DNA from: Phycisphaerales bacterium Planc_01
GTDB lineage: Bacteria; Planctomycetota; Phycisphaerae; Sedimentisphaerales; Anaerobacaceae
Assembly (NCBI GenBank): GCA_001603075.1
Contig: LVBB01000128.1
Coordinates: 62,001 to 126,000 of the forward strand
Length of the DNA: 64,000 nt
Reading direction: 5' to 3'
The notes beneath the pieces are model-generated. The model worked only from the letters and a program-made list of their open reading frames with translations, was not told where the DNA came from and made no database searches. Below, piece by piece: positions 1 through 64,000 of the stretch (within the stretch, counting starts at the first letter, position 1; every line of letters begins with the position of its first letter). The translations under genes were made by a program, and so were the position numbers.

Positions 1-150
1 TCGCTCGATGTGACGAACCGCGATCGTCGCGTGACGCGCAGCTTGTGAAACGCGCGCGGTCGTGGATTGAAGAGTCTGTGCAGATTCCCCAGTTCCTCCT
101 CCGGAGAGGGCGGCATCTTATGTGTTTCACAAAACGATGTGCGAATCCTT

Positions 151-179
151 TCGACATCGACGTCGGTCGCGCCTATAAT
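151..179 (+). promoter_or_regulatory. rarA promoter, leaderless type
   Basis: A -35-like TCGACA (151-156) and a perfect -10 TATAAT (174-179) are separated by 17 bases. Transcription would begin near 186. This lies after the ATG at 178 and at the ATG at 187, so the promoter decides the start of rarA and predicts an mRNA with essentially no leader. Confidence 0.6.
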
Positions 180-186
180 GGACGTG

Positions 187-1593
187 ATGCGTGATGAAAG
201 AGTCGATCAAAACCTGTTCGCGTCCACAGAAGCGGCTCACCTGAAGTCGGCCGCGCCGCTGGCGTCGCGGATGCGTCCGAGAATCCTTTCGGAGTTCGTC
301 GGGCAACGGCATTTTCTCGCGCCGGGCAAACTGCTGGCGCGCATGCTGGCGGCCGACCGGTTGAGCAGTCTGATCTTCTACGGCCCGCCGGGCGTCGGCA
401 AGACGTCTCTGGCTTCGGTCATCGCGCGCCACACACGCGCGAGATTTCGATACCTCAGCGCACCGGCCGCGACGGTCAAAGACATGCGCGACGTGCTGGT
501 CGAGGCGCGCGATCGGCTGGCCACCGGGGCGGGTCGAACGGTTCTCTTCATCGACGAAATCCACCGCTTCAATCGCGCGCAGCAGGACGTACTGCTCGAC
601 GACGTCGAGTCGGGCGTCATCGTCCTGATCGGCGCGACCACGGAGAACCCGTACTTCTCCGTGAACGGACCGCTGATCTCGCGCAGCACGGTATTTCGGT
701 TCGAGCCGCTGTCGGTCGATGAGATCGTGCAGTTGCTCGAGTGGGCGCTTCGCGATGTGGAACGCGGACTGGGTGCGCTGGCGGTGGCGGCCGAGCCGGC
801 GGCGCTGCGCTTTCTGGCGGAGATGGCCGACGGCGACGGACGCAAGGCCCTTACGGCTCTGGAGGTCGGCGTGCGGTCGCAGGCCGGCGGCGCCGAGGAT
901 GGGCCGATAACATTCGATCTAAGCGTGGCGAAAGAGTCGATTCAGGAGAAGGCTGTCGCCTACGACGATACAGGGGATAGCCATTACGACCTGGCCAGCG
1001 CCCTGCAGAAGAGTATGCGCGGCTCGGACCCCGATGCGACGGTCTACTGGCTGGCTCGCATGCTCGCCGGGGGCGAGGACGTGCGATTCGTGGCCAGGCG
1101 GATCGCGGTCTGTGCTGCAGAAGACGTCGGGAATGCCGATCCGATGGCCACGGTCCTGGCCGCCGCGGCCGTGCAGATCGCCGAATTCGTCGGTTTGCCC
1201 GAGGCCCAGTTGGTTCTGGCCCAGGCGGCTGTGTATATCGCCTGCGCTCCGAAATCCAACGCCTGCGCCGCGGCGATCTGGAAGGCGATGGACGACGTCA
1301 AGACCAGGCCGACACGAGCGGTGCCGGGCCATCTGAAGGATTCGCACTATGCGGCGGCGAAGAAGGCGGGGATCGGGGCCGCCTACAAGTACCCGCACGA
1401 TTTCCCCGATGGTTTCGTCGCCCAGGAATACCTGCCGGGGCCGCCCGAGCGATACTACGTTCCCAAGAACACCGGGTACGAAAAAACGATAGGCCGCTGT
1501 TTACAGGAACTGCAAAGGCTGTTAGATAGTACCAGGACGGTTGAGCGTCCGGCAACCCACGGGAATCAGGGGGCTATGGATGGACAAGGTTGA
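187..1593 (+). CDS. rarA: Replication-associated recombination protein A (AAA+ ATPase)
   Basis: This is a RarA/MgsA/WHIP-family AAA+ ATPase acting at stalled replication forks in the cytoplasm. From the ATG at 187 it has 468 residues, close to the family norm. The N-terminal region has the family's MRPR..EFVGQ segment. The Walker A GPPGVGKT is at about 66-73, the Walker B FIDEIH at about 121-126 and sensor-1 TTEN at about 151-154. The C-terminal half is the MgsA tetramerisation region, including the HYDLASALQKSMRGSDPDA and YKYPHDFPDGF blocks. In-frame ATGs also exist at 67 and 178, but 178 lies inside the -10 box, so 187 is preferred. The last 14 bases overlap the next gene, suggesting co-transcription with the folate enzyme. 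Function is certain at family level. Confidence 0.95.
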   Translation: MRDERVDQNLFASTEAAHLKSAAPLASRMRPRILSEFVGQRHFLAPGKLLARMLAADRLSSLIFYGPPGVGKTSLASVIARHTRARFRYLSAPAATVKDMRDVLVEARDRLATGAGRTVLFIDEIHRFNRAQQDVLLDDVESGVIVLIGATTENPYFSVNGPLISRSTVFRFEPLSVDEIVQLLEWALRDVERGLGALAVAAEPAALRFLAEMADGDGRKALTALEVGVRSQAGGAEDGPITFDLSVAKESIQEKAVAYDDTGDSHYDLASALQKSMRGSDPDATVYWLARMLAGGEDVRFVARRIAVCAAEDVGNADPMATVLAAAAVQIAEFVGLPEAQLVLAQAAVYIACAPKSNACAAAIWKAMDDVKTRPTRAVPGHLKDSHYAAAKKAGIGAAYKYPHDFPDGFVAQEYLPGPPERYYVPKNTGYEKTIGRCLQELQRLLDSTRTVERPATHGNQGAMDGQG

Positions 1594-2161
1594 GCTGCGC
1601 CGCCAATTGCAGAACCGCCTGCTTTCCATGCCGGATCAGCAGCGTCAGGACAAGAGCCGAAAGGCGTGCCGCCACCTGATCGCCACCGAGCGATTTCAGG
1701 AGGCCTCGACCATTATGATGTTTCTGTCGCTGCCGCACGAGGTGGACACCTCGGAGGCGATCCTGCATGCCTGGCAGATGGGCAAGACGGTGGCCGTGCC
1801 GAAGATTTCGTGGCAGCAGCGTCATATGATTCCCGTGGGCATCAACTCGCTGGAGACGGGGTTTTCGACCGGGGCGATGGGGTTGCGAAATCCCGTCGAC
1901 GGCGTGCCGATCCCGTTCGACCAGATCGACCTGGTTGTCTCTCCGGGACTGGGCTACGATCGTCGGGGCAATCGGCTGGGTCGTGGGGGTGCGTTTTACG
2001 ACCGTTTCTTTGCCAACAAGACGTTGACCGCATCACGTTGCGGCTTTGCTTTCATCGAACAAGTGGTGGATTCCATTCCCGTCACCGAGAACGACCAGCC
2101 GGTCCATTTCCTGGTGACGGACGAAGGGATAATTGGCTGCGATCAGCCGAAAGGAGCATAG
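1580..2161 (+). CDS. 5-formyltetrahydrofolate cyclo-ligase
   Basis: This is a 193-residue enzyme of the MTHFS/YgfA family. The family converts 5-formyl-THF to 5,10-methenyl-THF with ATP. The signature near the C terminus is clear: SPGLGYDRRGNRLGRGGAFY followed by DR, the ATP/folate-binding block. An N-terminal basic helix carries conserved KxxLR-type residues (KVELRRQLQNRLL). The start at 1580 is chosen because AGGGGG lies just upstream and the homologous region begins there. A second ATG at 1576 is in the rarA frame. The gene overlaps the end of rarA and is followed almost at once by the L,D-transpeptidase gene, so the three probably form one transcript. Confidence 0.93.
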   Translation: MDKVELRRQLQNRLLSMPDQQRQDKSRKACRHLIATERFQEASTIMMFLSLPHEVDTSEAILHAWQMGKTVAVPKISWQQRHMIPVGINSLETGFSTGAMGLRNPVDGVPIPFDQIDLVVSPGLGYDRRGNRLGRGGAFYDRFFANKTLTASRCGFAFIEQVVDSIPVTENDQPVHFLVTDEGIIGCDQPKGA

Positions 2162-2162
2162 G

Positions 2163-3305
2163 ATGGCTCGCTTATCTTCCAGTGCAGGACGGCAACGACG
2201 GGGGTTGAAGAACAACACGATCTATCTGGCCATCGCGGTCGTGGTCTTTGTGGTGGTGGTCTTGATCCTGTTTCGAGGCAGCGGCACGGTTCCGCAGGAA
2301 GCGGCCGCCAACGAGGTGACGAACGAGAGCCGTGCGGCCGAGCCGGCCCGCGCCACGCCAAGGCTGGCGGCTGTCGAGCCCGCCACGGCGTCGGTTCAGA
2401 CGAACCGTCCGGCCCCGACGCCGACGCCGGCGCGGACGGAACGGCCTGCCGAGACGCAGGGGCAGGAGCCTGTGCCCCAGGAGGCGGCCCAGCCGACGAC
2501 GGTGGCGACGGACGAGGTGTTGCCGCCGGCGCCGACCGTCGATGCGAAGGCGGCGGCCGTGGTCGCCGAGGCGATGACCATGTTGAACTCCCATCCGCGG
2601 CAGGTCATTTCCGCCCGCAACAAGCTCAACGAGGCGCTGTCGATGCCGATGCCGGCGAGCCAGCGTCTGGCGGTGAAAGAGGAACTGGCGAAGCTGTCGA
2701 AGGAATGGCTGTTCGGTCCGGCGGCGTTCGCGGGCGATACGCTGTGCGACAATTACACCGTCCAGCCGGGCGATCTGCTGCAGGTCATCGGGCGGCGCAA
2801 TAAGGTTCCCTATGAGCTTCTGATGCAGATCAACAACATCCCGCGCCCGCAGAGCCTTCAGGCGGGCAAGACGATCAAGGTCGTCAAGGGACCATTCCAT
2901 GCCAAGGTCTGTCGCTCGACGTTCACGCTGGATCTGTACCTGCAGGACGTCTACGTGCGGAGTTTCAAGGTGGGGCTCGGCCGGGCCGGCTACGAGACGC
3001 CGACCGGTGTGTGGCGCGTCCAGGAGGGCGGCAAGCTCATCGCGCCGACCTGGACCGATCCCGACTCGGGTCGCGTGTACAAGGCGACCGATCCGGATTA
3101 TCCGCTGGGTTCGCGCTGGATCGCACTGGACGGCATCGAGGGCGACGCCAAAGGAAGGACCGGGTTCGCCATTCACGGCACCAAGGAGCCCGAACAGATC
3201 GGCACCGCCGGCTCGCGAGGATGCATCCGCATGTTCAACGGTGATGCCATCACGATCTACAACATGCTCTTCCCGCTCTATTCCAAAGTCGAGGTCGTCG
3301 AGTAG
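2163..3305 (+). CDS. Membrane-anchored L,D-transpeptidase with LysM domain
   Basis: This is a 380-residue cell-wall enzyme of the YkuD (L,D-transpeptidase) family, which forms 3-3 peptidoglycan cross-links or attaches proteins to peptidoglycan. A single N-terminal membrane segment (about 19-37) is followed by a long Ala/Pro/Thr-rich linker and a LysM-like peptidoglycan-binding module (YTVQPGDLLQVIGRR ... LQAGKTIKVV). The C-terminal YkuD domain carries the catalytic HGTKE ... SRGCIRM motif with His about 338 and Cys about 354. AAGGAG sits 6 bases upstream of the chosen ATG. A longer reading from 2133 would overlap the folate gene. Such periplasmic transpeptidases fit a planctomycete with peptidoglycan. 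Confidence 0.9.
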   Translation: MARLSSSAGRQRRGLKNNTIYLAIAVVVFVVVVLILFRGSGTVPQEAAANEVTNESRAAEPARATPRLAAVEPATASVQTNRPAPTPTPARTERPAETQGQEPVPQEAAQPTTVATDEVLPPAPTVDAKAAAVVAEAMTMLNSHPRQVISARNKLNEALSMPMPASQRLAVKEELAKLSKEWLFGPAAFAGDTLCDNYTVQPGDLLQVIGRRNKVPYELLMQINNIPRPQSLQAGKTIKVVKGPFHAKVCRSTFTLDLYLQDVYVRSFKVGLGRAGYETPTGVWRVQEGGKLIAPTWTDPDSGRVYKATDPDYPLGSRWIALDGIEGDAKGRTGFAIHGTKEPEQIGTAGSRGCIRMFNGDAITIYNMLFPLYSKVEVVE

Positions 3306-3360
3306 TCGGCTCTCGCCGGCGGGACGATGTCACGGCATCGGTCGGTGTGACCGGAAAAGA

Positions 3361-3388
3361 AAAGAGATGGCGTTGTCGCCATCTCTTT
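3361..3388. terminator. Bidirectional intrinsic terminator between the L,D-transpeptidase gene and clpX
   Basis: There is a perfect 12-bp stem, AAAGAGATGGCG (3361-3372) against CGCCATCTCTTT (3377-3388), with a TTGT loop. Read on the minus strand the stem is followed by a T-rich stretch (TCTTTTCC), so it should stop clpX transcripts well. Read on the plus strand the tail is weaker. It sits between two convergent genes. Confidence 0.85.
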
Positions 3389-3428
3389 CGCATACGGTGT
3401 CCGACTCACCCGACAGACGATCGCGGCG

Positions 3429-4700
<1,272 letters not shown>

Positions 4701-4825
4701 GTTCCCTTTCCTGTTTGCTGGTTCGTGTTCAATGGAGCGGCCATTCTACAACACGATCTTCGCTTTGTCTGCCCTCTGTCGGCGACAAAGTTGGGTTCGG
4801 CGATCGACATCGGTCTTCAGTCGGC

Positions 4826-7702
4826 TCATTGCCATGACTGCTTCTTGAGCAGCCCATCGAGGGCCTCGACGCGCAGCGGCCGCTTCGGCCGGAAGGCAGG
4901 ACCGGCCATGTAGTCCAGCAGGCTCTGCCGCATCTGCCGGGCCACAGGCCGCTGGTCGAGGTCGGTCCGCAGGTCGATGCTGCACACGAGCAACTTGCCG
5001 TCGCCCACCGTCCCTTCGAAGATCAGGCCCAGCTTGCGGTTGCGGTTCCAGTCGTCAATCACCTGGACGATCGGCTCCAGTCCCTCCCGAAACTCGTCGA
5101 GAACCATCGCTTTCGAGTTCGCGATCAGGTCCCACCATTGCCAGTTGCTGTGGAATTCCGTGGGGAAGCTCGACAGCGCCGGGTGCTTCGGGTCGCAGAG
5201 AATCCCCAACGTGTGCGGAGGCTGGTTGTTGGTCCACTGCGTGTTCCAGAAGATCGTCGTGAACCCCGGTGGCACGTCCCCGGTGACGTTCTGTGGATTC
5301 GGCATCAGCAGGACCTTTCGTCCCCGACGCAGGGCGCGCAGCGCGTCGGCATCCAACTGCTCGACGATCAGGATGTCAGAGTCGGCCGGTGGGATGCTGC
5401 GACTGGGATAGACCCAGAGGTCCCACGAGTTGCTGTAGTTCGTTCCCTCGATATCGACGGCAAGCGTCAGCTTCGTCGGCGTCCGGACCTGTGACAGGTC
5501 CAGATCGATCGTGCCGAGCGAATCGCCGTTGCCGATCGGGATGTCCACGGCCTCAAATCGGCCCCAGGCCAGCGGCCGGCCGTTGGGATACGCCAACTGC
5601 CAGAGGACGACGGCGGCCGGCATAGGAGCGGGCCCAAAGTGGGCGATCTGGACCTGGCCGGTGAACGTCTCGTCGTCCGTCCAGACGCATTTGGGCATCC
5701 GCAGCAGGGGTACCGTCTCACGGCAGAACCGACGGTACTCGGCGGGCCTGACGTATCCCTTGTATTCCCAGAACGGGTCGAGCACGCCCACCAGCGCCGT
5801 GCCCTGTCCGGGGAAATCGTGCAGGTCGAGCAATTGGAACCCGCCGAAGCCGTCCGTGCGCAGGGCAGCCTCGATCTCTTCTTTGTACAGAATCGTCTGG
5901 AGTTTGCCCGAGGCGATCAGGAAGTCGCGGGCCTGGCCGAGCATGCCCTGTGCGCGGAGCGAGTCCCGGAAGATCTCAAAGTTCTTCGCCTTCAGCACGC
6001 CTTTGTACTTCCTGATCTCGTCGAGATTCGGGTAGACGCACCATTGGCCGATCTCGTGAGAGACGATGGGGACGGCGTGCTCATTGACGGAATCGACATA
6101 GTCGCAATCGGTCTTCAATGGTTCCGCGTTGAACCGGCTCTTCAGACCGGCGCCCCATTGGTGGCCTCGCGGGCCGGGTGTCGAGTGAAACTCGTTCTCC
6201 GGGATGATGGGCCAGCCGGCGGCGCTGGTGTAGAGGCGTCGCGGGTCCTTGTCTTTCCAGTAGTTCACGAGCTTGCCGAGGTACTCCCCCTGGCGTCGTC
6301 CGGCCGGCTCGTTGCCATAGGCCAGCATGCAGAACGACGGGTGGTTGCCGTACGCCTTCAGGATGCGGTCTCCTTCGGCGTAGATCCACTCGTCGATGGG
6401 CGCGCCGTCGCCGATGGTCGGGCCGCTGTTGGTCCAGGCGGCGCACTCGATCTGGAACATCACGCCCATCTCATCGGCCGCGACAAATGCCGCCTCGGGC
6501 GGGCACCAGGAATGAAAACGCAGATGATTGAGCCCGTGGGCCTTGGCCGCCGCGAGGACCTTCCGCCAGCTCCTGACATCCGTGGGCGGATATCCGGTCA
6601 GCGGGAAGATGCTGCATTCGAGCGTGCCGCGAAGGAAGGTCTTGCGTCCGTTGACGGCGAACTGCGTCCCTTGCGCGGTGAACTGTCGCATGCCGAAGAC
6701 GACGGTCCGCTGGTCCTCGAAATCCTTTCCCCGGATCGAGACCGTCAGGCGATACAGGTTCGGCGAGAATTCGTCCCACAGCAATACGTCGTCGCCCATC
6801 GGATAGCTGATTTCGACCGTCGTATCCTCGCCGTCGATCGCGAAGAGAGCCCGTTGCTCAGGGACCTTGTGTCTTCGGGCGGAATTGAAACTCGTCGCCT
6901 CCAGCGTCACTGTCCCCGCGTTCCTCGTGCCGCCTGGATTGAGGATGGTGACACAGACTCGGGCATCCCGGTGCTCGATGTCGGGATAGATCTGCACATC
7001 GTCGATTCGGAGGTCGTCGCAGGCCCGCAGTTCGATGTCGCCGATGATGCCGTTCCAGTTGGTCTGCGTGTGGTCGGAAACGCTGTGGGCGTTGACGCCG
7101 ACGCCGACCCTGACCGTGTTGTCCACGCGGATCGCCAGCCGGTGCGTTCCGGCGCCGAGCACGCCGAGATCGTATTCATGCGGCACGCTCAGACTGTCGG
7201 CCGAGCCGGCCGACCGGCCGTCGACCCAGACCTGCGTGTTCCAGTGACATCGCTCCAGGAACAGCACGATCCGCTTGGCATTCCATCGGCTCGGGATGCG
7301 GATGTCCTTCTGGTACCAGGCGGGTCCGACGTAGTGTTTGACCGGGGTCAGCCAGAAGGGCACCTTGAGGTTGTCCGGCCGGCGGTAGGGTTCGTACTTC
7401 TCATCGGTGAACCACGACCGGTCCACGATCTGCCCGGTCCACTGCGTTTCGACCGTGACGTCGTTGCCGTAGCCGTTCTCGGGCATGGATCCGGGCAGGC
7501 GGATGGTCTGCGACAGTTCCTTTCCGAACCGCCGCCCGGCGAGGCCCTTGTCCTGGGGGTCGGCCTGAAACTGCCACCGCCCGGCCAGCGATTGGCTCTG
7601 GCGGCCGGACGCTGTGCTCGTTGCAGGCAGACCGAAGACCATGTGCAGCGTCAGCAGCGCCAGCATTGCTTTCCATTCCGGTAACGCCAAGTGCCTGCTC
7701 AT
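4826..7702 (-). CDS. Secreted glycoside hydrolase family 2 protein
   Basis: This is a 958-residue GH2-type beta-glycosidase (beta-galactosidase/glucuronidase/mannosidase superfamily). A signal peptide (hydrophobic about 12-26, ending near ATSTASG) indicates export. A sugar-binding jelly-roll domain (about 35-230) and an immunoglobulin-like domain (about 235-345) precede the TIM barrel. In the barrel the acid/base is Glu465 in AYGNEP and the likely nucleophile is Glu550 in SHEIGQW. An extra C-terminal beta-rich part follows from about 690. Substrate cannot be told from sequence. GAGGAG lies just before the ATG. The nearest neighbours are clpX and the vor operon, so it appears to be transcribed alone. 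Confidence 0.85.
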   Translation of the reverse strand: MSRHLALPEWKAMLALLTLHMVFGLPATSTASGRQSQSLAGRWQFQADPQDKGLAGRRFGKELSQTIRLPGSMPENGYGNDVTVETQWTGQIVDRSWFTDEKYEPYRRPDNLKVPFWLTPVKHYVGPAWYQKDIRIPSRWNAKRIVLFLERCHWNTQVWVDGRSAGSADSLSVPHEYDLGVLGAGTHRLAIRVDNTVRVGVGVNAHSVSDHTQTNWNGIIGDIELRACDDLRIDDVQIYPDIEHRDARVCVTILNPGGTRNAGTVTLEATSFNSARRHKVPEQRALFAIDGEDTTVEISYPMGDDVLLWDEFSPNLYRLTVSIRGKDFEDQRTVVFGMRQFTAQGTQFAVNGRKTFLRGTLECSIFPLTGYPPTDVRSWRKVLAAAKAHGLNHLRFHSWCPPEAAFVAADEMGVMFQIECAAWTNSGPTIGDGAPIDEWIYAEGDRILKAYGNHPSFCMLAYGNEPAGRRQGEYLGKLVNYWKDKDPRRLYTSAAGWPIIPENEFHSTPGPRGHQWGAGLKSRFNAEPLKTDCDYVDSVNEHAVPIVSHEIGQWCVYPNLDEIRKYKGVLKAKNFEIFRDSLRAQGMLGQARDFLIASGKLQTILYKEEIEAALRTDGFGGFQLLDLHDFPGQGTALVGVLDPFWEYKGYVRPAEYRRFCRETVPLLRMPKCVWTDDETFTGQVQIAHFGPAPMPAAVVLWQLAYPNGRPLAWGRFEAVDIPIGNGDSLGTIDLDLSQVRTPTKLTLAVDIEGTNYSNSWDLWVYPSRSIPPADSDILIVEQLDADALRALRRGRKVLLMPNPQNVTGDVPPGFTTIFWNTQWTNNQPPHTLGILCDPKHPALSSFPTEFHSNWQWWDLIANSKAMVLDEFREGLEPIVQVIDDWNRNRKLGLIFEGTVGDGKLLVCSIDLRTDLDQRPVARQMRQSLLDYMAGPAFRPKRPLRVEALDGLLKKQSWQ

Positions 7703-7856
7703 GTGAGATCTCCTCTGTTCTGTGGTGTCGAAAGGCCCTGCCGGGGCGCGACAGCCAGCCCATTGAGGCTGTATGCCCGTGTCCTGGATGCTATTGTTGC
7801 GGGTTCTCGGCGTGTGTCAATCGACTTTCGGCTCGATGGGCTCCGCGCCCGGCATG

Positions 7857-8423
7857 CTAAACACGGCTGGCGGTGAATTCGGCGCCGCGACGCAGGGCCT
7901 CGCTGTTGGCAGGGATCGTCTTGTGATGTCGCTCCGCCAGCACGTCGGCCAGCGCCTCGGCTGCCTGCTGCGGGCGGAGGTGCCCTCGTGCGCCCAGGTA
8001 GGCGCCGAGCATGACCATGTTGGTGCTCTTGGGGCTGCCTGCCTGAAGGGCGAGCTCTTCGGCCGGCACGCCGATGACCTGCACCCCTTCGGGTACGGAA
8101 TGGACGTCTTCGATCAGCGAGCTGTTGAAGATCAGCCATCCGGCGGCTCGCAATCGCGGCGCGAACTTGCTCAGCGATGCCTTGTTGCAGATCACCAGGG
8201 CGTTCGGCGCGCTGACGATCGGGCAGGCGATGGGTTTGTTCGAGAGGATAACCATGCAGTTGGCGGTGCCGCCGCGGACCTCGGCGCCGTAGCTGGGCAT
8301 GTAGGTGACTTCCAGACCGGCCTTCATCGCCGTCTGGGCCAGCAACTTGCCCGCGAGAATGATCCCCTGGCCGCCGAAGCCGGCGATGACGATCTCTTCG
8401 TACAATCCGTTTGCCGATCCCAT
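7857..8423 (-). CDS. 2-oxoacid:ferredoxin oxidoreductase, gamma subunit
   Basis: This is a 188-residue gamma subunit of a 2-oxoacid (2-ketoisovalerate or 2-oxoglutarate type) ferredoxin oxidoreductase. The family-typical opening EEIVIAGFGGQGIILAGKLL and the MPSYGAEVRGGTANC block are both present. The ATG at 8423 is chosen because family similarity begins there and GAAGGG precedes it. A longer upstream reading runs through the beta-subunit gene in another frame and is not credible. Only 2 bases separate it from the beta-subunit stop, so the two are translationally linked. It is the last gene of the operon. Together with the alpha, beta and ferredoxin-like subunits it forms a four-subunit cytoplasmic enzyme. 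Confidence 0.92.
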   Translation of the reverse strand: MGSANGLYEEIVIAGFGGQGIILAGKLLAQTAMKAGLEVTYMPSYGAEVRGGTANCMVILSNKPIACPIVSAPNALVICNKASLSKFAPRLRAAGWLIFNSSLIEDVHSVPEGVQVIGVPAEELALQAGSPKSTNMVMLGAYLGARGHLRPQQAAEALADVLAERHHKTIPANSEALRRGAEFTASRV

Positions 8424-8425
8424 GT

Positions 8426-9163
8426 TCAACCCTTCAGCCGAGCGATGGGGAAGACCTGACTCATCTGCTCGTCGATCCATTTCATGGCCTTCGCCGGGGA
8501 CATCCGCCAGTACGTCGGGCACGGCGAGAGGACCTCGACGAGCGACAGGCCCGGCGCATCGTCCAGTTGCAGTTGGAAGGCGTGTTTCATCGCCGCCTTG
8601 GTCCGCCGGATGCCGGGTACACCGTTCAAGGCGCACCGCTCGACGTACACCGTGCCGGGCAACAGGGCCAGAATCTCGGAGACCTGGAGCGGATAGCCCT
8701 GGCCGTTGCTCGGATTGCGCCCTTGTTGCGTGGTTGCGGTGACCTGGCCGAGCATGGTGGTCGGGGCCATCTGGCCGCCCGTCATGCCGAAGACCGCGTT
8801 ATTGATGAAGATCACCGTGATGCGCTCGGCGCGATGGGCGGCGTGGATGATCTCGGCGGTGCCGATGGCCGCCAGGTCGCCGTCGCCCTGATAGGAGAAG
8901 ATGACCTTGTCGGGATTGGTCCGTTTCATTCCCGTCGCGACCGCCGGCGCCCGGCCGTGAGCGACCTCGACCATGTCCACATCGAGGTAGTTGTAGGCCA
9001 GCACGGCGCAGCCGACCGGGGCGATCCCGATCGTGCGGTCCTGGATGTCGAGTTCGTCGAGGACCTCAGCCAGGAGGCGATGCGCGATGCCGTGGCCGCA
9101 GCCCGGGCAGTAGTGCGTCGGGCAGTCCTTCAAAACGGGCGTTCGCTTGAATACGGTATTCAT
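8426..9163 (-). CDS. 2-oxoacid:ferredoxin oxidoreductase, beta (TPP-binding) subunit
   Basis: This is a 245-residue thiamine-diphosphate subunit. The N-terminal YCPGCGHG motif provides conserved cysteines. The TPP/Mg site is seen as YQGDGDLAAIG followed by FINNAVFGMTGGQ. The size fits the separate beta subunits of the VOR/KOR families rather than the fused pyruvate enzyme. It lies 40 bases after the alpha-subunit gene and 2 bases before the gamma-subunit gene. The complex oxidatively decarboxylates a 2-oxoacid to its acyl-CoA and passes electrons to ferredoxin, as in anaerobic or fermentative metabolism. Whether the substrate is 2-oxoisovalerate or 2-oxoglutarate is an inference from the alpha subunit only. 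Confidence 0.93.
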   Translation of the reverse strand: MNTVFKRTPVLKDCPTHYCPGCGHGIAHRLLAEVLDELDIQDRTIGIAPVGCAVLAYNYLDVDMVEVAHGRAPAVATGMKRTNPDKVIFSYQGDGDLAAIGTAEIIHAAHRAERITVIFINNAVFGMTGGQMAPTTMLGQVTATTQQGRNPSNGQGYPLQVSEILALLPGTVYVERCALNGVPGIRRTKAAMKHAFQLQLDDAPGLSLVEVLSPCPTYWRMSPAKAMKWIDEQMSQVFPIARLKG

Positions 9164-9203
9164 ATCTTTCCACCTTGCGGTATCGCACAGACGCTCGAAT
9201 GGC

Positions 9204-10271
9204 CTATGCAGCGCCGGCTCGTATTGTCAGTTGTCGAATCTTGTCGAGGACCTCGTCGATCGTCGGCACGCCGCCGCCGGGCCGACCGTGCAGCAGGACG
9301 GGGCACTTGCCCGCTACCGCCAGCTTGACGTCCTCGACCATCTGACCGCAGCTCATCTCCACCGTCAGGAACATCCGAAATGTCTCGGCTGCAGCGCCGA
9401 TCTGCTCGAATGGGAAAGGCCAAAGCGTGATCGGGCGGATCATTCCCGCGCAAATGCCCTCGTCACGCGCCTGGTCCACGGCCGCCCGGGCGATCCGTGC
9501 AGCGATCCCATAGGCCACGACGACGATCTCGGCGTCTTCCACCCTGTACTCCTCGCACAGGACTTCGTTGTCCTGAATCTGTTGGTACTTGGCCATGAGC
9601 CGGCTGTTCAGCTCTTCGAGGGCCCCGTCGGCCAGGTATAAGGATCGTACGATGTTCTGCGGCCGGTCCTTCATCCCGGTCAATGCCCAGGGTTTGGGCG
9701 GCAATTCGCGCCGGGGCTTCGGATCGAGAACCACCGGCTCCATCATCTGGCCGAGAATCCCGTCGGCCAGCACCATTACGGTCATCCGATATTGGTCCGC
9801 CAAGTCGAACGCCAGAGGCATGCAATCGGCCATCTCCTGCACGCTCGACGGGCCCAGGACGATCGTGCGGTAGTCGCCGTGCCCGCCCCCTCGGGTGGCC
9901 TGGAAATAATCGGCCTGCGACGGGGCGATGTTGCCCAGTCCCGGTCCGCCTCGCATGACGTTGACCACGACGGCCGGCAGCTCCGCCCCGGCCAGATAGC
10001 TGATCCCTTCCTGCATCAGGCTGATGCCCGGACTGGAGGAGCTGGTCATCGCCCGCTTGCCCGTCGCGGCGGCGCCGAAGACCATGTTGATCGCCGCCAG
10101 CTCGCTCTCGCTCTGAACGAAAACACGACCTTCCTGCGGCATCCGCTCGGACATGTACGCGGTGATCTCGTTCTGCGGGGTGATCGGATAGCCGAAATAG
10201 GCGTCGCAGCCGGCCACGATCGCCGCCTCCGCCAGCGCCTCGTTGCCACACATCAATACTCGCTCGTTCAC
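9204..10271 (-). CDS. vorB: 2-oxoacid:ferredoxin oxidoreductase, alpha subunit (VorB-like)
   Basis: This is a 355-residue alpha subunit. The pattern GNEALAEAA ... YFGYPITPQNEI, then SESELAAINMV and MTSSSSPGISLMQEGISY, is what I associate with the VorB (2-ketoisovalerate) type, so branched-chain 2-oxoacids are the likely substrates. The start codon is GTG, overlapping the stop of the preceding HEPN gene as GTGA (10268-10271), which predicts translational coupling. AGGAA precedes the start. The normal operon order ferredoxin-alpha-beta-gamma is kept except that two foreign-looking genes sit between the ferredoxin-like gene and this one. Family is certain, substrate is inferred. Confidence 0.9.
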   Translation of the reverse strand: MNERVLMCGNEALAEAAIVAGCDAYFGYPITPQNEITAYMSERMPQEGRVFVQSESELAAINMVFGAAATGKRAMTSSSSPGISLMQEGISYLAGAELPAVVVNVMRGGPGLGNIAPSQADYFQATRGGGHGDYRTIVLGPSSVQEMADCMPLAFDLADQYRMTVMVLADGILGQMMEPVVLDPKPRRELPPKPWALTGMKDRPQNIVRSLYLADGALEELNSRLMAKYQQIQDNEVLCEEYRVEDAEIVVVAYGIAARIARAAVDQARDEGICAGMIRPITLWPFPFEQIGAAAETFRMFLTVEMSCGQMVEDVKLAVAGKCPVLLHGRPGGGVPTIDEVLDKIRQLTIRAGAA

Positions 10272-10666
10272 TTTCCTGCCTCTCTGTTCATCCAGCGATC
10301 GAGGTAGTTCTTGACCTTCTCGAAGAACTCCTGAGCAGCCGCAAATAGATCCTCTGCTTCTTCCTGGCTGATGGACGCACCCATGCCATAGTCGCCAATC
10401 AGTCTCTTGTCATAGGCGTGATTGAGCGTCCTTCCCATGTGACTCTCGAGGACTCCCGTCTTTGCGAAATGCTCTCCGAACAAGCGGATTACGCCTCTGT
10501 GGGAGGAAGCACTCAGGTTCTTGGTAAGCAGTGCCGCCTCCGCCATCAGGAACATGGCATAGTAGCATCTGGAGGCACAGGAATCGTAGTCGCCTGCACT
10601 CAGGGTCTGTTCGGCGGTACGCAAGAACGTCCGCGCCTTTGCGGAGAGAACGTCCAATTCCTTCAA
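10268..10666 (-). CDS. HEPN domain protein (toxin-like partner of MNT gene)
   Basis: This is a 132-residue all-helical HEPN-domain protein of the UPF0332/COG1895 kind. Members paired with a minimal nucleotidyltransferase often form toxin-antitoxin systems in which the HEPN protein is an RNase. Typical blocks are AGDYDSCASRCYYAMF and SSHRGVIRLFGEHF. R61-x4-H66 formally fits the RX4-6H RNase signature, but I cannot be sure it is the functional motif. The start is TTG, supported by AAGGAGG about 10 bases upstream, and overlaps the MNT stop as TTGA. The stop overlaps the vorB start as GTGA. The gene is thus locked into the vor operon. Confidence 0.8.
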   Translation of the reverse strand: MKELDVLSAKARTFLRTAEQTLSAGDYDSCASRCYYAMFLMAEAALLTKNLSASSHRGVIRLFGEHFAKTGVLESHMGRTLNHAYDKRLIGDYGMGASISQEEAEDLFAAAQEFFEKVKNYLDRWMNREAGK

Positions 10667-10983
10667 ACCGGCACTCCCTCCTTCCTGACGTTCAACATGA
10701 AGGGGAAATTGTGGTTCTCGAAGTACTCTTCGGAGATCACCATCACGGAAATGAGTTCGCCTTCTTCCATGATGATGTCATACAGAAGATCGCTCAGGTT
10801 TTCTCTGACCTCGGAAGGCTTCAGAGCCGGGCCGATGAGCACCAGGACGTCGACGTCGGAGTCCTTTGTCGCTTCGCCTCTGGCGTACGAGCCATAGAGG
10901 ATGACCCGCTTGATCCCGTCGCCGTAGGTTTGGTTCAGATGGGCCTTGATCCGGTCGATCAGACGTAAGATTCGCTGCTCCAT
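10663..10983 (-). CDS. Minimal nucleotidyltransferase (MNT) domain protein
   Basis: This is a 106-residue nucleotidyltransferase-fold protein. The active-site signature GSYARGEATKDSDVDVLVL has GS and the DxD metal ligands. In characterised MNT/HEPN pairs the MNT protein acts as antitoxin, in some cases by adenylylating the HEPN toxin. That role is inferred here. It starts 4 bases after the ferredoxin-like gene stop and overlaps the HEPN gene by 4 bases, so all genes around it are tightly packed on the minus strand. A GAGGAG/AGGGG stretch precedes the ATG. The location inside a central-metabolism operon is unusual. Confidence 0.82.
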   Translation of the reverse strand: MEQRILRLIDRIKAHLNQTYGDGIKRVILYGSYARGEATKDSDVDVLVLIGPALKPSEVRENLSDLLYDIIMEEGELISVMVISEEYFENHNFPFMLNVRKEGVPV

Positions 10984-10987
10984 CCCC

Positions 10988-11266
10988 TTAGCGCTTCTCC
11001 TCGATCAGACGCGGCGCGCCCGGCTTGCCGGGCGTCGCTACGATGCGGATTCGCTCCATTTGCTCCCGGCTGACCTCGATGATCCCCTCGGGGCAGATGA
11101 TTGCGCACCGCGCGCAGCCGGTGCAGTCGCCGTCGGTCTTCCTGGCGGGGAAATAGCCGCTTTGGTTCGATTCCTCGGAGATCACGATACTCTGCTTCGG
11201 GCAGACCACCACACACAGCCCGCAGCCCTTGCATCGCTCGGTATCGATGACGATCTTGCCTGTCAT
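10988..11266 (-). CDS. 2[4Fe-4S] ferredoxin-like subunit of 2-oxoacid oxidoreductase
   Basis: This is a 92-residue ferredoxin-type subunit (delta/VorD-like). Two cluster motifs are visible: CKGCGLCVVVCP and CTGCARCAIICP, each a CxxCxxCxxxC(P) pattern for a [4Fe-4S] cluster. It should take electrons from the TPP subunit to soluble ferredoxin. The ATG at 11266 is preferred over an upstream in-frame ATG because similarity begins at MTGKIVID and AAAGGG lies about 10 bases before. It is the first gene of the operon, with a plausible sigma-70-type promoter about 100 bases upstream. Confidence 0.9.
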   Translation of the reverse strand: MTGKIVIDTERCKGCGLCVVVCPKQSIVISEESNQSGYFPARKTDGDCTGCARCAIICPEGIIEVSREQMERIRIVATPGKPGAPRLIEEKR

Positions 11267-11363
11267 TTCACATGCCCTTTGCCTTGTCCGTTCGACCAAG
11301 CCATGCGCCGGATGCATTCTCAACGTACGCGTATGGTTGCCCCCGTCGATCGGTACGCTCCAA

Positions 11364-11393
11364 AGTCTACTTCATGCTACCGGTGGGGTTCAA
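11364..11393 (-). promoter_or_regulatory. Putative vor operon promoter
   Basis: On the minus strand TTGAAC (11393-11388) and TAGACT (11369-11364) are 18 bases apart. Transcription would start near 11357, giving a leader of about 90 bases to the ferredoxin-like gene. The match is moderate. Confidence 0.45.
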
Positions 11394-11467
11394 CCCTGTA
11401 AAGCGGAAATCCGCCCCCGGCTACGCCCGCGGTGTGAGGGTCCCAGCGGGAATGCCCATCGGAGAGC

Positions 11468-11496
11468 TTGTCACAGTCGGCCGGTTCTGGTCTACT
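11468..11496 (+). promoter_or_regulatory. SDR gene promoter, leaderless type
   Basis: TTGTCA (11468-11473), a 17-base spacer and TCTACT (11491-11496) end 7 bases before the ATG at 11504. The predicted transcript begins at or next to the start codon, and no ribosome site is seen. Confidence 0.5.
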
Positions 11497-11503
11497 GTGC
11501 CGC

Positions 11504-12277
11504 ATGGAGAATCGCAGGTTCGATCTGACGGGCAAAACGGCGCTGATCACGGGGGCCGGGCGGGGGATTGGCCTGGCGATCGCACAAGCCCTGGCCGAGC
11601 ATGGCGCCGACGTGGCCCTCGTGGCGCGAAGTGGCGATCAGCTCACGGCGGCCGCGCGGCAGATCACAGCAGCGACAAGCCGCAAGGCGTGGGCGATGCC
11701 CTTCGATCTGGCGGACCTCGACGGCGTGGAGCGGCTGTTCGCTGACGCGGTGGAAGTCGCCGGGGGGATGGATATTCTCGTCCATTGCGCCGGTACGACC
11801 GTTCGCACACCGAGTGAAGAGGTTTCCCTGGAGGATTTTCGGCGGGTGATGGATGTGAATCTGACCTCGGCTCTGTTGCTTTCGCAGGCCTTCTGTCTGC
11901 ACTGTCGAGAAGCCGGCAAGCCCGGGCGCATCATCAACATCGGCTCGCTGGCCTGCCACGCCGCCCGCCCGACGATCGCCGCCTACACGTGCAGCAAGGT
12001 GGGGCTGCTCGGCCTGACGCGAACGCTGGCGGTCGAATGGGCCCCGTACAACATCAATGTCAACGCCATCGGACCGGGCTACATCGCCACCGAGCTGACC
12101 GAGCCGCTGCGGAAAGACCCCGAATTCGACCGGTGGGTCCTGGCCAAGACGCCGTTGGGCCGCTGGGGCACGCCGCAGGACCTCGTCGGAGCGGCGGTTC
12201 TTCTTGCTTCGAAAGCGGGCGAGTTCATCACCGGCCAGATCTTTTACATCGACGGCGGCTGGACCGCCCTGATATAG
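11504..12277 (+). CDS. Short-chain dehydrogenase/reductase (FabG/gluconate 5-dehydrogenase-like)
   Basis: This is a 257-residue classical SDR. The cofactor motif TGAGRGIG is near residues 15-22, the catalytic Ser is in NIGSLA and the YTCSK motif supplies Tyr and Lys. A C-terminal GQIFYIDGGW completes the fold. Such enzymes reduce or oxidise sugars, polyols or acyl chains with NAD(P)H, and the substrate here is unknown. The best overall resemblance is to the 3-oxoacyl-ACP reductase/gluconate 5-dehydrogenase cluster. No ribosome site is visible, consistent with the leaderless promoter just upstream. The isochorismatase-ThuA gene follows after 32 bases and is probably co-transcribed. Confidence 0.9.
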   Translation: MENRRFDLTGKTALITGAGRGIGLAIAQALAEHGADVALVARSGDQLTAAARQITAATSRKAWAMPFDLADLDGVERLFADAVEVAGGMDILVHCAGTTVRTPSEEVSLEDFRRVMDVNLTSALLLSQAFCLHCREAGKPGRIINIGSLACHAARPTIAAYTCSKVGLLGLTRTLAVEWAPYNINVNAIGPGYIATELTEPLRKDPEFDRWVLAKTPLGRWGTPQDLVGAAVLLASKAGEFITGQIFYIDGGWTALI

Positions 12278-12309
12278 CCGGCTGCGACATAATCACGGGA
12301 GCACTTCAC

Positions 12310-13887
12310 ATGAGACAACACACGCTCAAAGCCTCGACCACGATGCTGTTCCTTGCCATCCTCGTCGCCGTCTGCACGGGCCAGTCCGCCTCTGGCGGAC
12401 TCGTCCCCACGACCGTGCATCTGCGCAGCCGGGTGGCTGTGCCCGAGATGCCGGGCGGGTTCCGTCTTGCGTGCCGGACGGAACAGTGGAATCCATCCGA
12501 GACCGCGATCATCATCTGCGACATGTGGGACCGGCACTGGTGCCAAGGGGCATCGCGGCGCGTGGCCGAATTAGCGCCGCAGATCGATCGCGTGGCGTCC
12601 ATCGCGCGCGACAACGGCGTCTTGATCATCCATGCCCCGAGCGACACGATCGGTCAGTACGGCGACCACCCCGGCCGCAGACTCGCCAAGGATGCGCCAA
12701 GAGCCGCCAATCTGCCCGAGGGGATTGACCGGTGGTGCAACTGGAAGGACGACGTCGAGAGAGAAGCGGGCTATCCGATCGATCACTCCGACGGCGGCTG
12801 CGACTGCCGGCCCCGGTGCCCGGAATCACAGTCCTGGACCCGACAGATCGACAGTATCAAGATCAAGGACACGGATGCCATCAGCGATTCCGGCGTCGAG
12901 ATCTGGAACCTGCTGGAACAGCGGAAGATCGAGAATGTTGTTCTGATGGGCGTCCACACGAACATGTGCGTTCTGGGCCGGCCGTTCGGCTTGCGCAACC
13001 TCTCGCGATTCGGCAAGAACGTCGTGCTCATGCGCGACTTGACCGACGCGATGTACAATTCCGCCATGCCGCCCGGCGTCAACCACTTCACCGGGGTCGA
13101 TCTGGTGGTCGGCCACGTCGAGCAGTTCGTCTGCCCCACGATCGCCTCGACGGACCTGACGGGCGAGCCGCCGTTCCGCTTCAAAGAGGACCGGCGACCC
13201 CTGGTGGTCTTCCTCTCGGCCGAGGACGAGTACGGGGCGGCCGAGACGCTGCCTGACTTCGCGCGCGAGCTGGAGTTCGAGCACGGCCTGGCCTGCCAAA
13301 TCATCCAGGGCAGCACCGAGAAGACCGGGCCCGACCGGCATGAGATCTCCGGCATGGAGATCCTCGCAAAGACCGATCTCGTGGTCGTCTACGCGCGTCG
13401 AAGGGCCTTTCCCGCCGATCAGATGAAGTACCTGCACGAGTACCTCGATCGCGGCGGCCCGCTGATCGGCCTGCGGACGGCCAGTCACGCCTTCGACTCG
13501 CGCGGCAGCGGACCGGCCGGTCACGCCGACTGGCCGACGTTCGATCCCGATGTGCTTGGTGGCAACTACCAGGGCCACCACGGCGCCGGTCCGGTCTGCA
13601 CGGTGACGTGTGCTGCCGGTGCGGCGAACCACTCCATCCTCGCCGGCGTCAAGCTGCCGCTGACCAGCAATGGCTCGCTTTACCGGACCCGCCCGCTGGC
13701 CGCCGGCACGACACTGCTGCTCGTCGGCGCCATTCCAGGGCAGGAGCCCGAGCCGGTCGCCTGGACCAACCAATACAGCAAGTCACGCATCTTCTATACC
13801 TCGCTCGGGCACCCCGAGGATTTCGGGAACGCGCCGTTCCGCCGGCTGCTCCTCAATGCGGTGCGCTGGGCGCTCGACAAGCCATGA
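12310..13887 (+). CDS. Secreted isochorismatase-like/ThuA-like fusion protein
   Basis: This is a 525-residue protein with a signal peptide (about 1-25). The first half is an isochorismatase-family cysteine hydrolase domain (Asp in IICDMWDRHW, catalytic Cys in MGVHTNMCVLGRP). From about residue 300 a ThuA-like, glutamine-amidotransferase-fold domain follows (PLVVFLSAEDEYGAAETLP ... GLRTASHAF ... IFYTSLGHPEDF). Both domains usually occur separately. The pairing is familiar to me mainly from planctomycetes and the substrate is unknown. GGGAG lies about 8 bases before the ATG. The signal-peptide end contains a short GTCCGCC/GGCGGAC palindrome that also occurs elsewhere in the window. Confidence 0.8.
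   Translation: MRQHTLKASTTMLFLAILVAVCTGQSASGGLVPTTVHLRSRVAVPEMPGGFRLACRTEQWNPSETAIIICDMWDRHWCQGASRRVAELAPQIDRVASIARDNGVLIIHAPSDTIGQYGDHPGRRLAKDAPRAANLPEGIDRWCNWKDDVEREAGYPIDHSDGGCDCRPRCPESQSWTRQIDSIKIKDTDAISDSGVEIWNLLEQRKIENVVLMGVHTNMCVLGRPFGLRNLSRFGKNVVLMRDLTDAMYNSAMPPGVNHFTGVDLVVGHVEQFVCPTIASTDLTGEPPFRFKEDRRPLVVFLSAEDEYGAAETLPDFARELEFEHGLACQIIQGSTEKTGPDRHEISGMEILAKTDLVVVYARRRAFPADQMKYLHEYLDRGGPLIGLRTASHAFDSRGSGPAGHADWPTFDPDVLGGNYQGHHGAGPVCTVTCAAGAANHSILAGVKLPLTSNGSLYRTRPLAAGTTLLLVGAIPGQEPEPVAWTNQYSKSRIFYTSLGHPEDFGNAPFRRLLLNAVRWALDKP
12384..12400. repeat. Intragenic micro-palindrome (CCGCC-3-GGCGG family)
   Basis: GTCCGCC (12384-12390), TCT and GGCGGAC (12394-12400) form a perfect 7-bp palindrome at the end of the signal-peptide coding region. 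Near-identical palindromes occur at 23261-23275 and 27489-27503. Confidence 0.5.
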
Positions 13888-13896
13888 AACACGCGT

Positions 13897-13930
13897 GTGG
13901 CAACCTCAAGCGAAGCTTGGGGATGGCGGG
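13897..13930 (+). repeat. Hairpin repeat family 1, copy A
   Basis: The element reads GTGGCAACCTCAAGCGAAGC followed by TTGGGGATGGCGGG. Its centre CAAGC-GAA-GCTTG is a hairpin. It is nearly identical to the copy at 15186-15217 and related to the inverted copy at 13976-14010. It lies between the isochorismatase-ThuA gene and the ECF sigma gene. Confidence 0.75.
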
Positions 13931-13975
13931 CCGGGCCTGCATCATGAGTCAACAGAACAGCGTCACCACATGAAA

Positions 13976-14010
13976 CCATCCCCAAACGCCAAGGCGTTTG
14001 AGGCTGCCAC
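13976..14010 (-). repeat. Hairpin repeat family 1, copy C (inverted)
   Basis: Read on the minus strand it begins GTGGCAGCCT and ends GGGGATGG like copies A and B. The inner stem is different, CAAACGCC/GGCGTTTG, but still fully paired. Outer arms are constant while the stem changes in a compensated way. Confidence 0.7.
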
Positions 14011-14125
14011 CCCGGACGCGTTGGACCGAATGCGCTTTCTGCACGGAATTTCCTTCGATCCCTGTCAACCGATGGGCTACGATGATCGTCTGGAGGAGGT
14101 AGTTGGAGTTGCAGCGTTGACATCA

Positions 14126-14710
14126 ATGACAGACGAGAGCCTCATTGCCGCCCATCTACGTGGAGACCCGGCGGCCTTTCGTGAGCTTGTCGAGCGGTAT
14201 GCCGACGGCGTGTTGAGGTATTTGATCCATATGACCGCAAGCCGGGACCAGGCCGAAGACCTTTTCCAGGAGACCTTCAAGAAGGTCCACGAGAAGGCCC
14301 ACACGTATCGCGGCCCCGTCTTCAAGAGCTGGCTGTTCACCATCGCCACGCGGGCGACGATCGACCACGTGCGACACCGCAGGCGCACGGCGATGCTGTC
14401 TTTAGATCAGGAAACCGACTGTGGGCAGGACGGCGGCTCGGCGCTGGCCGAGTCCATCGCCGCCGAAGACGCCCCCGACCCGGCCGACGAACTGGTCCGA
14501 GAAGAACGCAAGCAGCAGGTCAGAGAGGCCGTCGCGAGTCTGCCCGTCAAGCAACGGGCTACTCTCGTGCTGGCCTACTATCAGCAGCTCAGCTACCGCG
14601 AGGTGGCCGACGTGATGGGCTGCTCGCTCGGCACGGTCAAGACCCAGATGTCCCGGGCCCTGGCGACGCTGGCGCGCAAGCTGCCCGACTCTCTGAGTGT
14701 GACGAAATGA
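14126..14710 (+). CDS. ECF-type RNA polymerase sigma factor
   Basis: This is a 194-residue extracytoplasmic-function sigma factor. Region 2 (about 10-80) shows FRELVERYADGVLRYL and DQAEDLFQETFKKV. Region 4 (about 130-185) has the helix-turn-helix QQLSYREVADVMGCSLGTVK. The stop overlaps the start of the next gene as ATGA, and that gene encodes a membrane protein with a cytoplasmic zinc-finger anti-sigma domain, so the two are a cognate pair. The start at 14126 is chosen from homology. In-frame ATGs at 13970 and 14072 would add non-conserved residues, partly encoded by repeat copy C, and no good ribosome site decides. It likely controls its own operon in response to an envelope signal. Confidence 0.88.
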   Translation: MTDESLIAAHLRGDPAAFRELVERYADGVLRYLIHMTASRDQAEDLFQETFKKVHEKAHTYRGPVFKSWLFTIATRATIDHVRHRRRTAMLSLDQETDCGQDGGSALAESIAAEDAPDPADELVREERKQQVREAVASLPVKQRATLVLAYYQQLSYREVADVMGCSLGTVKTQMSRALATLARKLPDSLSVTK

Positions 14711-16632
14711 ACGGACACTGTACCGAACAACAACTGATCGACTACGCGTTCGCGCTGGCCTCACAGGCCGGGATGCACGAGATCCGCGCGCATCTGGATT
14801 CCTGCGAGACCTGCCGGGCCCGCCTCGATGGTCTCAAGGGCAAGTTCGCCTCGCTGGACCTTCTGCGCGAGGAGATGGGGGCCTCGGAGGCGCTGATTGC
14901 CGGCGCCGTTGCGGCCGCCACCCAATCCAGGCGTCCGGCGATCCTACGGCTGTGGGCGCGCCCCTGGCTCGGCGCCGTTGCGGCGGTCGTCGTTGTGGGC
15001 GTCGCGCTGCTGGTCGTCTCGACGTTTGGGCCGGGCCGCAAGGCCTCACAACCTGCGACCGTGGAGTCATTCTCTCAGGAAAGCCTTCGTCAACGCACTC
15101 TCGACGTACCGGCCGCAGCCGAACCGGAAAAGCTCGTTGCGGCCGATAGATCGTTACGCAGCGACGCGACAGCGCCGACGGCTCAGTGGCAGCCTCAAGC
15201 GAAGCTTGGGGATGGCGTAGCGGCGAAGTCGTTGACAGCTCCTGCGGAGCTGGCGCTGGCCGATGCTGAGATTGACGACAAGCCGCCGTTCGCGCCGGCC
15301 AGTGCGATCGAACTGGTTGTGCTGCCGCGTCGAGAGAACGTTCAACTGACAATCTACAACGGCGCCGACCTGACGCTGGTCCGCGAACAGCGCCACCTGA
15401 CGCTGAAGAAGGGCTGGAACTGGCTCCAGTTCATGTGGGCCAATACGCTGATCGACCCGACCAGTCTGAGCCTCGAACCAGCCGAGCACAAAGACCAGGT
15501 CCAGGTTCAGCAACTCGTGTTTCCGCCGCGATTGCGCGAGCTGGGCCGTTGGCTGATCCGGTCCGACGTCGAGGGTCTGGTCCCGTTCGAATTGACCTAT
15601 ATGACCAGCGGCCTGTCCTGGCGGGCCTTCTATATGGGCACGCTCTCGCTGGACGAGCGCTCGATGCGCCTGGAAGGCTACGTCCGCGTCGAGAACGCCA
15701 GCGGCGAGGACTACGAGGACGCCCAGACCCGCCTGCTCGTGGGCGAGATTCACCTGCTCGATGAAATCCGCGAACTCGCCCAGCGGCAGTACGCCTACGA
15801 CGACCCGCGATCCCAAGGGCCTGTCGGTGGCTTCGGTCTGGACGATGCGGTGGAGGCTGACCGTGAGGAGGAGAAAGGCTGGGTCGGCAACGTGCTGCTC
15901 TTGTACCAGGGCCCTTCCGGGGCGCCGCTGGCACCCAAAGAGATCGTCAAAGAAGGGCTCAGCGAGTATTTCCTGTACACGATCGAGGGGACAGAGACGA
16001 TTCCGAACGAATGGGGCAAGCGCCTGCTGTCGTTCGAGACCGACGACATTCCCGTCATGAGTCTGTATAAATACGACGAGGAACGCTGGGGGACCGAGCC
16101 GATTCGGTTTGTCTCCTTCGCCAACGACATCGAGCACAAACTCGGCGAGACGCCGCTGCCGGACGGCGATGTGAAGATCTACAGCCGGATCGATGACCAG
16201 AAGCACTTGGCTTATGTCGGCGGCACAGAGACGAAGTACATCCCCGTAGGTGAGAAGGTCGAGCTGGACCTCGGCCCGGCCCGGCTGGTCAAGGTCGAGC
16301 CCGTCCTCATGGACGTTCGAACCGAGAATCACACCTTCGACAATCGGGGCAACGTGACCGGCTGGGACGAGGTCTGCACGTGGAAGATCGAGATCGCCAA
16401 CGCCCGGACGCTGCCGGTGGAGATCGAGATCACGCGCGGTTTCGACACACCCCAGTGGGAACTGCACTTGCTCGGTCAGACGGCGACGTTTGAGAAGTAT
16501 GACCTCACCCACGCCCGATTCAAACTCACGGTCGGGCCGCGAAGTAAAGAGGTGTTGACCTACACCGTGACGACCTATCACGGCACGAGAGAGCAAGTGT
16601 TGATTCAGAGAGAACAGAATAGCAGGCGGTAG
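14707..16632 (+). CDS. Zinc-finger anti-sigma factor fused to DUF4139-like ectodomain
   Basis: This is a 641-residue protein with three parts. The N-terminal zinc-finger anti-sigma domain has H29-x3-C33-x2-C36. One membrane helix lies at about 87-107. After a linker (about 110-195) the extracytoplasmic part matches the DUF4139 type: QLTIYNGADLTLVREQR, NTLIDPTSLSLEPAE and TSGLSWRAFYMGTL. The cytoplasmic finger should hold the ECF factor encoded just upstream (ATGA overlap), with the ectodomain as sensor or effector. Residues about 160-170 (WQPQAKLGDG) are encoded by a hairpin repeat read in frame. The TAG stop is formed by the first bases of a REP-like element at 16629. The function of DUF4139 is not established. 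Confidence 0.8.
   Translation: MNGHCTEQQLIDYAFALASQAGMHEIRAHLDSCETCRARLDGLKGKFASLDLLREEMGASEALIAGAVAAATQSRRPAILRLWARPWLGAVAAVVVVGVALLVVSTFGPGRKASQPATVESFSQESLRQRTLDVPAAAEPEKLVAADRSLRSDATAPTAQWQPQAKLGDGVAAKSLTAPAELALADAEIDDKPPFAPASAIELVVLPRRENVQLTIYNGADLTLVREQRHLTLKKGWNWLQFMWANTLIDPTSLSLEPAEHKDQVQVQQLVFPPRLRELGRWLIRSDVEGLVPFELTYMTSGLSWRAFYMGTLSLDERSMRLEGYVRVENASGEDYEDAQTRLLVGEIHLLDEIRELAQRQYAYDDPRSQGPVGGFGLDDAVEADREEEKGWVGNVLLLYQGPSGAPLAPKEIVKEGLSEYFLYTIEGTETIPNEWGKRLLSFETDDIPVMSLYKYDEERWGTEPIRFVSFANDIEHKLGETPLPDGDVKIYSRIDDQKHLAYVGGTETKYIPVGEKVELDLGPARLVKVEPVLMDVRTENHTFDNRGNVTGWDEVCTWKIEIANARTLPVEIEITRGFDTPQWELHLLGQTATFEKYDLTHARFKLTVGPRSKEVLTYTVTTYHGTREQVLIQREQNSRR
15186..15217 (+). repeat. 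Hairpin repeat family 1, copy B, inside a coding region
   Basis: GTGGCAGCCTCAAGCGAAGC followed by TTGGGGATGGCG is nearly identical to copy A at 13897. It lies in the linker-coding part of the anti-sigma gene and is read through in frame without disturbing the flanking domains. Confidence 0.8.
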
Positions 16633-16682
16633 GGTGTGCACCGCACACCATCAACAGAAACGGTGGGCATGGCCCACCCTGC
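16629..16682 (+). repeat. REP-like palindromic element, copy 1
   Basis: It starts GTAGGGTGTGCACCGCACAC and ends with GGTGGGCATGGCCCACC-CTGC, so there are two hairpins back to back. The TAG in its first bases is the stop codon of the anti-sigma gene. The next gene begins 20 bases after its end. Confidence 0.75.
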
Positions 16683-16701
16683 ATCAATGGGAGATCGAAA
16701 C

Positions 16702-17850
16702 ATGAATGCGAAAAAACTGATTCTGTCAGCGACGGTCGCCTTGCTGCTGGCCGGCCCGATGGCCCAGGCGCGGATCAAGCTGGTGGCGCTGCCCGAGCGG
16801 GCGGCGACGATTATCCGGCTGGACAATCCGAATGCGACCCTGATCGAAGAGGAGCGAGTCCTCACGCTCCAGCAGGGGCTCAACAAGGTGGATTTCTCCT
16901 GGAAAGGCGTGCAGATCGACGAGGACTCGATCCGTCTGGAGGTGCTCGACCATCCCGACGCCGTGAACCTGCTGAGCGTCAGCTACCCGCCCGGCGAGTC
17001 GGCCCTGGTCTGGGAGATCAGCAGCGGCGGCAACTACGCCGAGACGGTGCGGATCAGCTATCTGCTGGGCAACATCGATCGGCTGATTACCTACAAGGCC
17101 GTCGCGGACAAGGCCGAGACCCAGGTCGATCTGAAGAGCTATGTCGTCCTGCGCAACTTCTCGGGCGAAGACTTCGACAAGGCCCGCATCCTGCTCGATT
17201 ATGGCGAGGCCTTCGAGCAGGGCATCGACCACGAGGAGACCAAGCAGGTGCTGTTCCTCAAGGCCCCGACCGTCCCAATCCGCAAGGTCTGGACCTTCGA
17301 CGCCGCCAGGCTGCCCTGGGACCCCGAGCGGCTGGACAACCAGAACGTCGGCATCCCGGTCAGCTACCGCATCCTGAACGATGCCGCCAGCGGCCTGGGC
17401 CAGTTCGCGATGTGGGGCGGCAAGGCGCGCCTGTTCCAGGACGACGGCCGCGGCAGCACGATCTTCCTCGGCGAAGACAATGCGCCGCTGGTGCCCGTGG
17501 GCGAGAAGATGGAGCTGTACATCGGCGACAGCCGTGACATCGTGGTCACGCAGCGCAAGATGCGGGATGTGCAGATCAACCTGCGAAAGAACGATTCCGA
17601 CCGCGTGGTGCTCTACGACACCGACGAGATCATCACGGCCAAGATCGAGAACTTCAAGGACAGCCCCGCGACGCTGACGATGATCCAGCACATCGAAGGG
17701 CAGTGGGACATGGAGACGTGCAACCTGAAGTACACCCGAAAGGATGCAAGCACGCTGGAGTTCGAGATCGAGCTTCCCGCGCGCACCGACGCCGGCCCGG
17801 CGGTGCAGGAACTGACGATGCGCTATCACCGCCGCAACGTCCGCAACTGA
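16702..17850 (+). CDS. Secreted DUF4139-like protein, divergent paralogue
   Basis: This is a 382-residue protein with a signal peptide (MNAKKLILSATVALLLAGPM, processed near AQA). The body has the same plan as the anti-sigma ectodomain: an N-terminal beta module (IIRLDNPNATLIEEERVLTL ... IDEDSIRLEV) and a C-terminal part with GEKMELYIGDSRDIVV and SDRVVLYDTDEII, matching the VGEKVELDLG block of its neighbours. Overall similarity is much lower than between the flanking genes. GGGAG sits about 9 bases before the ATG. It lies between two related genes and is separated from each by a REP-like palindrome. Role unknown, probably envelope-located and controlled by the ECF pair. Confidence 0.65.
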   Translation: MNAKKLILSATVALLLAGPMAQARIKLVALPERAATIIRLDNPNATLIEEERVLTLQQGLNKVDFSWKGVQIDEDSIRLEVLDHPDAVNLLSVSYPPGESALVWEISSGGNYAETVRISYLLGNIDRLITYKAVADKAETQVDLKSYVVLRNFSGEDFDKARILLDYGEAFEQGIDHEETKQVLFLKAPTVPIRKVWTFDAARLPWDPERLDNQNVGIPVSYRILNDAASGLGQFAMWGGKARLFQDDGRGSTIFLGEDNAPLVPVGEKMELYIGDSRDIVVTQRKMRDVQINLRKNDSDRVVLYDTDEIITAKIENFKDSPATLTMIQHIEGQWDMETCNLKYTRKDASTLEFEIELPARTDAGPAVQELTMRYHRRNVRN

Positions 17851-17868
17851 CAATCCCGCAACGTCCTT

Positions 17869-17889
17869 GCAGGGTGGGCATCGCCCACC
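17869..17889 (+). repeat. REP-like palindromic half-element, copy 2
   Basis: GCAGGGTGGGCATCGCCCACC contains the stem GGTGGGC/GCCCACC with a 3-base loop. It matches the second half of the elements at 16629 and 19275, and sits between two DUF4139-type genes. Confidence 0.65.
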
Positions 17890-17918
17890 AATTGGCCAAA
17901 CAGAACAGGAGCCCTGAT

Positions 17919-19271
17919 ATGAAACGTCTGATTGCATCTCTTCTGATATTCGCGATCGCCGGGGTAGCCAACGCCAAGGTCGATCTGACCACGCTGCCCA
18001 CCCGCGACACTGTGCAACTGACAATCTACAATTCGGCCGACATGACCCTGGCCCGCGAGAGCCGGGCGCTGACGCTCAAAGAAGGCGCCAACGCGCTGCA
18101 GTTCTCGTGGGAGAACACGCTGATCGATCCGACGAGCCTGGAGATGCTGCCGAAGAACCACGCCGGCAGGATCGACATCGCCGAACTGGTCTTCCCGCCC
18201 CGCGTGCGGAACCTCGGCCTGTGGAACATTCACAGCGAGGTCAGCGGCAAGGTCCCCGTCGAGATCTCCTATTTGACCAGCGGCCTGACCTGGCGGGCGT
18301 TCTACATGGGCACGCTGTCGGCCGACGAGAAGACGATGCGGCTGGAAGGCTACGTCCGCGTGACCAACAACAGCGGCGAGGATTATGAGAACGCCCAGGT
18401 CCGCGTGATCGTCGGCAAGGTCCACCTGCTCGACGAGATCGCTGAATTGGCCCGCCGCGAGTACCCCTACGGCCGGCCGGGCCTGCCCGCCCCCGTCCCC
18501 ATGCCCGCCGTAGCGGCCCCTCGCAGAGCCGCCGTGCTGATGCGGGAAGTCGAGACGCTGGCCGCGGCTCAGGACATGATGGCGCGGAAGGAGATCGTCA
18601 AGGAAGGCCTCAGCGAGTACTTTCTTTACACGATCGAAGGCACCGAGACGATCCCCAACGGCTGGTCCAAGCGGCTTCAGAGCTTCGACGTCGATGCCGT
18701 GCCGGTGGTGAACCTCTACAAGTACGAGGCCGAGCGATATGGCGACCGCGTGATGCGGTTTCTGAGCTTCGCCAACGACGCCGAGCACAAGCTGGGCGAG
18801 ACGCCGATCCCCGACGGGATACTGAAGGTCTATCGCGGCGTGGACGACGCAAAGCACCTTGCGTACGAGGGCCAGTCGTCGTTCAAGTACATTCCCGTGG
18901 GCGAGAAGGTCGAGCTGAACCTCGGTGTCGTCGCCGACGTGGTCGTCGAGCCGAAACTGATGGAGATCCGCAGCGACAACCATCGCTTCGACCGCAACCG
19001 CAACGTCGCCGGCTGGGACGACATCCAGACATGGAAGGTCGAGGTGCGCAACACACGCGACGTCCCGATCAAGGTCGAGATCACGCGCAACTTCGACGCG
19101 CCCCACTGGGATATCACCCACAGCGGCTCGATCGACGGCTACGAGAAGGTGGACCTCGACACCGTCAAGTTCACCGTCGAATTGCCCGGCCGCTCACAGA
19201 AGACGTTCGAGTACACCACGACGCTCTATCGCGGCGTCCGCACCGAAGACTACAATCGTCGTAGCCGATGA
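17919..19271 (+). CDS. Secreted DUF4139-like protein, close paralogue of the anti-sigma ectodomain
   Basis: This is a 450-residue protein with a signal peptide ending near VANA. From residue 20 it can be aligned end to end with the ectodomain of the anti-sigma protein: QLTIYNSADMTLARESRALT, NTLIDPTSLEMLPK, TSGLTWRAFYMGTLSADEKT and KEIVKEGLSEYFLYTIEGTE all recur. It lacks the zinc finger and membrane helix, so it is a free secreted version of the sensor domain. Its final segment (ITRNFDAPHWDI) is also shared. ACAGGAG lies 10 bases before the ATG. Together with the two upstream genes it forms a sigma/anti-sigma/ectodomain-paralogue operon. Function unknown. Confidence 0.75.
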   Translation: MKRLIASLLIFAIAGVANAKVDLTTLPTRDTVQLTIYNSADMTLARESRALTLKEGANALQFSWENTLIDPTSLEMLPKNHAGRIDIAELVFPPRVRNLGLWNIHSEVSGKVPVEISYLTSGLTWRAFYMGTLSADEKTMRLEGYVRVTNNSGEDYENAQVRVIVGKVHLLDEIAELARREYPYGRPGLPAPVPMPAVAAPRRAAVLMREVETLAAAQDMMARKEIVKEGLSEYFLYTIEGTETIPNGWSKRLQSFDVDAVPVVNLYKYEAERYGDRVMRFLSFANDAEHKLGETPIPDGILKVYRGVDDAKHLAYEGQSSFKYIPVGEKVELNLGVVADVVVEPKLMEIRSDNHRFDRNRNVAGWDDIQTWKVEVRNTRDVPIKVEITRNFDAPHWDITHSGSIDGYEKVDLDTVKFTVELPGRSQKTFEYTTTLYRGVRTEDYNRRSR

Positions 19272-19274
19272 GCG

Positions 19275-19323
19275 GCAGGGTGTGCACCGCGCACCATCAA
19301 CAGGTGGGCTATGCCCACCCTAC
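19275..19323. repeat. REP-like palindromic element, copy 3
   Basis: GCAGGGTGTGCACCGCGCAC ... GGTGGGCTATGCCCACCCTAC has two hairpins. It fills the gap between two convergent genes. Its terminal CCCTAC, read on the minus strand as GTAGGG, supplies the TAG stop (19322-19320) of the DUF4091 glycosidase gene. Confidence 0.75.
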
Positions 19324-21641
19324 GGCAGCCGGGTTAACTCGGCGATGGCCAGCGCGACGCGGGCGCGATGCCGCTCGATGGGGGCCGGATCGGTCGTGAA
19401 GGTGGTCATGTCCTTCGTGATCTCGCCCGGGACCTCCAACAGGGCCGCATAGCTCGCTCGTTGAGACACCGAGAGCTTGCTGCGTTTGGCCTCGATCAGG
19501 CGGCTCAGGATCGCAAGGTATTCGTAGTCCTCGATCCCATCGCGGAGCATTTCCCATCGAATGCTGTCGACCGGGCCTTCGAGAACCGGTCCGCTTGGGT
19601 TGGCGTCGGCCGCGGCCAGAGGCGGATAGATGAATCGCCCATCGCCGTTGCCCCAAGGCCGCTTGGCGCCCGCCGGCGTGCTGTAGCCGCTCGTCCAGCC
19701 CATCGGGTCCTCGTAGGGGTTCTGCGGGTGGTCGGGATAGGCCGCCGAGCTGGTCCAGTAGTTCGTCTCCCAGACCAGGATTCCGTCGATCTTGCGCTGC
19801 CAGGTCTGCCAGAGCCAGACGCGCAGCTCCGTACCCGGATGGTCGATGAACAGCGTGCAGTAGGGGGCCTTGGGGCCGGTGCAGACGTACCACCAGAACT
19901 TCTCCCCGTGGGCCCGTCGCTGCTCGGCGGCCTCGTGGTCGTAATCGTTGGAGATCGGGCACCAGATGTTGGGCCCGCCGATCAGGGCCGGCTCGACCTG
20001 CTCGGTGAGCATCCGGCGGATGTCCGGGGCAGCCGCCTTGAGCTTGGCGAAGCCGTTATTGACGAACGCATAGTCCTTCGGGTCCGGCTCGTCGAACCAG
20101 TAGACGAACGCCTCGTCAAGCCAGCCCTTGGCGCGAAGGTGCCGCTCGATCCGCCCGCAGTAGTCTCGAAAGAGCGCCTGGTAGTGCGGTGTCTGTTCGC
20201 CGAAGCCGAGCAGTTCCGGCTCGCTCCGCGAGTGGAACGTCCCGCCGCCCATGCCGGGAATGCCCAGCCGGAACGAGTTGAAGTGCCACCGGTCGATGGC
20301 CTGCTCCATCGCGCGGTCCCATGCGGCGAAATCGAGCGCCACGCGCAGCTTGTCGCGGTCCACCTCCGGCAGCACAGGCGGCTCGAAGTCGCCGCCCTCG
20401 ATCAGCTCTTGGCCTGTCGTCGCGTCGCGAAGCGACACGTCGTCGAACCAGACCAGGCCCGTGCGGTCGCCCTCCTCCGTCCAGGGCGCAGCCCGCAGAA
20501 TCAGGCGAACGGATTTGGCGTTCGGCGGGAACTTCGTGATGACGCGATCGAACTGCTGCCATTGGCCGTTGCCGTCGACGCCGATGTCGTTGTTGCCGCC
20601 CCAGATCCACTGGCCGTCCGCGTCGTGATGGGTGAGCGTCACGAGGAAGACTTGGTTCGGGATCGCCGTGCGGTACTGGAACGAAAGCCGCAGACCGCCT
20701 TCGGGGATCGACACCAGCGGCTCGTAGCTCGCCTGGACGCTTTCATCGGTGCGGTCGTCGAAGATCAGCAGCGAACGTGTGCCGCCGTGCTTCTCGTTCG
20801 TCACTTCCTGCCCGCCTTGCCACTTCCGCGCCGGCGGCCTGACCTCGGGCCACGTCGCGCGGACCGGGTCCAGCGGCGCCGGGTCGTACGGTGAGATGTG
20901 ATGGTCGCTGAAACTGGCCCAGTATTTATCGAGCACCTCGCGCCTCTGCGCGTCCGTAGTCAGCTTGTGATAGCGCCAGACGTTGCCCGGACTGAATCCG
21001 AAGGCCGTCGTGCAGGTCATCTTGTCCGGCAGTGTGAAGTCGTACACCTCGATGTGCAGCGGCACGCGAGCCGAGTACCCCTCGGCCGTCAAATGCAGCG
21101 TGCCTTTGTAGAGTCCCGCACGGGCATCGGCGCCGACCTTCACGCGGACCCAGAAGGGCTGGTTCTTCCCGGCCTCCAGATCGATCGGCCCGGTCAATGG
21201 GGGCAGGGGATCGGGCCAGTCGCCCGCCACGGCGGTCTTGTCTGTCGGCAGCGTGACGTTGACGTAGCGGACTTCGAGCACCTCGACGCTCCCGGCCGCG
21301 ATCGATGTCCCGCCCGGCCCGGCCAGCTCTCCGGCGACGATCCGCAGACCCTTCAAGGGCCCGCCGGAGGCGGGTCGCACCACGAGCTGCGCCGCCTCCG
21401 CCTCGTTCCTCGCCGCAGCGATAAGGATCGCTTCGCCCGTCGCGGCCGGCAACGCCCGATCCCGGCCGATCTTCCAGCCCGACGACGCCCACCACAGTAC
21501 GGGCGAATCATCATTCGCCCCTACCAGCGTCGAGCCGGGCAACAGTTCGCCGTACGCCTGATTGAGGTAGTCGTGCGAGGACGCACGACCTACAGCCGCC
21601 AACGCCACGAGAATGACCAGAGAAACGTCCCTTCGCCGCAT
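19320..21641 (-). CDS. Secreted DUF4091-domain glycoside hydrolase-like protein
   Basis: This is a 773-residue exported protein, related to GH123-type enzymes. A signal peptide (about 5-21) is followed by a beta-sandwich domain (about 30-200, with GKNQPFWVRVKVGADARAGL). The TIM-barrel start (about 205-260) is interrupted by a carbohydrate-binding-like insert (about 280-420, ending FDDVSLRD ... IEGGDFEPP), and the barrel resumes from 430. The likely catalytic acidic pair is D517-E518 in FVYWFDEPDP. The ATG at 21641 follows GGAAAGGAT and a good promoter. A longer upstream reading lacks support. The stop codon lies within a REP-like element. Substrate not deducible, and polysaccharide breakdown is likely. 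Confidence 0.78.
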   Translation of the reverse strand: MRRRDVSLVILVALAAVGRASSHDYLNQAYGELLPGSTLVGANDDSPVLWWASSGWKIGRDRALPAATGEAILIAAARNEAEAAQLVVRPASGGPLKGLRIVAGELAGPGGTSIAAGSVEVLEVRYVNVTLPTDKTAVAGDWPDPLPPLTGPIDLEAGKNQPFWVRVKVGADARAGLYKGTLHLTAEGYSARVPLHIEVYDFTLPDKMTCTTAFGFSPGNVWRYHKLTTDAQRREVLDKYWASFSDHHISPYDPAPLDPVRATWPEVRPPARKWQGGQEVTNEKHGGTRSLLIFDDRTDESVQASYEPLVSIPEGGLRLSFQYRTAIPNQVFLVTLTHHDADGQWIWGGNNDIGVDGNGQWQQFDRVITKFPPNAKSVRLILRAAPWTEEGDRTGLVWFDDVSLRDATTGQELIEGGDFEPPVLPEVDRDKLRVALDFAAWDRAMEQAIDRWHFNSFRLGIPGMGGGTFHSRSEPELLGFGEQTPHYQALFRDYCGRIERHLRAKGWLDEAFVYWFDEPDPKDYAFVNNGFAKLKAAAPDIRRMLTEQVEPALIGGPNIWCPISNDYDHEAAEQRRAHGEKFWWYVCTGPKAPYCTLFIDHPGTELRVWLWQTWQRKIDGILVWETNYWTSSAAYPDHPQNPYEDPMGWTSGYSTPAGAKRPWGNGDGRFIYPPLAAADANPSGPVLEGPVDSIRWEMLRDGIEDYEYLAILSRLIEAKRSKLSVSQRASYAALLEVPGEITKDMTTFTTDPAPIERHRARVALAIAELTRLP

Positions 21642-21692
21642 CGTTCGATCCTTTCCGTGAGGGTTTCGCGATCCATTGTCACACGCGGGATG

Positions 21693-21721
21693 ATTCTCGG
21701 CTGCCGCCCGCCCATTGTCAA
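21693..21721 (-). promoter_or_regulatory. Promoter of the DUF4091 glycosidase gene
   Basis: On the minus strand a perfect TTGACA (21721-21716), a 17-base spacer and GAGAAT (21698-21693) would start transcription near 21686, about 45 bases before the ATG. Confidence 0.6.
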
Positions 21722-21869
21722 GGCGCCCACACGGCAAGGGGCCCCGATGGTGTCTTTGGGAATGGTTCGACGCGCAGGGACCTCACTTGGCGTCCCGATG
21801 CGGTGCGGCGTCTCGATGCCTGTCGCGTACACCACCTGCGGCGACCGCGACCGGCGGTCAACAGCCGGG

Positions 21870-22028
21870 CTATTGGCGTTTCTGGCGGCGCCGGTCTACC
21901 ACTTTGGAAGGGTGCTCCTGCTGGCGTCGGCGCAGGTCCGCCACGATCTTCTTCAGATCGCGCTGGTGCTGGGCAACGTAGGCCTCGCGGTTCCGCCAGA
22001 CCTCTGCGATGATCTCATCCTTGTACAT
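21870..22028 (-). CDS. Small protein paired with PIN gene, putative antitoxin
   Basis: This is a 52-residue basic protein beginning MYKDEIIAEVWRNREAYVAQ, helical by appearance, with a KKIVADLRRRQ segment. Small proteins of this look commonly accompany PIN-domain genes of the same type, so an antitoxin role is inferred. Its start overlaps the end of the PIN gene by 14 bases (22015-22028) and it is downstream of the toxin, the reverse of the usual VapBC order. A longer reading to 22097 lies fully inside the PIN gene and is not supported. Confidence 0.6.
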   Translation of the reverse strand: MYKDEIIAEVWRNREAYVAQHQRDLKKIVADLRRRQQEHPSKVVDRRRQKRQ

Positions 22029-22509
22029 CCGACGGTTCCTCCGACAGCAATTCCAGCGGAGTACAGATCTCCGGACAATTGTAGCCTGCAACGGCACAAA
22101 GAGAGCGGATCACCGGTTTTGTGGCGGCATTGTTGATGTGACGGCAGTTCCATGTCAGCAGGTAATCGATCTCGTGCACAACGGCGATGGCAATGTGCAG
22201 GGCATCGCCCTGTGCCGCTGGAGGTACGCCGCCGCCCGCCATCAGTTCAGCGGCAAACCGCTCAATTTCGTCGTCAACGGTCAGTTCGGGCAGGTCCGCC
22301 AAGACCCGCAGCCGCCTCTGGGCCGCTTCGCGATCGCCTTGTGCGGCCTCGGCGATTACGAGGGCGGAGATGTACAGGTCGTACTCGCCGCGCTGCTGCT
22401 CCCACCACTGGGTGGTGATCTGCTGCCACGCGGCGGCGCGCAAGTCGCGGCTTGGTTGGGCCGTCAGGTAGCTGACGATCGACGTTTCGATGTAAACCAG
22501 TTTCCGCAT
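22015..22509 (-). CDS. PIN-domain protein (VapC-like putative RNase toxin)
   Basis: This is a 164-residue PIN-domain protein. The opening KLVYIETSIVSYLTAQPSRD is the subtype in which Glu replaces the first active-site Asp of VapC. Later acidic residues are in ISALVIAEAAQGD, GDALHIAIAV and DYLLTWNCRHI. Such proteins are metal-dependent ribonucleases, mostly toxins. The ATG at 22509 is 7 bases after a -10 box, so the mRNA should be leaderless. An upstream in-frame ATG at 22545 overlaps the -35 box and is unlikely. It is divergent from the YtrA-type regulator gene. Confidence 0.8.
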   Translation of the reverse strand: MRKLVYIETSIVSYLTAQPSRDLRAAAWQQITTQWWEQQRGEYDLYISALVIAEAAQGDREAAQRRLRVLADLPELTVDDEIERFAAELMAGGGVPPAAQGDALHIAIAVVHEIDYLLTWNCRHINNAATKPVIRSLCAVAGYNCPEICTPLELLSEEPSDVQG

Positions 22510-22516
22510 GTCGTTC

Positions 22517-22545
22517 AGTGTACCTTCTTTCGCGGCGACGGGCAA
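22517..22545 (-). promoter_or_regulatory. PIN gene promoter, leaderless type
   Basis: On the minus strand TTGCCC (22545-22540), a 17-base spacer and TACACT (22522-22517) leave 7 bases to the ATG at 22509, so transcription would start at the start codon. Confidence 0.55.
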
Positions 22546-22603
22546 GGAACAGCGCCCCGGCGTGGGCCGGAGAAATTTTCAGCAGAAATGGAGATTTTCT
22601 GTA

Positions 22604-22632
22604 ATGACAAGGCTCCTGGGACGTCGTATGCT
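22604..22632 (+). promoter_or_regulatory. Promoter of the ytrA-type ABC operon
   Basis: ATGACA (22604-22609), a 17-base spacer and TATGCT (22627-22632). The -10 box touches the first arm of the palindrome at 22631, so a regulator bound there would block initiation. Confidence 0.55.
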
Positions 22633-22652
22633 GTATTAGTGCAGTAATACAG
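22631..22652. promoter_or_regulatory. Operator palindrome for the GntR/YtrA regulator
   Basis: CTGTATTA (22631-22638), gtgcag and TAATACAG (22645-22652) form a perfect 8-bp inverted repeat at the transcription start region, 30 bases before the regulator's own ATG. This is the expected place for autorepression by a GntR-family dimer. Confidence 0.65.
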
Positions 22653-22681
22653 TGTGCGGAGCACAGGAGCGTTGAGGCGGT

Positions 22682-23086
22682 ATGCTGTTGCAGATCGACC
22701 ATCATAGCGGCCAGCCCATCTACCGGCAAGTGGCCGAGCAGATTCGCCGGCAGATCCTGGCCGGGCACCTGGCGGAAGGCGAGCAGCTCGTCAGCGTGCG
22801 AGAGCTGGCGGCCCAGCTCAAGGTCAACCCCATGACGATCAGCAAGGTGTACAGCCTGCTGGAGATCGAGGGCCTGCTGGAGCGGCGTCGCGGCGTGGGC
22901 CTGTTCGTCGCCCGCATCCGCCGGGACCAGAAATCCCGCTCCAAGGGCCAGATGCTCGAACAGGTCCTGGCCAAGGCGGTCGCCACGGCAGTGCAGTTGG
23001 ATATTCCCGAGAGCGAAGTCCACGAGTCGATCGAACGGCTCTTCGAACGATACGGTGTTGCGATGCGGAGGCAAGAGCATGAGTGA
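22682..23086 (+). CDS. GntR-family (YtrA subfamily) transcriptional regulator
   Basis: This is a 134-residue regulator with an N-terminal winged helix (about 10-75: PIYRQVAEQIRRQILAGHL, SVRELAAQLKVNPMTISKVY, GLLERRRGVGLFVA) and only a short C-terminal helical tail. That short tail is typical of the YtrA subfamily, which controls adjacent ABC transporter genes. The stop overlaps the following ATPase gene by 8 bases. A perfect palindrome overlapping the promoter is the likely operator. The effector is unknown. Members of this type often respond to envelope stress or antibiotics, which is inference here. Confidence 0.88.
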   Translation: MLLQIDHHSGQPIYRQVAEQIRRQILAGHLAEGEQLVSVRELAAQLKVNPMTISKVYSLLEIEGLLERRRGVGLFVARIRRDQKSRSKGQMLEQVLAKAVATAVQLDIPESEVHESIERLFERYGVAMRRQEHE

Positions 23087-23975
23087 CGAGACGATCATGG
23101 TGAAGATTCGCGGCTTGAGCAAGCGGTTCGGCCGCATCCAGGCCCTCGACGGCATCGACCTCGACATCGAGCGCGGCCGGATCATCGGCCTGCTCGGCGC
23201 CAACGGAGCGGGCAAGAGCACGCTGCTGCGCCACATCATCGGCCTGTACCTGCCCGACAGTCCGCCAGAGGCGGAGTGCACCACCCTGGGCTGCGACGCG
23301 AGCCGGCTTGGTCCGGCGGAACTGGCACGCATCGGCTACGTCCACCAGGAGGGCGAACTGATCGACTGGATGACCGCCGCCCAACTGATTCGCTACGTCA
23401 GCGTCTATTACCCGAACTGGAACAAGGAGCTGGAGCAGCGGCTCGTCGGCGAATACGAGATCTCGCTCAAGGCCCGCGTCGGTTCGCTCTCGCCCGGCCA
23501 GAGGCAGAGACTCGCGATCCTGATCGCGATCTGCTTCGAGCCGGAGTTGCTGATCCTCGATGAGCCCGCCGCGGCGCTCGACCCGCTGGCCCGCGCGCAG
23601 TTCCTCGACCTGCTGCTGCAACTGATCCAGGACCAGAAGCGCACGATCGTGATCTCCTCGCACATCCTCAGCGACGTGGAGAAGGTGATCGACCACGCGC
23701 TGATCATGAAGGCAGGCAAGATCGTCGCCGATGCGAGCTTCGACGAGCTGCGCGAGAAGTACAGCCGCGTGCGCCTGACCTCGCTGGCAGGCCCCTTGCC
23801 CGAGCCGCTGGATTTCGCCAACGTCCTCGAATGCCGCCGCAACCAGTCCGAAGCGACCCTGACGGTGCATGACCTGCCGCCCGAGCTGATCGAAGCCGCC
23901 GCCGCCCGCATCCACTGCCAGGCCGAGGTTCACCCCCTGCCCCTGGAAGACATCTACCGCCTCGTCGTCGCCTGA
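23079..23975 (+). CDS. ABC transporter ATP-binding protein
   Basis: This is a 298-residue ABC ATPase. The Walker A GANGAGKST, the signature-like LSPGQRQR and the Walker B LLILDEPAAALD are intact, followed by a switch His in ISSHILSD. Overall it matches the ABC-2/YtrB class that works with membrane partners lacking their own ATPase domain. After Walker A the short segment PDSPPEAECTTLG carries extra residues encoded by a TCCGCC-AGA-GGCGGA palindrome (23261-23275), where relatives have a plain PDSG-type turn. This looks like an in-frame micro-insertion. Two large membrane protein genes follow. Confidence 0.88.
   Translation: MSDETIMVKIRGLSKRFGRIQALDGIDLDIERGRIIGLLGANGAGKSTLLRHIIGLYLPDSPPEAECTTLGCDASRLGPAELARIGYVHQEGELIDWMTAAQLIRYVSVYYPNWNKELEQRLVGEYEISLKARVGSLSPGQRQRLAILIAICFEPELLILDEPAAALDPLARAQFLDLLLQLIQDQKRTIVISSHILSDVEKVIDHALIMKAGKIVADASFDELREKYSRVRLTSLAGPLPEPLDFANVLECRRNQSEATLTVHDLPPELIEAAAARIHCQAEVHPLPLEDIYRLVVA
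23261..23275. repeat. Intragenic micro-palindrome in the ABC ATPase gene
   Basis: TCCGCC-AGA-GGCGGA, flanked by AG and GT, inside the ATPase gene. It matches 12384-12400 and 27489-27503. Confidence 0.55.
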
Positions 23976-23992
23976 GATTGGAGAGGGAGACC

Positions 23993-25399
23993 ATGAACAT
24001 CGTGTGGACCAACTGGAAGCTGGCGCTTTGGCGCAAGCGATTTGCCGGCCCGGCGGCTGTTATCTTCTTCTTTGCCTTCGCGACGCTTGTGGATGCACGA
24101 GATCCGGCCGATCCCAAGGCAGAGATAACGAGTCTCCACGACTTTCCCTGGTTCTTTTCGCTGTGCCTGTCCCTTTCAGTGGTGCTTGTCGCCGTTTGGA
24201 CTCAGGAGCGAGAAACGACGGCCAAACCGCTGTCCTTCTGTTTGCCGGGATACAGGCAGTCCCTGCGCAGGTGGGCTTTTCTGGCAGCGCTGCCGTGGGG
24301 TCTGTTTCTCGCGTTCCTTGAAGCCCCACATCTCTGGGACCGGGCCTACTTCACGCAGGGGATAGGGCCGGCACCCCTCGATATCTGCCTGCGTCTTGTG
24401 GGTGCATTCCTTGTGGGTACGGCAACGGGCGTGGCCGCGCTCGCTTCTCGTCTGGTTCTCTCGAGGCTGCAATGGGGGCTTCTGGCGCTGGCCTCCTTTC
24501 CCTTGGGTATCCTGGCTGTGGTTGTTTGGATCGGTGGTGATGCGCATGCGTCCGTCGTCAGGTCAGTGGTGGGTGCCGTTGGCATCGCCGTCTGTATCTT
24601 CTGTTGGATCCGTTTGGGGGACATGCGATACGTGGCGCGCGGTCACCGCCTGATCATCGAAGATGCCATGGAGAGGCGCTCCCAGATCGGCGTCAAGAGG
24701 ACGGCACCCCCTTGGACAGACGGTTTGTTTCTGACAAGGGCGGAGCGGTACCCGTTTCTGGGAATCCGTCGGCATATCTGGGTCGGCCTCTATCGGGCGT
24801 TCGGCCCGATCTTCTCGTATTGGAGGTGGGGCTTGGCGGCGGTTCTCATACTGTCGGCCGCGTTGGCGGCGTCTTTCGAAACGGGTGTCGAGATTACCTT
24901 CGCTTCTCTGGGACTTACAGTCGCTATGGTGGACCTGCCGGTGAACTCCAACCTGCTGTTACCTGGCAGCCGGCGCGAGCGGTTCAGCGCGACGGTGATT
25001 GCCGTCATGGCCTCGTCTCTATTTCTTGTCACCTTGGCCATTGGCATGTCAGGTTTGTCGGAAGTCATCGCCGTGGTATTCGGCGCCGACGCAGGACGTC
25101 TGAGCTTTCGCCTCCGCAGCATCTGGCTGGCCTGCATCCTCGTTCCGTGGATGGCCGCTCTCCAATTGCGTGGTCATAGACGGATGGTGGTCGAGAACAT
25201 GGCCCCGGCTATCATTCTGGCGTTCCTCCTGCTAATGATCGTGCTGACTTCTCTCGGCGTTCCGGACTGGCCCGTGCAGAACCGTCTTCTGCTGTTCGTG
25301 GGTATTGGCTTCAGTGGCTGGGTGGTGTTCCTGTTGTCCCTGCGACACGTGTGCCTGCGCGGATCACTCATAGGGTCGCGCATGCCTTTAGGAGAGTAG
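23993..25399 (+). CDS. ABC-2-type membrane protein 1 of the YtrA-regulated operon
   Basis: This is a 468-residue polytopic membrane protein with about 10-12 hydrophobic stretches. I do not recognise a named family, but it follows a GntR/YtrA regulator and an ABC ATPase and shares two motifs with the next gene product: KPLSFCLP near residue 78 (KPMAFCLP in the partner) and RRERFSAT near residue 330 (RRERFCAT). The two are therefore paralogous and probably form a heterodimeric permease. GGAGAGGGAG precedes the ATG. Its G+C content looks slightly lower than the partner gene. Confidence 0.7.
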   Translation: MNIVWTNWKLALWRKRFAGPAAVIFFFAFATLVDARDPADPKAEITSLHDFPWFFSLCLSLSVVLVAVWTQERETTAKPLSFCLPGYRQSLRRWAFLAALPWGLFLAFLEAPHLWDRAYFTQGIGPAPLDICLRLVGAFLVGTATGVAALASRLVLSRLQWGLLALASFPLGILAVVVWIGGDAHASVVRSVVGAVGIAVCIFCWIRLGDMRYVARGHRLIIEDAMERRSQIGVKRTAPPWTDGLFLTRAERYPFLGIRRHIWVGLYRAFGPIFSYWRWGLAAVLILSAALAASFETGVEITFASLGLTVAMVDLPVNSNLLLPGSRRERFSATVIAVMASSLFLVTLAIGMSGLSEVIAVVFGADAGRLSFRLRSIWLACILVPWMAALQLRGHRRMVVENMAPAIILAFLLLMIVLTSLGVPDWPVQNRLLLFVGIGFSGWVVFLLSLRHVCLRGSLIGSRMPLGE

Positions 25400-25401
25400 C
25401 T

Positions 25402-26796
25402 ATGTCGGTCCTGACGATGAATCTGAAGCAGTTGTACCAGCGGCGGGGGCTTTGGCTGGCGTATTTGATGTTCGCGGTCTTCGTCTGGGTCAGTCTGATA
25501 GTGGCGCTGGACGAGCCGAGGGCGGGGAAGGGCACGTTCATCGGGCTGATCGTGCTGGCGTTTCTGGTCGGTATGGCGGCGGCAGTTGTGCAGATGGAGA
25601 TTCTGACCAAGCCGATGGCGTTCTGTCTGCCGCAACACAGGCGGACCGTCGTGCGGTTCATCCTGACAGTCGGGGTCGCGGCCAATGCCGCCGGGGCGAC
25701 GCTGTTTCTGCTCTATCCGGGCCTGCCCCCGGCGTGGCGGCTGCTGGTGCTGGGTTCGGCGTTTGCGGCCGGCCTGGTGTTCTATCTGGCCGGGGCGTGG
25801 TGGGTGTTCCTCGTCCGCCAGCCGATGGCCCTGGTTGGTTTTCTGATCGCAATCTTTTTCTTCGGCCAGCGGCTTGGCCTGCACGTCCGCCTCGAACGGA
25901 TCGTCGTCTTGCACCCGCCGGCGGCTATGATGGCCGCAGTTCTGGCGGCTCTGGCGATGTGGCTGTACCTGACGCGAGCGGACCTGGCCCGGCGCAACTG
26001 CCTGCGGCCGTGGATCGGATTCGCTGAGGTGTTCGACCGCGACAAGCTACGGCGTTCGCCTCAGTATCGCAGCGCCGCGCCCTGGACACGTCTCAAGGAC
26101 CACCCGCGTCCGTGGGTGGAGAAGCTGTTCCTCGGCTGTATAGTGAAGTGCCGTCCCTTGAGCGTGGCGCGCTGCACATGGGGAGCGGTCTACAGTTCAT
26201 TTGCCCTGGTGCTATCGCAATGGGCGAACGTGCTGTTCCTGCTGGTCGTGATGACGGTCTTCCTCGGCTACCTCGGCGGGCATCTGATGGTGATTCTGTT
26301 CGCCTCGCTGCCGATCGTTGCGGGGGCGATGGGCCTGTCCCACGGCGCCCTCTATTCCAGCCTGCTGACGGCCGGCGGCCGGCGAGAGCGGTTCTGTGCG
26401 ACGCTGGCGGTCGCGGCGACCGGCGCGGTCCTGGTGACTGTGTTCATGGCCCTCGTGGCGGCGCTGTCCGTCCCCCTGTCGCGTCTGCTGCCCGATTTTC
26501 ACGTCTACGGCCAGCGGCTCACCTACCGCGTCATCAACGCCCGTGTCTTCTACGGGCCCTGGATCCTGCTGCCGATTGCGGCGACGATCCACCTGGCGTT
26601 CTACCGCCGACCGTTGCTGTCGATGATTCTGCTGATGGCCTTGATCTACGCGGTGGTTCTGACCGCCGGGTTATTGTCCCATGACCTCAGACCGCTGGTC
26701 AACGCCCCCGCCGCCACAGTGTTGGCGGCCCTCTGCTGGCTCGCATTCATCCTGGTCCTGTCCCGCATCGCCCACAGACGCCCCCTGGTCCAGTAG
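25402..26796 (+). CDS. ABC-2-type membrane protein 2 of the YtrA-regulated operon
   Basis: This is a 464-residue polytopic membrane protein, paralogous to the preceding gene product (shared KPMAFCLP and GRRERFCAT motifs). It starts 2 bases after the previous stop region, with AGGAGAG upstream. The last 45 bases, coding for LVLSRIAHRRPLVQ and the stop, recur with 42 of 45 identical bases at 27620-27664, after the DUF433/DUF5615 genes and between two REP-like elements. Export of an unknown substrate is inferred from the ATPase and regulator. Confidence 0.72.
   Translation: MSVLTMNLKQLYQRRGLWLAYLMFAVFVWVSLIVALDEPRAGKGTFIGLIVLAFLVGMAAAVVQMEILTKPMAFCLPQHRRTVVRFILTVGVAANAAGATLFLLYPGLPPAWRLLVLGSAFAAGLVFYLAGAWWVFLVRQPMALVGFLIAIFFFGQRLGLHVRLERIVVLHPPAAMMAAVLAALAMWLYLTRADLARRNCLRPWIGFAEVFDRDKLRRSPQYRSAAPWTRLKDHPRPWVEKLFLGCIVKCRPLSVARCTWGAVYSSFALVLSQWANVLFLLVVMTVFLGYLGGHLMVILFASLPIVAGAMGLSHGALYSSLLTAGGRRERFCATLAVAATGAVLVTVFMALVAALSVPLSRLLPDFHVYGQRLTYRVINARVFYGPWILLPIAATIHLAFYRRPLLSMILLMALIYAVVLTAGLLSHDLRPLVNAPAATVLAALCWLAFILVLSRIAHRRPLVQ
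26752..26796 (+). repeat. Duplicated gene tail, original copy
   Basis: The last 45 bases of membrane protein 2 are repeated at 27620-27664 with 3 differences. The stretch between the copies (26797-27619) holds the DUF433/DUF5615 pair and repeats. Confidence 0.85.
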
Positions 26797-26852
26797 AGCC
26801 GGAGCATTATGGTGATCACTTTGGCTTGCTCTGAGGAGGACAATTCGATACA

Positions 26853-27098
26853 GTGAACTTCATGAAGAAGCTGACCCGAATCACATTCGATCCGAACGTC
26901 ATGGGCGGCAAGCCCTGCATTCGCGGGACGCGCGTGACCGTGGGCATGGTTTTGGGGATGCTCGCCTCGGGCCATTCGAGGCAGCGGATTCTTGATCTGT
27001 ATCCCTATCTCGAACCGCAGGACATCGATGAATCGCTGGCCTATGCGGCCTGGCGGGTCGAAGAGGTCGATCTTCCGCTCGGGTCACTACCCGCATGA
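26853..27098 (+). CDS. DUF433 domain protein, putative antitoxin
   Basis: This is an 81-residue DUF433 protein, a small winged-helix-like domain. The conserved core FDPNVMGGKPCIRGTRVTV and DLYPYLEPQDIDESLAYAA is complete. DUF433 proteins commonly sit before DUF5615 PIN-like genes as type II toxin-antitoxin pairs. The start is GTG at 26853 (GAGGAGGA upstream). An ATG at 26862 is an alternative. It overlaps the next gene by ATGA. Confidence 0.88.
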   Translation: MNFMKKLTRITFDPNVMGGKPCIRGTRVTVGMVLGMLASGHSRQRILDLYPYLEPQDIDESLAYAAWRVEEVDLPLGSLPA

Positions 27099-27472
27099 AG
27101 CTCCTGATCGACATGAACCTCTCGCCCGACTGGGTGAGCCTGCTGTCCGAGGCGGGTTTTGAGGCGGTGCACTGGTCCGTCGTGGGCGACCCGAGCGCCG
27201 CCGACGCCGCTATCATGGACTACGCGAGGGCCCATGACTGCGTGGTCTTCACACACGATCTCGACTTCGGCGCCATTCTGGCAGCTACCGGCGCGAAGAC
27301 TCCCAGCGTCGTTCAGATTCGCACGCAGAATGTCGATCCTACATCGCTGGGCGAGACTGTGATCTCGTTGCTCCGCCGATGCCGAGAGCATCTGGAGTCG
27401 GGCGCTCTGATCTGTCTCGATCAATCGACCGAGAGAGTAAGAATACTCCCGCTCCGCCGTCCCGAGAATTGA
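27095..27472 (+). CDS. DUF5615 PIN-like protein, putative toxin
   Basis: This is a 125-residue PIN-like (Mut7-C-type) protein. MKLLIDMNLSPDWVSLLSEA carries the first acidic site, GDPSAADAAIMDYARAHDCV the second and VFTHDLDFGAIL the third. Members are predicted RNases acting with DUF433 antitoxins. It overlaps the DUF433 gene by 4 bases and is followed by a repeat-rich, gene-free stretch. The pair looks like a cassette inserted after the ABC operon. Confidence 0.85.
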   Translation: MKLLIDMNLSPDWVSLLSEAGFEAVHWSVVGDPSAADAAIMDYARAHDCVVFTHDLDFGAILAATGAKTPSVVQIRTQNVDPTSLGETVISLLRRCREHLESGALICLDQSTERVRILPLRRPEN

Positions 27473-27488
27473 GACGAAGATCCAAAGG

Positions 27489-27503
27489 TCCGCCACAGGC
27501 GGA
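27489..27503. repeat. Micro-palindrome between genes
   Basis: TCCGCC-ACA-GGCGGA, followed directly by GTGGGCATGGCTCACC, a decayed copy of the REP-like GTGGGCATGGCCCACC hairpin. Confidence 0.5.
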
Positions 27504-27553
27504 GTGGGCATGGCTCACCTTGCGCCTGCTCCGCACGACGCATGACGAACCAT

Positions 27554-27616
27554 GTAGGATGGGCTTCAGCCCATGCGGCCGATTGAAGAGGCAGCATGGG
27601 CCAAAGCCCATCCTAC
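27554..27616. repeat. REP-like element with 12-bp terminal inverted repeats, variant A
   Basis: This is a 63-bp element bounded by GTAGGATGGGCT and its perfect reverse complement AGCCCATCCTAC. Each end forms its own small hairpin (GGGCTTCAGCCC; GGGCCAAAGCCC). The two-hairpin layout is that of bacterial interspersed REP pairs. Confidence 0.85.
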
Positions 27617-27619
27617 CAT

Positions 27620-27664
27620 CTGGTCCTGTCCCGCATCGCCCATCGACGCCCCCTGGTCCGGTAG
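27620..27664 (+). pseudogene. Fragment: duplicated tail of ABC membrane protein 2
   Basis: These 45 bases match the end of the gene at 25402-26796 (42 of 45), including the stop codon. They are flanked directly by two REP-like elements. They cannot be expressed as a gene and mark a duplication or insertion event. Confidence 0.8.
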
Positions 27665-27668
27665 CATC

Positions 27669-27735
27669 GTAGGGTGTGCACTGCACACCTTCTCTCGCCA
27701 CGTGCGAAGGAAATGGTGTGCGATGCACACCCTAC
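27669..27735. repeat. REP-like element with 12-bp terminal inverted repeats, variant B
   Basis: This is a 67-bp element bounded by GTAGGGTGTGCA and TGCACACCCTAC, a perfect 12-bp inverted repeat, with internal hairpins GGTGTGCACTGCACACC-like at both ends. It shares the GTAGGGTGTGCAC start with the elements at 16629 and 19275. Confidence 0.85.
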
Positions 27736-27743
27736 ATGTCGCG

Positions 27744-29177
27744 TCAGCCTTCTTCGACGACGGTCATGCCCATCAGGCGGGCGAGGTGTTGGACGTCGGT
27801 CATGTGGTCGCCGTAGAAGACCACGCGGTGCAGCAGGGTCATGGCATCTTCGGTTTCGAGGATGCGGCTCCAGTTGGCGGCCATCTTGGCGGCGTCGCGG
27901 ACCTCGGTGACGATCTGGGTGCGGCAGCCGTGGACCGATTTCGCCGGGACCTCGACGATCTTGCCCGTCGAGGCGAGGATCGTATCGAGGTTGACCAGCT
28001 TGGTGCGCGTGATCGTCTCGCCCAGGCGGTACTGGATCTCGGGCACGCAGCCACTGCCGGCGACCTCGGAATGGCCGCGCAGCAGATAGGGCGCGTCCTT
28101 GCCGGCAGGGCCGTCCATCTTCAGCGGCGCCGTGCAGTGCGCGGTCCACAGCACGTTGCGCGAGGTGTCGAACGTCGCGTTGCCCTGGAAACCCGGTCGC
28201 TCGATCAGGTACTGGAACAGGATCATGGTCAGCAGCGAGTCCATGTCGCCCTCGCACGCGGCGGGAATCCCGTTGTCGCGCAGGCGCGTGAACCCCAGGC
28301 AGGGGAAGCCCTTGGCCAGCCAGCCCATGCAGGTGCCTACGGCCAGCCCCTGGGCCTGCTGCTGGGCCATAAGGTTTTGCAGGGCGATGCTGATGCGGGC
28401 GGCCTTGCGGATGTCCTCTTCGTTGGGCTCGATGATCTCCTTGGCGTTTCGGGTCCACCAGCGGGCCTCGTCCTGAACGGCCCGCTCGTCCACGGACGCG
28501 GTCATCTCGTCGAAGAGCTTCTCCTCGACGGCCACGACATCGGCGCCGAGGCGCTTCTTGACCTCGTCGGGCGACTGGGCCGCCGCGGTGCCACGTGCCG
28601 GCGGGAACAGGAGGATCCGCGTCTGCTTCATCATGGGCACGACGCGCAGCAGGCGGAGGGCTCGTTCGAGCTCGTCGTAGTCGCTGCTGGCGATGAGGCT
28701 GACGCGGTGGCCCTGGCTGTGCCAGCGGGGGGCGTACATCCAGTCGTGGCCGCTGGCCGGCAGGGAGAAGACGATCATGGGATGGGCCCCTTCGAGGATC
28801 GGCCCGACGACGCCGGTCAGGGCGAAGTTGCGCGTGTTGATCGTCAGCACCGGCGTGCCCGGTCCGGCCTGGGCCAGCAGGGCCGCCGTCTGCTCGGCGC
28901 TTCGCGAGTGCCCGATCAGAAGTTCGACGTTGCCCAGGTCCTTCTCGGCCCTGGCCAGGCGGGCCTTGGCGGCTTCGACCTGCCGGGTGTCGGCCCCCCA
29001 GTCGCGGTCCTGCGGCGCCGGCTCGCCGGTGAAGATCACGCAGATCCGCGACTTGCCCCTCGGCCGGGGCGTCGGCGATGATGCGGCCCATGCGTGTGTC
29101 CATGTTGCGCCGGCCAGCAACAATCCGCCGGCCACTCCTGTCCCCAAGAACTCCCGTCGCGTGCACTGTTCACACAT
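27744..29177 (-). CDS. Tat-exported L-fucose/L-arabinose isomerase-like protein
   Basis: This is a 477-residue protein. The N-terminal TRREFLGTGVAGGLLLAGAT is a twin-arginine signal, so it is exported folded. The body resembles the L-fucose/L-arabinose isomerase superfamily: an N-terminal Rossmann-like half and a C-terminal half with NVLWTAHCTAPLKMDGP and KLVNLDTILASTGKIVEVP. Relatives act on sugars or unknown substrates, and many planctomycete members are uncharacterised. The ATG at 29177 is chosen from the signal peptide. Similarity does not continue upstream. The next gene on this strand, a TIM-barrel epimerase-like protein, lies upstream and may share a transcript. Confidence 0.72.
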   Translation of the reverse strand: MCEQCTRREFLGTGVAGGLLLAGATWTHAWAASSPTPRPRGKSRICVIFTGEPAPQDRDWGADTRQVEAAKARLARAEKDLGNVELLIGHSRSAEQTAALLAQAGPGTPVLTINTRNFALTGVVGPILEGAHPMIVFSLPASGHDWMYAPRWHSQGHRVSLIASSDYDELERALRLLRVVPMMKQTRILLFPPARGTAAAQSPDEVKKRLGADVVAVEEKLFDEMTASVDERAVQDEARWWTRNAKEIIEPNEEDIRKAARISIALQNLMAQQQAQGLAVGTCMGWLAKGFPCLGFTRLRDNGIPAACEGDMDSLLTMILFQYLIERPGFQGNATFDTSRNVLWTAHCTAPLKMDGPAGKDAPYLLRGHSEVAGSGCVPEIQYRLGETITRTKLVNLDTILASTGKIVEVPAKSVHGCRTQIVTEVRDAAKMAANWSRILETEDAMTLLHRVVFYGDHMTDVQHLARLMGMTVVEEG

Positions 29178-29233
29178 GGCCAAGGCCTCCAAACCAAAGT
29201 GATCGGGTATAGGATTTCGACGGCGCCGGCCTT

Positions 29234-30220
29234 TCAGGCGAGCGCTTCCTTGCAGAACTGAACGCATTTGGTTGTCTCGGCGACGGAGTTCGAGCCCGGC
29301 GGGACCGGGTACTCCAGCTCGATGTCGGCCGGGATGTCCCACTTCTCTCTCTTGAGCAACTGGAGGACGAGCGCCACCGGCGTGTCGCCCTGGCCGAACG
29401 GCATGTTCGGGCCGTTGTTGACCTTGCGGTCCTTCAGGTGCAGGCTCAGAATCCGATCGTGGAACTTCTCGATGATCGGGATCGGCGACTGGTTGGTGCC
29501 CGCGACGTAGTGGCCGATGTCGAAGTTGATCCCGAGGTGCTTGCCGTACGACAGGATCGGCCCGTCGTAGGTCGTCGGCGTCATCTGCGTGTGATTGTGG
29601 AAGCCGATCATGATCTTGTGCTTGTCGGCAAGGGGGCCCAGTCGTTTGGCCGCCTCTTCCGAAAGCTCGCGCGTGATGCCCCGGGCGCCGAGCGCCTTGG
29701 CGACGTTGAAGTAATAGTCGATCTCGCCGTCGCTCATGTTGCCGTCGCCGATACTGCCGAACTTGACGATGTGAATGTTGACGCCGGCGTCGTTGTACAT
29801 CTTGCGCAGCGCCTGGAACTTCTCCATCGGGGCCGACAGACGCCACTGAAGCTGTGCCTCGCGGCTCTGCTGCATGGCCTTACGCTGCTCGTCGGTCATG
29901 TCGCGGCCTCCGCGCATGGCAGCGGGGACCCCGGCGTATTGTTCGACCGGCTCGCCCATCAGTTCGATCGAGCTGATCCCGCACTGGACGACATACTTGA
30001 GGATGTCCTCGGCGGTGCCGGGCAGGTCGCGGAAGCTATAGGTGATCGTTCCGATCTGCACGCCGTTGAATTTGGAGTTGGGCTTGCCCGTCGCCTGGGC
30101 GTCCACGCGGCGCAGCGCGCCGCCCGGCGCCATGGCCAGGGCCGCTGCGGCCGCCGCACTGCCCAGCAGATCCCGGCGGGAGATCGTTCGTCGTTCGTTC
30201 GCTCGTTCGTTGCTCTTCAT
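29234..30220 (-). CDS. Tat-exported sugar phosphate isomerase/epimerase-like TIM barrel
   Basis: This is a 328-residue protein with a twin-arginine signal (SRRDLLGSAAAAAALAMAPG) followed by a xylose-isomerase-like TIM barrel (AP endonuclease 2 superfamily). Metal-site residues are visible in SSIELMGE, IGFHNHTQM, FDIGHYVAG, LSLHLKDR and PADIELEYP. Such secreted members are common in planctomycetes and their substrates are unknown. GAGGAG sits 7 bases before the ATG at 30220. An ATG two codons upstream has no spacing for a ribosome site. Confidence 0.82.
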   Translation of the reverse strand: MKSNERANERRTISRRDLLGSAAAAAALAMAPGGALRRVDAQATGKPNSKFNGVQIGTITYSFRDLPGTAEDILKYVVQCGISSIELMGEPVEQYAGVPAAMRGGRDMTDEQRKAMQQSREAQLQWRLSAPMEKFQALRKMYNDAGVNIHIVKFGSIGDGNMSDGEIDYYFNVAKALGARGITRELSEEAAKRLGPLADKHKIMIGFHNHTQMTPTTYDGPILSYGKHLGINFDIGHYVAGTNQSPIPIIEKFHDRILSLHLKDRKVNNGPNMPFGQGDTPVALVLQLLKREKWDIPADIELEYPVPPGSNSVAETTKCVQFCKEALA

Positions 30221-30367
30221 GGTCATGCTCCTCAAGGCTCCAACCGCTCCTTTCGGCGGCGCCGCCACCGGCCCGACCGCCTCTTTCAACGTATCATCAT
30301 ACCCGAACATCTCCGCCAAGGGCAGAATTTCCCCGCTGTAGGTCATCTTCGTATTCTGGGCGTCCCG

Positions 30368-32008
30368 TCAACGCAGAAAGTCAGGAAGGTATTCGCTCTC
30401 TGTCGAATCGATCTGGCGCGGCCTGGCGCGTTGGCGGCGCTCGAGCTGCAGGTCCCGGTAGGATCCGGCGACGATGCGGTCTTCTCTGCCCGGCCCGGCT
30501 ATGACCCTGACGGCGCTTTCACGGAGTTGCTTCGTGTTCACGACGTGGGCGGCCCGACAACGCGCCTGGCACAGACCGCATCCGACACACTTGTCCTCCA
30601 GAATGACCGGCGCCAGAAACCCCGAATCCGAGATTGGCGATCCTGCGCGGTCATATTCGATACCCACGCGCACATATTCGATGGCATGGTAGCCGGCAGC
30701 GGCGCATTCGCCGAAACACAAGCCGCATGCTTCCTTCCCGCAGTGCGGCAGGCAGGTACCCGTGTCGATCACTGCCAGTCCCAGCCGGGCGGCCCGTTTC
30801 TCCTCCAGCGGAAGTTCGCGAATGGCCCCGGTCGGGCAGACGTGACCACAGTTGTTGCACGACGGCCTGCATCCCGCGAAATCCGCGGTGACGATCGGCG
30901 TCCAGAGCCCGTCGATACCCAGTTCGAATCCCGCCGGCTGGAGAACGTTGCCGGGACAGACCCGGATGCACTGCCCGCAGCGGACGCACTGCCGACGGAA
31001 TCGCACCTCCGGCACAGAGCCCGGGGGGCGCACGGGGCACGAGTCGGCCCGCCTGGCCCGTTCGCGGGCGAGTCCCGTCGCCACGGCGATGCCCCCTCCG
31101 GTCGCACCGATGAGCCCCAGGAAGAAACCCCGGCGCGTGCAAGGGGTCGGGGCACTGGACGCGGAGAGGATGCCGGCCCGCGCGCGCTGACTCCATCGCG
31201 GAACGAACTGAATCGCCTGTTGCGGACAGACGCTCTGGCAGCCCCGGCACACCGTGCAGTTCGAAGAGCGGGTTGAGTAGTCTTCGGCGATGGCGTCGAA
31301 GGAGCAGGCCCGCAGGCATCGACCGCATCGGGTGCAACGGTCGGCCACCTGGCGTCGGGTCAGGCCGGGCACGCTGGCCACCGACAGCAGCGCACCGGTC
31401 GGACAGACATAGGCGCACCAGAAGCGGGGGCGCAGCAGACCCAGTCCCAAGACCGCGACAAACAGCAGAATGGAAAGGTATTGCCCTCCGTTCAGGGCCG
31501 GGACATCATCCCACCCTTGCAGCAATGCCACTTGCAGGGGCGCGAAGATGTAGAGCATGGCCCGTGTCACCACCGCAATGGCAGCCACGAAGCCGGACAA
31601 CAGCGCGCCCGACACGGCCGCCGCCAGGATGCCGGCCAGGAGACAAAAGCGCAGGTGGACCCACCAGCCTCTTCCGGCGAGACGGAACCGCCTGACGTGA
31701 CGACCGATGCCCCAGTCGAACACGTCGATCAGCGTACCCAGGGGGCAGACGTATCCGCAGAACCAGCGGGGAAAGAAGACGCAGAGCAGCAGCACCACGG
31801 CGGCCGACGTCAGCGACCACACCAGGGTCCTGGCGGCGATGGCCGTCGACACCGCCAGCAGGGGATCCAGGATCAGAAAGAACTCGCTGTAGCCGCGCCC
31901 CTCGCTGTTCTCCACATTGCCGTCCAATCGATGGGCCCACCCACAATAGAAGAATAGCACGAGAAACAGAACGAGGCAGAGGCCCTGCGCCGCGCGCCGG
32001 GCCGGCAT
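30368..32008 (-). CDS. NapH/NapG-like membrane polyferredoxin fusion
   Basis: This is a 546-residue iron-sulfur membrane protein. The N-terminal half is NapH/CcoG-like, with several membrane helices, the two Cys-Pro motifs WFCGYVCPLG and WCAYVCPTG, and then two [4Fe-4S] motifs (CTRCGRCLRAC, CTVCRGCQSVCP). The second half starts with TRRGFFLGLIGATGG, which looks like an internal twin-arginine segment, and continues with NapG-like ferredoxin motifs (CVRCGQCIRVCP, CNNCGHVCP, CGLCFGEC, CVGCGLCQARC). Both halves are separate proteins in nitrate-reductase operons. The ATG at 32008 is preferred over a TTG at 32029 because GGAGG lies 8 bases upstream. The FMN-binding gene upstream on the same strand is the likely partner. 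Confidence 0.82.
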   Translation of the reverse strand: MPARRAAQGLCLVLFLVLFFYCGWAHRLDGNVENSEGRGYSEFFLILDPLLAVSTAIAARTLVWSLTSAAVVLLLCVFFPRWFCGYVCPLGTLIDVFDWGIGRHVRRFRLAGRGWWVHLRFCLLAGILAAAVSGALLSGFVAAIAVVTRAMLYIFAPLQVALLQGWDDVPALNGGQYLSILLFVAVLGLGLLRPRFWCAYVCPTGALLSVASVPGLTRRQVADRCTRCGRCLRACSFDAIAEDYSTRSSNCTVCRGCQSVCPQQAIQFVPRWSQRARAGILSASSAPTPCTRRGFFLGLIGATGGGIAVATGLARERARRADSCPVRPPGSVPEVRFRRQCVRCGQCIRVCPGNVLQPAGFELGIDGLWTPIVTADFAGCRPSCNNCGHVCPTGAIRELPLEEKRAARLGLAVIDTGTCLPHCGKEACGLCFGECAAAGYHAIEYVRVGIEYDRAGSPISDSGFLAPVILEDKCVGCGLCQARCRAAHVVNTKQLRESAVRVIAGPGREDRIVAGSYRDLQLERRQRARPRQIDSTESEYLPDFLR

Positions 32009-32128
32009 CCATTTCCTCCACGCTCGCAAGCTCTTCAGAAGATGGCGCAGTGGCTCACCCTTTCCAGCAACGGGCCTTCTCGGAGGAGCAGAACGCCCCG
32101 CGTGGGCTCTTCGATACGCGCCGACGGC

Positions 32129-33340
32129 TCACTGCATGGCCTGGGCCAAGGCTGCGGCCGCGGCGTTGATGATTGCATCCGACGTTACCGTCGCTCCCGT
32201 GATGACATCAACTCCTTCGAAACTCTGCCTCTGGACGATCTGCCGGGCGGTCGGCTGCGCCATGACCAGGTACTCATACGTTTCTCGATGACGCGTCACA
32301 TCGACCGATTCGATGTTGCCGTTCCTGACCACCACCTGGACGGTCATCGGTCCGCCATAGGCCTCCACCGTTGACGTATAGGAGCCGTCCGGGACGCGTG
32401 TGAGATCCAGTTTCTGGAGGAATCTCGTGCCCGTGCGGTTGACGTCGGCCTCGAACTTGTCATCGGTTTCGTGATGATTTGCCGGGCGCGTCTGGCTGTC
32501 GGGTAGCGCGAGGACTTTCTCATAGTAGGCCATCGCCTCATCGTATCGCCCGGCGCCCCGGCAGATTTCCGCCGCGAGCAGGTACCTGCCGCTCTGCGTC
32601 ATGCCCGCCGTGCCGCGCCGGTCGAATCGGCCCGCCGCACGGCTCCCGCCGTCCGGGATGGAATCGATCATGCGCAGGGCCTTGTCGACTTCGCCGATTC
32701 TGGCCCAGAGTTTGACCGACTCCCTGGTGTTCCGTGGGGAGGAGCTGTCCGTTTGCGAGAGAAGTTCTGTTGCCGCTGCCTTGCTGCCCAACTCGAAGTA
32801 GCAGCGGGCCAGTTTCATCGAGTCCGCGGCGCCGCCCATCTCGGCGCATTTCTGCCACCAGAATGCCGCTCGGGCATAGTCGCCGAGCAACTCGTAGAAC
32901 ATCTCCCCCAGGACGTTCAGGGAGCGTTTGAGTTTCTCCCGGTCGTCTTTGTGCCGGATCATCAGGTGATGAACCAGCTTGATGCCCGCTTTGTGCCGCG
33001 ACGGATTGGGATAGACAACCTGAATCAGGTAGTCATCCACCTGGGAGGACGCAACCGGCTCTCGTCCCAATCCGCGTCCGCGACCGCGTCGGCCTCTTTC
33101 CTCGAACCTGGCGGCGTCCTGCCGAAACCCTGGTTGGACCGGCCAGGTCAGGTCAAGTGTTTCCGGATGTTCCAGCATGACCGAATCCCACCAGTCAGGC
33201 GACGTGCTCCCGGCCTGGCGGATCAGTGCGTCCACCTCAGACCTGGTGCGTTCCTGGCCGTTGCCCGGTGATTCGGCGCCCAGAAACGCGACCACCAGGG
33301 AGATCACCACGACGCGACTGAGGACCGACTCTGCTTTCAT
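32129..33340 (-). CDS. Secreted TPR-like protein with C-terminal FMN-binding domain
   Basis: This is a 403-residue exported protein. A signal peptide (about 1-25) is followed by helical repeats of Sel1/TPR appearance (about 100-290; MFYELLGDYARAAFWWQKCA, MKLARCYFELGSKAAATELL). The C terminus is an FMN-binding domain whose VDVITGATVTSDAI supplies the Thr (S/T-G-A-T) that is covalently flavinylated by ApbE in NqrC/RnfG/NosR relatives. It lies 120 bases upstream of the polyferredoxin gene on the same strand, so electrons may pass between membrane iron-sulfur clusters and this flavin on the outside. No apbE gene is in the window. Confidence 0.75.
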   Translation of the reverse strand: MKAESVLSRVVVISLVVAFLGAESPGNGQERTRSEVDALIRQAGSTSPDWWDSVMLEHPETLDLTWPVQPGFRQDAARFEERGRRGRGRGLGREPVASSQVDDYLIQVVYPNPSRHKAGIKLVHHLMIRHKDDREKLKRSLNVLGEMFYELLGDYARAAFWWQKCAEMGGAADSMKLARCYFELGSKAAATELLSQTDSSSPRNTRESVKLWARIGEVDKALRMIDSIPDGGSRAAGRFDRRGTAGMTQSGRYLLAAEICRGAGRYDEAMAYYEKVLALPDSQTRPANHHETDDKFEADVNRTGTRFLQKLDLTRVPDGSYTSTVEAYGGPMTVQVVVRNGNIESVDVTRHRETYEYLVMAQPTARQIVQRQSFEGVDVITGATVTSDAIINAAAAALAQAMQ

Positions 33341-33582
33341 AGGACTCTTCCCTCGTATCAACAGTCATCCATCGAACAAACAGGTGCTGATCGGGCCTGC
33401 CTTTTCCATGCGCAGTGCGTGCAGAAATGGCTCGGTTACAGAAGGCGTCGATCTTTTGTGGAAAAAGGTCCCATGCTCCCGGCTCTTGGCGATGTGCCAG
33501 CGGACAAAGACAGAGCGCCGGGCCTCTGTCGCCTGGCGGCATTGCACACCACAGCTCCGGGATACGCATTCGCTGCGGCCCA

Positions 33583-34923
<1,341 letters not shown>

Positions 34924-35034
34924 GGTCTGTGCCTCCACCCAAAAGGGACTGCCATCGTACCACGGCCATCGAGCTTGCCTTCCATGCCCCACAGGTTACC
35001 CCCAACCCCCCTGGGCCGCAACCCCAAAACGAAG

Positions 35035-35064
35035 TGTGCCGGATGGGCTTGTCGATCCGGCACA
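35035..35064. promoter_or_regulatory. Perfect 10-bp inverted repeat, operator candidate
   Basis: TGTGCCGGAT (35035-35044), a 10-base spacer and ATCCGGCACA (35055-35064) are exact reverse complements. The -35 box TTGTCG lies in the spacer, so a bound dimer would cover the promoter of the nucleotidyltransferase module. Confidence 0.65.
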
Positions 35065-35077
35065 AACATGCTACCGT
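35049..35077 (+). promoter_or_regulatory. Promoter of the nucleotidyltransferase module, leaderless type
   Basis: TTGTCG (35049-35054), a 17-base spacer and TACCGT (35072-35077), with only 6 bases to the ATG at 35084. No ribosome site is present. Confidence 0.55.
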
Positions 35078-35083
35078 GGCGGC

Positions 35084-35317
35084 ATGATGGACCGGATCGA
35101 TGAAGACGTTCGCCGACAGATCGACCAGTTGGTTGATGCGTACCGGGACCGATGTCTGTGGTTTCTTCGAGCGGATTATTACCCAACCGACCGGCAGGAG
35201 GCCCTGCGCACGCTCGATTACATCCGCCGATACGGCGACCGTGAGGCTTTCCGCAAGGCGGGGGAACTCTACCAATGGCTCTCACCCGATTCCAGCAGAC
35301 CCTCTGCCGCCTCATAG
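35084..35317 (+). CDS. Small protein preceding AbiEii-like nucleotidyltransferase
   Basis: This is a 77-residue acidic/helical protein beginning MMDRIDEDVRRQIDQLVDAY, with a CLWFLRADYYPTDRQEALRT segment. I recognise no domain. It overlaps the following nucleotidyltransferase gene by 43 bases in another frame and shares its promoter, so it is a plausible partner or antitoxin. An ATG at 35087 would give almost the same product. Codon use looks normal for the window. Function unknown. Confidence 0.65.
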   Translation: MMDRIDEDVRRQIDQLVDAYRDRCLWFLRADYYPTDRQEALRTLDYIRRYGDREAFRKAGELYQWLSPDSSRPSAAS

Positions 35318-36087
35318 CGGCCAACCGCATCGAACAAGGCGAGGCCTACGTGGCGGGAGGGGTGGCCTTGAACCTCCTGGCGGGCGGCAGTCGGGTCTCC
35401 CGAGATATCGATTTGTTTCATGACAGCCTCGAGGCTCTGGATGCCACATGGCAGGCCGACCGCAAGCTGCTCGAAAGCCAGGGCTACGAACTGCGCGCCA
35501 CGCGCGAACGCCCCGGATACGTCGAGGCCGTCGTCGGTAAAGGTGCCGAGGCGGTGTTGATGCAGTGGACGCGCGACAGCGCCTTTCGGTTCTTCCCTCT
35601 GGTCGAGCACGAGGAGTTTGGACTGGTGCTGCATCCATTCGATCTGGCGACGAACAAGGTCCTGGCGTTGGCGGGACGGCTTGAGATTCGCGACTGGATC
35701 GACATGATCACTTGTCACGACCGGATTCAGCCCTTGGGCTATCTGGCTTGGGCGGCTTGTGGCAAGGATCCGGGCTTCGGTCCTCTGACCATTTTGGAGC
35801 AGGCTGGGCGTTCCGGACACTATGCGCCCGCCGAACTGGAGGGGCTGTCGTTCGATGGTCCGCCGCCGGACCTTGGCGAGTTGTCTCGAAGATGGCGCTG
35901 TATGCTGGAAGAGGCCCGTGCGATGGTTGCGGTCCTTCCGGCCGAGCAAGCGGGTACATGCGTGCTCGACCGTCAAGGCCGGCTCTATCGGGCAGACCTG
36001 GCTCAACTCCGACGAGACCTGGAGACAGGCGAATTGGTCTTCCATCCCGGTCGGATTCGAGGGGCCTATCCACAACTCTCCGGGTAA
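35275..36087 (+). CDS. AbiEii/AbiGii-like nucleotidyltransferase-fold protein
   Basis: This is a 270-residue protein of the nucleotidyltransferase superfamily. GEAYVAGGVALNLLAGGSRV followed by SRDIDLFHD gives the GG...(S/T)xDxD core. A helical C-terminal part follows (IRDWIDMITCHDRIQPLGYL). AbiEii-type toxins, which modify tRNA ends or nucleotides, have this core, and here the toxic role is inferred only from family and context. It overlaps the 77-residue gene by 43 bases. A perfect operator-like palindrome precedes the module. It is convergent with the endonuclease III-like gene. Confidence 0.78.
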   Translation: MALTRFQQTLCRLIAANRIEQGEAYVAGGVALNLLAGGSRVSRDIDLFHDSLEALDATWQADRKLLESQGYELRATRERPGYVEAVVGKGAEAVLMQWTRDSAFRFFPLVEHEEFGLVLHPFDLATNKVLALAGRLEIRDWIDMITCHDRIQPLGYLAWAACGKDPGFGPLTILEQAGRSGHYAPAELEGLSFDGPPPDLGELSRRWRCMLEEARAMVAVLPAEQAGTCVLDRQGRLYRADLAQLRRDLETGELVFHPGRIRGAYPQLSG

Positions 36088-36109
36088 CCCCTCACGCCGC
36101 CCAGGCGGG

Positions 36110-36778
36110 TCAGGCGCTCTCGACTTGAATCTCGTGGGGCAGGTCGTTGAGCGGGCAGGCGGGGCACCTGGGGGTGGGCTTGCAGAAGTCTTTGCCGGTG
36201 CGGACGAGCAGGGCGTGGTATTCGTTGAACAGCGTCACGTCGGGTTCGAGGTTGGACTCGAAGAGATACTGCAACTGTTCGTAGTTGATGTCCGGCTCGA
36301 TGAGTCCGTGCCGGACCGCGACGCGGGCGGTATAGGTGTCCACGACGAAGACGGGACGATCCATCGCGTACAGCAGGATCGAGTCGGCGGTCTCCGGGCC
36401 GATGCCCGAGATCCCCAGCAATTCTTCGCGCAGGCGGCGGGTCTCGACCGCGTCGAGCGCATCGAGCGCGCCGCCGTACTCGTCGAGAAGCCACTGTGTG
36501 AAGTTTCGCAGTCGTTTGGCCTTGAGGCGGAAGTAGCCGGCCGGGCGGATCAGCGGTTCCAGTTCGGCCACATCGAGCGCGTGCAGTCGGTCCGGCTCCA
36601 GGCAGCCGGCCGCCTGGAGATTCGCAATGGCCCGGGCGACGTTCGTCCAGCTCGTGTTCTGCGTCAGGATCGCGCCGACGATGATTTCGAACCGCGTCCG
36701 GCCCGGCCACCAGTGCTGCGGGCCGAACGCGTCGAACAGACGCTCGTAGATGTCCATCAACTGCTCTCGCATCGTCAT
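36110..36778 (-). CDS. Endonuclease III-like DNA glycosylase
   Basis: This is a 222-residue helix-hairpin-helix base-excision glycosylase. FEIIVGAILTQNTSWTNV is the family opening, GISGIGPETADSILLYAM the hairpin and VFVVDTYTARV holds the catalytic Asp. At the position of the Lys that gives endonuclease III its lyase activity (GVGRKT) there is Glu (GIGPET), so it is probably monofunctional. The C terminus has three closely spaced Cys (CKPTPRCPAC) instead of the full four-Cys FeS loop. The ATG at 36778 or the one at 36772 may be used. Substrate base unknown. Confidence 0.85.
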   Translation of the reverse strand: MTMREQLMDIYERLFDAFGPQHWWPGRTRFEIIVGAILTQNTSWTNVARAIANLQAAGCLEPDRLHALDVAELEPLIRPAGYFRLKAKRLRNFTQWLLDEYGGALDALDAVETRRLREELLGISGIGPETADSILLYAMDRPVFVVDTYTARVAVRHGLIEPDINYEQLQYLFESNLEPDVTLFNEYHALLVRTGKDFCKPTPRCPACPLNDLPHEIQVESA

Positions 36779-36978
36779 CGGATACGGTTTCCAACTGTTT
36801 TGCGTTTGGGTTCTGCTTGCCCATCCTCTGTCGTGGCGCGCCGGGTCAGATAATGCCACGGCCGCCGCTATTGTAATCCCATCGGCGGTCAAGTAAACTC
36901 CCGGATGCCATCCGCCCGCGCGACGCGGCGCGCCCGCCGGGCGGGGGTGGAACGAAAATACCCTGTGGTGCTTCACCA

Positions 36979-37872
36979 ATGGCCGGCCGGAAGAAGAACA
37001 ACAAGCCAAGCTACTCGACGAGCCAGTTGCTCAATTATGAGAGCGACTCCTATCTGGAGCGCACCAGCCGGCCGGTGTACGCGATTGTCTTCCTGATGCC
37101 ATTTCTCATCTTCTATGAGATCGGCACGATCCTGATCAATACCGACGTGCTGAACCGCTCGCAGGTCCGCGTGGTCGCCTTCGTGTGGCTCCAACAACTG
37201 CTCCAGTATCTCGGCACGAGCAGCCGAATCGCCTGGCTCGCGCCGCCGCTGGTCGTGATCCTGATTCTGATCGGTCTGCAACTGGCCTCGCGCAAGCGAT
37301 GGTATTTCTGCATCGGCGACTACATCCCCATGGTCGTCGAGTGCGTTCTGCTGGCGGTCCCGCTGATCGTCCTGAGCCTGTTCTTCAACAACTCGTCGTT
37401 GGCACCGGATGGCAGCCAGGCGGCGGCGACCTGCGTCGTCGATCGTGCGGCCGGACCGGACGCCGGGCCGGCGGTGCCCCTGGCGACCGAGGCGAACGGG
37501 CATTCCCTGATGGCCAACATCGTGACCGGCGTCGGGGCCGGCATCTACGAAGAGCTGGTCTTCCGCCTGATTCTGATCTGCCTGTTGATGATGTTCTTTC
37601 AGGACCTGCTTGGATTGAGCCATTCCAACGCGATCGTATCGAGCGTGCTGATCTCGGCGGCCCTGTTCAGCGCGCACCATCACGTCATCGTCCTCGACGG
37701 TCAACTCGGACGCAACGCCCCGTTCAACTGGACGGAGTTTGGTTTTCGGACGATGGCCGGGGTCTACTTTGCCGCCTTGTTCGCCATCCGAGGCTTCGGC
37801 ATCACCGCCGGCACCCATGCGTTTTACGACATTATCGCCACCCTGATCAACGCCCTGGTCTTCGACCATTGA
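36979..37872 (+). CDS. CPBP-family intramembrane metalloprotease
   Basis: This is a 297-residue membrane protein of the CPBP/ABI family (CAAX-protease-like glutamic/metal proteases). The diagnostic motifs are YEELVFR (EExxxR), FSAHHH and THAFYDI, spread over the last four membrane helices. The N-terminal part adds three further helices and a linker. Substrates of bacterial members are mostly unknown. No ribosome site is clear at the ATG. A run of 8 T at 37890-37897 just after the gene may help termination. Confidence 0.87.
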   Translation: MAGRKKNNKPSYSTSQLLNYESDSYLERTSRPVYAIVFLMPFLIFYEIGTILINTDVLNRSQVRVVAFVWLQQLLQYLGTSSRIAWLAPPLVVILILIGLQLASRKRWYFCIGDYIPMVVECVLLAVPLIVLSLFFNNSSLAPDGSQAAATCVVDRAAGPDAGPAVPLATEANGHSLMANIVTGVGAGIYEELVFRLILICLLMMFFQDLLGLSHSNAIVSSVLISAALFSAHHHVIVLDGQLGRNAPFNWTEFGFRTMAGVYFAALFAIRGFGITAGTHAFYDIIATLINALVFDH

Positions 37873-38009
37873 GTGTCCGACGGGTTCCGTTTTTTTTCGA
37901 ACACGAGGGCGAAAAATTCCATATCATCCTTAGTCTCGCTGCGCAATGGGCTTGCGAGACAATCGTCCCATAAGGGGCTCGTAACGGCCTATCAGTACTG
38001 ATATTGCGC

Positions 38010-38039
38010 TTGAACGGCTGCGGGCGTTTTGATACAATA
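38010..38039 (+). promoter_or_regulatory. Promoter of the DUF2617 gene
   Basis: TTGAAC (38010-38015), an 18-base spacer and TACAAT (38034-38039) would start transcription near 38046. This leaves almost no leader for the ATG at 38051 but about 30 bases for the ATG at 38078. Confidence 0.55.
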
Positions 38040-38077
38040 CGTTGAAATCCATGGCCGCGTTTTTGGGGTTTTTCGTG

Positions 38078-38623
38078 ATGGAATCGCCACAAGCCAATGT
38101 CGCCGTTGACCAACTGACGTTCAGTCTTTTTCAGAGACCTCTGCACCCCGAGCTGTTCCAGCTTTACGCCTGTCGGCAGCTCAAGACGGAGAAGTATGAG
38201 GCCCTGATCTGGGTCACCGGGTGCACCCATGTCGTGAGCGTCTTCTCGGGCGACGTGTGTCTGAGCGAGGTCGTCAGCACGCCGGGGCAACTGCTCCCGC
38301 ATCGCGGCCTGGTCGAGCGGTTCCAGTTCCGCGGCCCGCGCACCCACAAGTGTACGCTCAGTCGCGGGGTCAGCTACATGACCGATTTCCAGGTCGAAAA
38401 GATGAGCCCCAATCTCTATCGGCAGAGCTACGCCGATCTGGAGCGGTTCGCCCGCAATCGCGGCGTCTTCGTGAAGTTCCCGGAACTCGAAATGGACGGG
38501 TTGCAGCCGTTCTGCTATGTGGACTTCGAGGCGCGGCGCAGCGAATTGCACATCCACACCTTCGCGGCCTATCCCGATCAGGTCACGATGATCAAGACAC
38601 AATCGCTCTTCGATTTCCAGTAA
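38078..38623 (+). CDS. DUF2617-like protein
   Basis: This is a 181-residue soluble protein that I associate with DUF2617. Visible features are LTFSLFQRPLHPELFQLYAC near the start, WVTGCTHVVSV and a C-terminal AYPDQVTMIKTQSLFDF. No catalytic motif is evident. The ATG at 38078 is preferred because of the promoter position and a GGGG stretch upstream. In-frame ATGs at 38042 and 38051 lie at or before the predicted transcription start. It is convergent with the next gene, separated by 11 bases. Confidence 0.65.
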   Translation: MESPQANVAVDQLTFSLFQRPLHPELFQLYACRQLKTEKYEALIWVTGCTHVVSVFSGDVCLSEVVSTPGQLLPHRGLVERFQFRGPRTHKCTLSRGVSYMTDFQVEKMSPNLYRQSYADLERFARNRGVFVKFPELEMDGLQPFCYVDFEARRSELHIHTFAAYPDQVTMIKTQSLFDFQ

Positions 38624-38634
38624 GAGCGGTATCC

Positions 38635-39618
38635 TCAGACGTGCTGTAGCTCGACGTTCTGTCGCAGTACGTCGATCTTGCCCTGGATCTCCGTCGCCAT
38701 GCGGCTGTTGGGAAAGTCCCGAACGATCTGCTGGCCCACCTCCAGCGCCGTCTCCCACCGCTTGTCCGAAATCGCCATCGCAAACTGCACGCCCATGTTG
38801 TGCAGCTTCGTCTTGAACACGTCCCGCGCCGCCTCCTGAAGGGCCAGCCCCTCGTTCGGCGTCAGGTACATGTCCAGCTCCCGCAGGATCGACAGGCTGC
38901 GGTCCGTCTCCTGCTGCTGAACGGCGTCGTCCCAGGCGGCCATGAGAATCTTCTTTCGCTCCTCCTTGCTGTCGACCAGTTGCTGGCGCATGGCCCGGGC
39001 CTTTTCCGAGGCGGGATGCTCCCGAATCAACGCCTCGATCTGTACGCTGGCCTTGGCCCAGTGCGCGTTGCGAAAGTGCATGCGGATGTGCTCGATGGCC
39101 TGATCGATCCGCTCGTCTTCGGTGGCGTTGCGGTAGCTGTCCACCTGTTGGCGCAGTTCGGCCGCCAGCGCGCGGTAGCCGGAATGGACGCCGATCTCAT
39201 CGATGATCTCGTAAGCGCCTTCGAAGTCCTTCTGTTTGAGCTTCTCGAAGACGGCCTCACGCAACGACTGGCGGTCGTCATCGCGAAACGCGATCGCCTT
39301 GACCGAATCGCTGATCCGCGCGCAGTGGTTGATCTGCACCAGGTCCCGCCGGATGTCCTCCAGCGCCTTGGTCGCCTCGGCCATCTTGGCGCTGTTGTCG
39401 CGAAGCGTCTCGACGATTCCCGAGACGCGCGACAGCATCGCCAGCAGGGCCCCGAGAAAGATCAGCGAGCCCAGCAGGAACACCAGGTTGCGCAGCGTCT
39501 CGGTGTTCTCGAAGGTGCGGGTGAACAACGCCAGCAGAACGACGAATCCCAGCGCTGCGCCGATGACGGTGAAGTGCCATTTGAATTGCTGAACGTGGCT
39601 GTCTTTTTCCGAGTCCAT
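38635..39618 (-). CDS. Membrane-anchored helical-repeat protein
   Basis: This is a 327-residue protein with two N-terminal membrane segments (about 12-32 and 43-64) and a long helical cytoplasmic or periplasmic part. It begins as a coiled coil (SGIVETLRDNSAKMAEATKA) and continues in TPR-like repeats (about 130-300: FEKLKQKDFEGAYEIIDEIG, AISDKRWETALEVGQQIVRD). I recognise no named family. GGAGAAAAGG precedes the ATG and a good promoter lies about 55 bases upstream. It may be a scaffold or membrane-associated adaptor, which is a guess from architecture only. Confidence 0.7.
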   Translation of the reverse strand: MDSEKDSHVQQFKWHFTVIGAALGFVVLLALFTRTFENTETLRNLVFLLGSLIFLGALLAMLSRVSGIVETLRDNSAKMAEATKALEDIRRDLVQINHCARISDSVKAIAFRDDDRQSLREAVFEKLKQKDFEGAYEIIDEIGVHSGYRALAAELRQQVDSYRNATEDERIDQAIEHIRMHFRNAHWAKASVQIEALIREHPASEKARAMRQQLVDSKEERKKILMAAWDDAVQQQETDRSLSILRELDMYLTPNEGLALQEAARDVFKTKLHNMGVQFAMAISDKRWETALEVGQQIVRDFPNSRMATEIQGKIDVLRQNVELQHV

Positions 39619-39669
39619 GAGCCTTTTCTCCAACAGAGCAAGGAGCCTCAATTACAGCCAACCCAATCC

Positions 39670-39698
39670 AGTATACCCGTCGGCCGATCCGGGGTCAA
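39670..39698 (-). promoter_or_regulatory. Promoter of the helical-repeat membrane protein gene
   Basis: On the minus strand TTGACC (39698-39693), a 17-base spacer and TATACT (39675-39670). Predicted start near 39662, leader about 44 bases. Confidence 0.65.
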
Positions 39699-39923
39699 CC
39701 GAACAAGACGACGGGTGATCTCGATCCGACGAGGGGGCACTCGAATCGGCGCGGCAGGGGCGGTCCGATTGCAGGGCATGAATGAAACCGCTGTCGTGTG
39801 AGCCATCATGGAATTCTCCTGGGCGCAGCACTTCGTTCATGGCGATAGACGCTTATCGGGGCGGTTTTATTCTCGGGGCGTGTGGATTTGTCCGGTGCGG
39901 CGGGCTCGCGGAGCCGGGGGCGC
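39699..39923. other. Gene-free stretch with no recognised feature
   Basis: This 225-base part of the 39619-40134 gap lies between the small RNA terminator and the promoter of the helical-repeat gene. I see no gene, repeat or hairpin of note in it. Confidence 0.5.
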
Positions 39924-39956
39924 AAAAAAAGAACCGAAGCGATGAAGCCCCGGCTC
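39924..39956 (-). terminator. Intrinsic terminator of the small RNA
   Basis: On the minus strand GAGCCGGGGC, loop TTCATC, GCTTCGGTTC pair along 10 positions (four G-U wobbles) and are followed by seven T (39930-39924). This is a strong rho-independent signal with no protein gene directly before it. Confidence 0.8.
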
Positions 39957-40054
39957 TTTGGAGACGGCTTTTGCATGACCGAATATAGAACAAGGGTATG
40001 ATCTATACAGCCGTCTCAAAACCAAGATATAGAAGAAAAGAGCGCACAGCCACA
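39924..40054 (-). ncRNA. Candidate structured small RNA, about 130 nt
   Basis: An independent transcription unit with its own promoter (40088-40061) and intrinsic terminator. Inside, GAGACGGCT (40017-40009) pairs with AGCCGTCTC (39969-39961), extended by three A-U pairs across one mismatch. Within that, TATAGA (40007-40002) pairs with TCTATA (39989-39984), leaving a 12-base apical loop. A second TCTATA lies upstream (40033-40028) and could pair with the same TATAGA instead, giving two exclusive folds. The 5' part is pyrimidine-rich. I do not recognise the class. A 62-codon reading frame through it crosses the terminator and looks accidental. Confidence 0.6.
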
Positions 40055-40060
40055 TTCCCC

Positions 40061-40088
40061 ATTATACCACGTCAGCCCGTTTTGGCAA
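40061..40088 (-). promoter_or_regulatory. Promoter of the small RNA
   Basis: On the minus strand TTGCCA (40088-40083), a 16-base spacer and a perfect TATAAT (40066-40061). The predicted start is about 40054. Confidence 0.7.
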
Positions 40089-40134
40089 GGGCCCGTTGCG
40101 ACGATTCAGGTCTCTTGGGCTGTCGTGGACGGGG

Positions 40135-40470
40135 TCATTCGACGCCGGTCGGCGCGACGCAATAGATGTAGGCCAACGGCTCGGTCCCGGTGTTCTCGAC
40201 GTCGTGCAGGGTCCTCGGGGGGATGTAGGCCACCTTTCCCCGTCCCACCTCAAGGTCGGCGGCGCCCCCGATGTGGACCACGCCTTTGCCGGCCAGGAAG
40301 ACCAGCAGCTCTTCATGGTCCTTGGTGCTGTGCTGTCCGCAGGACCTGCCCGCTTCGAGGTAGACGCGGCCCGACCGCATCCCACACGTCTGGGGTCGGC
40401 CATCCAAGAGCTTCTGATACTCAGGCTTGCTCTCCAGTTCAATCGAAAACGCATTTTGTGATGATGCCAT
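40135..40470 (-). CDS. Single-domain cupin protein
   Basis: This is a 111-residue cupin. The two conserved motifs are GRSCGQHSTKDHEELLVFLA (His, His and Glu metal ligands) and the later VAYIPPRTLHDVENTG (His). A compact cytoplasmic beta-barrel of this size may bind a metal and a small ligand, and no reaction can be assigned. GGAGATC precedes the ATG and a good promoter lies about 50 bases upstream. It ends before the small RNA promoter, so the two are separate units. Confidence 0.85.
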   Translation of the reverse strand: MASSQNAFSIELESKPEYQKLLDGRPQTCGMRSGRVYLEAGRSCGQHSTKDHEELLVFLAGKGVVHIGGAADLEVGRGKVAYIPPRTLHDVENTGTEPLAYIYCVAPTGVE

Positions 40471-40516
40471 TAGATCTCCTTATGTAAAAATGACTGGAAT
40501 TCGATCTTTCGGGATG

Positions 40517-40545
40517 TTGATAGGGCATGTACGCGGATCTGTCAA
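40517..40545 (-). promoter_or_regulatory. Promoter of the cupin gene
   Basis: On the minus strand a perfect TTGACA (40545-40540), a 17-base spacer and TATCAA (40522-40517). Predicted start near 40510, leader about 40 bases. Confidence 0.65.
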
Positions 40546-40768
40546 GCGACGAGTCGGGTGTCCCTGCCCGCTGCGATGTCCGGCACGCCAGGGCCGGTGA
40601 TCCCAGGCCCGTCCGGATGGCCGATCAGAAAAAAGAGGTCGTCGTGGGTTTTTGCCTTGCGTCCGGTAGCACGAGTAGGCTATTGTTATGCGTGGTAACA
40701 CGAAATGGTGTTGCGTATGCGCCGTTTCGGGGGGCTTGAGGGCTGCGTAGAAACGTGGAGGATGGAAC

Positions 40769-41728
40769 ATGAGAAACGCACTGTTGGCAGGTGTGCTGAT
40801 CGGGTCGGTCCTGGCCGGTGCGCTGTGGGCGCAGGGCACGGTCGCCGAGGTCACACACAGAGAATTTCAGGCGGTCAACGCCGCAGGGGAACTGACCTAC
40901 GCCGCTACGGAGATGGTCACGCTCGAAGGGATCGTGCTGCACAATCCCGGCGACATGCTCGACCCGACACCCGACGACGGCATGACGCAGATGTACAACC
41001 TGGCCGCCCAGTGGCAGCTCTTCTTCCAGGGCGAGGGCGACGACGTTGCCGGCACCGCGATCTTTATGGGCCAGATGTACAACAATCTGCCCTGGGTCTC
41101 GCCGGACGGCGGCTACTCGAACGAGGAGTGGGTCGCCGAACTGGCACGGCTCAACGCGGCCCAGTTCAGCGTCGGCGACCGCATTCGCGTCACCGGCTAC
41201 TTCCTGTCGTACAAGGGCAAGAACAACATCAACGAGCAACACAGCAACGATCCGCAGCGCGACTTCACCATCGAGCTGGTCGAGAAGGGCGTCGGGCTTG
41301 CCAAGCCGGAGCGGGTGACGCTCGACGACCTCAAAGACGACCTGGACCAGTTCATCTTCGATCCCGCGCGGGAAGTCGGCTGTGAACGGTATCAGGCTCG
41401 GCTGGTCAAGATCGAGGGTGTCAGTGTGGTGGACCCGGCCGGCTGGGGCCCGCATGGCACGTTGACGATCACCGACGGCGTCAAGACGTTCCCCGTCAAG
41501 CTCGGCCGCGGCAACGGAATTTACGCCGGGTCGTACAATCTGAACGAAACGTTCGATATCATCGGCATCCTCAACCAGGAGGGCGCGAACCTCGTCGATG
41601 GCTATGAGCTATATGTGGTCAACTACGATGGCAACGGTCAGGTGCTGGCCGCGCCGGAGCATCGCTTGGCCGATCGGACCGACGAGGTCGTGGAAGAGTC
41701 CATCGAGGAAGAGCCGGTGACAGAATAA
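40769..41728 (+). CDS. Secreted protein of unknown function at head of metal-transport operon
   Basis: This is a 319-residue exported protein (signal peptide MRNALLAGVLIGSVLAGALW ending AQG). The mature part looks like two OB-fold-like beta modules: TEMVTLEGIVLHNPGDMLD ... VGDRIRVTGYFLSYKGKNN, then YQARLVKIEGVSVVDPAGWG with FDIIGILNQEGANLVDGYEL. This resembles OB-fold/DUF5689-like ligand-binding domains, but I cannot name a family. A Glu-rich tail ends it. GGAGGAT precedes the ATG. A pseudopilin gene and a Znu-type transporter follow on the same strand with short gaps. Confidence 0.65.
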   Translation: MRNALLAGVLIGSVLAGALWAQGTVAEVTHREFQAVNAAGELTYAATEMVTLEGIVLHNPGDMLDPTPDDGMTQMYNLAAQWQLFFQGEGDDVAGTAIFMGQMYNNLPWVSPDGGYSNEEWVAELARLNAAQFSVGDRIRVTGYFLSYKGKNNINEQHSNDPQRDFTIELVEKGVGLAKPERVTLDDLKDDLDQFIFDPAREVGCERYQARLVKIEGVSVVDPAGWGPHGTLTITDGVKTFPVKLGRGNGIYAGSYNLNETFDIIGILNQEGANLVDGYELYVVNYDGNGQVLAAPEHRLADRTDEVVEESIEEEPVTE

Positions 41729-41749
41729 CAGGTCGTTGAAGGGGCCGAA

Positions 41750-42388
41750 GTGAAACGAGCGTTCACACTGATCGAAGTGCTGGTGGTCGTCGCGGTCGTC
41801 GCGTCGCTGATGGGCATTCTTCTGCCCGTGACGGGGCGGGCCCGCCTTCAGGCGAAGGTGCTCACCGTCAACGCCGAGCTGCGTGACATCGGCCTGGCGC
41901 TTGAGGCCTATTCGTTCGATCACGACGAGAAGTATCCGCCGACGCGCGTGGACTGCATGCTGGGCGAGCACTACTATCAGCTTCCGCTCGAACTGACGCA
42001 GGCGGGCTACCTTCCGGCGCCGCCGCCGGAGACGTTCCTCTCGACCGGCATCGAGGACCGCTTCAACCGGGGCTATACCTACAAGTATCGATCCGTCGGG
42101 ACCCTGATTTACAACCGTACCACCGTCATCGAGGAGGGCGCGTATCTCTGGGTCCCCGACGGTTTCGCCGACAACGAGCAGGCCGACGGGCGGACCTACA
42201 GCAACCTGAAGACCTCTCCGGTCAGTTGGGTGCTCTACAGCCAGGGCCCGAACTTCGACGACGCCCGGATGAGAAAGCTCGACTATCCGGTGCCTCGCGC
42301 GACGTGGTACGACTCGCAGACGGGCCGCGGCGTGATCACGCGGCTGCGGCTGCGCAACGGCCATCAGACCGGTTCTTTCGAGAGATAG
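41750..42388 (+). CDS. Type II secretion/prepilin-like protein
   Basis: This is a 212-residue pseudopilin. The N-terminal KRAFTLIEVLVVVAVVASLM is the type IV prepilin methylation motif (FTLIE) with its hydrophobic helix, to be cut by a prepilin peptidase. The rest is a G-type minor pseudopilin-like globular domain (LEAYSFDHDEKYPPTRVD, with aromatic-rich loops). The start is GTG at 41750 preceded by GAAGGGG. It lies 21 bases after the secreted protein gene and 7 bases before the metal-binding lipoprotein gene. Planctomycetes encode many such single pseudopilins. Its role in this operon is unclear. Confidence 0.85.
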   Translation: MKRAFTLIEVLVVVAVVASLMGILLPVTGRARLQAKVLTVNAELRDIGLALEAYSFDHDEKYPPTRVDCMLGEHYYQLPLELTQAGYLPAPPPETFLSTGIEDRFNRGYTYKYRSVGTLIYNRTTVIEEGAYLWVPDGFADNEQADGRTYSNLKTSPVSWVLYSQGPNFDDARMRKLDYPVPRATWYDSQTGRGVITRLRLRNGHQTGSFER

Positions 42389-42395
42389 ACCACGG

Positions 42396-43235
42396 ATGAA
42401 GACGTTTCGCCTTATCGGTTCGGTGACAGTCCTTCTTGCGCTGCTGCTGCCGGCAGGCGGCTGCCGGGAGGGGGCGGCGGCGACCGATGCGCCCGCGATC
42501 GCCGTGACGAACTCTTACCTGGAGGCGGCGGTGCGGGACCTCTGTGGGCCCGATGTGCAGATCATGTCTCTGGCGCCGCCGGGGATGTGCCCGGGCCATT
42601 TCGACATCTCGCCGGGCCAGGTCCGACAGCTTGGCCGATGTCGAGTCCTGCTGCTGTTTGACTTTCAGTCGCAGGTCGAATCGACGCTTTCCCGCCTCAG
42701 AGACAACGGTCTCCAGATACATCGCGTCGGCGTCCCGGCAAGGTTGTGTGTGCCGGACACTTATCTGATCGCATGCCGCCAGGTCGCGGAGATCCTGGCG
42801 GGTGAGTACCCCGAACGGGCCGAGCAACTGACGAGGCGCCTGGGATTGATTGAGGAACGCCTTGGCGCGCTGAGCGCCGAATTGCGAACGGCGGTGGCCG
42901 ATGCCGGCTCAGCGGCCGCGCCGGTTCTGACCTCGCATCGCCAGGCGAAATTCGCCGAATGGCTCGGCCTCGACGTCGTGGCGACCTTCGTCGGCAGCGA
43001 CACCGAGACCGTCGGCCACATCGATCATTGCCTGCGGCAGGCGGCCGGGCGGCAGGTGCGTTTCGTCATCGCCAACCAGCAGGAGGGCACGGGCTTGGCG
43101 CGGGCCCTGGCCGACCGACTTGGCGCCCAGGCGGTGGTCTTCAGCAACTTCCCGCCGCAGGTCGCCGAGGGCCCGGCGTTCGATGCGTTGCTTCGCGGCA
43201 ACGTCGAGCGCCTGCTTGAGGCCGGCGTCCGATGA
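42396..43235 (+). CDS. Metal ABC transporter substrate-binding lipoprotein (ZnuA-like)
   Basis: This is a 279-residue solute-binding protein of the ZnuA/TroA cluster. The lipobox LLPAGGC anchors it to a membrane. Expected metal ligands can be seen in GMCPGHFDISPGQ (His), VLTSHRQAKFAEWLGL (His) and a C-terminal acidic region. The His-rich loop of many zinc binders is missing, so zinc versus manganese or iron cannot be decided. It overlaps the ATPase gene by 4 bases. Together with the next two genes it forms a complete ABC importer. Confidence 0.85.
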   Translation: MKTFRLIGSVTVLLALLLPAGGCREGAAATDAPAIAVTNSYLEAAVRDLCGPDVQIMSLAPPGMCPGHFDISPGQVRQLGRCRVLLLFDFQSQVESTLSRLRDNGLQIHRVGVPARLCVPDTYLIACRQVAEILAGEYPERAEQLTRRLGLIEERLGALSAELRTAVADAGSAAAPVLTSHRQAKFAEWLGLDVVATFVGSDTETVGHIDHCLRQAAGRQVRFVIANQQEGTGLARALADRLGAQAVVFSNFPPQVAEGPAFDALLRGNVERLLEAGVR

Positions 43236-44038
43236 CGGGCGGATCGCTGAGTCTCTCGCAGATCAGCGTACGGCGGAGCGGCCGTACCATCCTCTCGATC
43301 GACCATCTGACGATCCCGGCCGGGGCCTTCGTTGGGATCATCGGCACCAACGGCGCGGGAAAGACCACCCTGCTCAAGACCTGTGCCGGCCTGATCGCGC
43401 CGGCGCAGGGAAGCGTGCGGATCGACGACGTCAATCTCGGACGGCTGGGCCCGTGGGCCAGGTGCCGGCTCCGCAAGCGGATCGGCTACATTCCGCAATC
43501 CACCGAGTACAACGCTGAGCTGCCCTTCACCGTCCGCGAGGTGGTCGCGATGGGCCGGACCAGTCTGAAACCTCTATTGGTTCGCCTGGATCGCCAGGAC
43601 TACGCCGTCGTCGATCGTTGGATCGAGACGCTCGGGCTCGGCAACCGGCGCGACCAGACGTTTCGAAGTCTCTCCGGCGGAGAGCAGCAGAAGGTGCTCA
43701 TCGCGCGGGCCATGGCCCAGGAGCCCGAGATCCTGATGCTCGACGAGCCCTGCGCCAATCTCGATTTCAACTGGAAGCACCAGATCTCCGAGATCATCGA
43801 GCGGCTCTATCGCCAGACGAACGTCACCGTCCTGATGGTCTCGCATGAGACGGGTGTCCTGCCGCCGGCGTGCGAGCGGATCGTACTGTTTCGCGAGGGT
43901 CGGATTGTCGCCGACGGCACGCCCGACGCGGTGCTCTCGACCGAGGTGCTGCGCCGGGCTTACGACGGAGCGTTCCGGGTGGTGGTGGCCGAAGGGCGGC
44001 GCTACACCGTCAACGCCGAGCGCGAGGGCGACCGATGA
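43232..44038 (+). CDS. Metal ABC transporter ATP-binding protein (ZnuC-like)
   Basis: This is a 268-residue ABC ATPase. The Walker A GTNGAGKTT, the signature LSGGEQQK and the Walker B ILMLDEPCANLD are intact, with the switch His in LMVSHE. Similarity is to the metal-transport subfamily (ZnuC/MntB). It is translationally linked on both sides: ATGA overlaps with the binding-protein gene (43232-43235) and with the permease gene (44035-44038). Confidence 0.92.
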   Translation: MTGGSLSLSQISVRRSGRTILSIDHLTIPAGAFVGIIGTNGAGKTTLLKTCAGLIAPAQGSVRIDDVNLGRLGPWARCRLRKRIGYIPQSTEYNAELPFTVREVVAMGRTSLKPLLVRLDRQDYAVVDRWIETLGLGNRRDQTFRSLSGGEQQKVLIARAMAQEPEILMLDEPCANLDFNWKHQISEIIERLYRQTNVTVLMVSHETGVLPPACERIVLFREGRIVADGTPDAVLSTEVLRRAYDGAFRVVVAEGRRYTVNAEREGDR

Positions 44039-44868
44039 GCGTGCTTCTGGGCCAAGCCAGTCTTGCGATCGACCCGTTCTTCTATACGGTGATTGCCGCC
44101 GGGGCCATCGCCGGGGCCAGTTGCGGGCTGCTGGGCGCGTATATCGTCGCATTGCGGCTGCCATTCATCGGCGTGTTCATCTCGCACACCGCGATGGCGG
44201 GAACGATCTTTGCCTACCTCTTCGGCTTGAATCCGACGGTCGGGCCGGTGCTGGTCTCCACCATCGCCGCGATGAGCCTGGCCGGCATCCGTCCGGGACG
44301 CTCGCGACTCGACCCGAACGTGGCGCTGGGCATCCTGTTCTCGCTGATGCTGGGCCTGACGTTCCTCGGCATCGGCCTGACGCAGGACAGCCGCACCGAG
44401 ATCCTCGGTCTGCTCTGGGGCAGTATCCTGTTCGTACGCGGCGAGAGCGTCGTCGTCATCGGCGTGGCGGCCCTGGCCCTGGCGGCCTTCGCGATGCTGT
44501 TCAACAAGGAACTGAAGGTCCTGCTGTTCAGCCGGACCATCGCCTCGGCCACCGGCGTGCACGAGACCTTCGTCTACGCCCTGTTCCTCGGTCTGTGCGG
44601 GATCATCCTGGCGGTCAACCTGCCGCTCGTCGGAGGACTGATGATCTTCAGCCTCATCACCAACCCCGCGGCCGCCGCCTACCAGATCTGCCGGGGCCAC
44701 CGCGCCGTCGTCCTCGCATCCACCCTCTTCGGCGCCCTCAGCGCCGTCGGCGGCTTCATCGCCTCCTACTACCTCAACCTGCCCACCGGCGCCTGCATCG
44801 TCCTGGCCAGCGCCCTGGTCTTCGCCCTCGCCGCCGCCTGCCGCACCTTCGCCCGCCGAGCGGATTAG
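44035..44868 (+). CDS. Metal ABC transporter permease (ZnuB-like)
   Basis: This is a 277-residue membrane protein of the ABC-3 family with about 8 helices. Family blocks: GAIAGASCGLLGAYIVALRL, FISHTAMAGTIFAYLFGLNP and LPLVGGLMIFSLITNPAAAA. It completes the importer encoded by the two preceding genes. The ATG at 44035 overlaps the ATPase stop. An earlier in-frame start lies inside the ATPase gene and has no support. Confidence 0.9.
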   Translation: MSVLLGQASLAIDPFFYTVIAAGAIAGASCGLLGAYIVALRLPFIGVFISHTAMAGTIFAYLFGLNPTVGPVLVSTIAAMSLAGIRPGRSRLDPNVALGILFSLMLGLTFLGIGLTQDSRTEILGLLWGSILFVRGESVVVIGVAALALAAFAMLFNKELKVLLFSRTIASATGVHETFVYALFLGLCGIILAVNLPLVGGLMIFSLITNPAAAAYQICRGHRAVVLASTLFGALSAVGGFIASYYLNLPTGACIVLASALVFALAAACRTFARRAD

Positions 44869-44923
44869 CGACGCTGTCGCACCCGCTGGCAGGCTTCTTC
44901 GCCATCGTACGAGGGGAATTTGC

Positions 44924-44952
44924 TTGTGGAAATGGGCAAGATGGCGTAGAAT
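44924..44952 (+). promoter_or_regulatory. Promoter of the yifB-like gene
   Basis: TTGTGG (44924-44929), a 17-base spacer and TAGAAT (44947-44952), with a leader of about 30 bases to the ATG at 44989. Confidence 0.5.
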
Positions 44953-44988
44953 TGGTGCTTTCAGCGCGGAATTGACTGAAGGAAGCCG

Positions 44989-46518
44989 ATGCTGGCGAGG
45001 CTGCACAGTGTGACCCTTGAAGGGATCGAGGGCGTTCTTTGCGAGGTGGAGGTGGACGTCTCCCGCCGGAGTCTGGAAAAGCCGATCATCGTCGGCCTGC
45101 CCGACGCGGCGGTCAAGGAGAGCGCCGAGCGGGTCCGCAGCGCGATCGTCAACTGTGGCTACCGATACCCCAAGACCCAGTCCATCGTCAATCTGGCGCC
45201 GGCCGACGTCAAGAAGGCCGGCCCCGCCTTCGATCTGCCCATCGCCCTGGGTATGCTCATCGGCGAAGGGCTCCTGCCGGGACCGGTCATCCGCGACTGT
45301 GTCATCGTCGGCGAGCTGGCCCTGGACGGCCGGGTCCGTCCGGTCAACGGCGTGCTGAGCATGGCGATGACGGCGGCGGCCCATGGATTCGGCCGGATGA
45401 TCGTGCCCATCGAGAACGCACAGGAGGCCGGCGTGGTCCAGGAGATCGAAGTCTTCGGCGTCGGATCGCTCTCGCAGGCGGTCGGGTTCCTGTCCGAGCA
45501 ACTGCCCCTGGAGCCGACGGTCACCGACATCGACGCACTATTCGACGTCGCATCGCACTACGAGGTCGATTTCTCGGACGTCAAAGGGCAGGAAACCGTC
45601 AAGCGGGCGCTGACGGTCGCGGCGGCCGGGGCCCACAACATCATGATGATCGGCCCGCCCGGCGCGGGCAAGACCATGCTCTCACAGCGGCTGGCGACGA
45701 TCCTGCCGGCGTTGAGTCTGACCGAGAGCCTCGAAACGACCCGCATCTACTCGGCGGTCGGTCTGCTGAAGAAGGATCAGGCGCTGATGGCGACCCGCCC
45801 GGTCCGGACGCCGCACCACTCGGCCAGCGGTCCGGCCCTGATCGGCGGCGGCTCGTCGCCCCGCCCGGGCGAGCTGTCGCTGGCCCACTACGGCATCCTG
45901 TTTCTCGACGAATTCGTCGAGTTCCCCCGGCACGTGCTCGAAATGATCCGCCAGCCGCTGGAAGACGGTTTCGTGATCGTCTCGCGGGCCAAGCGGACGA
46001 TGCAGTTCCCGGCCCAGTTCATGCTGGTGGCGGCGATGAATCCGTGCCCGTGCGGCTATTTCGGCAGCACGCTGAGGTCCTGCAAGTGCACGCCGAGCCA
46101 GATCGTCAAGTACCTCGCCAAGGTTTCCGGACCTTTGGTCGATCGGATCGATATTCACATCGACGTGCCGGCCGTGGCGTTCGGCAAGCTCCGCTCCAAG
46201 GCCCGACAGATCGACTCGGACACGCTGCGGGCGCGGGTGATGGCTGCCCGCGAGCTCCAGAGCCGCCGGTTCGGCGACGGACGCACGATGACCAACGCCC
46301 GGATGAACCACAAGCAACTGGAGGCCTTCTGCCGGCTCGACGAGGCCAGTGAGATGCTGCTCAAGGCCGCCATGACCGAGCTGGGCCTCAGCGCCCGCGC
46401 CCACGACAAAATCTGCAAGGTCGCCCGGACCATCGCCGACCTCGACGGCGCAACCGAGATTCGGGCCGAACACGTCAGCGAGGCCATCAGTTATCGGAAG
46501 CTCGACCGGAAGCTCTGA
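44989..46518 (+). CDS. YifB/ComM-family magnesium-chelatase-like AAA+ ATPase
   Basis: This is a 509-residue protein of the YifB/ComM family, a hexameric helicase that extends branch migration during natural transformation in studied bacteria. The N-terminal Lon-like domain (about 1-170) has GLPDAAVKESAERVRSAI. The AAA+ core has Walker A GPPGAGKT, Walker B ILFLDEFVEF and the zinc-like AMNPCPCGYFGS segment. A C-terminal Mg-chelatase helical domain follows (ARAHDKICKVARTIADLDG). Length and motifs are complete. AAGGAAG precedes the ATG. Confidence 0.95.
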   Translation: MLARLHSVTLEGIEGVLCEVEVDVSRRSLEKPIIVGLPDAAVKESAERVRSAIVNCGYRYPKTQSIVNLAPADVKKAGPAFDLPIALGMLIGEGLLPGPVIRDCVIVGELALDGRVRPVNGVLSMAMTAAAHGFGRMIVPIENAQEAGVVQEIEVFGVGSLSQAVGFLSEQLPLEPTVTDIDALFDVASHYEVDFSDVKGQETVKRALTVAAAGAHNIMMIGPPGAGKTMLSQRLATILPALSLTESLETTRIYSAVGLLKKDQALMATRPVRTPHHSASGPALIGGGSSPRPGELSLAHYGILFLDEFVEFPRHVLEMIRQPLEDGFVIVSRAKRTMQFPAQFMLVAAMNPCPCGYFGSTLRSCKCTPSQIVKYLAKVSGPLVDRIDIHIDVPAVAFGKLRSKARQIDSDTLRARVMAARELQSRRFGDGRTMTNARMNHKQLEAFCRLDEASEMLLKAAMTELGLSARAHDKICKVARTIADLDGATEIRAEHVSEAISYRKLDRKL

Positions 46519-46772
46519 CCGTCCTGCCGGTTGTCCTTTGAAGGGAGGATCTCCGATGGCGAGTTGACGCATCGAGAGGAAGCGATCCTCGACCATCGGA
46601 AATTCCCGCCCGCCGGCAGGCGCCGGCGCGACTTCATCCTGTGGGCCGGGCCCTTTTATGGGTCGCCCCGACAAGCTTGCCGAATGGCCGAGTTTTTTGT
46701 TAATGCCCTCCATTTCCACGCCGATAATACGGCTGAGTACCCAAAGCACCGTAACACGAAAGGAGAGCAACC

Positions 46773-47108
46773 ATGGGGATTCAGAATTGGTCGGAGGACA
46801 TCATTCTCGTCGATCTGCCTCAGGAGCCTGAGCTGGGCGACGAACTGAAGACGGTTACCGAAGTGGTCCGCGATCGTGGCGACTGTGAAGTGGTCATCGA
46901 TTTCTCGGACGTCGATATCATCACCTCTTCGAGTCTGTCGAAACTCCTGAAGCTGCGCAAGCTGGTCGGCGACTGCGGCCACCGGCTGGTGTTCTGCAGC
47001 GTGGCCCCGGCGACGAAGGGCATTTTCACGATCACAGGGCTTGACGGCATCTTCGAAATGGTGGACGATAAGTTCGTGGCGTTGGCCAGCCTGCAAATGG
47101 TGGGATAG
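46773..47108 (+). CDS. STAS-domain protein (anti-anti-sigma factor-like)
   Basis: This is a 111-residue STAS domain. CEVVIDFSDVDIITSSSLSK places a Ser at the position that is phosphorylated by anti-sigma kinases in SpoIIAA/RsbV, followed by LLKLRKLVGDCGHRLVFCSV. It probably takes part in a partner-switching pathway, but no RsbW-type kinase is next to it. AAAGGAGA lies before the ATG. It is a single gene flanked by 254- and 220-base gaps without other genes. The 3' gap holds a CCTGCGAT/ATCGCAGG palindrome at 47165-47181. Confidence 0.88.
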   Translation: MGIQNWSEDIILVDLPQEPELGDELKTVTEVVRDRGDCEVVIDFSDVDIITSSSLSKLLKLRKLVGDCGHRLVFCSVAPATKGIFTITGLDGIFEMVDDKFVALASLQMVG

Positions 47109-47328
47109 CCGCCGTTCGAGTGACCGCTGAGCCATAGGGGGGCGGCAGGCGGCGCAGGTCGTCGCCTGCGATCATCGCAGGAAGCTGATGTGATGGGTTT
47201 GCTGCCCTGTGGAGCGGGTCACGAAGGCCGTTCGCGTGAGCGGTATTCGTCATCTGCTCGCAGGATGCTCATAGAAGGGCGATTGGGTCCGCCGTCGCGT
47301 CGCGCGAGCCGGCGGGCCGATCCCGCAT

Positions 47329-48039
47329 ATGGACAAAGACGTTCTGCAACAGATTGAGCGAATTCTCGGATACGAGTTCGCCAACAAGGCCCTTGTCGAA
47401 CGGGCCTTCACGCACTCTTCGGCCGTCGACAACCGGCTCGACAGCAATGAACGACTGGAGTTTCTCGGAGACGCCATTCTCTCGACCGTGATCTGCGAGA
47501 CGCTGTTCGAGACCTATACCCACTACGCCGAGGGCGAGCTGACGAAGATGAAGAGCATGCTCGTCTCGCGCGGCACATGCGCGCGCGTCGTGCGCCACCT
47601 GGGACTGCTCGCGTTCCTGACCGTCGGCAAGGGGATGACCTCGAACAAATCGCTGCCCATGTCGCTGGCGGCCGGCTTGTTGGAGGCGGTCATTGCGGCC
47701 GTCTACATCGACGGCGGGTTCGACGCGGCCAAGGAGTTCATCGTTCGCAACTTCATGAGTCTGATCGAGAAGGTGGATTCGGAAGAGGCCCACGGCAACT
47801 ACAAGAGCCTCCTGCAGCAGTGCGCCCAGGAGCAGTTCGGGGCCGCCCCGCTCTACATTCTGCTCGACGAGAAGGGGCCCGATCACAACAAGTGCTTCGA
47901 GTCCGAGGTGGTGATCGACCAGCATCACTTCCCCAGTGCCTGGGGGGCGAACAAGAAGGAAGCCGAGCAGAAGGCCGCGTACAACGCACTGGTCGAGATG
48001 GGCGTGCTCCAGCGGTCCGCCGAACAGGTCGGCGGCTAA
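47329..48039 (+). CDS. rnc: Ribonuclease III
   Basis: This is a 236-residue double-strand-specific RNase. The signature NERLEFLGDAIL (about 41-52) and the second acidic site in AGLLEAVIAAVYID are present, followed by a C-terminal double-stranded RNA-binding domain (about 155-228; NYKSLLQQ ... GANKKEAEQKAAYNALVEMG). It processes rRNA and other structured RNAs. The stop TAA (48037-48039) overlaps the opposite-strand stop TAG (48036-48038) of the convergent gene, so both end within the same four bases CTAA. Confidence 0.95.
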   Translation: MDKDVLQQIERILGYEFANKALVERAFTHSSAVDNRLDSNERLEFLGDAILSTVICETLFETYTHYAEGELTKMKSMLVSRGTCARVVRHLGLLAFLTVGKGMTSNKSLPMSLAAGLLEAVIAAVYIDGGFDAAKEFIVRNFMSLIEKVDSEEAHGNYKSLLQQCAQEQFGAAPLYILLDEKGPDHNKCFESEVVIDQHHFPSAWGANKKEAEQKAAYNALVEMGVLQRSAEQVGG

Positions 48040-48320
48040 AACGCGGACCCGCCGGCCATGGCGGGAAGCTGCTCGGTGACGATCCACGCCACGCCGTAAA
48101 GGACCAGCGCCGCGACCGCAATGAACACCAGGATCGATCCGATCAGCAGCGCCGTTTCCCTGGCGAACGCCCGGGCCCGGATCTGACCGACCTTCGTCGC
48201 CTTGTAAACGATGGCGATGGCCACGACCAACGGCAGCAGCCAGAGCATCGATGCCGCGTTGGTGTCGATCCGCATCGGGGTTGTGAAGCCGGCCAGCAGG
48301 GTGCAAGTCAGAGGATTCAT
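48036..48320 (-). CDS. Small membrane protein
   Basis: This is a 94-residue protein with an N-terminal hydrophobic stretch, then two clear membrane helices (AASMLWLLPLVVAIAIVYKA and LLIGSILVFIAVAALVLYGV). No family recognised. It starts 1 base after the stop of the DUF6677-like gene and ends inside the rnc stop. Third gene of the chaperone operon. Confidence 0.65.
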   Translation of the reverse strand: MNPLTCTLLAGFTTPMRIDTNAASMLWLLPLVVAIAIVYKATKVGQIRARAFARETALLIGSILVFIAVAALVLYGVAWIVTEQLPAMAGGSAF

Positions 48321-48321
48321 C

Positions 48322-48723
48322 TCACGCACGCGCCTCGTCAAGGCCTCGCAGATGCGCCGTGTAGACCGCATTCACGATGCACAGTAGGTTCAGCAGTCCG
48401 GCGATGCTCGTGTAGATCTGGCCGATCTCGCCGGCCCGTCCGTAAACGGGGAAGTGCCCCGATGTGCTGATCTGGCCCAGGAAGAAGACGATCGGCGAGT
48501 TCATCAACTGTGCCACGTACCAGGGCTTGGCGCTCACCGGGTCGATCGCCCCGATCGAGCCGATGTACAGACCGACCACGAACGTCAGGATCACGGTCAC
48601 GAAGATCACGACCGCACGTTTTCTCTCGTTCAGCAGGAAATGCCCGCCGCCGGGGACGACCCATGCCAGCAGGCCGACGATCCCGAGAAAGAGCGTGTCG
48701 TTGTCCTTTCCTGTTCGGGCCAT
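48322..48723 (-). CDS. DUF6677-like membrane protein
   Basis: This is a 133-residue protein with about four hydrophobic segments. FLGIVGLLAWVVPGGGHFLL followed by NERKRAVVIF is the typical opening of a small planctomycete membrane family I know as DUF6677. A conserved cytoplasmic NERKR and a central ISTSGHFPVYGRAGEIGQIY can be seen. Function unknown. The ATG shares one base with the stop of the preceding PpiD-like gene, so the genes are translated together. Confidence 0.65.
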   Translation of the reverse strand: MARTGKDNDTLFLGIVGLLAWVVPGGGHFLLNERKRAVVIFVTVILTFVVGLYIGSIGAIDPVSAKPWYVAQLMNSPIVFFLGQISTSGHFPVYGRAGEIGQIYTSIAGLLNLLCIVNAVYTAHLRGLDEARA

Positions 48724-50942
48724 CACACCGGATCCTCCGGAAGCTCTCGGGGCCCCATGTCCACCACGGGTGTGATCTGCTCGGCAAACCGGAAGCCCAT
48801 CCGCTTGAGGATGTTGTCCGGATCGAGGTGGACGGCGGCCATCGACTGAGACTCGGCATGCTCCTCGCGACTGAGCAGCATGGGTCGAATGCTCTCGAAT
48901 TGCGGCTGGGTCAGTCGCTGGATCGAGAGGTTTCGCAGACAGTAATAACTCTGGTCCGGCTTGAATTCCACAAGCAGCGGAACCTCGGTCACTTCGTCCT
49001 TGTCCGGTCCGATCAGCGCGCTGAGCTGATCCATGAAGCGGCGTTCGACCCGTAGCCGACGCAGGTACTGAGACGCCGCGGGATTGGCGGCCGCCTGCGT
49101 GGCGATCACCTGCAACTGCTCGGCCGAGATCCGTCGCAGACCCGTGAGGTATTGGATCTCGAAGACGTTCGGATCGTTCGGGTCGTCCTTGGCCTGCTCG
49201 CCGTACAGCTCGTTGTACTTCGCTACCGCCGTGTCCCAGCCCTCCTGCGCCGCCAGGGCGACGAACTCCTGGGCTCGCGTCCTGGTCGTATCCCACGCCG
49301 CCAGAATCCGCAGGTCCTCGATCACCTTCTCGCGGACGGAGTACACGCTGTCCTCGGCCTGCGCGTCGCCGACGCGAAGGGCCCTCGTGCTGTAGCTGAC
49401 GTCGAGACTTGCCGGCGGGGCCGTGGGCTCGACGGCGACGATGCGGACCAGGGCCATGATCTGGTCGGACGCATTCGGACGGCTCATGCCCGAAAGGTCG
49501 CGAACCGGGCCGATGCTCCGGAACATCTGGACGTCGGGGACCGACATCAGGGTCACGGCGCGCTCGCCGAACTGCTCGATGGAGAACAGCAACTGGCTCA
49601 GGCGGATCGGGATCTGGCCGTAGCCCGTCAGGAACAGCCGGCCCAGGTACTTGTCGCTCTGAAGGTCCATGGCGCTGAGCTGCCCGGTTCGCCCGCTGTA
49701 GAGCGGCACGCCGTGCTTGATGCCCACGTCCTGAGCGATCTTCTGGTAGTCGCCCGCCGCGCTTTTCATTTCTTCATCGGAAGGCTTCTGCTCCCGGGCC
49801 CGCAAGGACACCAGACGCGCGTCCGCCTCGTTCCGGGCGTCGATCAGGACCTGCTCGGCACGCGTCGCGATGCGCTGCTGCGTCAACTGCTCGCGAATCT
49901 CGCCGGTGACCTCGGAGAAGTCCTTCAGTCGATCGACGAGCGGCGAGTTCGGATCGCCCGGATCGGCGGCGACCTGCTCGGTGAAGAGCCGGTTGCGGTT
50001 GTCGCGATAGAACGTCTCCATCTCCTCATGGGTCGGCGCCGCCACGGTGGACGAGACGTCCGCCAGTTTGACGGCGATATACTCGAGTTGCAGCCGATCC
50101 GGCAGCCTGTACCCAAAGCCGTAGGGATTGCTTCCGTCGGGATCGCCGGGGAAGACCGCCTTGTAGCGGTCGAACTGCTGGAGGAGTTCGGCCGGCGAGG
50201 GCGTCGCGCCCTTGTCGGCGAAGTAGGAGGCCCGCATCTGCACGGCCTCGGTGTTCATCGATTCGTTCTCGAAGCTGGCCAGGTGGCGGACCTGCGAGCC
50301 GGTAACCGCCTGGATCGAGCAGATGGTCTCGGTGTACTGGAGCACCGCCAGCACCTTGCCGTACATCGCCAGAATCTCATTCTCGGCGATGCCGTACCGA
50401 CCGACCATGTTCTGCATCACCTTCGCGTACGTCTGGCCGCCAAACAACTGCGGGATCACCTGGGCGAGCAGCCGGCCGACGTCTTCGCTGCTGACGTGCA
50501 TGCCTGCCAGAGCCGCTTCCTCCCGCAGCAGGATCCAGTAGATGTCCGTTGGAACGGTCTTGGCGTAGATTTGCTGAAGCTGCTTGTCGCCGACGCGATA
50601 GCGGTTCCGTTGGATGAGCTGTCGGGCGTAGTCGATCACCTCGGCCGAGGCACGCTCCTGCGAGAACAGCACCTCGCTGAGCAGCAGTCCGAGCAGGTCT
50701 CGCGATTGCAGGACCTGGGCGGCGCCGAGCATCTGAAGGATCTCCAGTTCCTGGCGGGCCTGTTCCCGGTCATAGTGGTTGATCTTGTGCTTGCCGTAGT
50801 ACGCCACCGCCTTGTCCCGACCGCCGTGGCCCTGGAAGAGATAACTGATCGACGAGCCGCCGATGAATCCGACCATGAGCACGATGACCACGACCGCCAT
50901 GACCTTCTTGTTGTTCTTCCTGAACCATTTGACTAAGTTCAT
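48723..50942 (-). CDS. Membrane-anchored SurA/PpiD-like periplasmic chaperone
   Basis: This is a 739-residue protein with one N-terminal membrane helix (about 14-35, preceded by the basic stretch VKWFRKNNKK) and a large helical periplasmic part of the PpiD/SurA N-terminal type (REQARQELEILQMLGAAQVL, LLSEVLFSQERASAEVIDYA). A central segment (EEMETFYRDNRNRLF) continues the chaperone-like pattern. A canonical parvulin active site is not obvious to me, so isomerase activity is uncertain. It likely helps fold or deliver exported proteins. GGAG lies before the ATG. It heads a three-gene operon with two small membrane proteins. Confidence 0.78.
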   Translation of the reverse strand: MNLVKWFRKNNKKVMAVVVIVLMVGFIGGSSISYLFQGHGGRDKAVAYYGKHKINHYDREQARQELEILQMLGAAQVLQSRDLLGLLLSEVLFSQERASAEVIDYARQLIQRNRYRVGDKQLQQIYAKTVPTDIYWILLREEAALAGMHVSSEDVGRLLAQVIPQLFGGQTYAKVMQNMVGRYGIAENEILAMYGKVLAVLQYTETICSIQAVTGSQVRHLASFENESMNTEAVQMRASYFADKGATPSPAELLQQFDRYKAVFPGDPDGSNPYGFGYRLPDRLQLEYIAVKLADVSSTVAAPTHEEMETFYRDNRNRLFTEQVAADPGDPNSPLVDRLKDFSEVTGEIREQLTQQRIATRAEQVLIDARNEADARLVSLRAREQKPSDEEMKSAAGDYQKIAQDVGIKHGVPLYSGRTGQLSAMDLQSDKYLGRLFLTGYGQIPIRLSQLLFSIEQFGERAVTLMSVPDVQMFRSIGPVRDLSGMSRPNASDQIMALVRIVAVEPTAPPASLDVSYSTRALRVGDAQAEDSVYSVREKVIEDLRILAAWDTTRTRAQEFVALAAQEGWDTAVAKYNELYGEQAKDDPNDPNVFEIQYLTGLRRISAEQLQVIATQAAANPAASQYLRRLRVERRFMDQLSALIGPDKDEVTEVPLLVEFKPDQSYYCLRNLSIQRLTQPQFESIRPMLLSREEHAESQSMAAVHLDPDNILKRMGFRFAEQITPVVDMGPRELPEDPV

Positions 50943-51003
50943 ATTCCAACTCCGGGTTTAGGGACGCACGCGTCTGGTATCCATCGAAACACAAAGGGCT
51001 TAA

Positions 51004-51032
51004 AGATACGACAACCGCCTGCCCAATGCAAG
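51004..51032 (-). promoter_or_regulatory. Promoter of the PpiD-like operon
   Basis: On the minus strand TTGCAT (51032-51027), a 17-base spacer and TATCTT (51009-51004), with a leader of about 55 bases. Confidence 0.4.
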
Positions 51033-51102
51033 AAAAATGTGCGTCGGGTTCCGGAACTGCCGGAGGTGATGGGTCCTGAACGTGGCAATCGCAGCGCGCC
51101 GG

Positions 51103-51131
51103 TTGCGTCCGCCGACGGATCGACGTACCAT
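51103..51131 (+). promoter_or_regulatory. hemL promoter, near-leaderless type
   Basis: TTGCGT (51103-51108), a 17-base spacer and TACCAT (51126-51131), with 9 bases to the ATG at 51141. At most two or three bases would precede the start codon. Confidence 0.45.
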
Positions 51132-51140
51132 AGCGGCCTT

Positions 51141-52448
51141 ATGACGGACAGACATGACGGACATGTACGATCGCGAGCGGCCTATGAGGCGGCGTGCCGG
51201 CGCCTTCCCGGCGGGGTCAACTCGCCGGTGCGCGCTTACGGCGGCATGGATATCGGACCGGTCTTCATCGCCTCGGCCCGCGGCGCGAAGGTCGTCGACC
51301 TCGACGGCCGCGAGTATATCGACTACGTCGGCTCCTGGGGCCCGATGATCCTGGGCCACGCCCATCCCGAGGTGATCGCGGCGATTCACGCCGCGGTGGA
51401 CAGGGGAACGTCGTTCGGCGCGCCCACCCTGGCCGAGACGGCGCTGGCCGAGCGGATCGTCCGCGCGATGGCCTCCATCGAGCTGGTCCGTCTGGTCAGC
51501 AGCGGGACCGAGGCGGTGATGAGCGCGGTGCGTCTGGCGCGTGCGTTCACCGGGCGGGAGATGATCGTCAAGATGGCGGGCTGCTACCACGGCCACAGCG
51601 ACTCGTTCCTGGTCGCGGCCGGTTCCGGCGTGGCCGAGCAGGGCACCGCCTCCTGTCCGGGCGTCCCGCAGGCCCTGGCGCAGTTGACGGTGGTGGCGCC
51701 CTACAACGACGCCGAGGCGGTCCGGGCCGCCTTCGAGCGGCACAAGGGGCGCATCGCGGCTGTCCTGGTCGAGCCGGTGGCGGCGAATATGGGCGTGGTT
51801 CCGCCGGCGGCGGGCTATCTGGAGAGACTGCGGCGGCTCTGCGACGAGCACGGCGCGCTGCTGATCTTCGATGAGGTGATTTCGGGCTTTCGCGTGGCGT
51901 TCGGCGGCGCCCAGCAGCGTTACGGCGTCGATGCGGACCTGACGTGCCTGGGCAAGATCATCGGCGGGGGGCTTCCGCTGGCGGCCTTCGGCGGCCGGGC
52001 GGCCATCATGGAGCAACTGGCCCCGATCGGGCAGGTCTACCAGGCCGGCACGCTCAGCGGCAATCCCATCGCCACCGCCGCGGCGGTCGCGACGCTGGAT
52101 CTGCTGGCCCGACCCGGCTGTTACGACCGGCTGGAGGCTCTGGGGGCGGCCCTGGAGGCCGGACTGGCCGACGCCGCGGCCCGGGCTGGGGTGCCCCTGA
52201 CCATCAACCGGGTCGGGTCGATCCTCAGCGGGTTCTTCTGCGACCGGCCCGTGCGCCACTTCGCCGACGTGCAGGCGACGGACGTTGCCCGATTCAAACG
52301 GTTCTTCGCGGGAATGCTCGAACGCGGCGTGTATCTTGCCCCCAGCGCCTACGAGGCCATGTTCGTTTCACTGGCCCATACCGAGGCGGACATCGAGCGG
52401 ACGATCGACGCGGCCCGCCAGGCGCTTCAGGCCGCCGCCCGCCCATAG
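51141..52448 (+). CDS. hemL: Glutamate-1-semialdehyde 2,1-aminomutase
   Basis: This is a 435-residue PLP enzyme of the C5 heme pathway, converting glutamate-1-semialdehyde to 5-aminolevulinate in the cytoplasm. Family landmarks: LPGGVNSPVRAYGGMDIGPV, MILGHAHPEV, SSGTEAVMSAVRLARA, GCYHGHSD, IFDEVISGFR and the PLP Lys in CLGKIIGGGLPLAAFGG. Length is typical. The ATG at 51141 fits the family start and the near-leaderless promoter. It is divergent from the PpiD-like operon and convergent with the V-ATPase operon end. No other heme gene is adjacent. Confidence 0.95.
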   Translation: MTDRHDGHVRSRAAYEAACRRLPGGVNSPVRAYGGMDIGPVFIASARGAKVVDLDGREYIDYVGSWGPMILGHAHPEVIAAIHAAVDRGTSFGAPTLAETALAERIVRAMASIELVRLVSSGTEAVMSAVRLARAFTGREMIVKMAGCYHGHSDSFLVAAGSGVAEQGTASCPGVPQALAQLTVVAPYNDAEAVRAAFERHKGRIAAVLVEPVAANMGVVPPAAGYLERLRRLCDEHGALLIFDEVISGFRVAFGGAQQRYGVDADLTCLGKIIGGGLPLAAFGGRAAIMEQLAPIGQVYQAGTLSGNPIATAAAVATLDLLARPGCYDRLEALGAALEAGLADAAARAGVPLTINRVGSILSGFFCDRPVRHFADVQATDVARFKRFFAGMLERGVYLAPSAYEAMFVSLAHTEADIERTIDAARQALQAAARP

Positions 52449-52485
52449 CCCGCTGGTTGCCGCGGGCCGGCCCGACGCATCGGCG

Positions 52486-52935
52486 CTACTCGCCCCGGAT
52501 CAGCTCGACGACCTCGCGTGCGTCCCTGGCCCCCGTCAGGGCCCGGCAGAACGCCTTCGACTGCACCAGCTTGACGATCTCGGCCAGGGCCTCGACGTGC
52601 GGGCCCGACTGGTTCGGCGGCGCCACCAACATGAAGAACAGCCGGGACGGCTGGCCGTCGATGGAGGCGAAATCGATCCCCTGCGGCGCGATCCCCAGCG
52701 CCAGCTTCAGCTTCGAGACCGCCGCGCTCTTGCCATGCGGCACCGCGATCCCGCTCTCCAGTCCGGTGCTCAGCTTCTCCTCGCGCTCCCGAATGGCCGT
52801 GAACACGGCGTCATAATCCTCGATTTCACCGGCATCTTTGAGTATCTGGACGAGTTCGCGCAGAACGCCCGCCTTGTCGGTCGAAACCAGGGGAATCCTG
52901 ACGATCTTCTCTTGCACCAAGTCAATAAACGCCAT
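52486..52935 (-). CDS. PTS IIA (fructose/nitrogen type) domain protein
   Basis: This is a 149-residue EIIA-fructose/Ntr-type domain. The phosphorylatable His is in GIAVPHGKSAAV, and FFMLVAPPNQSGPHVEALAE is a second conserved block. As a free-standing IIA near an ATPase and a stress protein rather than next to a sugar permease, a regulatory (PtsN-like) role is more likely than sugar uptake. The ATG at 52935 is chosen, and one at 52959 is possible. It is 51 bases downstream of the universal stress gene, on the V-ATPase strand. Confidence 0.88.
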   Translation of the reverse strand: MAFIDLVQEKIVRIPLVSTDKAGVLRELVQILKDAGEIEDYDAVFTAIREREEKLSTGLESGIAVPHGKSAAVSKLKLALGIAPQGIDFASIDGQPSRLFFMLVAPPNQSGPHVEALAEIVKLVQSKAFCRALTGARDAREVVELIRGE

Positions 52936-52986
52936 GCCCTGCTTCTCCTGAAATCCCATGTGGCTGCGCCACAGTCCTTCGCCGGG

Positions 52987-53472
52987 TCAGACCAGCGATT
53001 CGTACATTTGCCAGACCTTGTCTTCGTCTTTGGCGATCAGGACCGAACAGGGCGCCATGCGCATCGCCCGTTCGGTCTCGTCGTAGAACTCGTCGCGCCG
53101 GCTGCGGATTCGCGCCAGCTCGCCGATGACGAGAAGGTCCACTTCTTCCTCATTGATCAGATCGACGATTTCCTTGTGTACGCTGCCCCGACGACTCTGC
53201 GGAACGATGGTGACGCCCTTCTTGAGCGCCATCTCGTTGACGTAGTTCAGGTACCGCTGGGCGTCGGCTTCCATGTCGTGTTCGTATTCCATCTGCTCGT
53301 CCTGGAGGAAGATTCGCGCCTTGAGAAGGTCCTCCATGGCCTTGGTGTTCACCACGTACAAGGCGATGAGATCGGCCCGGTAGAAGGAAGCCAGGCAGAT
53401 GGCGTACTGGGCGGCCGTGATCGACGGCTCGGTCCCATCCACGTACACGAGGATCTTCTTCGGGGTACTCAC
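52987..53472 (-). CDS. Universal stress protein (UspA family)
   Basis: This is a 161-residue UspA domain. KKILVYVDGTEPSITAAQYA is the opening strand-helix, and VDLLVIGELARIRSR precedes the C-terminal APCSVLIAKDE strand. The ATP-binding GxxG..G pattern of many members is incomplete (GELARIRSRRDEFY), so nucleotide binding is doubtful. The start is GTG, overlapping the stop of the V-ATPase subunit D gene as GTGA (53469-53472). It therefore belongs to the V-ATPase transcript. Confidence 0.87.
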   Translation of the reverse strand: MSTPKKILVYVDGTEPSITAAQYAICLASFYRADLIALYVVNTKAMEDLLKARIFLQDEQMEYEHDMEADAQRYLNYVNEMALKKGVTIVPQSRRGSVHKEIVDLINEEEVDLLVIGELARIRSRRDEFYDETERAMRMAPCSVLIAKDEDKVWQMYESLV

Positions 53473-54122
53473 GATTGACCTCCATGGTCTTGTTGTGTCT
53501 TCTTGCGGTCAAGGTTCTCCTTGACCATTTTCATGAGCACGAACATGTCGCGTTCGTTCTCTTCGAGCCGGCTCTGGATGTAGTGGACCGTCTCCTGGAG
53601 ATCGGGAATGGCGATCTTTTCGAGCGCGTTGACCTTGCGGATCGTCTTTTTGACCTCGTGGGCCAGGCGCAGGACGGAAATCTTCAGCTCCGAGAGTTTG
53701 CCCAGCAGCGTGAGCACTTCCTTGAAGAACAACAACGCATTGTCGATCCAGAAGCTGTTGCCCATGAGGCTGTAGTAGGGCGCGCGTTCGGTGAACTGGG
53801 TTTCGATCACCGGCAGACTGACGCCCATGACCCGCCGGGAGCCGACGGTGATGCGCGTCGAGATGTTCGCGGCGCCCGTGAGGTACTGGACCTTGAGCTG
53901 GCCCATGTCGAGGATCGCCTCCTCGAGCGCCTCGTAGGCCTTGGCCAGGGCCTTGTCCACCCGGCTCTGAAAGTCCACCGTCTGGTCCACCAGGGCCAGC
54001 AATTCGATGATGAGGATGTTCCGCTTCTGGTCGAGCAGCTCGTACCCCTGGCGGGCGAAGGCCAGATCGCTTCGCAGCCGCAACAGGTTCGTCTTGGTCG
54101 GTGCGTAGGTCAGTTGTGCCAT
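53469..54122 (-). CDS. atpD: V/A-type ATP synthase subunit D
   Basis: This is a 217-residue subunit D, the central rotor stalk of V1. It opens with the family pattern YAPTKTNLLRLRSDLAFARQ GYELLDQKRNIL and forms two long coiled-coil helices (N- and C-terminal), the second with RLAHEVKKTIRKVNALEKIA. It is separated from the subunit B gene by a 165-base gap filled by an AT-rich inverted repeat, unlike the tight spacing elsewhere in the operon. Confidence 0.93.
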   Translation of the reverse strand: MAQLTYAPTKTNLLRLRSDLAFARQGYELLDQKRNILIIELLALVDQTVDFQSRVDKALAKAYEALEEAILDMGQLKVQYLTGAANISTRITVGSRRVMGVSLPVIETQFTERAPYYSLMGNSFWIDNALLFFKEVLTLLGKLSELKISVLRLAHEVKKTIRKVNALEKIAIPDLQETVHYIQSRLEENERDMFVLMKMVKENLDRKKTQQDHGGQS

Positions 54123-54130
54123 GACAATCC

Positions 54131-54266
54131 AGAATTCGAAATTCGAATATCGAAATCCGAAACAAGCACGAATGGCCAAAACCTCAGTATCCGCAACGGA
54201 ACTCCGCTTTCTATCATTTCCAGCATTTTGAATTCGTTTCGGATTTCGGATTTCGTGTTTCGGGTT
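54131..54266. repeat. AT-rich inverted-repeat element inside the V-ATPase operon
   Basis: This roughly 135-bp stretch is far lower in G+C than its surroundings and is made of TTCG/CGAA-rich words. CGAAATCCGAAAC (54151-54163) is the exact reverse complement of GTTTCGGATTTCG (54236-54248), and further imperfect pairing extends outward. It resembles the non-coding, MITE-like AT-rich palindromes found in many copies in planctomycete and related genomes. No coding sequence is in it. Confidence 0.7.
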
Positions 54267-54287
54267 TTCGCCTGGTGGCCTTGCCCA

Positions 54288-55688
54288 TCAGGCGCCGTAG
54301 TACTTCTCGATCTCCTCGTCGGTGACGCGGTGCAATTCCTCCACCGGCAGGGTGCGGAGCACCTCCCAGCCCAGGTCGAGGGTCTGCTCGATGCTGCGGT
54401 CCTCGTCCTTGCGCTGCGAGACGAACCGCTGCTCGAACTGCTTTCCGAATTCGAGGTAGTCGTGGTCGAGCGGCGTCAGTTCCTCCTCGCCGATGACCGA
54501 GGCGAGATTGCGGACGTCCTTGACGTAGCTGTAGGCCGCGAAGAGCTGGCTGGCCAGGTGCGGGTGATCCTCCCGCGTCATGCCCTGCCCGATGCCGTCC
54601 TTCATCAGACGGCTCAGCGAGGGCAGCCCGGCCACCGGCGGGTAGATCCCGCGCCCGTTCATGTCGCGCTCGAAGACGATCTGGCCCTCGGTGATGTAGC
54701 CGGTCAGGTCGGGCACCGGATGGCTGATGTCGTCGTTGGGCATCGTCAGGATCGGCAGCAGGGTGATCGACCCGGGCCGGCCCTTGATCATGCCCGAGCG
54801 TTCGTACAGCTCCGCCAGGTCCGAGTACAGGTAGCCGGGATAGCCTTTTCGAGAAGGAATCTCGCCCCGGATCGTGCTGATCTCACGCAGCGATTCGCAG
54901 TAGTTGGTCATGTCGGTCATGATGACCAGCACGTGCATGTCCTCGGTGAAGGCCAGGTGCTCGGCCAGCGTCAGCGCCGTCCTCGGCGTAATCAGTCGTT
55001 CGATCGATGGGTCGTCGGCCAGCGACAAGAACAGCGCCACGTTGTCGAGCACGCCGCTTTCCTCGAACGAGCGGACGAAGAACTGCGCCACGTCGTGCTT
55101 GACGCCCATCGCCGCGAACACCACCGCGAATTCCGTAGCGGTGCCGCGAATCTTGGCCTGCCGGGCGATCTGGGCGGCCAGCTCGTTGTGGGGCAGGCCG
55201 TTGCCCGAGAAGATCGGCAGTTTCTGCCCGCGGATCAGGGTGTTCATGCCGTCGATGACGGAGATGCCCGTCTGCACGAAGTCGCGCGGATACTGGCGGG
55301 CCGTCGGGTTGATGGCCATGCCGTTGATGTCGCGTTCGACGTCGCCTCGCTGCGGCGGGCCGCCGTCGATGGGCCGGCCCAGACCGTCGAAGACCCGCCC
55401 GAGCATCTCACGCGACACCGAGAGGGTCAGCGGCTCGCCCGAGAAGCGGACGCGCGTCCCCGGCAACGTCAGGCCCGAGGTGCCCTCGAACACCTGCGCC
55501 ACCACGGCGGTCGTCGACGATTCCAGGACGATGCCCAGACGCACGTGTCCGTTCTTGTCGACGCATTCGAGCAGTTCGCGGTAGCCCACCGGATGGGTCT
55601 TGCGGACGAAGATGAGCGGGCCGTCGATCTTGTCGACGCCGATGTACTCGCGGCCGGACAGAAGGCGGCTGTTCTTTGCGTCAGGCAT
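54288..55688 (-). CDS. atpB: V/A-type ATP synthase subunit B
   Basis: This is a 466-residue non-catalytic B subunit of the V1 hexamer. It lacks a full P-loop and has the regulatory-type nucleotide region, as expected. Landmarks: [69 protein letters not shown] and [20 protein letters not shown]. The ATG at 55688 overlaps the subunit A stop by 8 bases. It closes the tightly packed part of the operon. Confidence 0.95.
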
Positions 55689-57459
55689 GCAGGGCCTCCA
55701 CTTGATCCATCGCACGCTCCAGGCGCGCCTCGATCTTGTCCAGCCCGGACAGATCGTCGTTCGGGACCGAGAATTTCATTTTCACGATGTCCTGATAGAC
55801 CTTCATCTTCTTGAGTTTCATCAGCGTCGCGCCGCTCTTGATCGCCTCGGACCCGCGCCGCCAGTACGTGGCGATGATGTGCATCATCTTGGCCTGCTTC
55901 TGCACGGTCGAATAGGCGTCGATCTTGTCGAAGGCGTTCTGCTGGAGAAACGCGTTCTTGAACAGGGTGCAGACCTCCAGGATGAAGCGCTGCGTGTCGG
56001 GCAATGCGTCGGGACCGACCAGCTTGACCACCTGCTGGAGGCGGATCTCCCGGTGCAGCAGCTCCATGATCTCGGTGCGGTCGGCGAACCACTGCGGGCC
56101 GACTTCCTGCTCCCACCAGGCGGTCATGCTGCTGAGGTATTCGCTGTAGCTGTCGAGCCAGGAGATCGCCGGATAGTGGCGGGCGTTGGCCAGGTTTCGG
56201 TCGAGCGCCCAGAAGCAGCGGATGAACCGCTTGGTATGCTGGGTCACCGGCTCGGAGAAGTCGCCGCCGGGCGGCGAGACCGCGCCGATGATGCTCACCG
56301 ATCCGTTCTGGCCGCACAGCGCTTCCATCGAGCCGGCCCGCTCGTAGAACTCCGCGATCTTGGTCGGCAGATAGGCGGGGAAGCCTTCTTCGGCCGGCAT
56401 CTCCTCCATCCGCCCCGACAGCTCCCGCAGGGCCTCGGCCCACCGCGACGTCGAGTCGGCCATGATCGCCACGTGGCAGCCCTGGTCGCGGAAGTACTCG
56501 GCGATCGTGATGCCCGTATAGATGCTGGCCTCACGCGCCGAGACGGGCATGTTCGACGTGTTGGCGATCAGGATCGTCCGCTCCATCAGCGACCGGCCCG
56601 TGCGCGGGTCGATCAGGCTGGGGAATTCCGCCAGGACGTCGGTGATCTCGTTGCCGCGCTCGCCGCAGCCGATGTAGACGATCAGGTCCGCGTCGCACCA
56701 CTTGGCGACCGCCTGCTGCGTCATGGTCTTGCCCGTGCCGAATCCGCCCGGGATCGAGACGGTCCCCCCTTTGGCCACCGGAAACAGCGCGTCGATCACC
56801 CGCTGGCCTGTGATCAGCGGGATCTCCAGGGGCAGACGCCGGCGCGTCGGCCGCTGGACGCGGATCGGCCAGCGGTGCATCAGTTGCAGCTCTTTGCTCT
56901 TCGATTCGTTGATCTTCAGCACCCCGATCGGCTCATCGACCGTGTAGTCGCCTTCCGCGACGATCGATTCGAGCACGCCCTCGTCGCCCGGCGGCACGAG
57001 GATCTTGTGCTGGAGGTTCTCCGTCTCCTGCACGGTCCCGAGGACGGCCCCGCCCGAGACGGTATCGCCCGCCCTGGCGGTCGGCACGAAATGCCATCGC
57101 TTCTGCCGATCCAGCGACGGGACCGAGATGCCCCGTTGGATATAGATGTCCGAGATCGCGCGAATCGCTTCCAGCGGCCGCTGGATCCCGTCGTAGATCG
57201 TCCCGATCATGCCCGGGCCCAGTTCGACCGACAGCGGCATGCCCGCCCCGTAGACCGGGTCGTGCGGCGCGATGCCCGTCGTGTCTTCGTAGACCTGGAT
57301 TACGGCGCTGTCCTTTTCGAGCTTGATCAGCTCGCCGATGAGGTTCTCTTCGCCGACGCGGACCAGTTCGAACATCTCCGCATCGGTGATGCCCATCACC
57401 TCGATGACGGGGCCGTTGACCCGCTTGATCCGTCCTATTATTCTGTCAATCATAGTCAC
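55681..57459 (-). CDS. atpA: V/A-type ATP synthase catalytic subunit A
   Basis: This is a 592-residue catalytic subunit. The P-loop GGFGTGKTM is at about 233-241, and the non-homologous region typical of A subunits (about 115-190) precedes it. Further family blocks: [36 protein letters not shown] and [16 protein letters not shown]. The start is GTG at 57459, overlapping the subunit E stop as GTGA. An ATG at 57453 would shorten it by two residues and is equally possible. Confidence 0.96.
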
Positions 57460-58103
57460 TCTTCTCGATCGCCGGCGAACAGCCGATCGTACACTTGCTT
57501 CTGTATCTGGCGCTGCTTTCGCAGCATTCTCGTTCGGACCTGGTTGTTGAAGGCCATGCGTCCGTCCATGGTCGTCAGGACGACGCCCTGGCCCTTCAGG
57601 GGCGGCTCGTTCGACAGCGTCAGGGTCACCTGCCTTCCCGCCCGCGCCCGGACCCGCTCGCCGACGCGTTCGAGCATCGCCGCATCGATCAGGGCCCGCT
57701 CGCGCGGCGAGGCGTTGACCTGGGCGGCGTCCGCTTCGAGTCCGATCGCCGCCTCGACGATCCAGTTCGTCAGCGTCGTCGCGTAGCCCGGCTCGTCGAT
57801 CCGCGAGGCGAACCGCTGCTCGGCCTGATCCAGGATCTGGTGCAGCAGGGCGTCGCGCATCTGGAGGCTACGGCGCTTGATCTCGAGCTCCACGTCCGAG
57901 ACGGCCTTGCGACGGATCGACTCGGTCTGGACGGCGGCCTTGTCGCGGGCCTCCGTCAGGATCGACTCGATCTTCTGGCGGGCGTACTGCCGCTTCTCGT
58001 CGGCCTGCGCCCGGGCCTCCGTCAGGAGTCTCTGCTCTTCGGCGCGGGCATCCGCTTCGATGCCGGAAATCAGGGCCGAGATCCCTTGCTCAACTGGCTC
58101 CAT
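57456..58103 (-). CDS. atpE: V/A-type ATP synthase subunit E
   Basis: This is a 215-residue peripheral-stalk subunit E. The N-terminal half is a long charged helix (EEQRLLTEARAQADEKRQYA), which pairs with the G/H subunit as a stator coiled coil. The C-terminal globular head contains KGQGVVLTTMDGRMAFNNQV. It lies 69 bases after the subunit F gene and overlaps subunit A by 4 bases. Confidence 0.9.
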   Translation of the reverse strand: MEPVEQGISALISGIEADARAEEQRLLTEARAQADEKRQYARQKIESILTEARDKAAVQTESIRRKAVSDVELEIKRRSLQMRDALLHQILDQAEQRFASRIDEPGYATTLTNWIVEAAIGLEADAAQVNASPRERALIDAAMLERVGERVRARAGRQVTLTLSNEPPLKGQGVVLTTMDGRMAFNNQVRTRMLRKQRQIQKQVYDRLFAGDREE

Positions 58104-58172
58104 AGATATCGTTCCCTGCGAGAAACCGGCCGTTCGCCCGATTCCCGCGACGGATGGATCGGGTCGCAGCGA

Positions 58173-58478
58173 CTACAGCTTCAACCCGATCGCGGTATTG
58201 ACCATTTCTTTGATCCCGGGCCGATCCGGCAGCGAACCGTGGCGGTCGGGAATCTCCACGATCAGCGGAAAGCTCTCGGTGAACACGTACCGGTCCACCG
58301 TCGAGCGCATCATGTCCGCCACGCGCTCGGTCACGATCACGATGCCCGTCTCCTTGTCGCCAAGGAGTTCTGCGAACGCCCGCTGCGCCTCCTCGGCGTT
58401 CCGGGCCACTTTGCCCGCCACGCCGACGATCGCAAACCCCAGCACGGTGTCTTCGTCGCCGATGATCGAGTATTTCAT
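58173..58478 (-). CDS. atpF: V/A-type ATP synthase subunit F
   Basis: This is a 101-residue subunit F, the small Rossmann-like protein bound to the central stalk. It begins MKYSIIGDEDTVLGFAIVGV and has GIVIVTERVADMMRS and PLIVEIPDRHG. It is separated by 7 bases from the rotor subunit K gene. Confidence 0.9.
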   Translation of the reverse strand: MKYSIIGDEDTVLGFAIVGVAGKVARNAEEAQRAFAELLGDKETGIVIVTERVADMMRSTVDRYVFTESFPLIVEIPDRHGSLPDRPGIKEMVNTAIGLKL

Positions 58479-58485
58479 GGGACCG

Positions 58486-58866
58486 CTACAGCTTGCCCAG
58501 AATCATCAGGGCGGTGATGAAGCCGAACACCACGATGCCCTCGGCCAGCGCCACGAAGATGAGGGCCTGCCCGGCGATCTGCGGCTTCTCGGCCACTGCG
58601 CCCATGGCGGCGGCGCCGACGTGAGAGATCGCAAACCCGGCGCCGATGGCGCCGAGCCCGAAGGCGGCGGCCGCGGCGATCAGCCCGAACTTCATGACGC
58701 CGGCCGCTTCCGGGGTCTTGTCGGGCTGCACCGTCGGCGCCTCTTCGCTGGCGTGCGCGGCCAGGGCGTTGGAGCAGAACAGCGTCCCGACGATCGCCAG
58801 GATCGTCAGCAGCGCCACAACGCTTTGCGTGATGGTCGTTTTCAGTCTTCGTGCCGGTTCATCCAT
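58486..58866 (-). CDS. atpK: V/A-type ATP synthase rotor subunit K (c-type)
   Basis: This is a 126-residue proteolipid. The functional part is a single hairpin of two membrane helices (about 58-84 and 99-122) with GLGAIGAGFAISHVGAAAMG, the loop EKPQ and the ion-binding Glu in LIFVALAEGIVVFGF. That is the F-type c-subunit plan rather than the duplicated four-helix V-type. A third hydrophobic stretch at about 12-37 followed by a polar spacer looks like a cleavable signal or an extra helix. The ATG at 58866 has AAAGGAT 8 bases upstream. An ATG at 58890 lacks such a site. Confidence 0.87.
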   Translation of the reverse strand: MDEPARRLKTTITQSVVALLTILAIVGTLFCSNALAAHASEEAPTVQPDKTPEAAGVMKFGLIAAAAAFGLGAIGAGFAISHVGAAAMGAVAEKPQIAGQALIFVALAEGIVVFGFITALMILGKL

Positions 58867-58949
58867 TGCGTGTGATCCTTTCTTGTCCATTGCGACAGTT
58901 TGATTGGAACGGCCGCACCCTGAAATGCGGCGTTGCGTTTTCCCCACGA

Positions 58950-60968
58950 TTACGGTTCGCTGCGCAGCGAGACCGGGCAATACAGCCGGCCGGTCCCGTG
59001 GAAGAACTTGGTGAAAAACTCATAATAGTTGAGCCTCAAGGCCTGAATCGCCGCCGAAAGACCCTCCAGCCCGATCACCAGGACGTTGCCCACCAGCAGG
59101 ATCAGCACCGAGCCGAGGCCCGAGGTCATCTCCGCCAGCGTGAAGAACGACATCATCAGGCACACGTGCGCGATGCCCAGCCCGGCGACCCGCATGAACG
59201 ACAGCGTGTTGGACAGATACCCGCTGAAGATCTCCAGCAGCTCCACGATCCACTGCATCAGGAAGGTCAGCACCAGGAAGATCGGATTGGGACCGTTCTC
59301 GGCGTGTCCTTTCGCATGGGCGATGTGGTGGTACGGCTCCTTGATCAGCAGCAGCAGGGCCGGCAGCCCGACCAGCAGGAACAGCGCGCCGCCGGAGGGG
59401 AACTCCTTGTATCCGTGATGCACCATGTACGAGGCGACGTACACCCCGCCGGCATAGATCCAGCCGCCCAGAAGCCCGCCCTTGTCGAAGACGAGCTCCG
59501 CCCATCGGCCGGTCCGGATCAGATTGACCCAGTTGAACAGCAGGCCCATCGCGATGACCGCGATGCCGAAGTAGATCGTGATCGACAGGATGTCGTAGAC
59601 GTCGCGGACGACCGACCGCGTCTGGGCGTGTCCGGCGACGATCCCGTGGAAGTCGAACCAGAGCGGCCGGACCAGGGCCAGACCGAAGTACGAGCCGAAC
59701 AGCACGCCGAAGACGATGGCCGAAACCCCGCACCAGGAGATGAGCCACAAGAGGTTGTGTGTGCCGCGCTTCGCTTCGTTGTCGCGCGTCAGACGCGCGC
59801 CGAGAAGGCCGGCCGCCGCCAGCACCAGACCCTGGCCGGCGTCGGCGAACATCAGGCCGAACATGATCAGGTACAGCGGCATCACGAACGGCGTCGGGTC
59901 GATCGTCCCGTATTGCGGGATGCCGAAGTTGCTCACCAGCATCTGGAACGGAGCGAGCACCTTGGGATTGTTGAACTGAACCGGCACTTCGGCCGCCGCC
60001 TCGCGGCCGTCCGCCTCGTGCCATTCGAGATAGCAGCGGCCCTCGGTGGCCTCGTGAATCTTGGCGCTGAGCCGCTCCTTCGTGGCGCTGGCCAGCCAGC
60101 CGGCGAACAGGACCGTCCGCGACGAGGTCTCGAAACTCGACTGGATTCGGGCGCACAGTTCCTGGATTCGCAGCTTGACCCATACCTCCTTGAGGTGCGG
60201 CTCTTCCTGGCGGATCAACGTCGTGACCCGCTCCTGGAGCTGCTTCTGCTCCTCGGTGAGGCGCTGGAGCTTCTCCGTCAGTTCCTTGGCCAGGTCCTTC
60301 CGCGCCGAGAGCAGCTCGCTGGGCAGATCGACCCGGGACCAGTCGGCGCCGGCGAGGATCCGCTCGATCTGCTCCTGGTCGCGTTTCATCGACAGCAGCA
60401 GGTAGTGGACGCTGCCGTCCTGTCGGCCCAGAGCCACGTGCAGCGCCGGCAGATCCTTGAGCATCTCCTCGAACCGCTTGACGCCGGAAGCCGGGATGCG
60501 ACCGGTTTGCATGGCCAGCATCGACTGCCGACCCGGCGTCTGGAGGCCGCCCAGTTCGACCCCATACAGGTCGATCTGACGACGGATGTCTTCGAGTTTC
60601 AGGATCTCCTGCTGGAGCGACCGCTGCCGCTCGCGGATGCTGTCGCGCTCCCCGTCGAGTTTGTCGAGAAGCTCCGCTTCCTTGTCGAGGCGGACCGTCA
60701 CCCGATTTTTCAGGTCGGTCTCCGTCGGTGGCGTCGGAATGGTGCCGATCGTGTGCAGCACCCCCTCGATCCGTTTCCTCAGGTCGCTCAGTTCGGCCAG
60801 AGACGCCTCCGGCGGGCCCTCCAACGGGCGGTCCGGACGCGCAATGTCGAATTCCGAAGTGCTGATGAACTGCATCACCCCCTCGCGAAGAAGGGCCTCC
60901 GTGACCCGCTCCCTGTCCCTTCGCAGCACCACGGCGAACAGTTGTGTCATCTGCGTCGTGAGAATCAT
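58950..60968 (-). CDS. atpI: V/A-type ATP synthase subunit I (a-type)
   Basis: This is a 672-residue stator subunit. The N-terminal half (about 1-370) is the hairpin-like cytoplasmic arm with coiled coils (LTEKLQRLTEEQKQLQERVT). The C-terminal half carries about eight membrane helices. The essential Arg is seen in SNTLSFMRVAGLGIAHVCLM. FGLMFADAGQGLVLAAAGLL is the first typical membrane block. It forms the ion half-channels against the K ring. The ATG overlaps the subunit C stop as ATGA. Confidence 0.94.
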   Translation of the reverse strand: MILTTQMTQLFAVVLRRDRERVTEALLREGVMQFISTSEFDIARPDRPLEGPPEASLAELSDLRKRIEGVLHTIGTIPTPPTETDLKNRVTVRLDKEAELLDKLDGERDSIRERQRSLQQEILKLEDIRRQIDLYGVELGGLQTPGRQSMLAMQTGRIPASGVKRFEEMLKDLPALHVALGRQDGSVHYLLLSMKRDQEQIERILAGADWSRVDLPSELLSARKDLAKELTEKLQRLTEEQKQLQERVTTLIRQEEPHLKEVWVKLRIQELCARIQSSFETSSRTVLFAGWLASATKERLSAKIHEATEGRCYLEWHEADGREAAAEVPVQFNNPKVLAPFQMLVSNFGIPQYGTIDPTPFVMPLYLIMFGLMFADAGQGLVLAAAGLLGARLTRDNEAKRGTHNLLWLISWCGVSAIVFGVLFGSYFGLALVRPLWFDFHGIVAGHAQTRSVVRDVYDILSITIYFGIAVIAMGLLFNWVNLIRTGRWAELVFDKGGLLGGWIYAGGVYVASYMVHHGYKEFPSGGALFLLVGLPALLLLIKEPYHHIAHAKGHAENGPNPIFLVLTFLMQWIVELLEIFSGYLSNTLSFMRVAGLGIAHVCLMMSFFTLAEMTSGLGSVLILLVGNVLVIGLEGLSAAIQALRLNYYEFFTKFFHGTGRLYCPVSLRSEP

Positions 60969-62032
60969 AGCATGCTTTCAATGCCTTCCAGCGATCGGCC
61001 CAGGTGTTTGGCGTTCAGGATCGTGCGCACCTTCTTCAGTTCGTCCGACTTCAGGAGGAAGTAGGCCAGGATGATGCCGACGGTGAACGGGTATCCGGCC
61101 AGGATGCGCTGGACCTCCTGCCGGCGAATCTCTTCCAGGATGCGGCGGATCAGGATCAGACGCGACGTGCTGTCCGACGCCTGCGACGCCAGAAGCGCCG
61201 AAAGCCCCGGATACGCGCCCACCACGAAGTTCTGCAGCACCGAGGCGACGTTCTGCGCCTGGTACAGCTCCTCGATCGTGCCCCGTTTGAGGTGAAACCC
61301 CCCCGGGATCAACGCCGCCAGGACCGCTTCGAGCGGCAGGTCGTAGAACCGCTGGAAACGAATGATCCAACTGATGTTCAGCAGGTCGATCTCGACGCCG
61401 ATCAGGCGGATCGCGATCTCGCGGTCCTCCCGGTTCAGCTCCTCGATCGCCGCGCGGAGCTGGCCATAATAATGATGATCGAACCCCACCTCCATCCGGA
61501 ACAGCGAACTCTCCGCCTCGACGACCGGGCCGTATTTCTCCACGATGGTGCGGTAGGGCGTCCCGCGGCAGACCCCGGCGATCTCCTCGAAGCTCTGCGC
61601 GTTGACGATCAGGTCCATCGGAAGCGCGTGGACGATGGGCTCGTACAGGATGTAATGCGCCGCCGACTCATCGGTGCGACCTCGCACCTTGCGATCGAAA
61701 TAGATCCGGATGGCGTTCTTGACGTTGTCGATTTCGAACTGCGACAGGAGCACATCGACCAGGCGGATCGAGCTTTCGTGGAGGTACCGCCGGATGTTCC
61801 GATACAGCTCGATCTCGCTCTTGAGCAGTTCCAGCTCCGCCAGTCGCAGGTCGCCGCTGGTGTTGTAGACCCCTTCGAGATGGGCGAACGGCGTCTCCCG
61901 AAGAAGGGCCAGGGCCGCATCCACCGATCCGGCCTGGGCCAGTTGCCGAAACACCTCGTCCGGAAGGATCTTGCTGATCCGCGCCCGGAGCTTGGCGTTG
62001 ATGAACGAGTATTTGGTCAGTGCTCCGGCCAT
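60965..62032 (-). CDS. atpC: V/A-type ATP synthase subunit C (d-type)
   Basis: This is a 355-residue all-helical socket subunit joining the central stalk to the membrane rotor. Family features: YSFINAKLRARISKILPDEV, LDVLLSQFEIDNVKNAIRIY-like central block and the repeated three-helix bundles through ILAYFLLKSDELKKVRTILN. The ATG at 62032 is inside the end of the G/H-type gene (16-base overlap). An ATG at 62077 lies deeper in that gene and is unlikely. Overlaps subunit I by 4 bases. Confidence 0.91.
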   Translation of the reverse strand: MAGALTKYSFINAKLRARISKILPDEVFRQLAQAGSVDAALALLRETPFAHLEGVYNTSGDLRLAELELLKSEIELYRNIRRYLHESSIRLVDVLLSQFEIDNVKNAIRIYFDRKVRGRTDESAAHYILYEPIVHALPMDLIVNAQSFEEIAGVCRGTPYRTIVEKYGPVVEAESSLFRMEVGFDHHYYGQLRAAIEELNREDREIAIRLIGVEIDLLNISWIIRFQRFYDLPLEAVLAALIPGGFHLKRGTIEELYQAQNVASVLQNFVVGAYPGLSALLASQASDSTSRLILIRRILEEIRRQEVQRILAGYPFTVGIILAYFLLKSDELKKVRTILNAKHLGRSLEGIESML

Positions 62033-62364
62033 GAGGGGCTGCCAGTTTCGTCTTCCGTCGCCTCGATCGTGCGGCACAGTGCGTCGATCAGGCCGTCCAG
62101 GTCTTTCGCATGGCTGCGTCGCAGCGCCTCGTTCGCCTGCTCGGCCTCTTGCAGCCTCTGGCCGCGCATCCGCTCGGCATCCTGTTTGGCCTGCTCGACT
62201 GCCGTCAGGAGGATCTGCCGGGCCTGCTCCCGCGCCTCGCCCAGCGATTCGGCGATTTCACGCTCGGCGGACTGGCGAATTTCCGAGGCTTGACTCTGGG
62301 CCTGCCGGAGAATCGCACCGGCCTTCTCCTCGGCCTCAAAGACTTCCTCAATCACGCGTTTCAT
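62017..62364 (-). CDS. V/A-type ATP synthase subunit G/H (stator coiled coil)
   Basis: This is a 115-residue, highly charged coiled coil beginning MKRVIEEVFEAEEKAGAILR, with Ala/Glu/Arg-rich heptads throughout. This is the peripheral-stalk partner of subunit E. It is the first gene of the V-ATPase operon, with a candidate promoter about 90-110 bases upstream. The low-complexity sequence makes family assignment rest mainly on position. Confidence 0.8.
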   Translation of the reverse strand: MKRVIEEVFEAEEKAGAILRQAQSQASEIRQSAEREIAESLGEAREQARQILLTAVEQAKQDAERMRGQRLQEAEQANEALRRSHAKDLDGLIDALCRTIEATEDETGSPSWPEH

Positions 62365-62442
62365 AGAATCAAACCCCGTACAGAGGTCCAAAACAGTCGG
62401 TTGGCTGTGTCATCGTGCACGGCCCAAGCTGGGGAAAGACGC

Positions 62443-62472
62443 TATAAAGACGCAAAGCCCCGAAATAGTCAA
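62443..62472 (-). promoter_or_regulatory. Candidate V-ATPase operon promoter
   Basis: On the minus strand TTGACT (62472-62467), an 18-base spacer and TTTATA (62448-62443). Leader about 70 bases to the first ATG. The -10 match is weak. Confidence 0.4.
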
Positions 62473-62656
62473 GAGCAAAAATACAGCGCCGATACGACAA
62501 TATCCCACCCCCCCCCGGACCCATGCCGGAGAAGCGGCCGGTGCAACCGGCTGCCGCGACGCCTCGCACGAGGCATCGGACGCCCTGCGCATTCGAAATC
62601 GGTGCCGCGACGGAGGGCCTGCGCCGAGGTTCCCCGCTCGTTTCATGGGGTTTTTC

Positions 62657-62685
62657 TTGATTGTTATCGACCCAGCCGCTATACT
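62657..62685 (+). promoter_or_regulatory. Promoter of the secreted multidomain protein gene
   Basis: TTGATT (62657-62662), a 17-base spacer and TATACT (62680-62685). Predicted start near 62692, leaving a leader of about 100 bases. Confidence 0.6.
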
Positions 62686-62794
62686 GGACACGTACCCGGC
62701 AAGGCTCAAGGTGTGGCCAGGCCCAGGGTGACTCGTTGTGCCCCCTGGTTCGACCGACTCCGGTCTTGCGAGTTCTGTTTTGGAGGATTGTGTG

Positions 62795-64000
62795 ATGAGA
62801 TTCTTACGTTCTGCGCTGATAGCCGTCATCGCATTGGGCATGGTGGCTGTCGCCAACGCCAGTGTGTTTGAAGAGGACTTCGAGTCCTACGCCGCAGGAA
62901 GCGCCCTGCACGGACAGGGCGGATGGAAGGGCTGGAACGGCGATGCGGCGGCCGGAGCACCCGTCTCCGACGCGTTCGCCTACAGCGGAACCAAATCGGT
63001 CGCCATCCTCAGCACCTCCGACCTCGTGCAGGAGTTCGACGTGGCCGGCGGCGTCTGGGTCTTTACCGCGATGCAGTACATCCCCTCCGGCGGCACCGGC
63101 ATCACGTACTTCATTCTTCTGAACAGCTACGACGACAACACCAATCAGGACTGGTCCATTCAGACCCAGTACAATCTCGCCAATGGGGCGATCACGACCT
63201 GGACCGGCGCCGTGGACACCAAGGTCGTCTTCGACCAGTGGGTCCAGCTCAAGTACGTCATCGACCTGGACAACAACACCGTCGATGAGTACTACAACGG
63301 CGTCCTGATCGACACCCGCCAGTGGGACGACAACGTGCACGGAACGATCGGCGCGGTCGACCTGTACGGCAACAGCGCCTCGACCGTCTATTACGACGAC
63401 ATCGTGCTCCAGTCGTTGCGGGAAAGCCTGGCCAAGGCCGACAACCCCGTCCCCGCCGACGGCCAGGACGATGTGGTCCGCGACGTTGTGCTGAGCTGGA
63501 AGGCCGGCTCGTTCGCCGCCTCGCACGACGTGTACTTCGGTGCCGACCGGGCGGCGGTGGCCGCCGCTAGCCGGGCCAACCCGATGGGCGTCCTCGTCAG
63601 CCAGGGCCAGTCCGCTGTCGCCTACGAGGCGGCCGGCCTGCTCGAATTCGGACAGACCTATTACTGGCGCGTCGACGAAGTCAACGCCACGCCCACGACG
63701 ATCTTCACCGGTCCGGTGTGGTCCTTCACCGTCGAGCCGTTCGTCTATCCGATCGGGAACATCATCGCCACCAGCAACGCCGCGCCCGTCGATGACGCCA
63801 CGCCGGCCAGCACGGTCGACGGCTCCGGCCTCGACGCCGATCTGCACTCGACCGACACCACCGCCGCCTGGCTGGCCACGCCCGCCGGCGACGAACCGGC
63901 CTACATCCAGTACGAGTTCGATCGCCTCTACAAGCTCTGGGAAATGTGGGTCTGGAATTACAACAGTGAGTTCGAGAAGATGCTCGGCTTCGGGCTCAAG
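62795..64000 (+). CDS. Secreted multidomain protein (LamG-like, Fn3-like, discoidin-like), cut by window end
   Basis: An open frame of 402 codons runs off the window without a stop. A signal peptide (MRFLRSALIAVIALGMVAVA ending NAS) is followed by a concanavalin/LamG-like domain (about 23-205; EDFESYAAGSALHGQGGWKG ... STVYYDDIVLQ). An Fn3-like beta module comes next (about 215-320; NPVPADGQDDVVRDVVLSWK ... FGQTYYWRVDEV ... VWSFTVE). The last part (from about 325) looks like the start of an F5/8-type-C/discoidin domain. GGAGGA lies 7 bases before the ATG. Such proteins are abundant in planctomycetes and may bind surface glycans. The missing C terminus could hold a sorting signal or catalytic domain. 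Confidence 0.8.
   Translation, partial: MRFLRSALIAVIALGMVAVANASVFEEDFESYAAGSALHGQGGWKGWNGDAAAGAPVSDAFAYSGTKSVAILSTSDLVQEFDVAGGVWVFTAMQYIPSGGTGITYFILLNSYDDNTNQDWSIQTQYNLANGAITTWTGAVDTKVVFDQWVQLKYVIDLDNNTVDEYYNGVLIDTRQWDDNVHGTIGAVDLYGNSASTVYYDDIVLQSLRESLAKADNPVPADGQDDVVRDVVLSWKAGSFAASHDVYFGADRAAVAAASRANPMGVLVSQGQSAVAYEAAGLLEFGQTYYWRVDEVNATPTTIFTGPVWSFTVEPFVYPIGNIIATSNAAPVDDATPASTVDGSGLDADLHSTDTTAAWLATPAGDEPAYIQYEFDRLYKLWEMWVWNYNSEFEKMLGFGLK

Follow-up and report, generated by a model that had tools for sequence, protein, structure and literature searches.

Between two protein-coding genes of a Sedimentisphaerales bacterium lies a gap whose minus strand reads like a very small transcription unit, and the question it raises is whether this unit is an RNA gene in its own right and, if so, what its RNA would do. 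The window studied here is the whole 64,000-nt stretch of DNA in which the gap lies. The original prediction had proposed an independent RNA of about 130 nt, framed by a promoter and an intrinsic terminator and able to adopt two competing folds, which called to mind no known RNA class and is not simply the leader of the next gene. Comparison with related genomes allows the parts of this proposal to be taken separately.

Elements of the locus

The promoter, the 9-bp outer stem (P1) and the terminator hairpin with its seven T were all found as the original prediction had described them, and Table 1 gives their positions together with the other elements of the unit. The combination of -35 and -10 boxes is the top-scoring promoter match within 38500-41000. 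The predicted fold of the RNA has an energy of -50.9 kcal/mol, versus -37.4 +/- 3.9 kcal/mol in dinucleotide shuffles (z = -3.5; 0/200 shuffles). The terminator at 39959-39924 was missing from the output of a simple terminator scan, probably because stem and T tract overlap; it is supported both by the predicted fold and by the covariation described below. Two covariance models of the family, R1 and R2, match the window over 39925-40046.

In many members of the family (for example at loci L016, L024 and L078) the T run is directly followed by a short sequence resembling TATGCGC or ATTGCGC, whose position in the window is 39924-39921.

Table 1. Positions of the RNA gene, its elements and its neighbours in the window.
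Feature	Position	Strand	Basis or remark
Promoter TTGCCA, 16-nt spacer, TATAAT, with a preceding TG	40061..40088	(-)	consensus match 11/12
-35 box TTGCCA	40088-40083	(-)	
-10 box TATAAT	40066-40061	(-)	
RNA gene	39924..40054	(-)	start estimated at about 7 nt past the -10 box
5' pyrimidine tract CTCTTTTCTTCT, proposed contact site	40031..40042	(-)	conserved; predicted unpaired
Second conserved unpaired stretch ATATCTTGGTT (TCTTGGTTT)	40020..40030	(-)	alignments; strongest in own family
Outer stem P1, 5' arm GAGACGGCT	40009..40017	(-)	covariation
Outer stem P1, 3' arm AGCCGTCTC	39961..39969	(-)	covariation
Loop motif ATACCCTTGTTCTATATT; family consensus AUA-NN-UUUG then UAUAUU	39982..39999	(-)	alignments
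Inner stem TATAGA/TCTATA	39984..40007 (arms 40007-40002 and 39989-39984)	(-)	predicted; close relatives only
Extra upstream TCTATA	~40033-40028	(-)	
Intrinsic terminator	39924..39959 (hairpin 39959-39928; run of seven T 39930-39924)	(-)	fold and covariation
Upstream neighbour, cupin-domain protein	40135..40470	(-)	Pfam PF07883, E = 2e-12; context, outside the RNA
Own promoter of the 338-aa gene, TTGACC-17-TATACT	39698-39670	(-)	
Downstream neighbour, gene for a 338-aa protein	from ~39619	(-)	

Two covarying helices and an exposed tail

The architecture of the family is simple: one conserved hairpin, P1, which holds a loop of about 45-50 nt, followed by the terminator hairpin. Across the aligned members 96.1% of cells are paired in P1, where 7 of the 9 pairs have changed on both sides; for the terminator hairpin the corresponding values are 94.7% and 9 of 11 pairs. 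Together the two helices keep 94.6% of cells paired, versus 83.6% when shuffled, and show both-side changes in 17 of 21 pairs; they contain 160 double-changed cells, versus 43 in shuffles, and 0 of 500 shuffles came as high. The signal is lost when the partners are slid by 1-3 columns. P1 can be fully rewritten and still pair, as CUGAAGC/GCUUCAG in one family and as GCUAAAGCG/CGCUUUAGC in another. An unbiased covariation scan of 100 members in two alignments returned P1 and the terminator as the sole covarying helices, and found neither a pseudoknot nor an additional covarying helix linking the 5' tract and the loop. By eye, some members could form a hairpin at the 5' end that includes the tract, but its predicted folds are weak and inconsistent.

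The original prediction had also placed an inner stem within P1, and had suggested that an upstream TCTATA competes with the inner TCTATA for TATAGA, which would make the RNA a two-state switch. All three sequences exist in the window, where the inner stem is predicted to form with a pair probability of about 0.9. Across the family, however, it pairs in 52.9% of cells versus 50.4% in shuffles. The stem shifts its register from one member to another, and in the nearest relatives, which repeatedly have UAGA/UCUA, the aligned columns may give too low a figure for it. Outside the genus and a handful of close relatives the stem is not conserved, and the check for compensatory changes that had been proposed for both stems found them in the outer one and not in the inner one. 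For the upstream TCTATA and TATAGA the predicted probability of pairing is about 0, with a penalty of about 9.4 kcal/mol if this pairing is imposed. Since the inner stem is confined to close relatives and the competing fold is predicted to be practically unpopulated, the two-fold switch is unsupported and seems extremely improbable.

Among the unpaired stretches, conservation is highest in the 5' pyrimidine tract CUCUUUUCUUCU, whose information content over the 100 members is near-maximal and whose mean predicted unpaired probability in them is about 0.7-0.88. The loop motif AUA-NN-UUUG...UAUAUU is conserved 3' of this tract. The promoter is conserved as well: at 72 of 100 homologous loci it matches the consensus in at least 10 of 12 positions, versus about 4.7% of shuffled upstream regions, and its commonest form, TTGCAA-16-TATAAT, is found exactly at 30 of the 100.

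Occurrence across Sedimentisphaerales

When 99 relatives were searched by plain DNA comparison, 17 genomes gave clear homologues, in which the whole unit is kept from the promoter through the T run, and these homologues were the basis of the first covariance model. With that model the RNA was found in 55 of 89 genomes of its own family. The second model, R2, was built from 58 members; the E-values of the covariance models are approximate, owing to a shortened calibration. In the order Sedimentisphaerales, R2 matches 106 of 161 genomes (51 of the 66 good ones), where the non-matching genomes are partly incomplete, the strict filters of large searches may miss diverged copies and absence is proved for one genome alone (G005, discussed below). 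The matches span 6 families and 61 of 84 genera, and include complete chromosomes. Each matching genome has one copy, almost without exception. The RNAs of the family are about 115-140 nt long; over the modelled stretch homologues have 114-139 nt, and their median identity to the window member is about 0.59. Several distant members (families f4 and part of f7) have low scores and less clear promoters.

Two genomes carry more than one copy. G035 has two full, closely similar copies (L070 and L085) on two contigs, each with a promoter and a terminator. The intact copy of G117 is accompanied, about 1.7 kb away, by a second, degenerate copy (contig C254:2779-2920; L100, 501-642) that has no recognisable promoter and no recognisable terminator.

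When 392 Planctomycetota genomes were sampled, the matches were members of the order plus two marginal ones. One of these two was inspected and contains neither the pyrimidine tract nor P1, and no convincing family member beyond Sedimentisphaerales was found among the 392. A scan of genome and viral collections with a motif of 20 or more bases gave chance matches in other phyla, none of which exceeds about 33 bits with the model, versus 86-127 for complete copies. By sequence comparison, the window RNA belongs to a conserved family of RNAs that appears to have been kept vertically across Sedimentisphaerales.

A gene independent of its neighbours

The order of promoter, structure, terminator and gene fits an attenuated leader, in which P1 and the terminator would form a cis-acting riboswitch or attenuator of the downstream gene, and the alternative stems described by the original prediction pointed the same way. 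The downstream gene, however, is not conserved: near this genus it encodes the 338-aa protein, in another set a protein that is pilin-like and carries an N-methylation motif, and in a further one QueA, with a small convergent gene in between; several groups have a gene on the opposite strand as their nearest downstream neighbour. Nor does any conserved pairing in the 100-member scan rival P1 or the terminator. Upstream, a cupin homologue precedes the RNA in 23 loci, including every genome of the genus, so the upstream synteny is partly retained by descent.

A sister species speaks most directly to the relation between the RNA and its neighbours. The genome G005, which belongs to the same genus and is 97% complete, keeps both flanking genes, for the cupin-domain and the 338-aa protein, together with the promoter of the latter, and it is missing the RNA promoter, the 5' tract, the 5' arm of P1 and most of the loop. 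What is left is a relic of the 3' arm of P1 and the terminator (contig C4, L305 ~1834-1960), and the covariance models found no second RNA copy in G005. The deletion is a natural loss of the RNA. The lineage can thus do without it, and the 338-aa gene, whose own promoter survives there, is independent of the RNA; from this second promoter the original prediction had concluded that the RNA is not simply the gene's leader.

The riboswitch or attenuator reading failed on conserved upstream position and on conserved mutually exclusive helices. Because of the synteny and the G005 deletion it is largely refuted, and we regard it as very unlikely.

The RNA's own upstream promoter, its changing neighbours and its loss in G005 argue instead for a stand-alone gene, and the window locus is almost certainly a conserved one. 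From a promoter, stem and terminator that are conserved across the order while the neighbours vary, we infer that an RNA of about 130 nt is transcribed from this strand, in agreement with the independent transcript first proposed. The locus has the features by which an sRNA gene is recognised: its own promoter and an intrinsic terminator, no conserved coding frame and no fixed downstream gene. Frames that start with ATG do occur in the transcript, and a short one might be thought to encode a peptide that is conserved at the protein level. The longest closed frames, however, have a median of 11 aa and scattered start positions, and indels between members shift the frame, which leaves a coding function next to impossible.

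A small reading frame of about 65-90 aa is conserved just downstream of the RNA, convergent with it on the opposite strand, at several loci (L046, L048, L055, L067, L069, L071, L072, L075 and L077-L080). One example was compared with Pfam and gave no match.

How the RNA may act

The combination of a strong promoter, an exposed conserved tail, one hairpin and a terminator is the architecture of a trans-acting sRNA. In such a scheme, transcription would run for about 130 nt from the housekeeping-type promoter to the intrinsic terminator. The resulting non-coding RNA would act in trans, using the exposed 5' pyrimidine tract and the loop motif as contact sites, which would pair, independently of Hfq, with purine-rich stretches in several mRNAs. 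Action in trans, base pairing and mRNA regulation are all suggested by the architecture; a trans-acting sRNA that base pairs through its pyrimidine tract is our preferred reading, which we hold at about even odds. Hfq (Pfam PF17209) was found in 0 of 31 Sedimentisphaerales genomes, with controls such as E. coli and B. subtilis positive, so sRNA regulation in these bacteria would need another chaperone or none.

Possible targets were sought in two ways. In the complete genome G016, the duplex energy of 1,891 start regions with the 5' core was no better than with permuted cores (mean -12.97 versus -13.03 +/- 0.46 kcal/mol); the window's own genome (G000) contains no full complement of the 13-nt tract apart from the RNA gene itself, and across 89 genomes the non-self matches to the tract complement are seemingly no commoner than those to a reversed control pattern, with short seeds of 6-8 nt lying below the reach of both searches.

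The same results would fit an RNA that binds protein. Here the RNA would scaffold or sponge an RNA-binding protein which recognises the tract and the AUA-UUUG-UAUAUU motif, with P1 serving to present the loop. The start regions give no target signal and there is no long antisense match, and the long unpaired tail and the loop are near-invariant although the families share only about 42-60% identity with the window member. Against this, no candidate protein was identified, and pyrimidine tails are typical of base-pairing sRNAs too. We consider a protein-binding role possible but rather doubtful, while noting that a protein partner accounts for the conservation nearly as well as base pairing does. 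A more specific version, in which the RNA is abundant, housekeeping-like and particular to the order, and uses its pyrimidine tail and loop motif to assemble a dedicated ribonucleoprotein, seems unlikely; if it were true, the family would be a new functional class and not another antisense sRNA.

A review of Rfam-based annotations counts 8 distinct sRNAs in the whole PVC group, versus 345 in Proteobacteria (PMC9029176). An RNA that occurs across an order whose sampled members have no Hfq may offer a testable entry to RNA-based control in these little-studied bacteria, and the natural deletion in G005 is a ready-made comparison.

Comparison with known RNAs

The first impression that the RNA fits no known class agrees with Rfam 15, in which no family reaches its gathering threshold at the locus or in members from other families; the sole above-threshold match is a neighbouring tRNA. 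Weak matches fall far short of their thresholds. The best of them is to STnc240 (RF02074), with 29.7 bits versus a cut-off of 55, and it covers mainly the terminator. What the two RNAs have in common is a terminator hairpin, its T run and a short segment ahead of it, but only the 3' end aligns, and the 5' tract and P1 are not in the STnc240 model.

A single-copy, order-wide RNA of 100-200 nt with a strong promoter might also be a known housekeeping RNA that has diverged, for example 6S RNA (RF00013), which it resembles in length, copy number and order-wide conservation. The same genome, however, has a separate 6S RNA above the Rfam cut-off (G000:C41:97812-97997, 58.3 bits), and 6S RNA is a long bulged hairpin, versus a short hairpin with a large loop here. 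Because of this separate locus, and with no match at the one studied, identity with 6S RNA was rejected; given also the Rfam scores of the window and of the other families, a diverged housekeeping class is highly improbable.

Weinberg et al. 2010 (PMC2864571) presented candidate RNAs from comparative genomics, and Rhodopirellula-1 is the sole candidate in their main text with Planctomycetes among its taxa, with no Rfam number visible there. The present RNA is like the candidates of that text in being a covarying intergenic structure without known function. Literature searches found no published description of this RNA, and the family appears to be undescribed so far.

Trans-acting sRNAs that work independently of Hfq through pyrimidine-rich unpaired seeds are known, for example RsaE/RoxS of Firmicutes. 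The RNA described here differs from them in its phylum, in having no Rfam sequence match and in its U/C-rich seed CUCUUUUCUUCU, where RsaE/RoxS carry a C-rich UCCC motif. It resembles them in being a short intergenic gene with its own promoter and an intrinsic terminator, and in the conserved unpaired pyrimidine stretch that each keeps, in single copy, throughout its clade.
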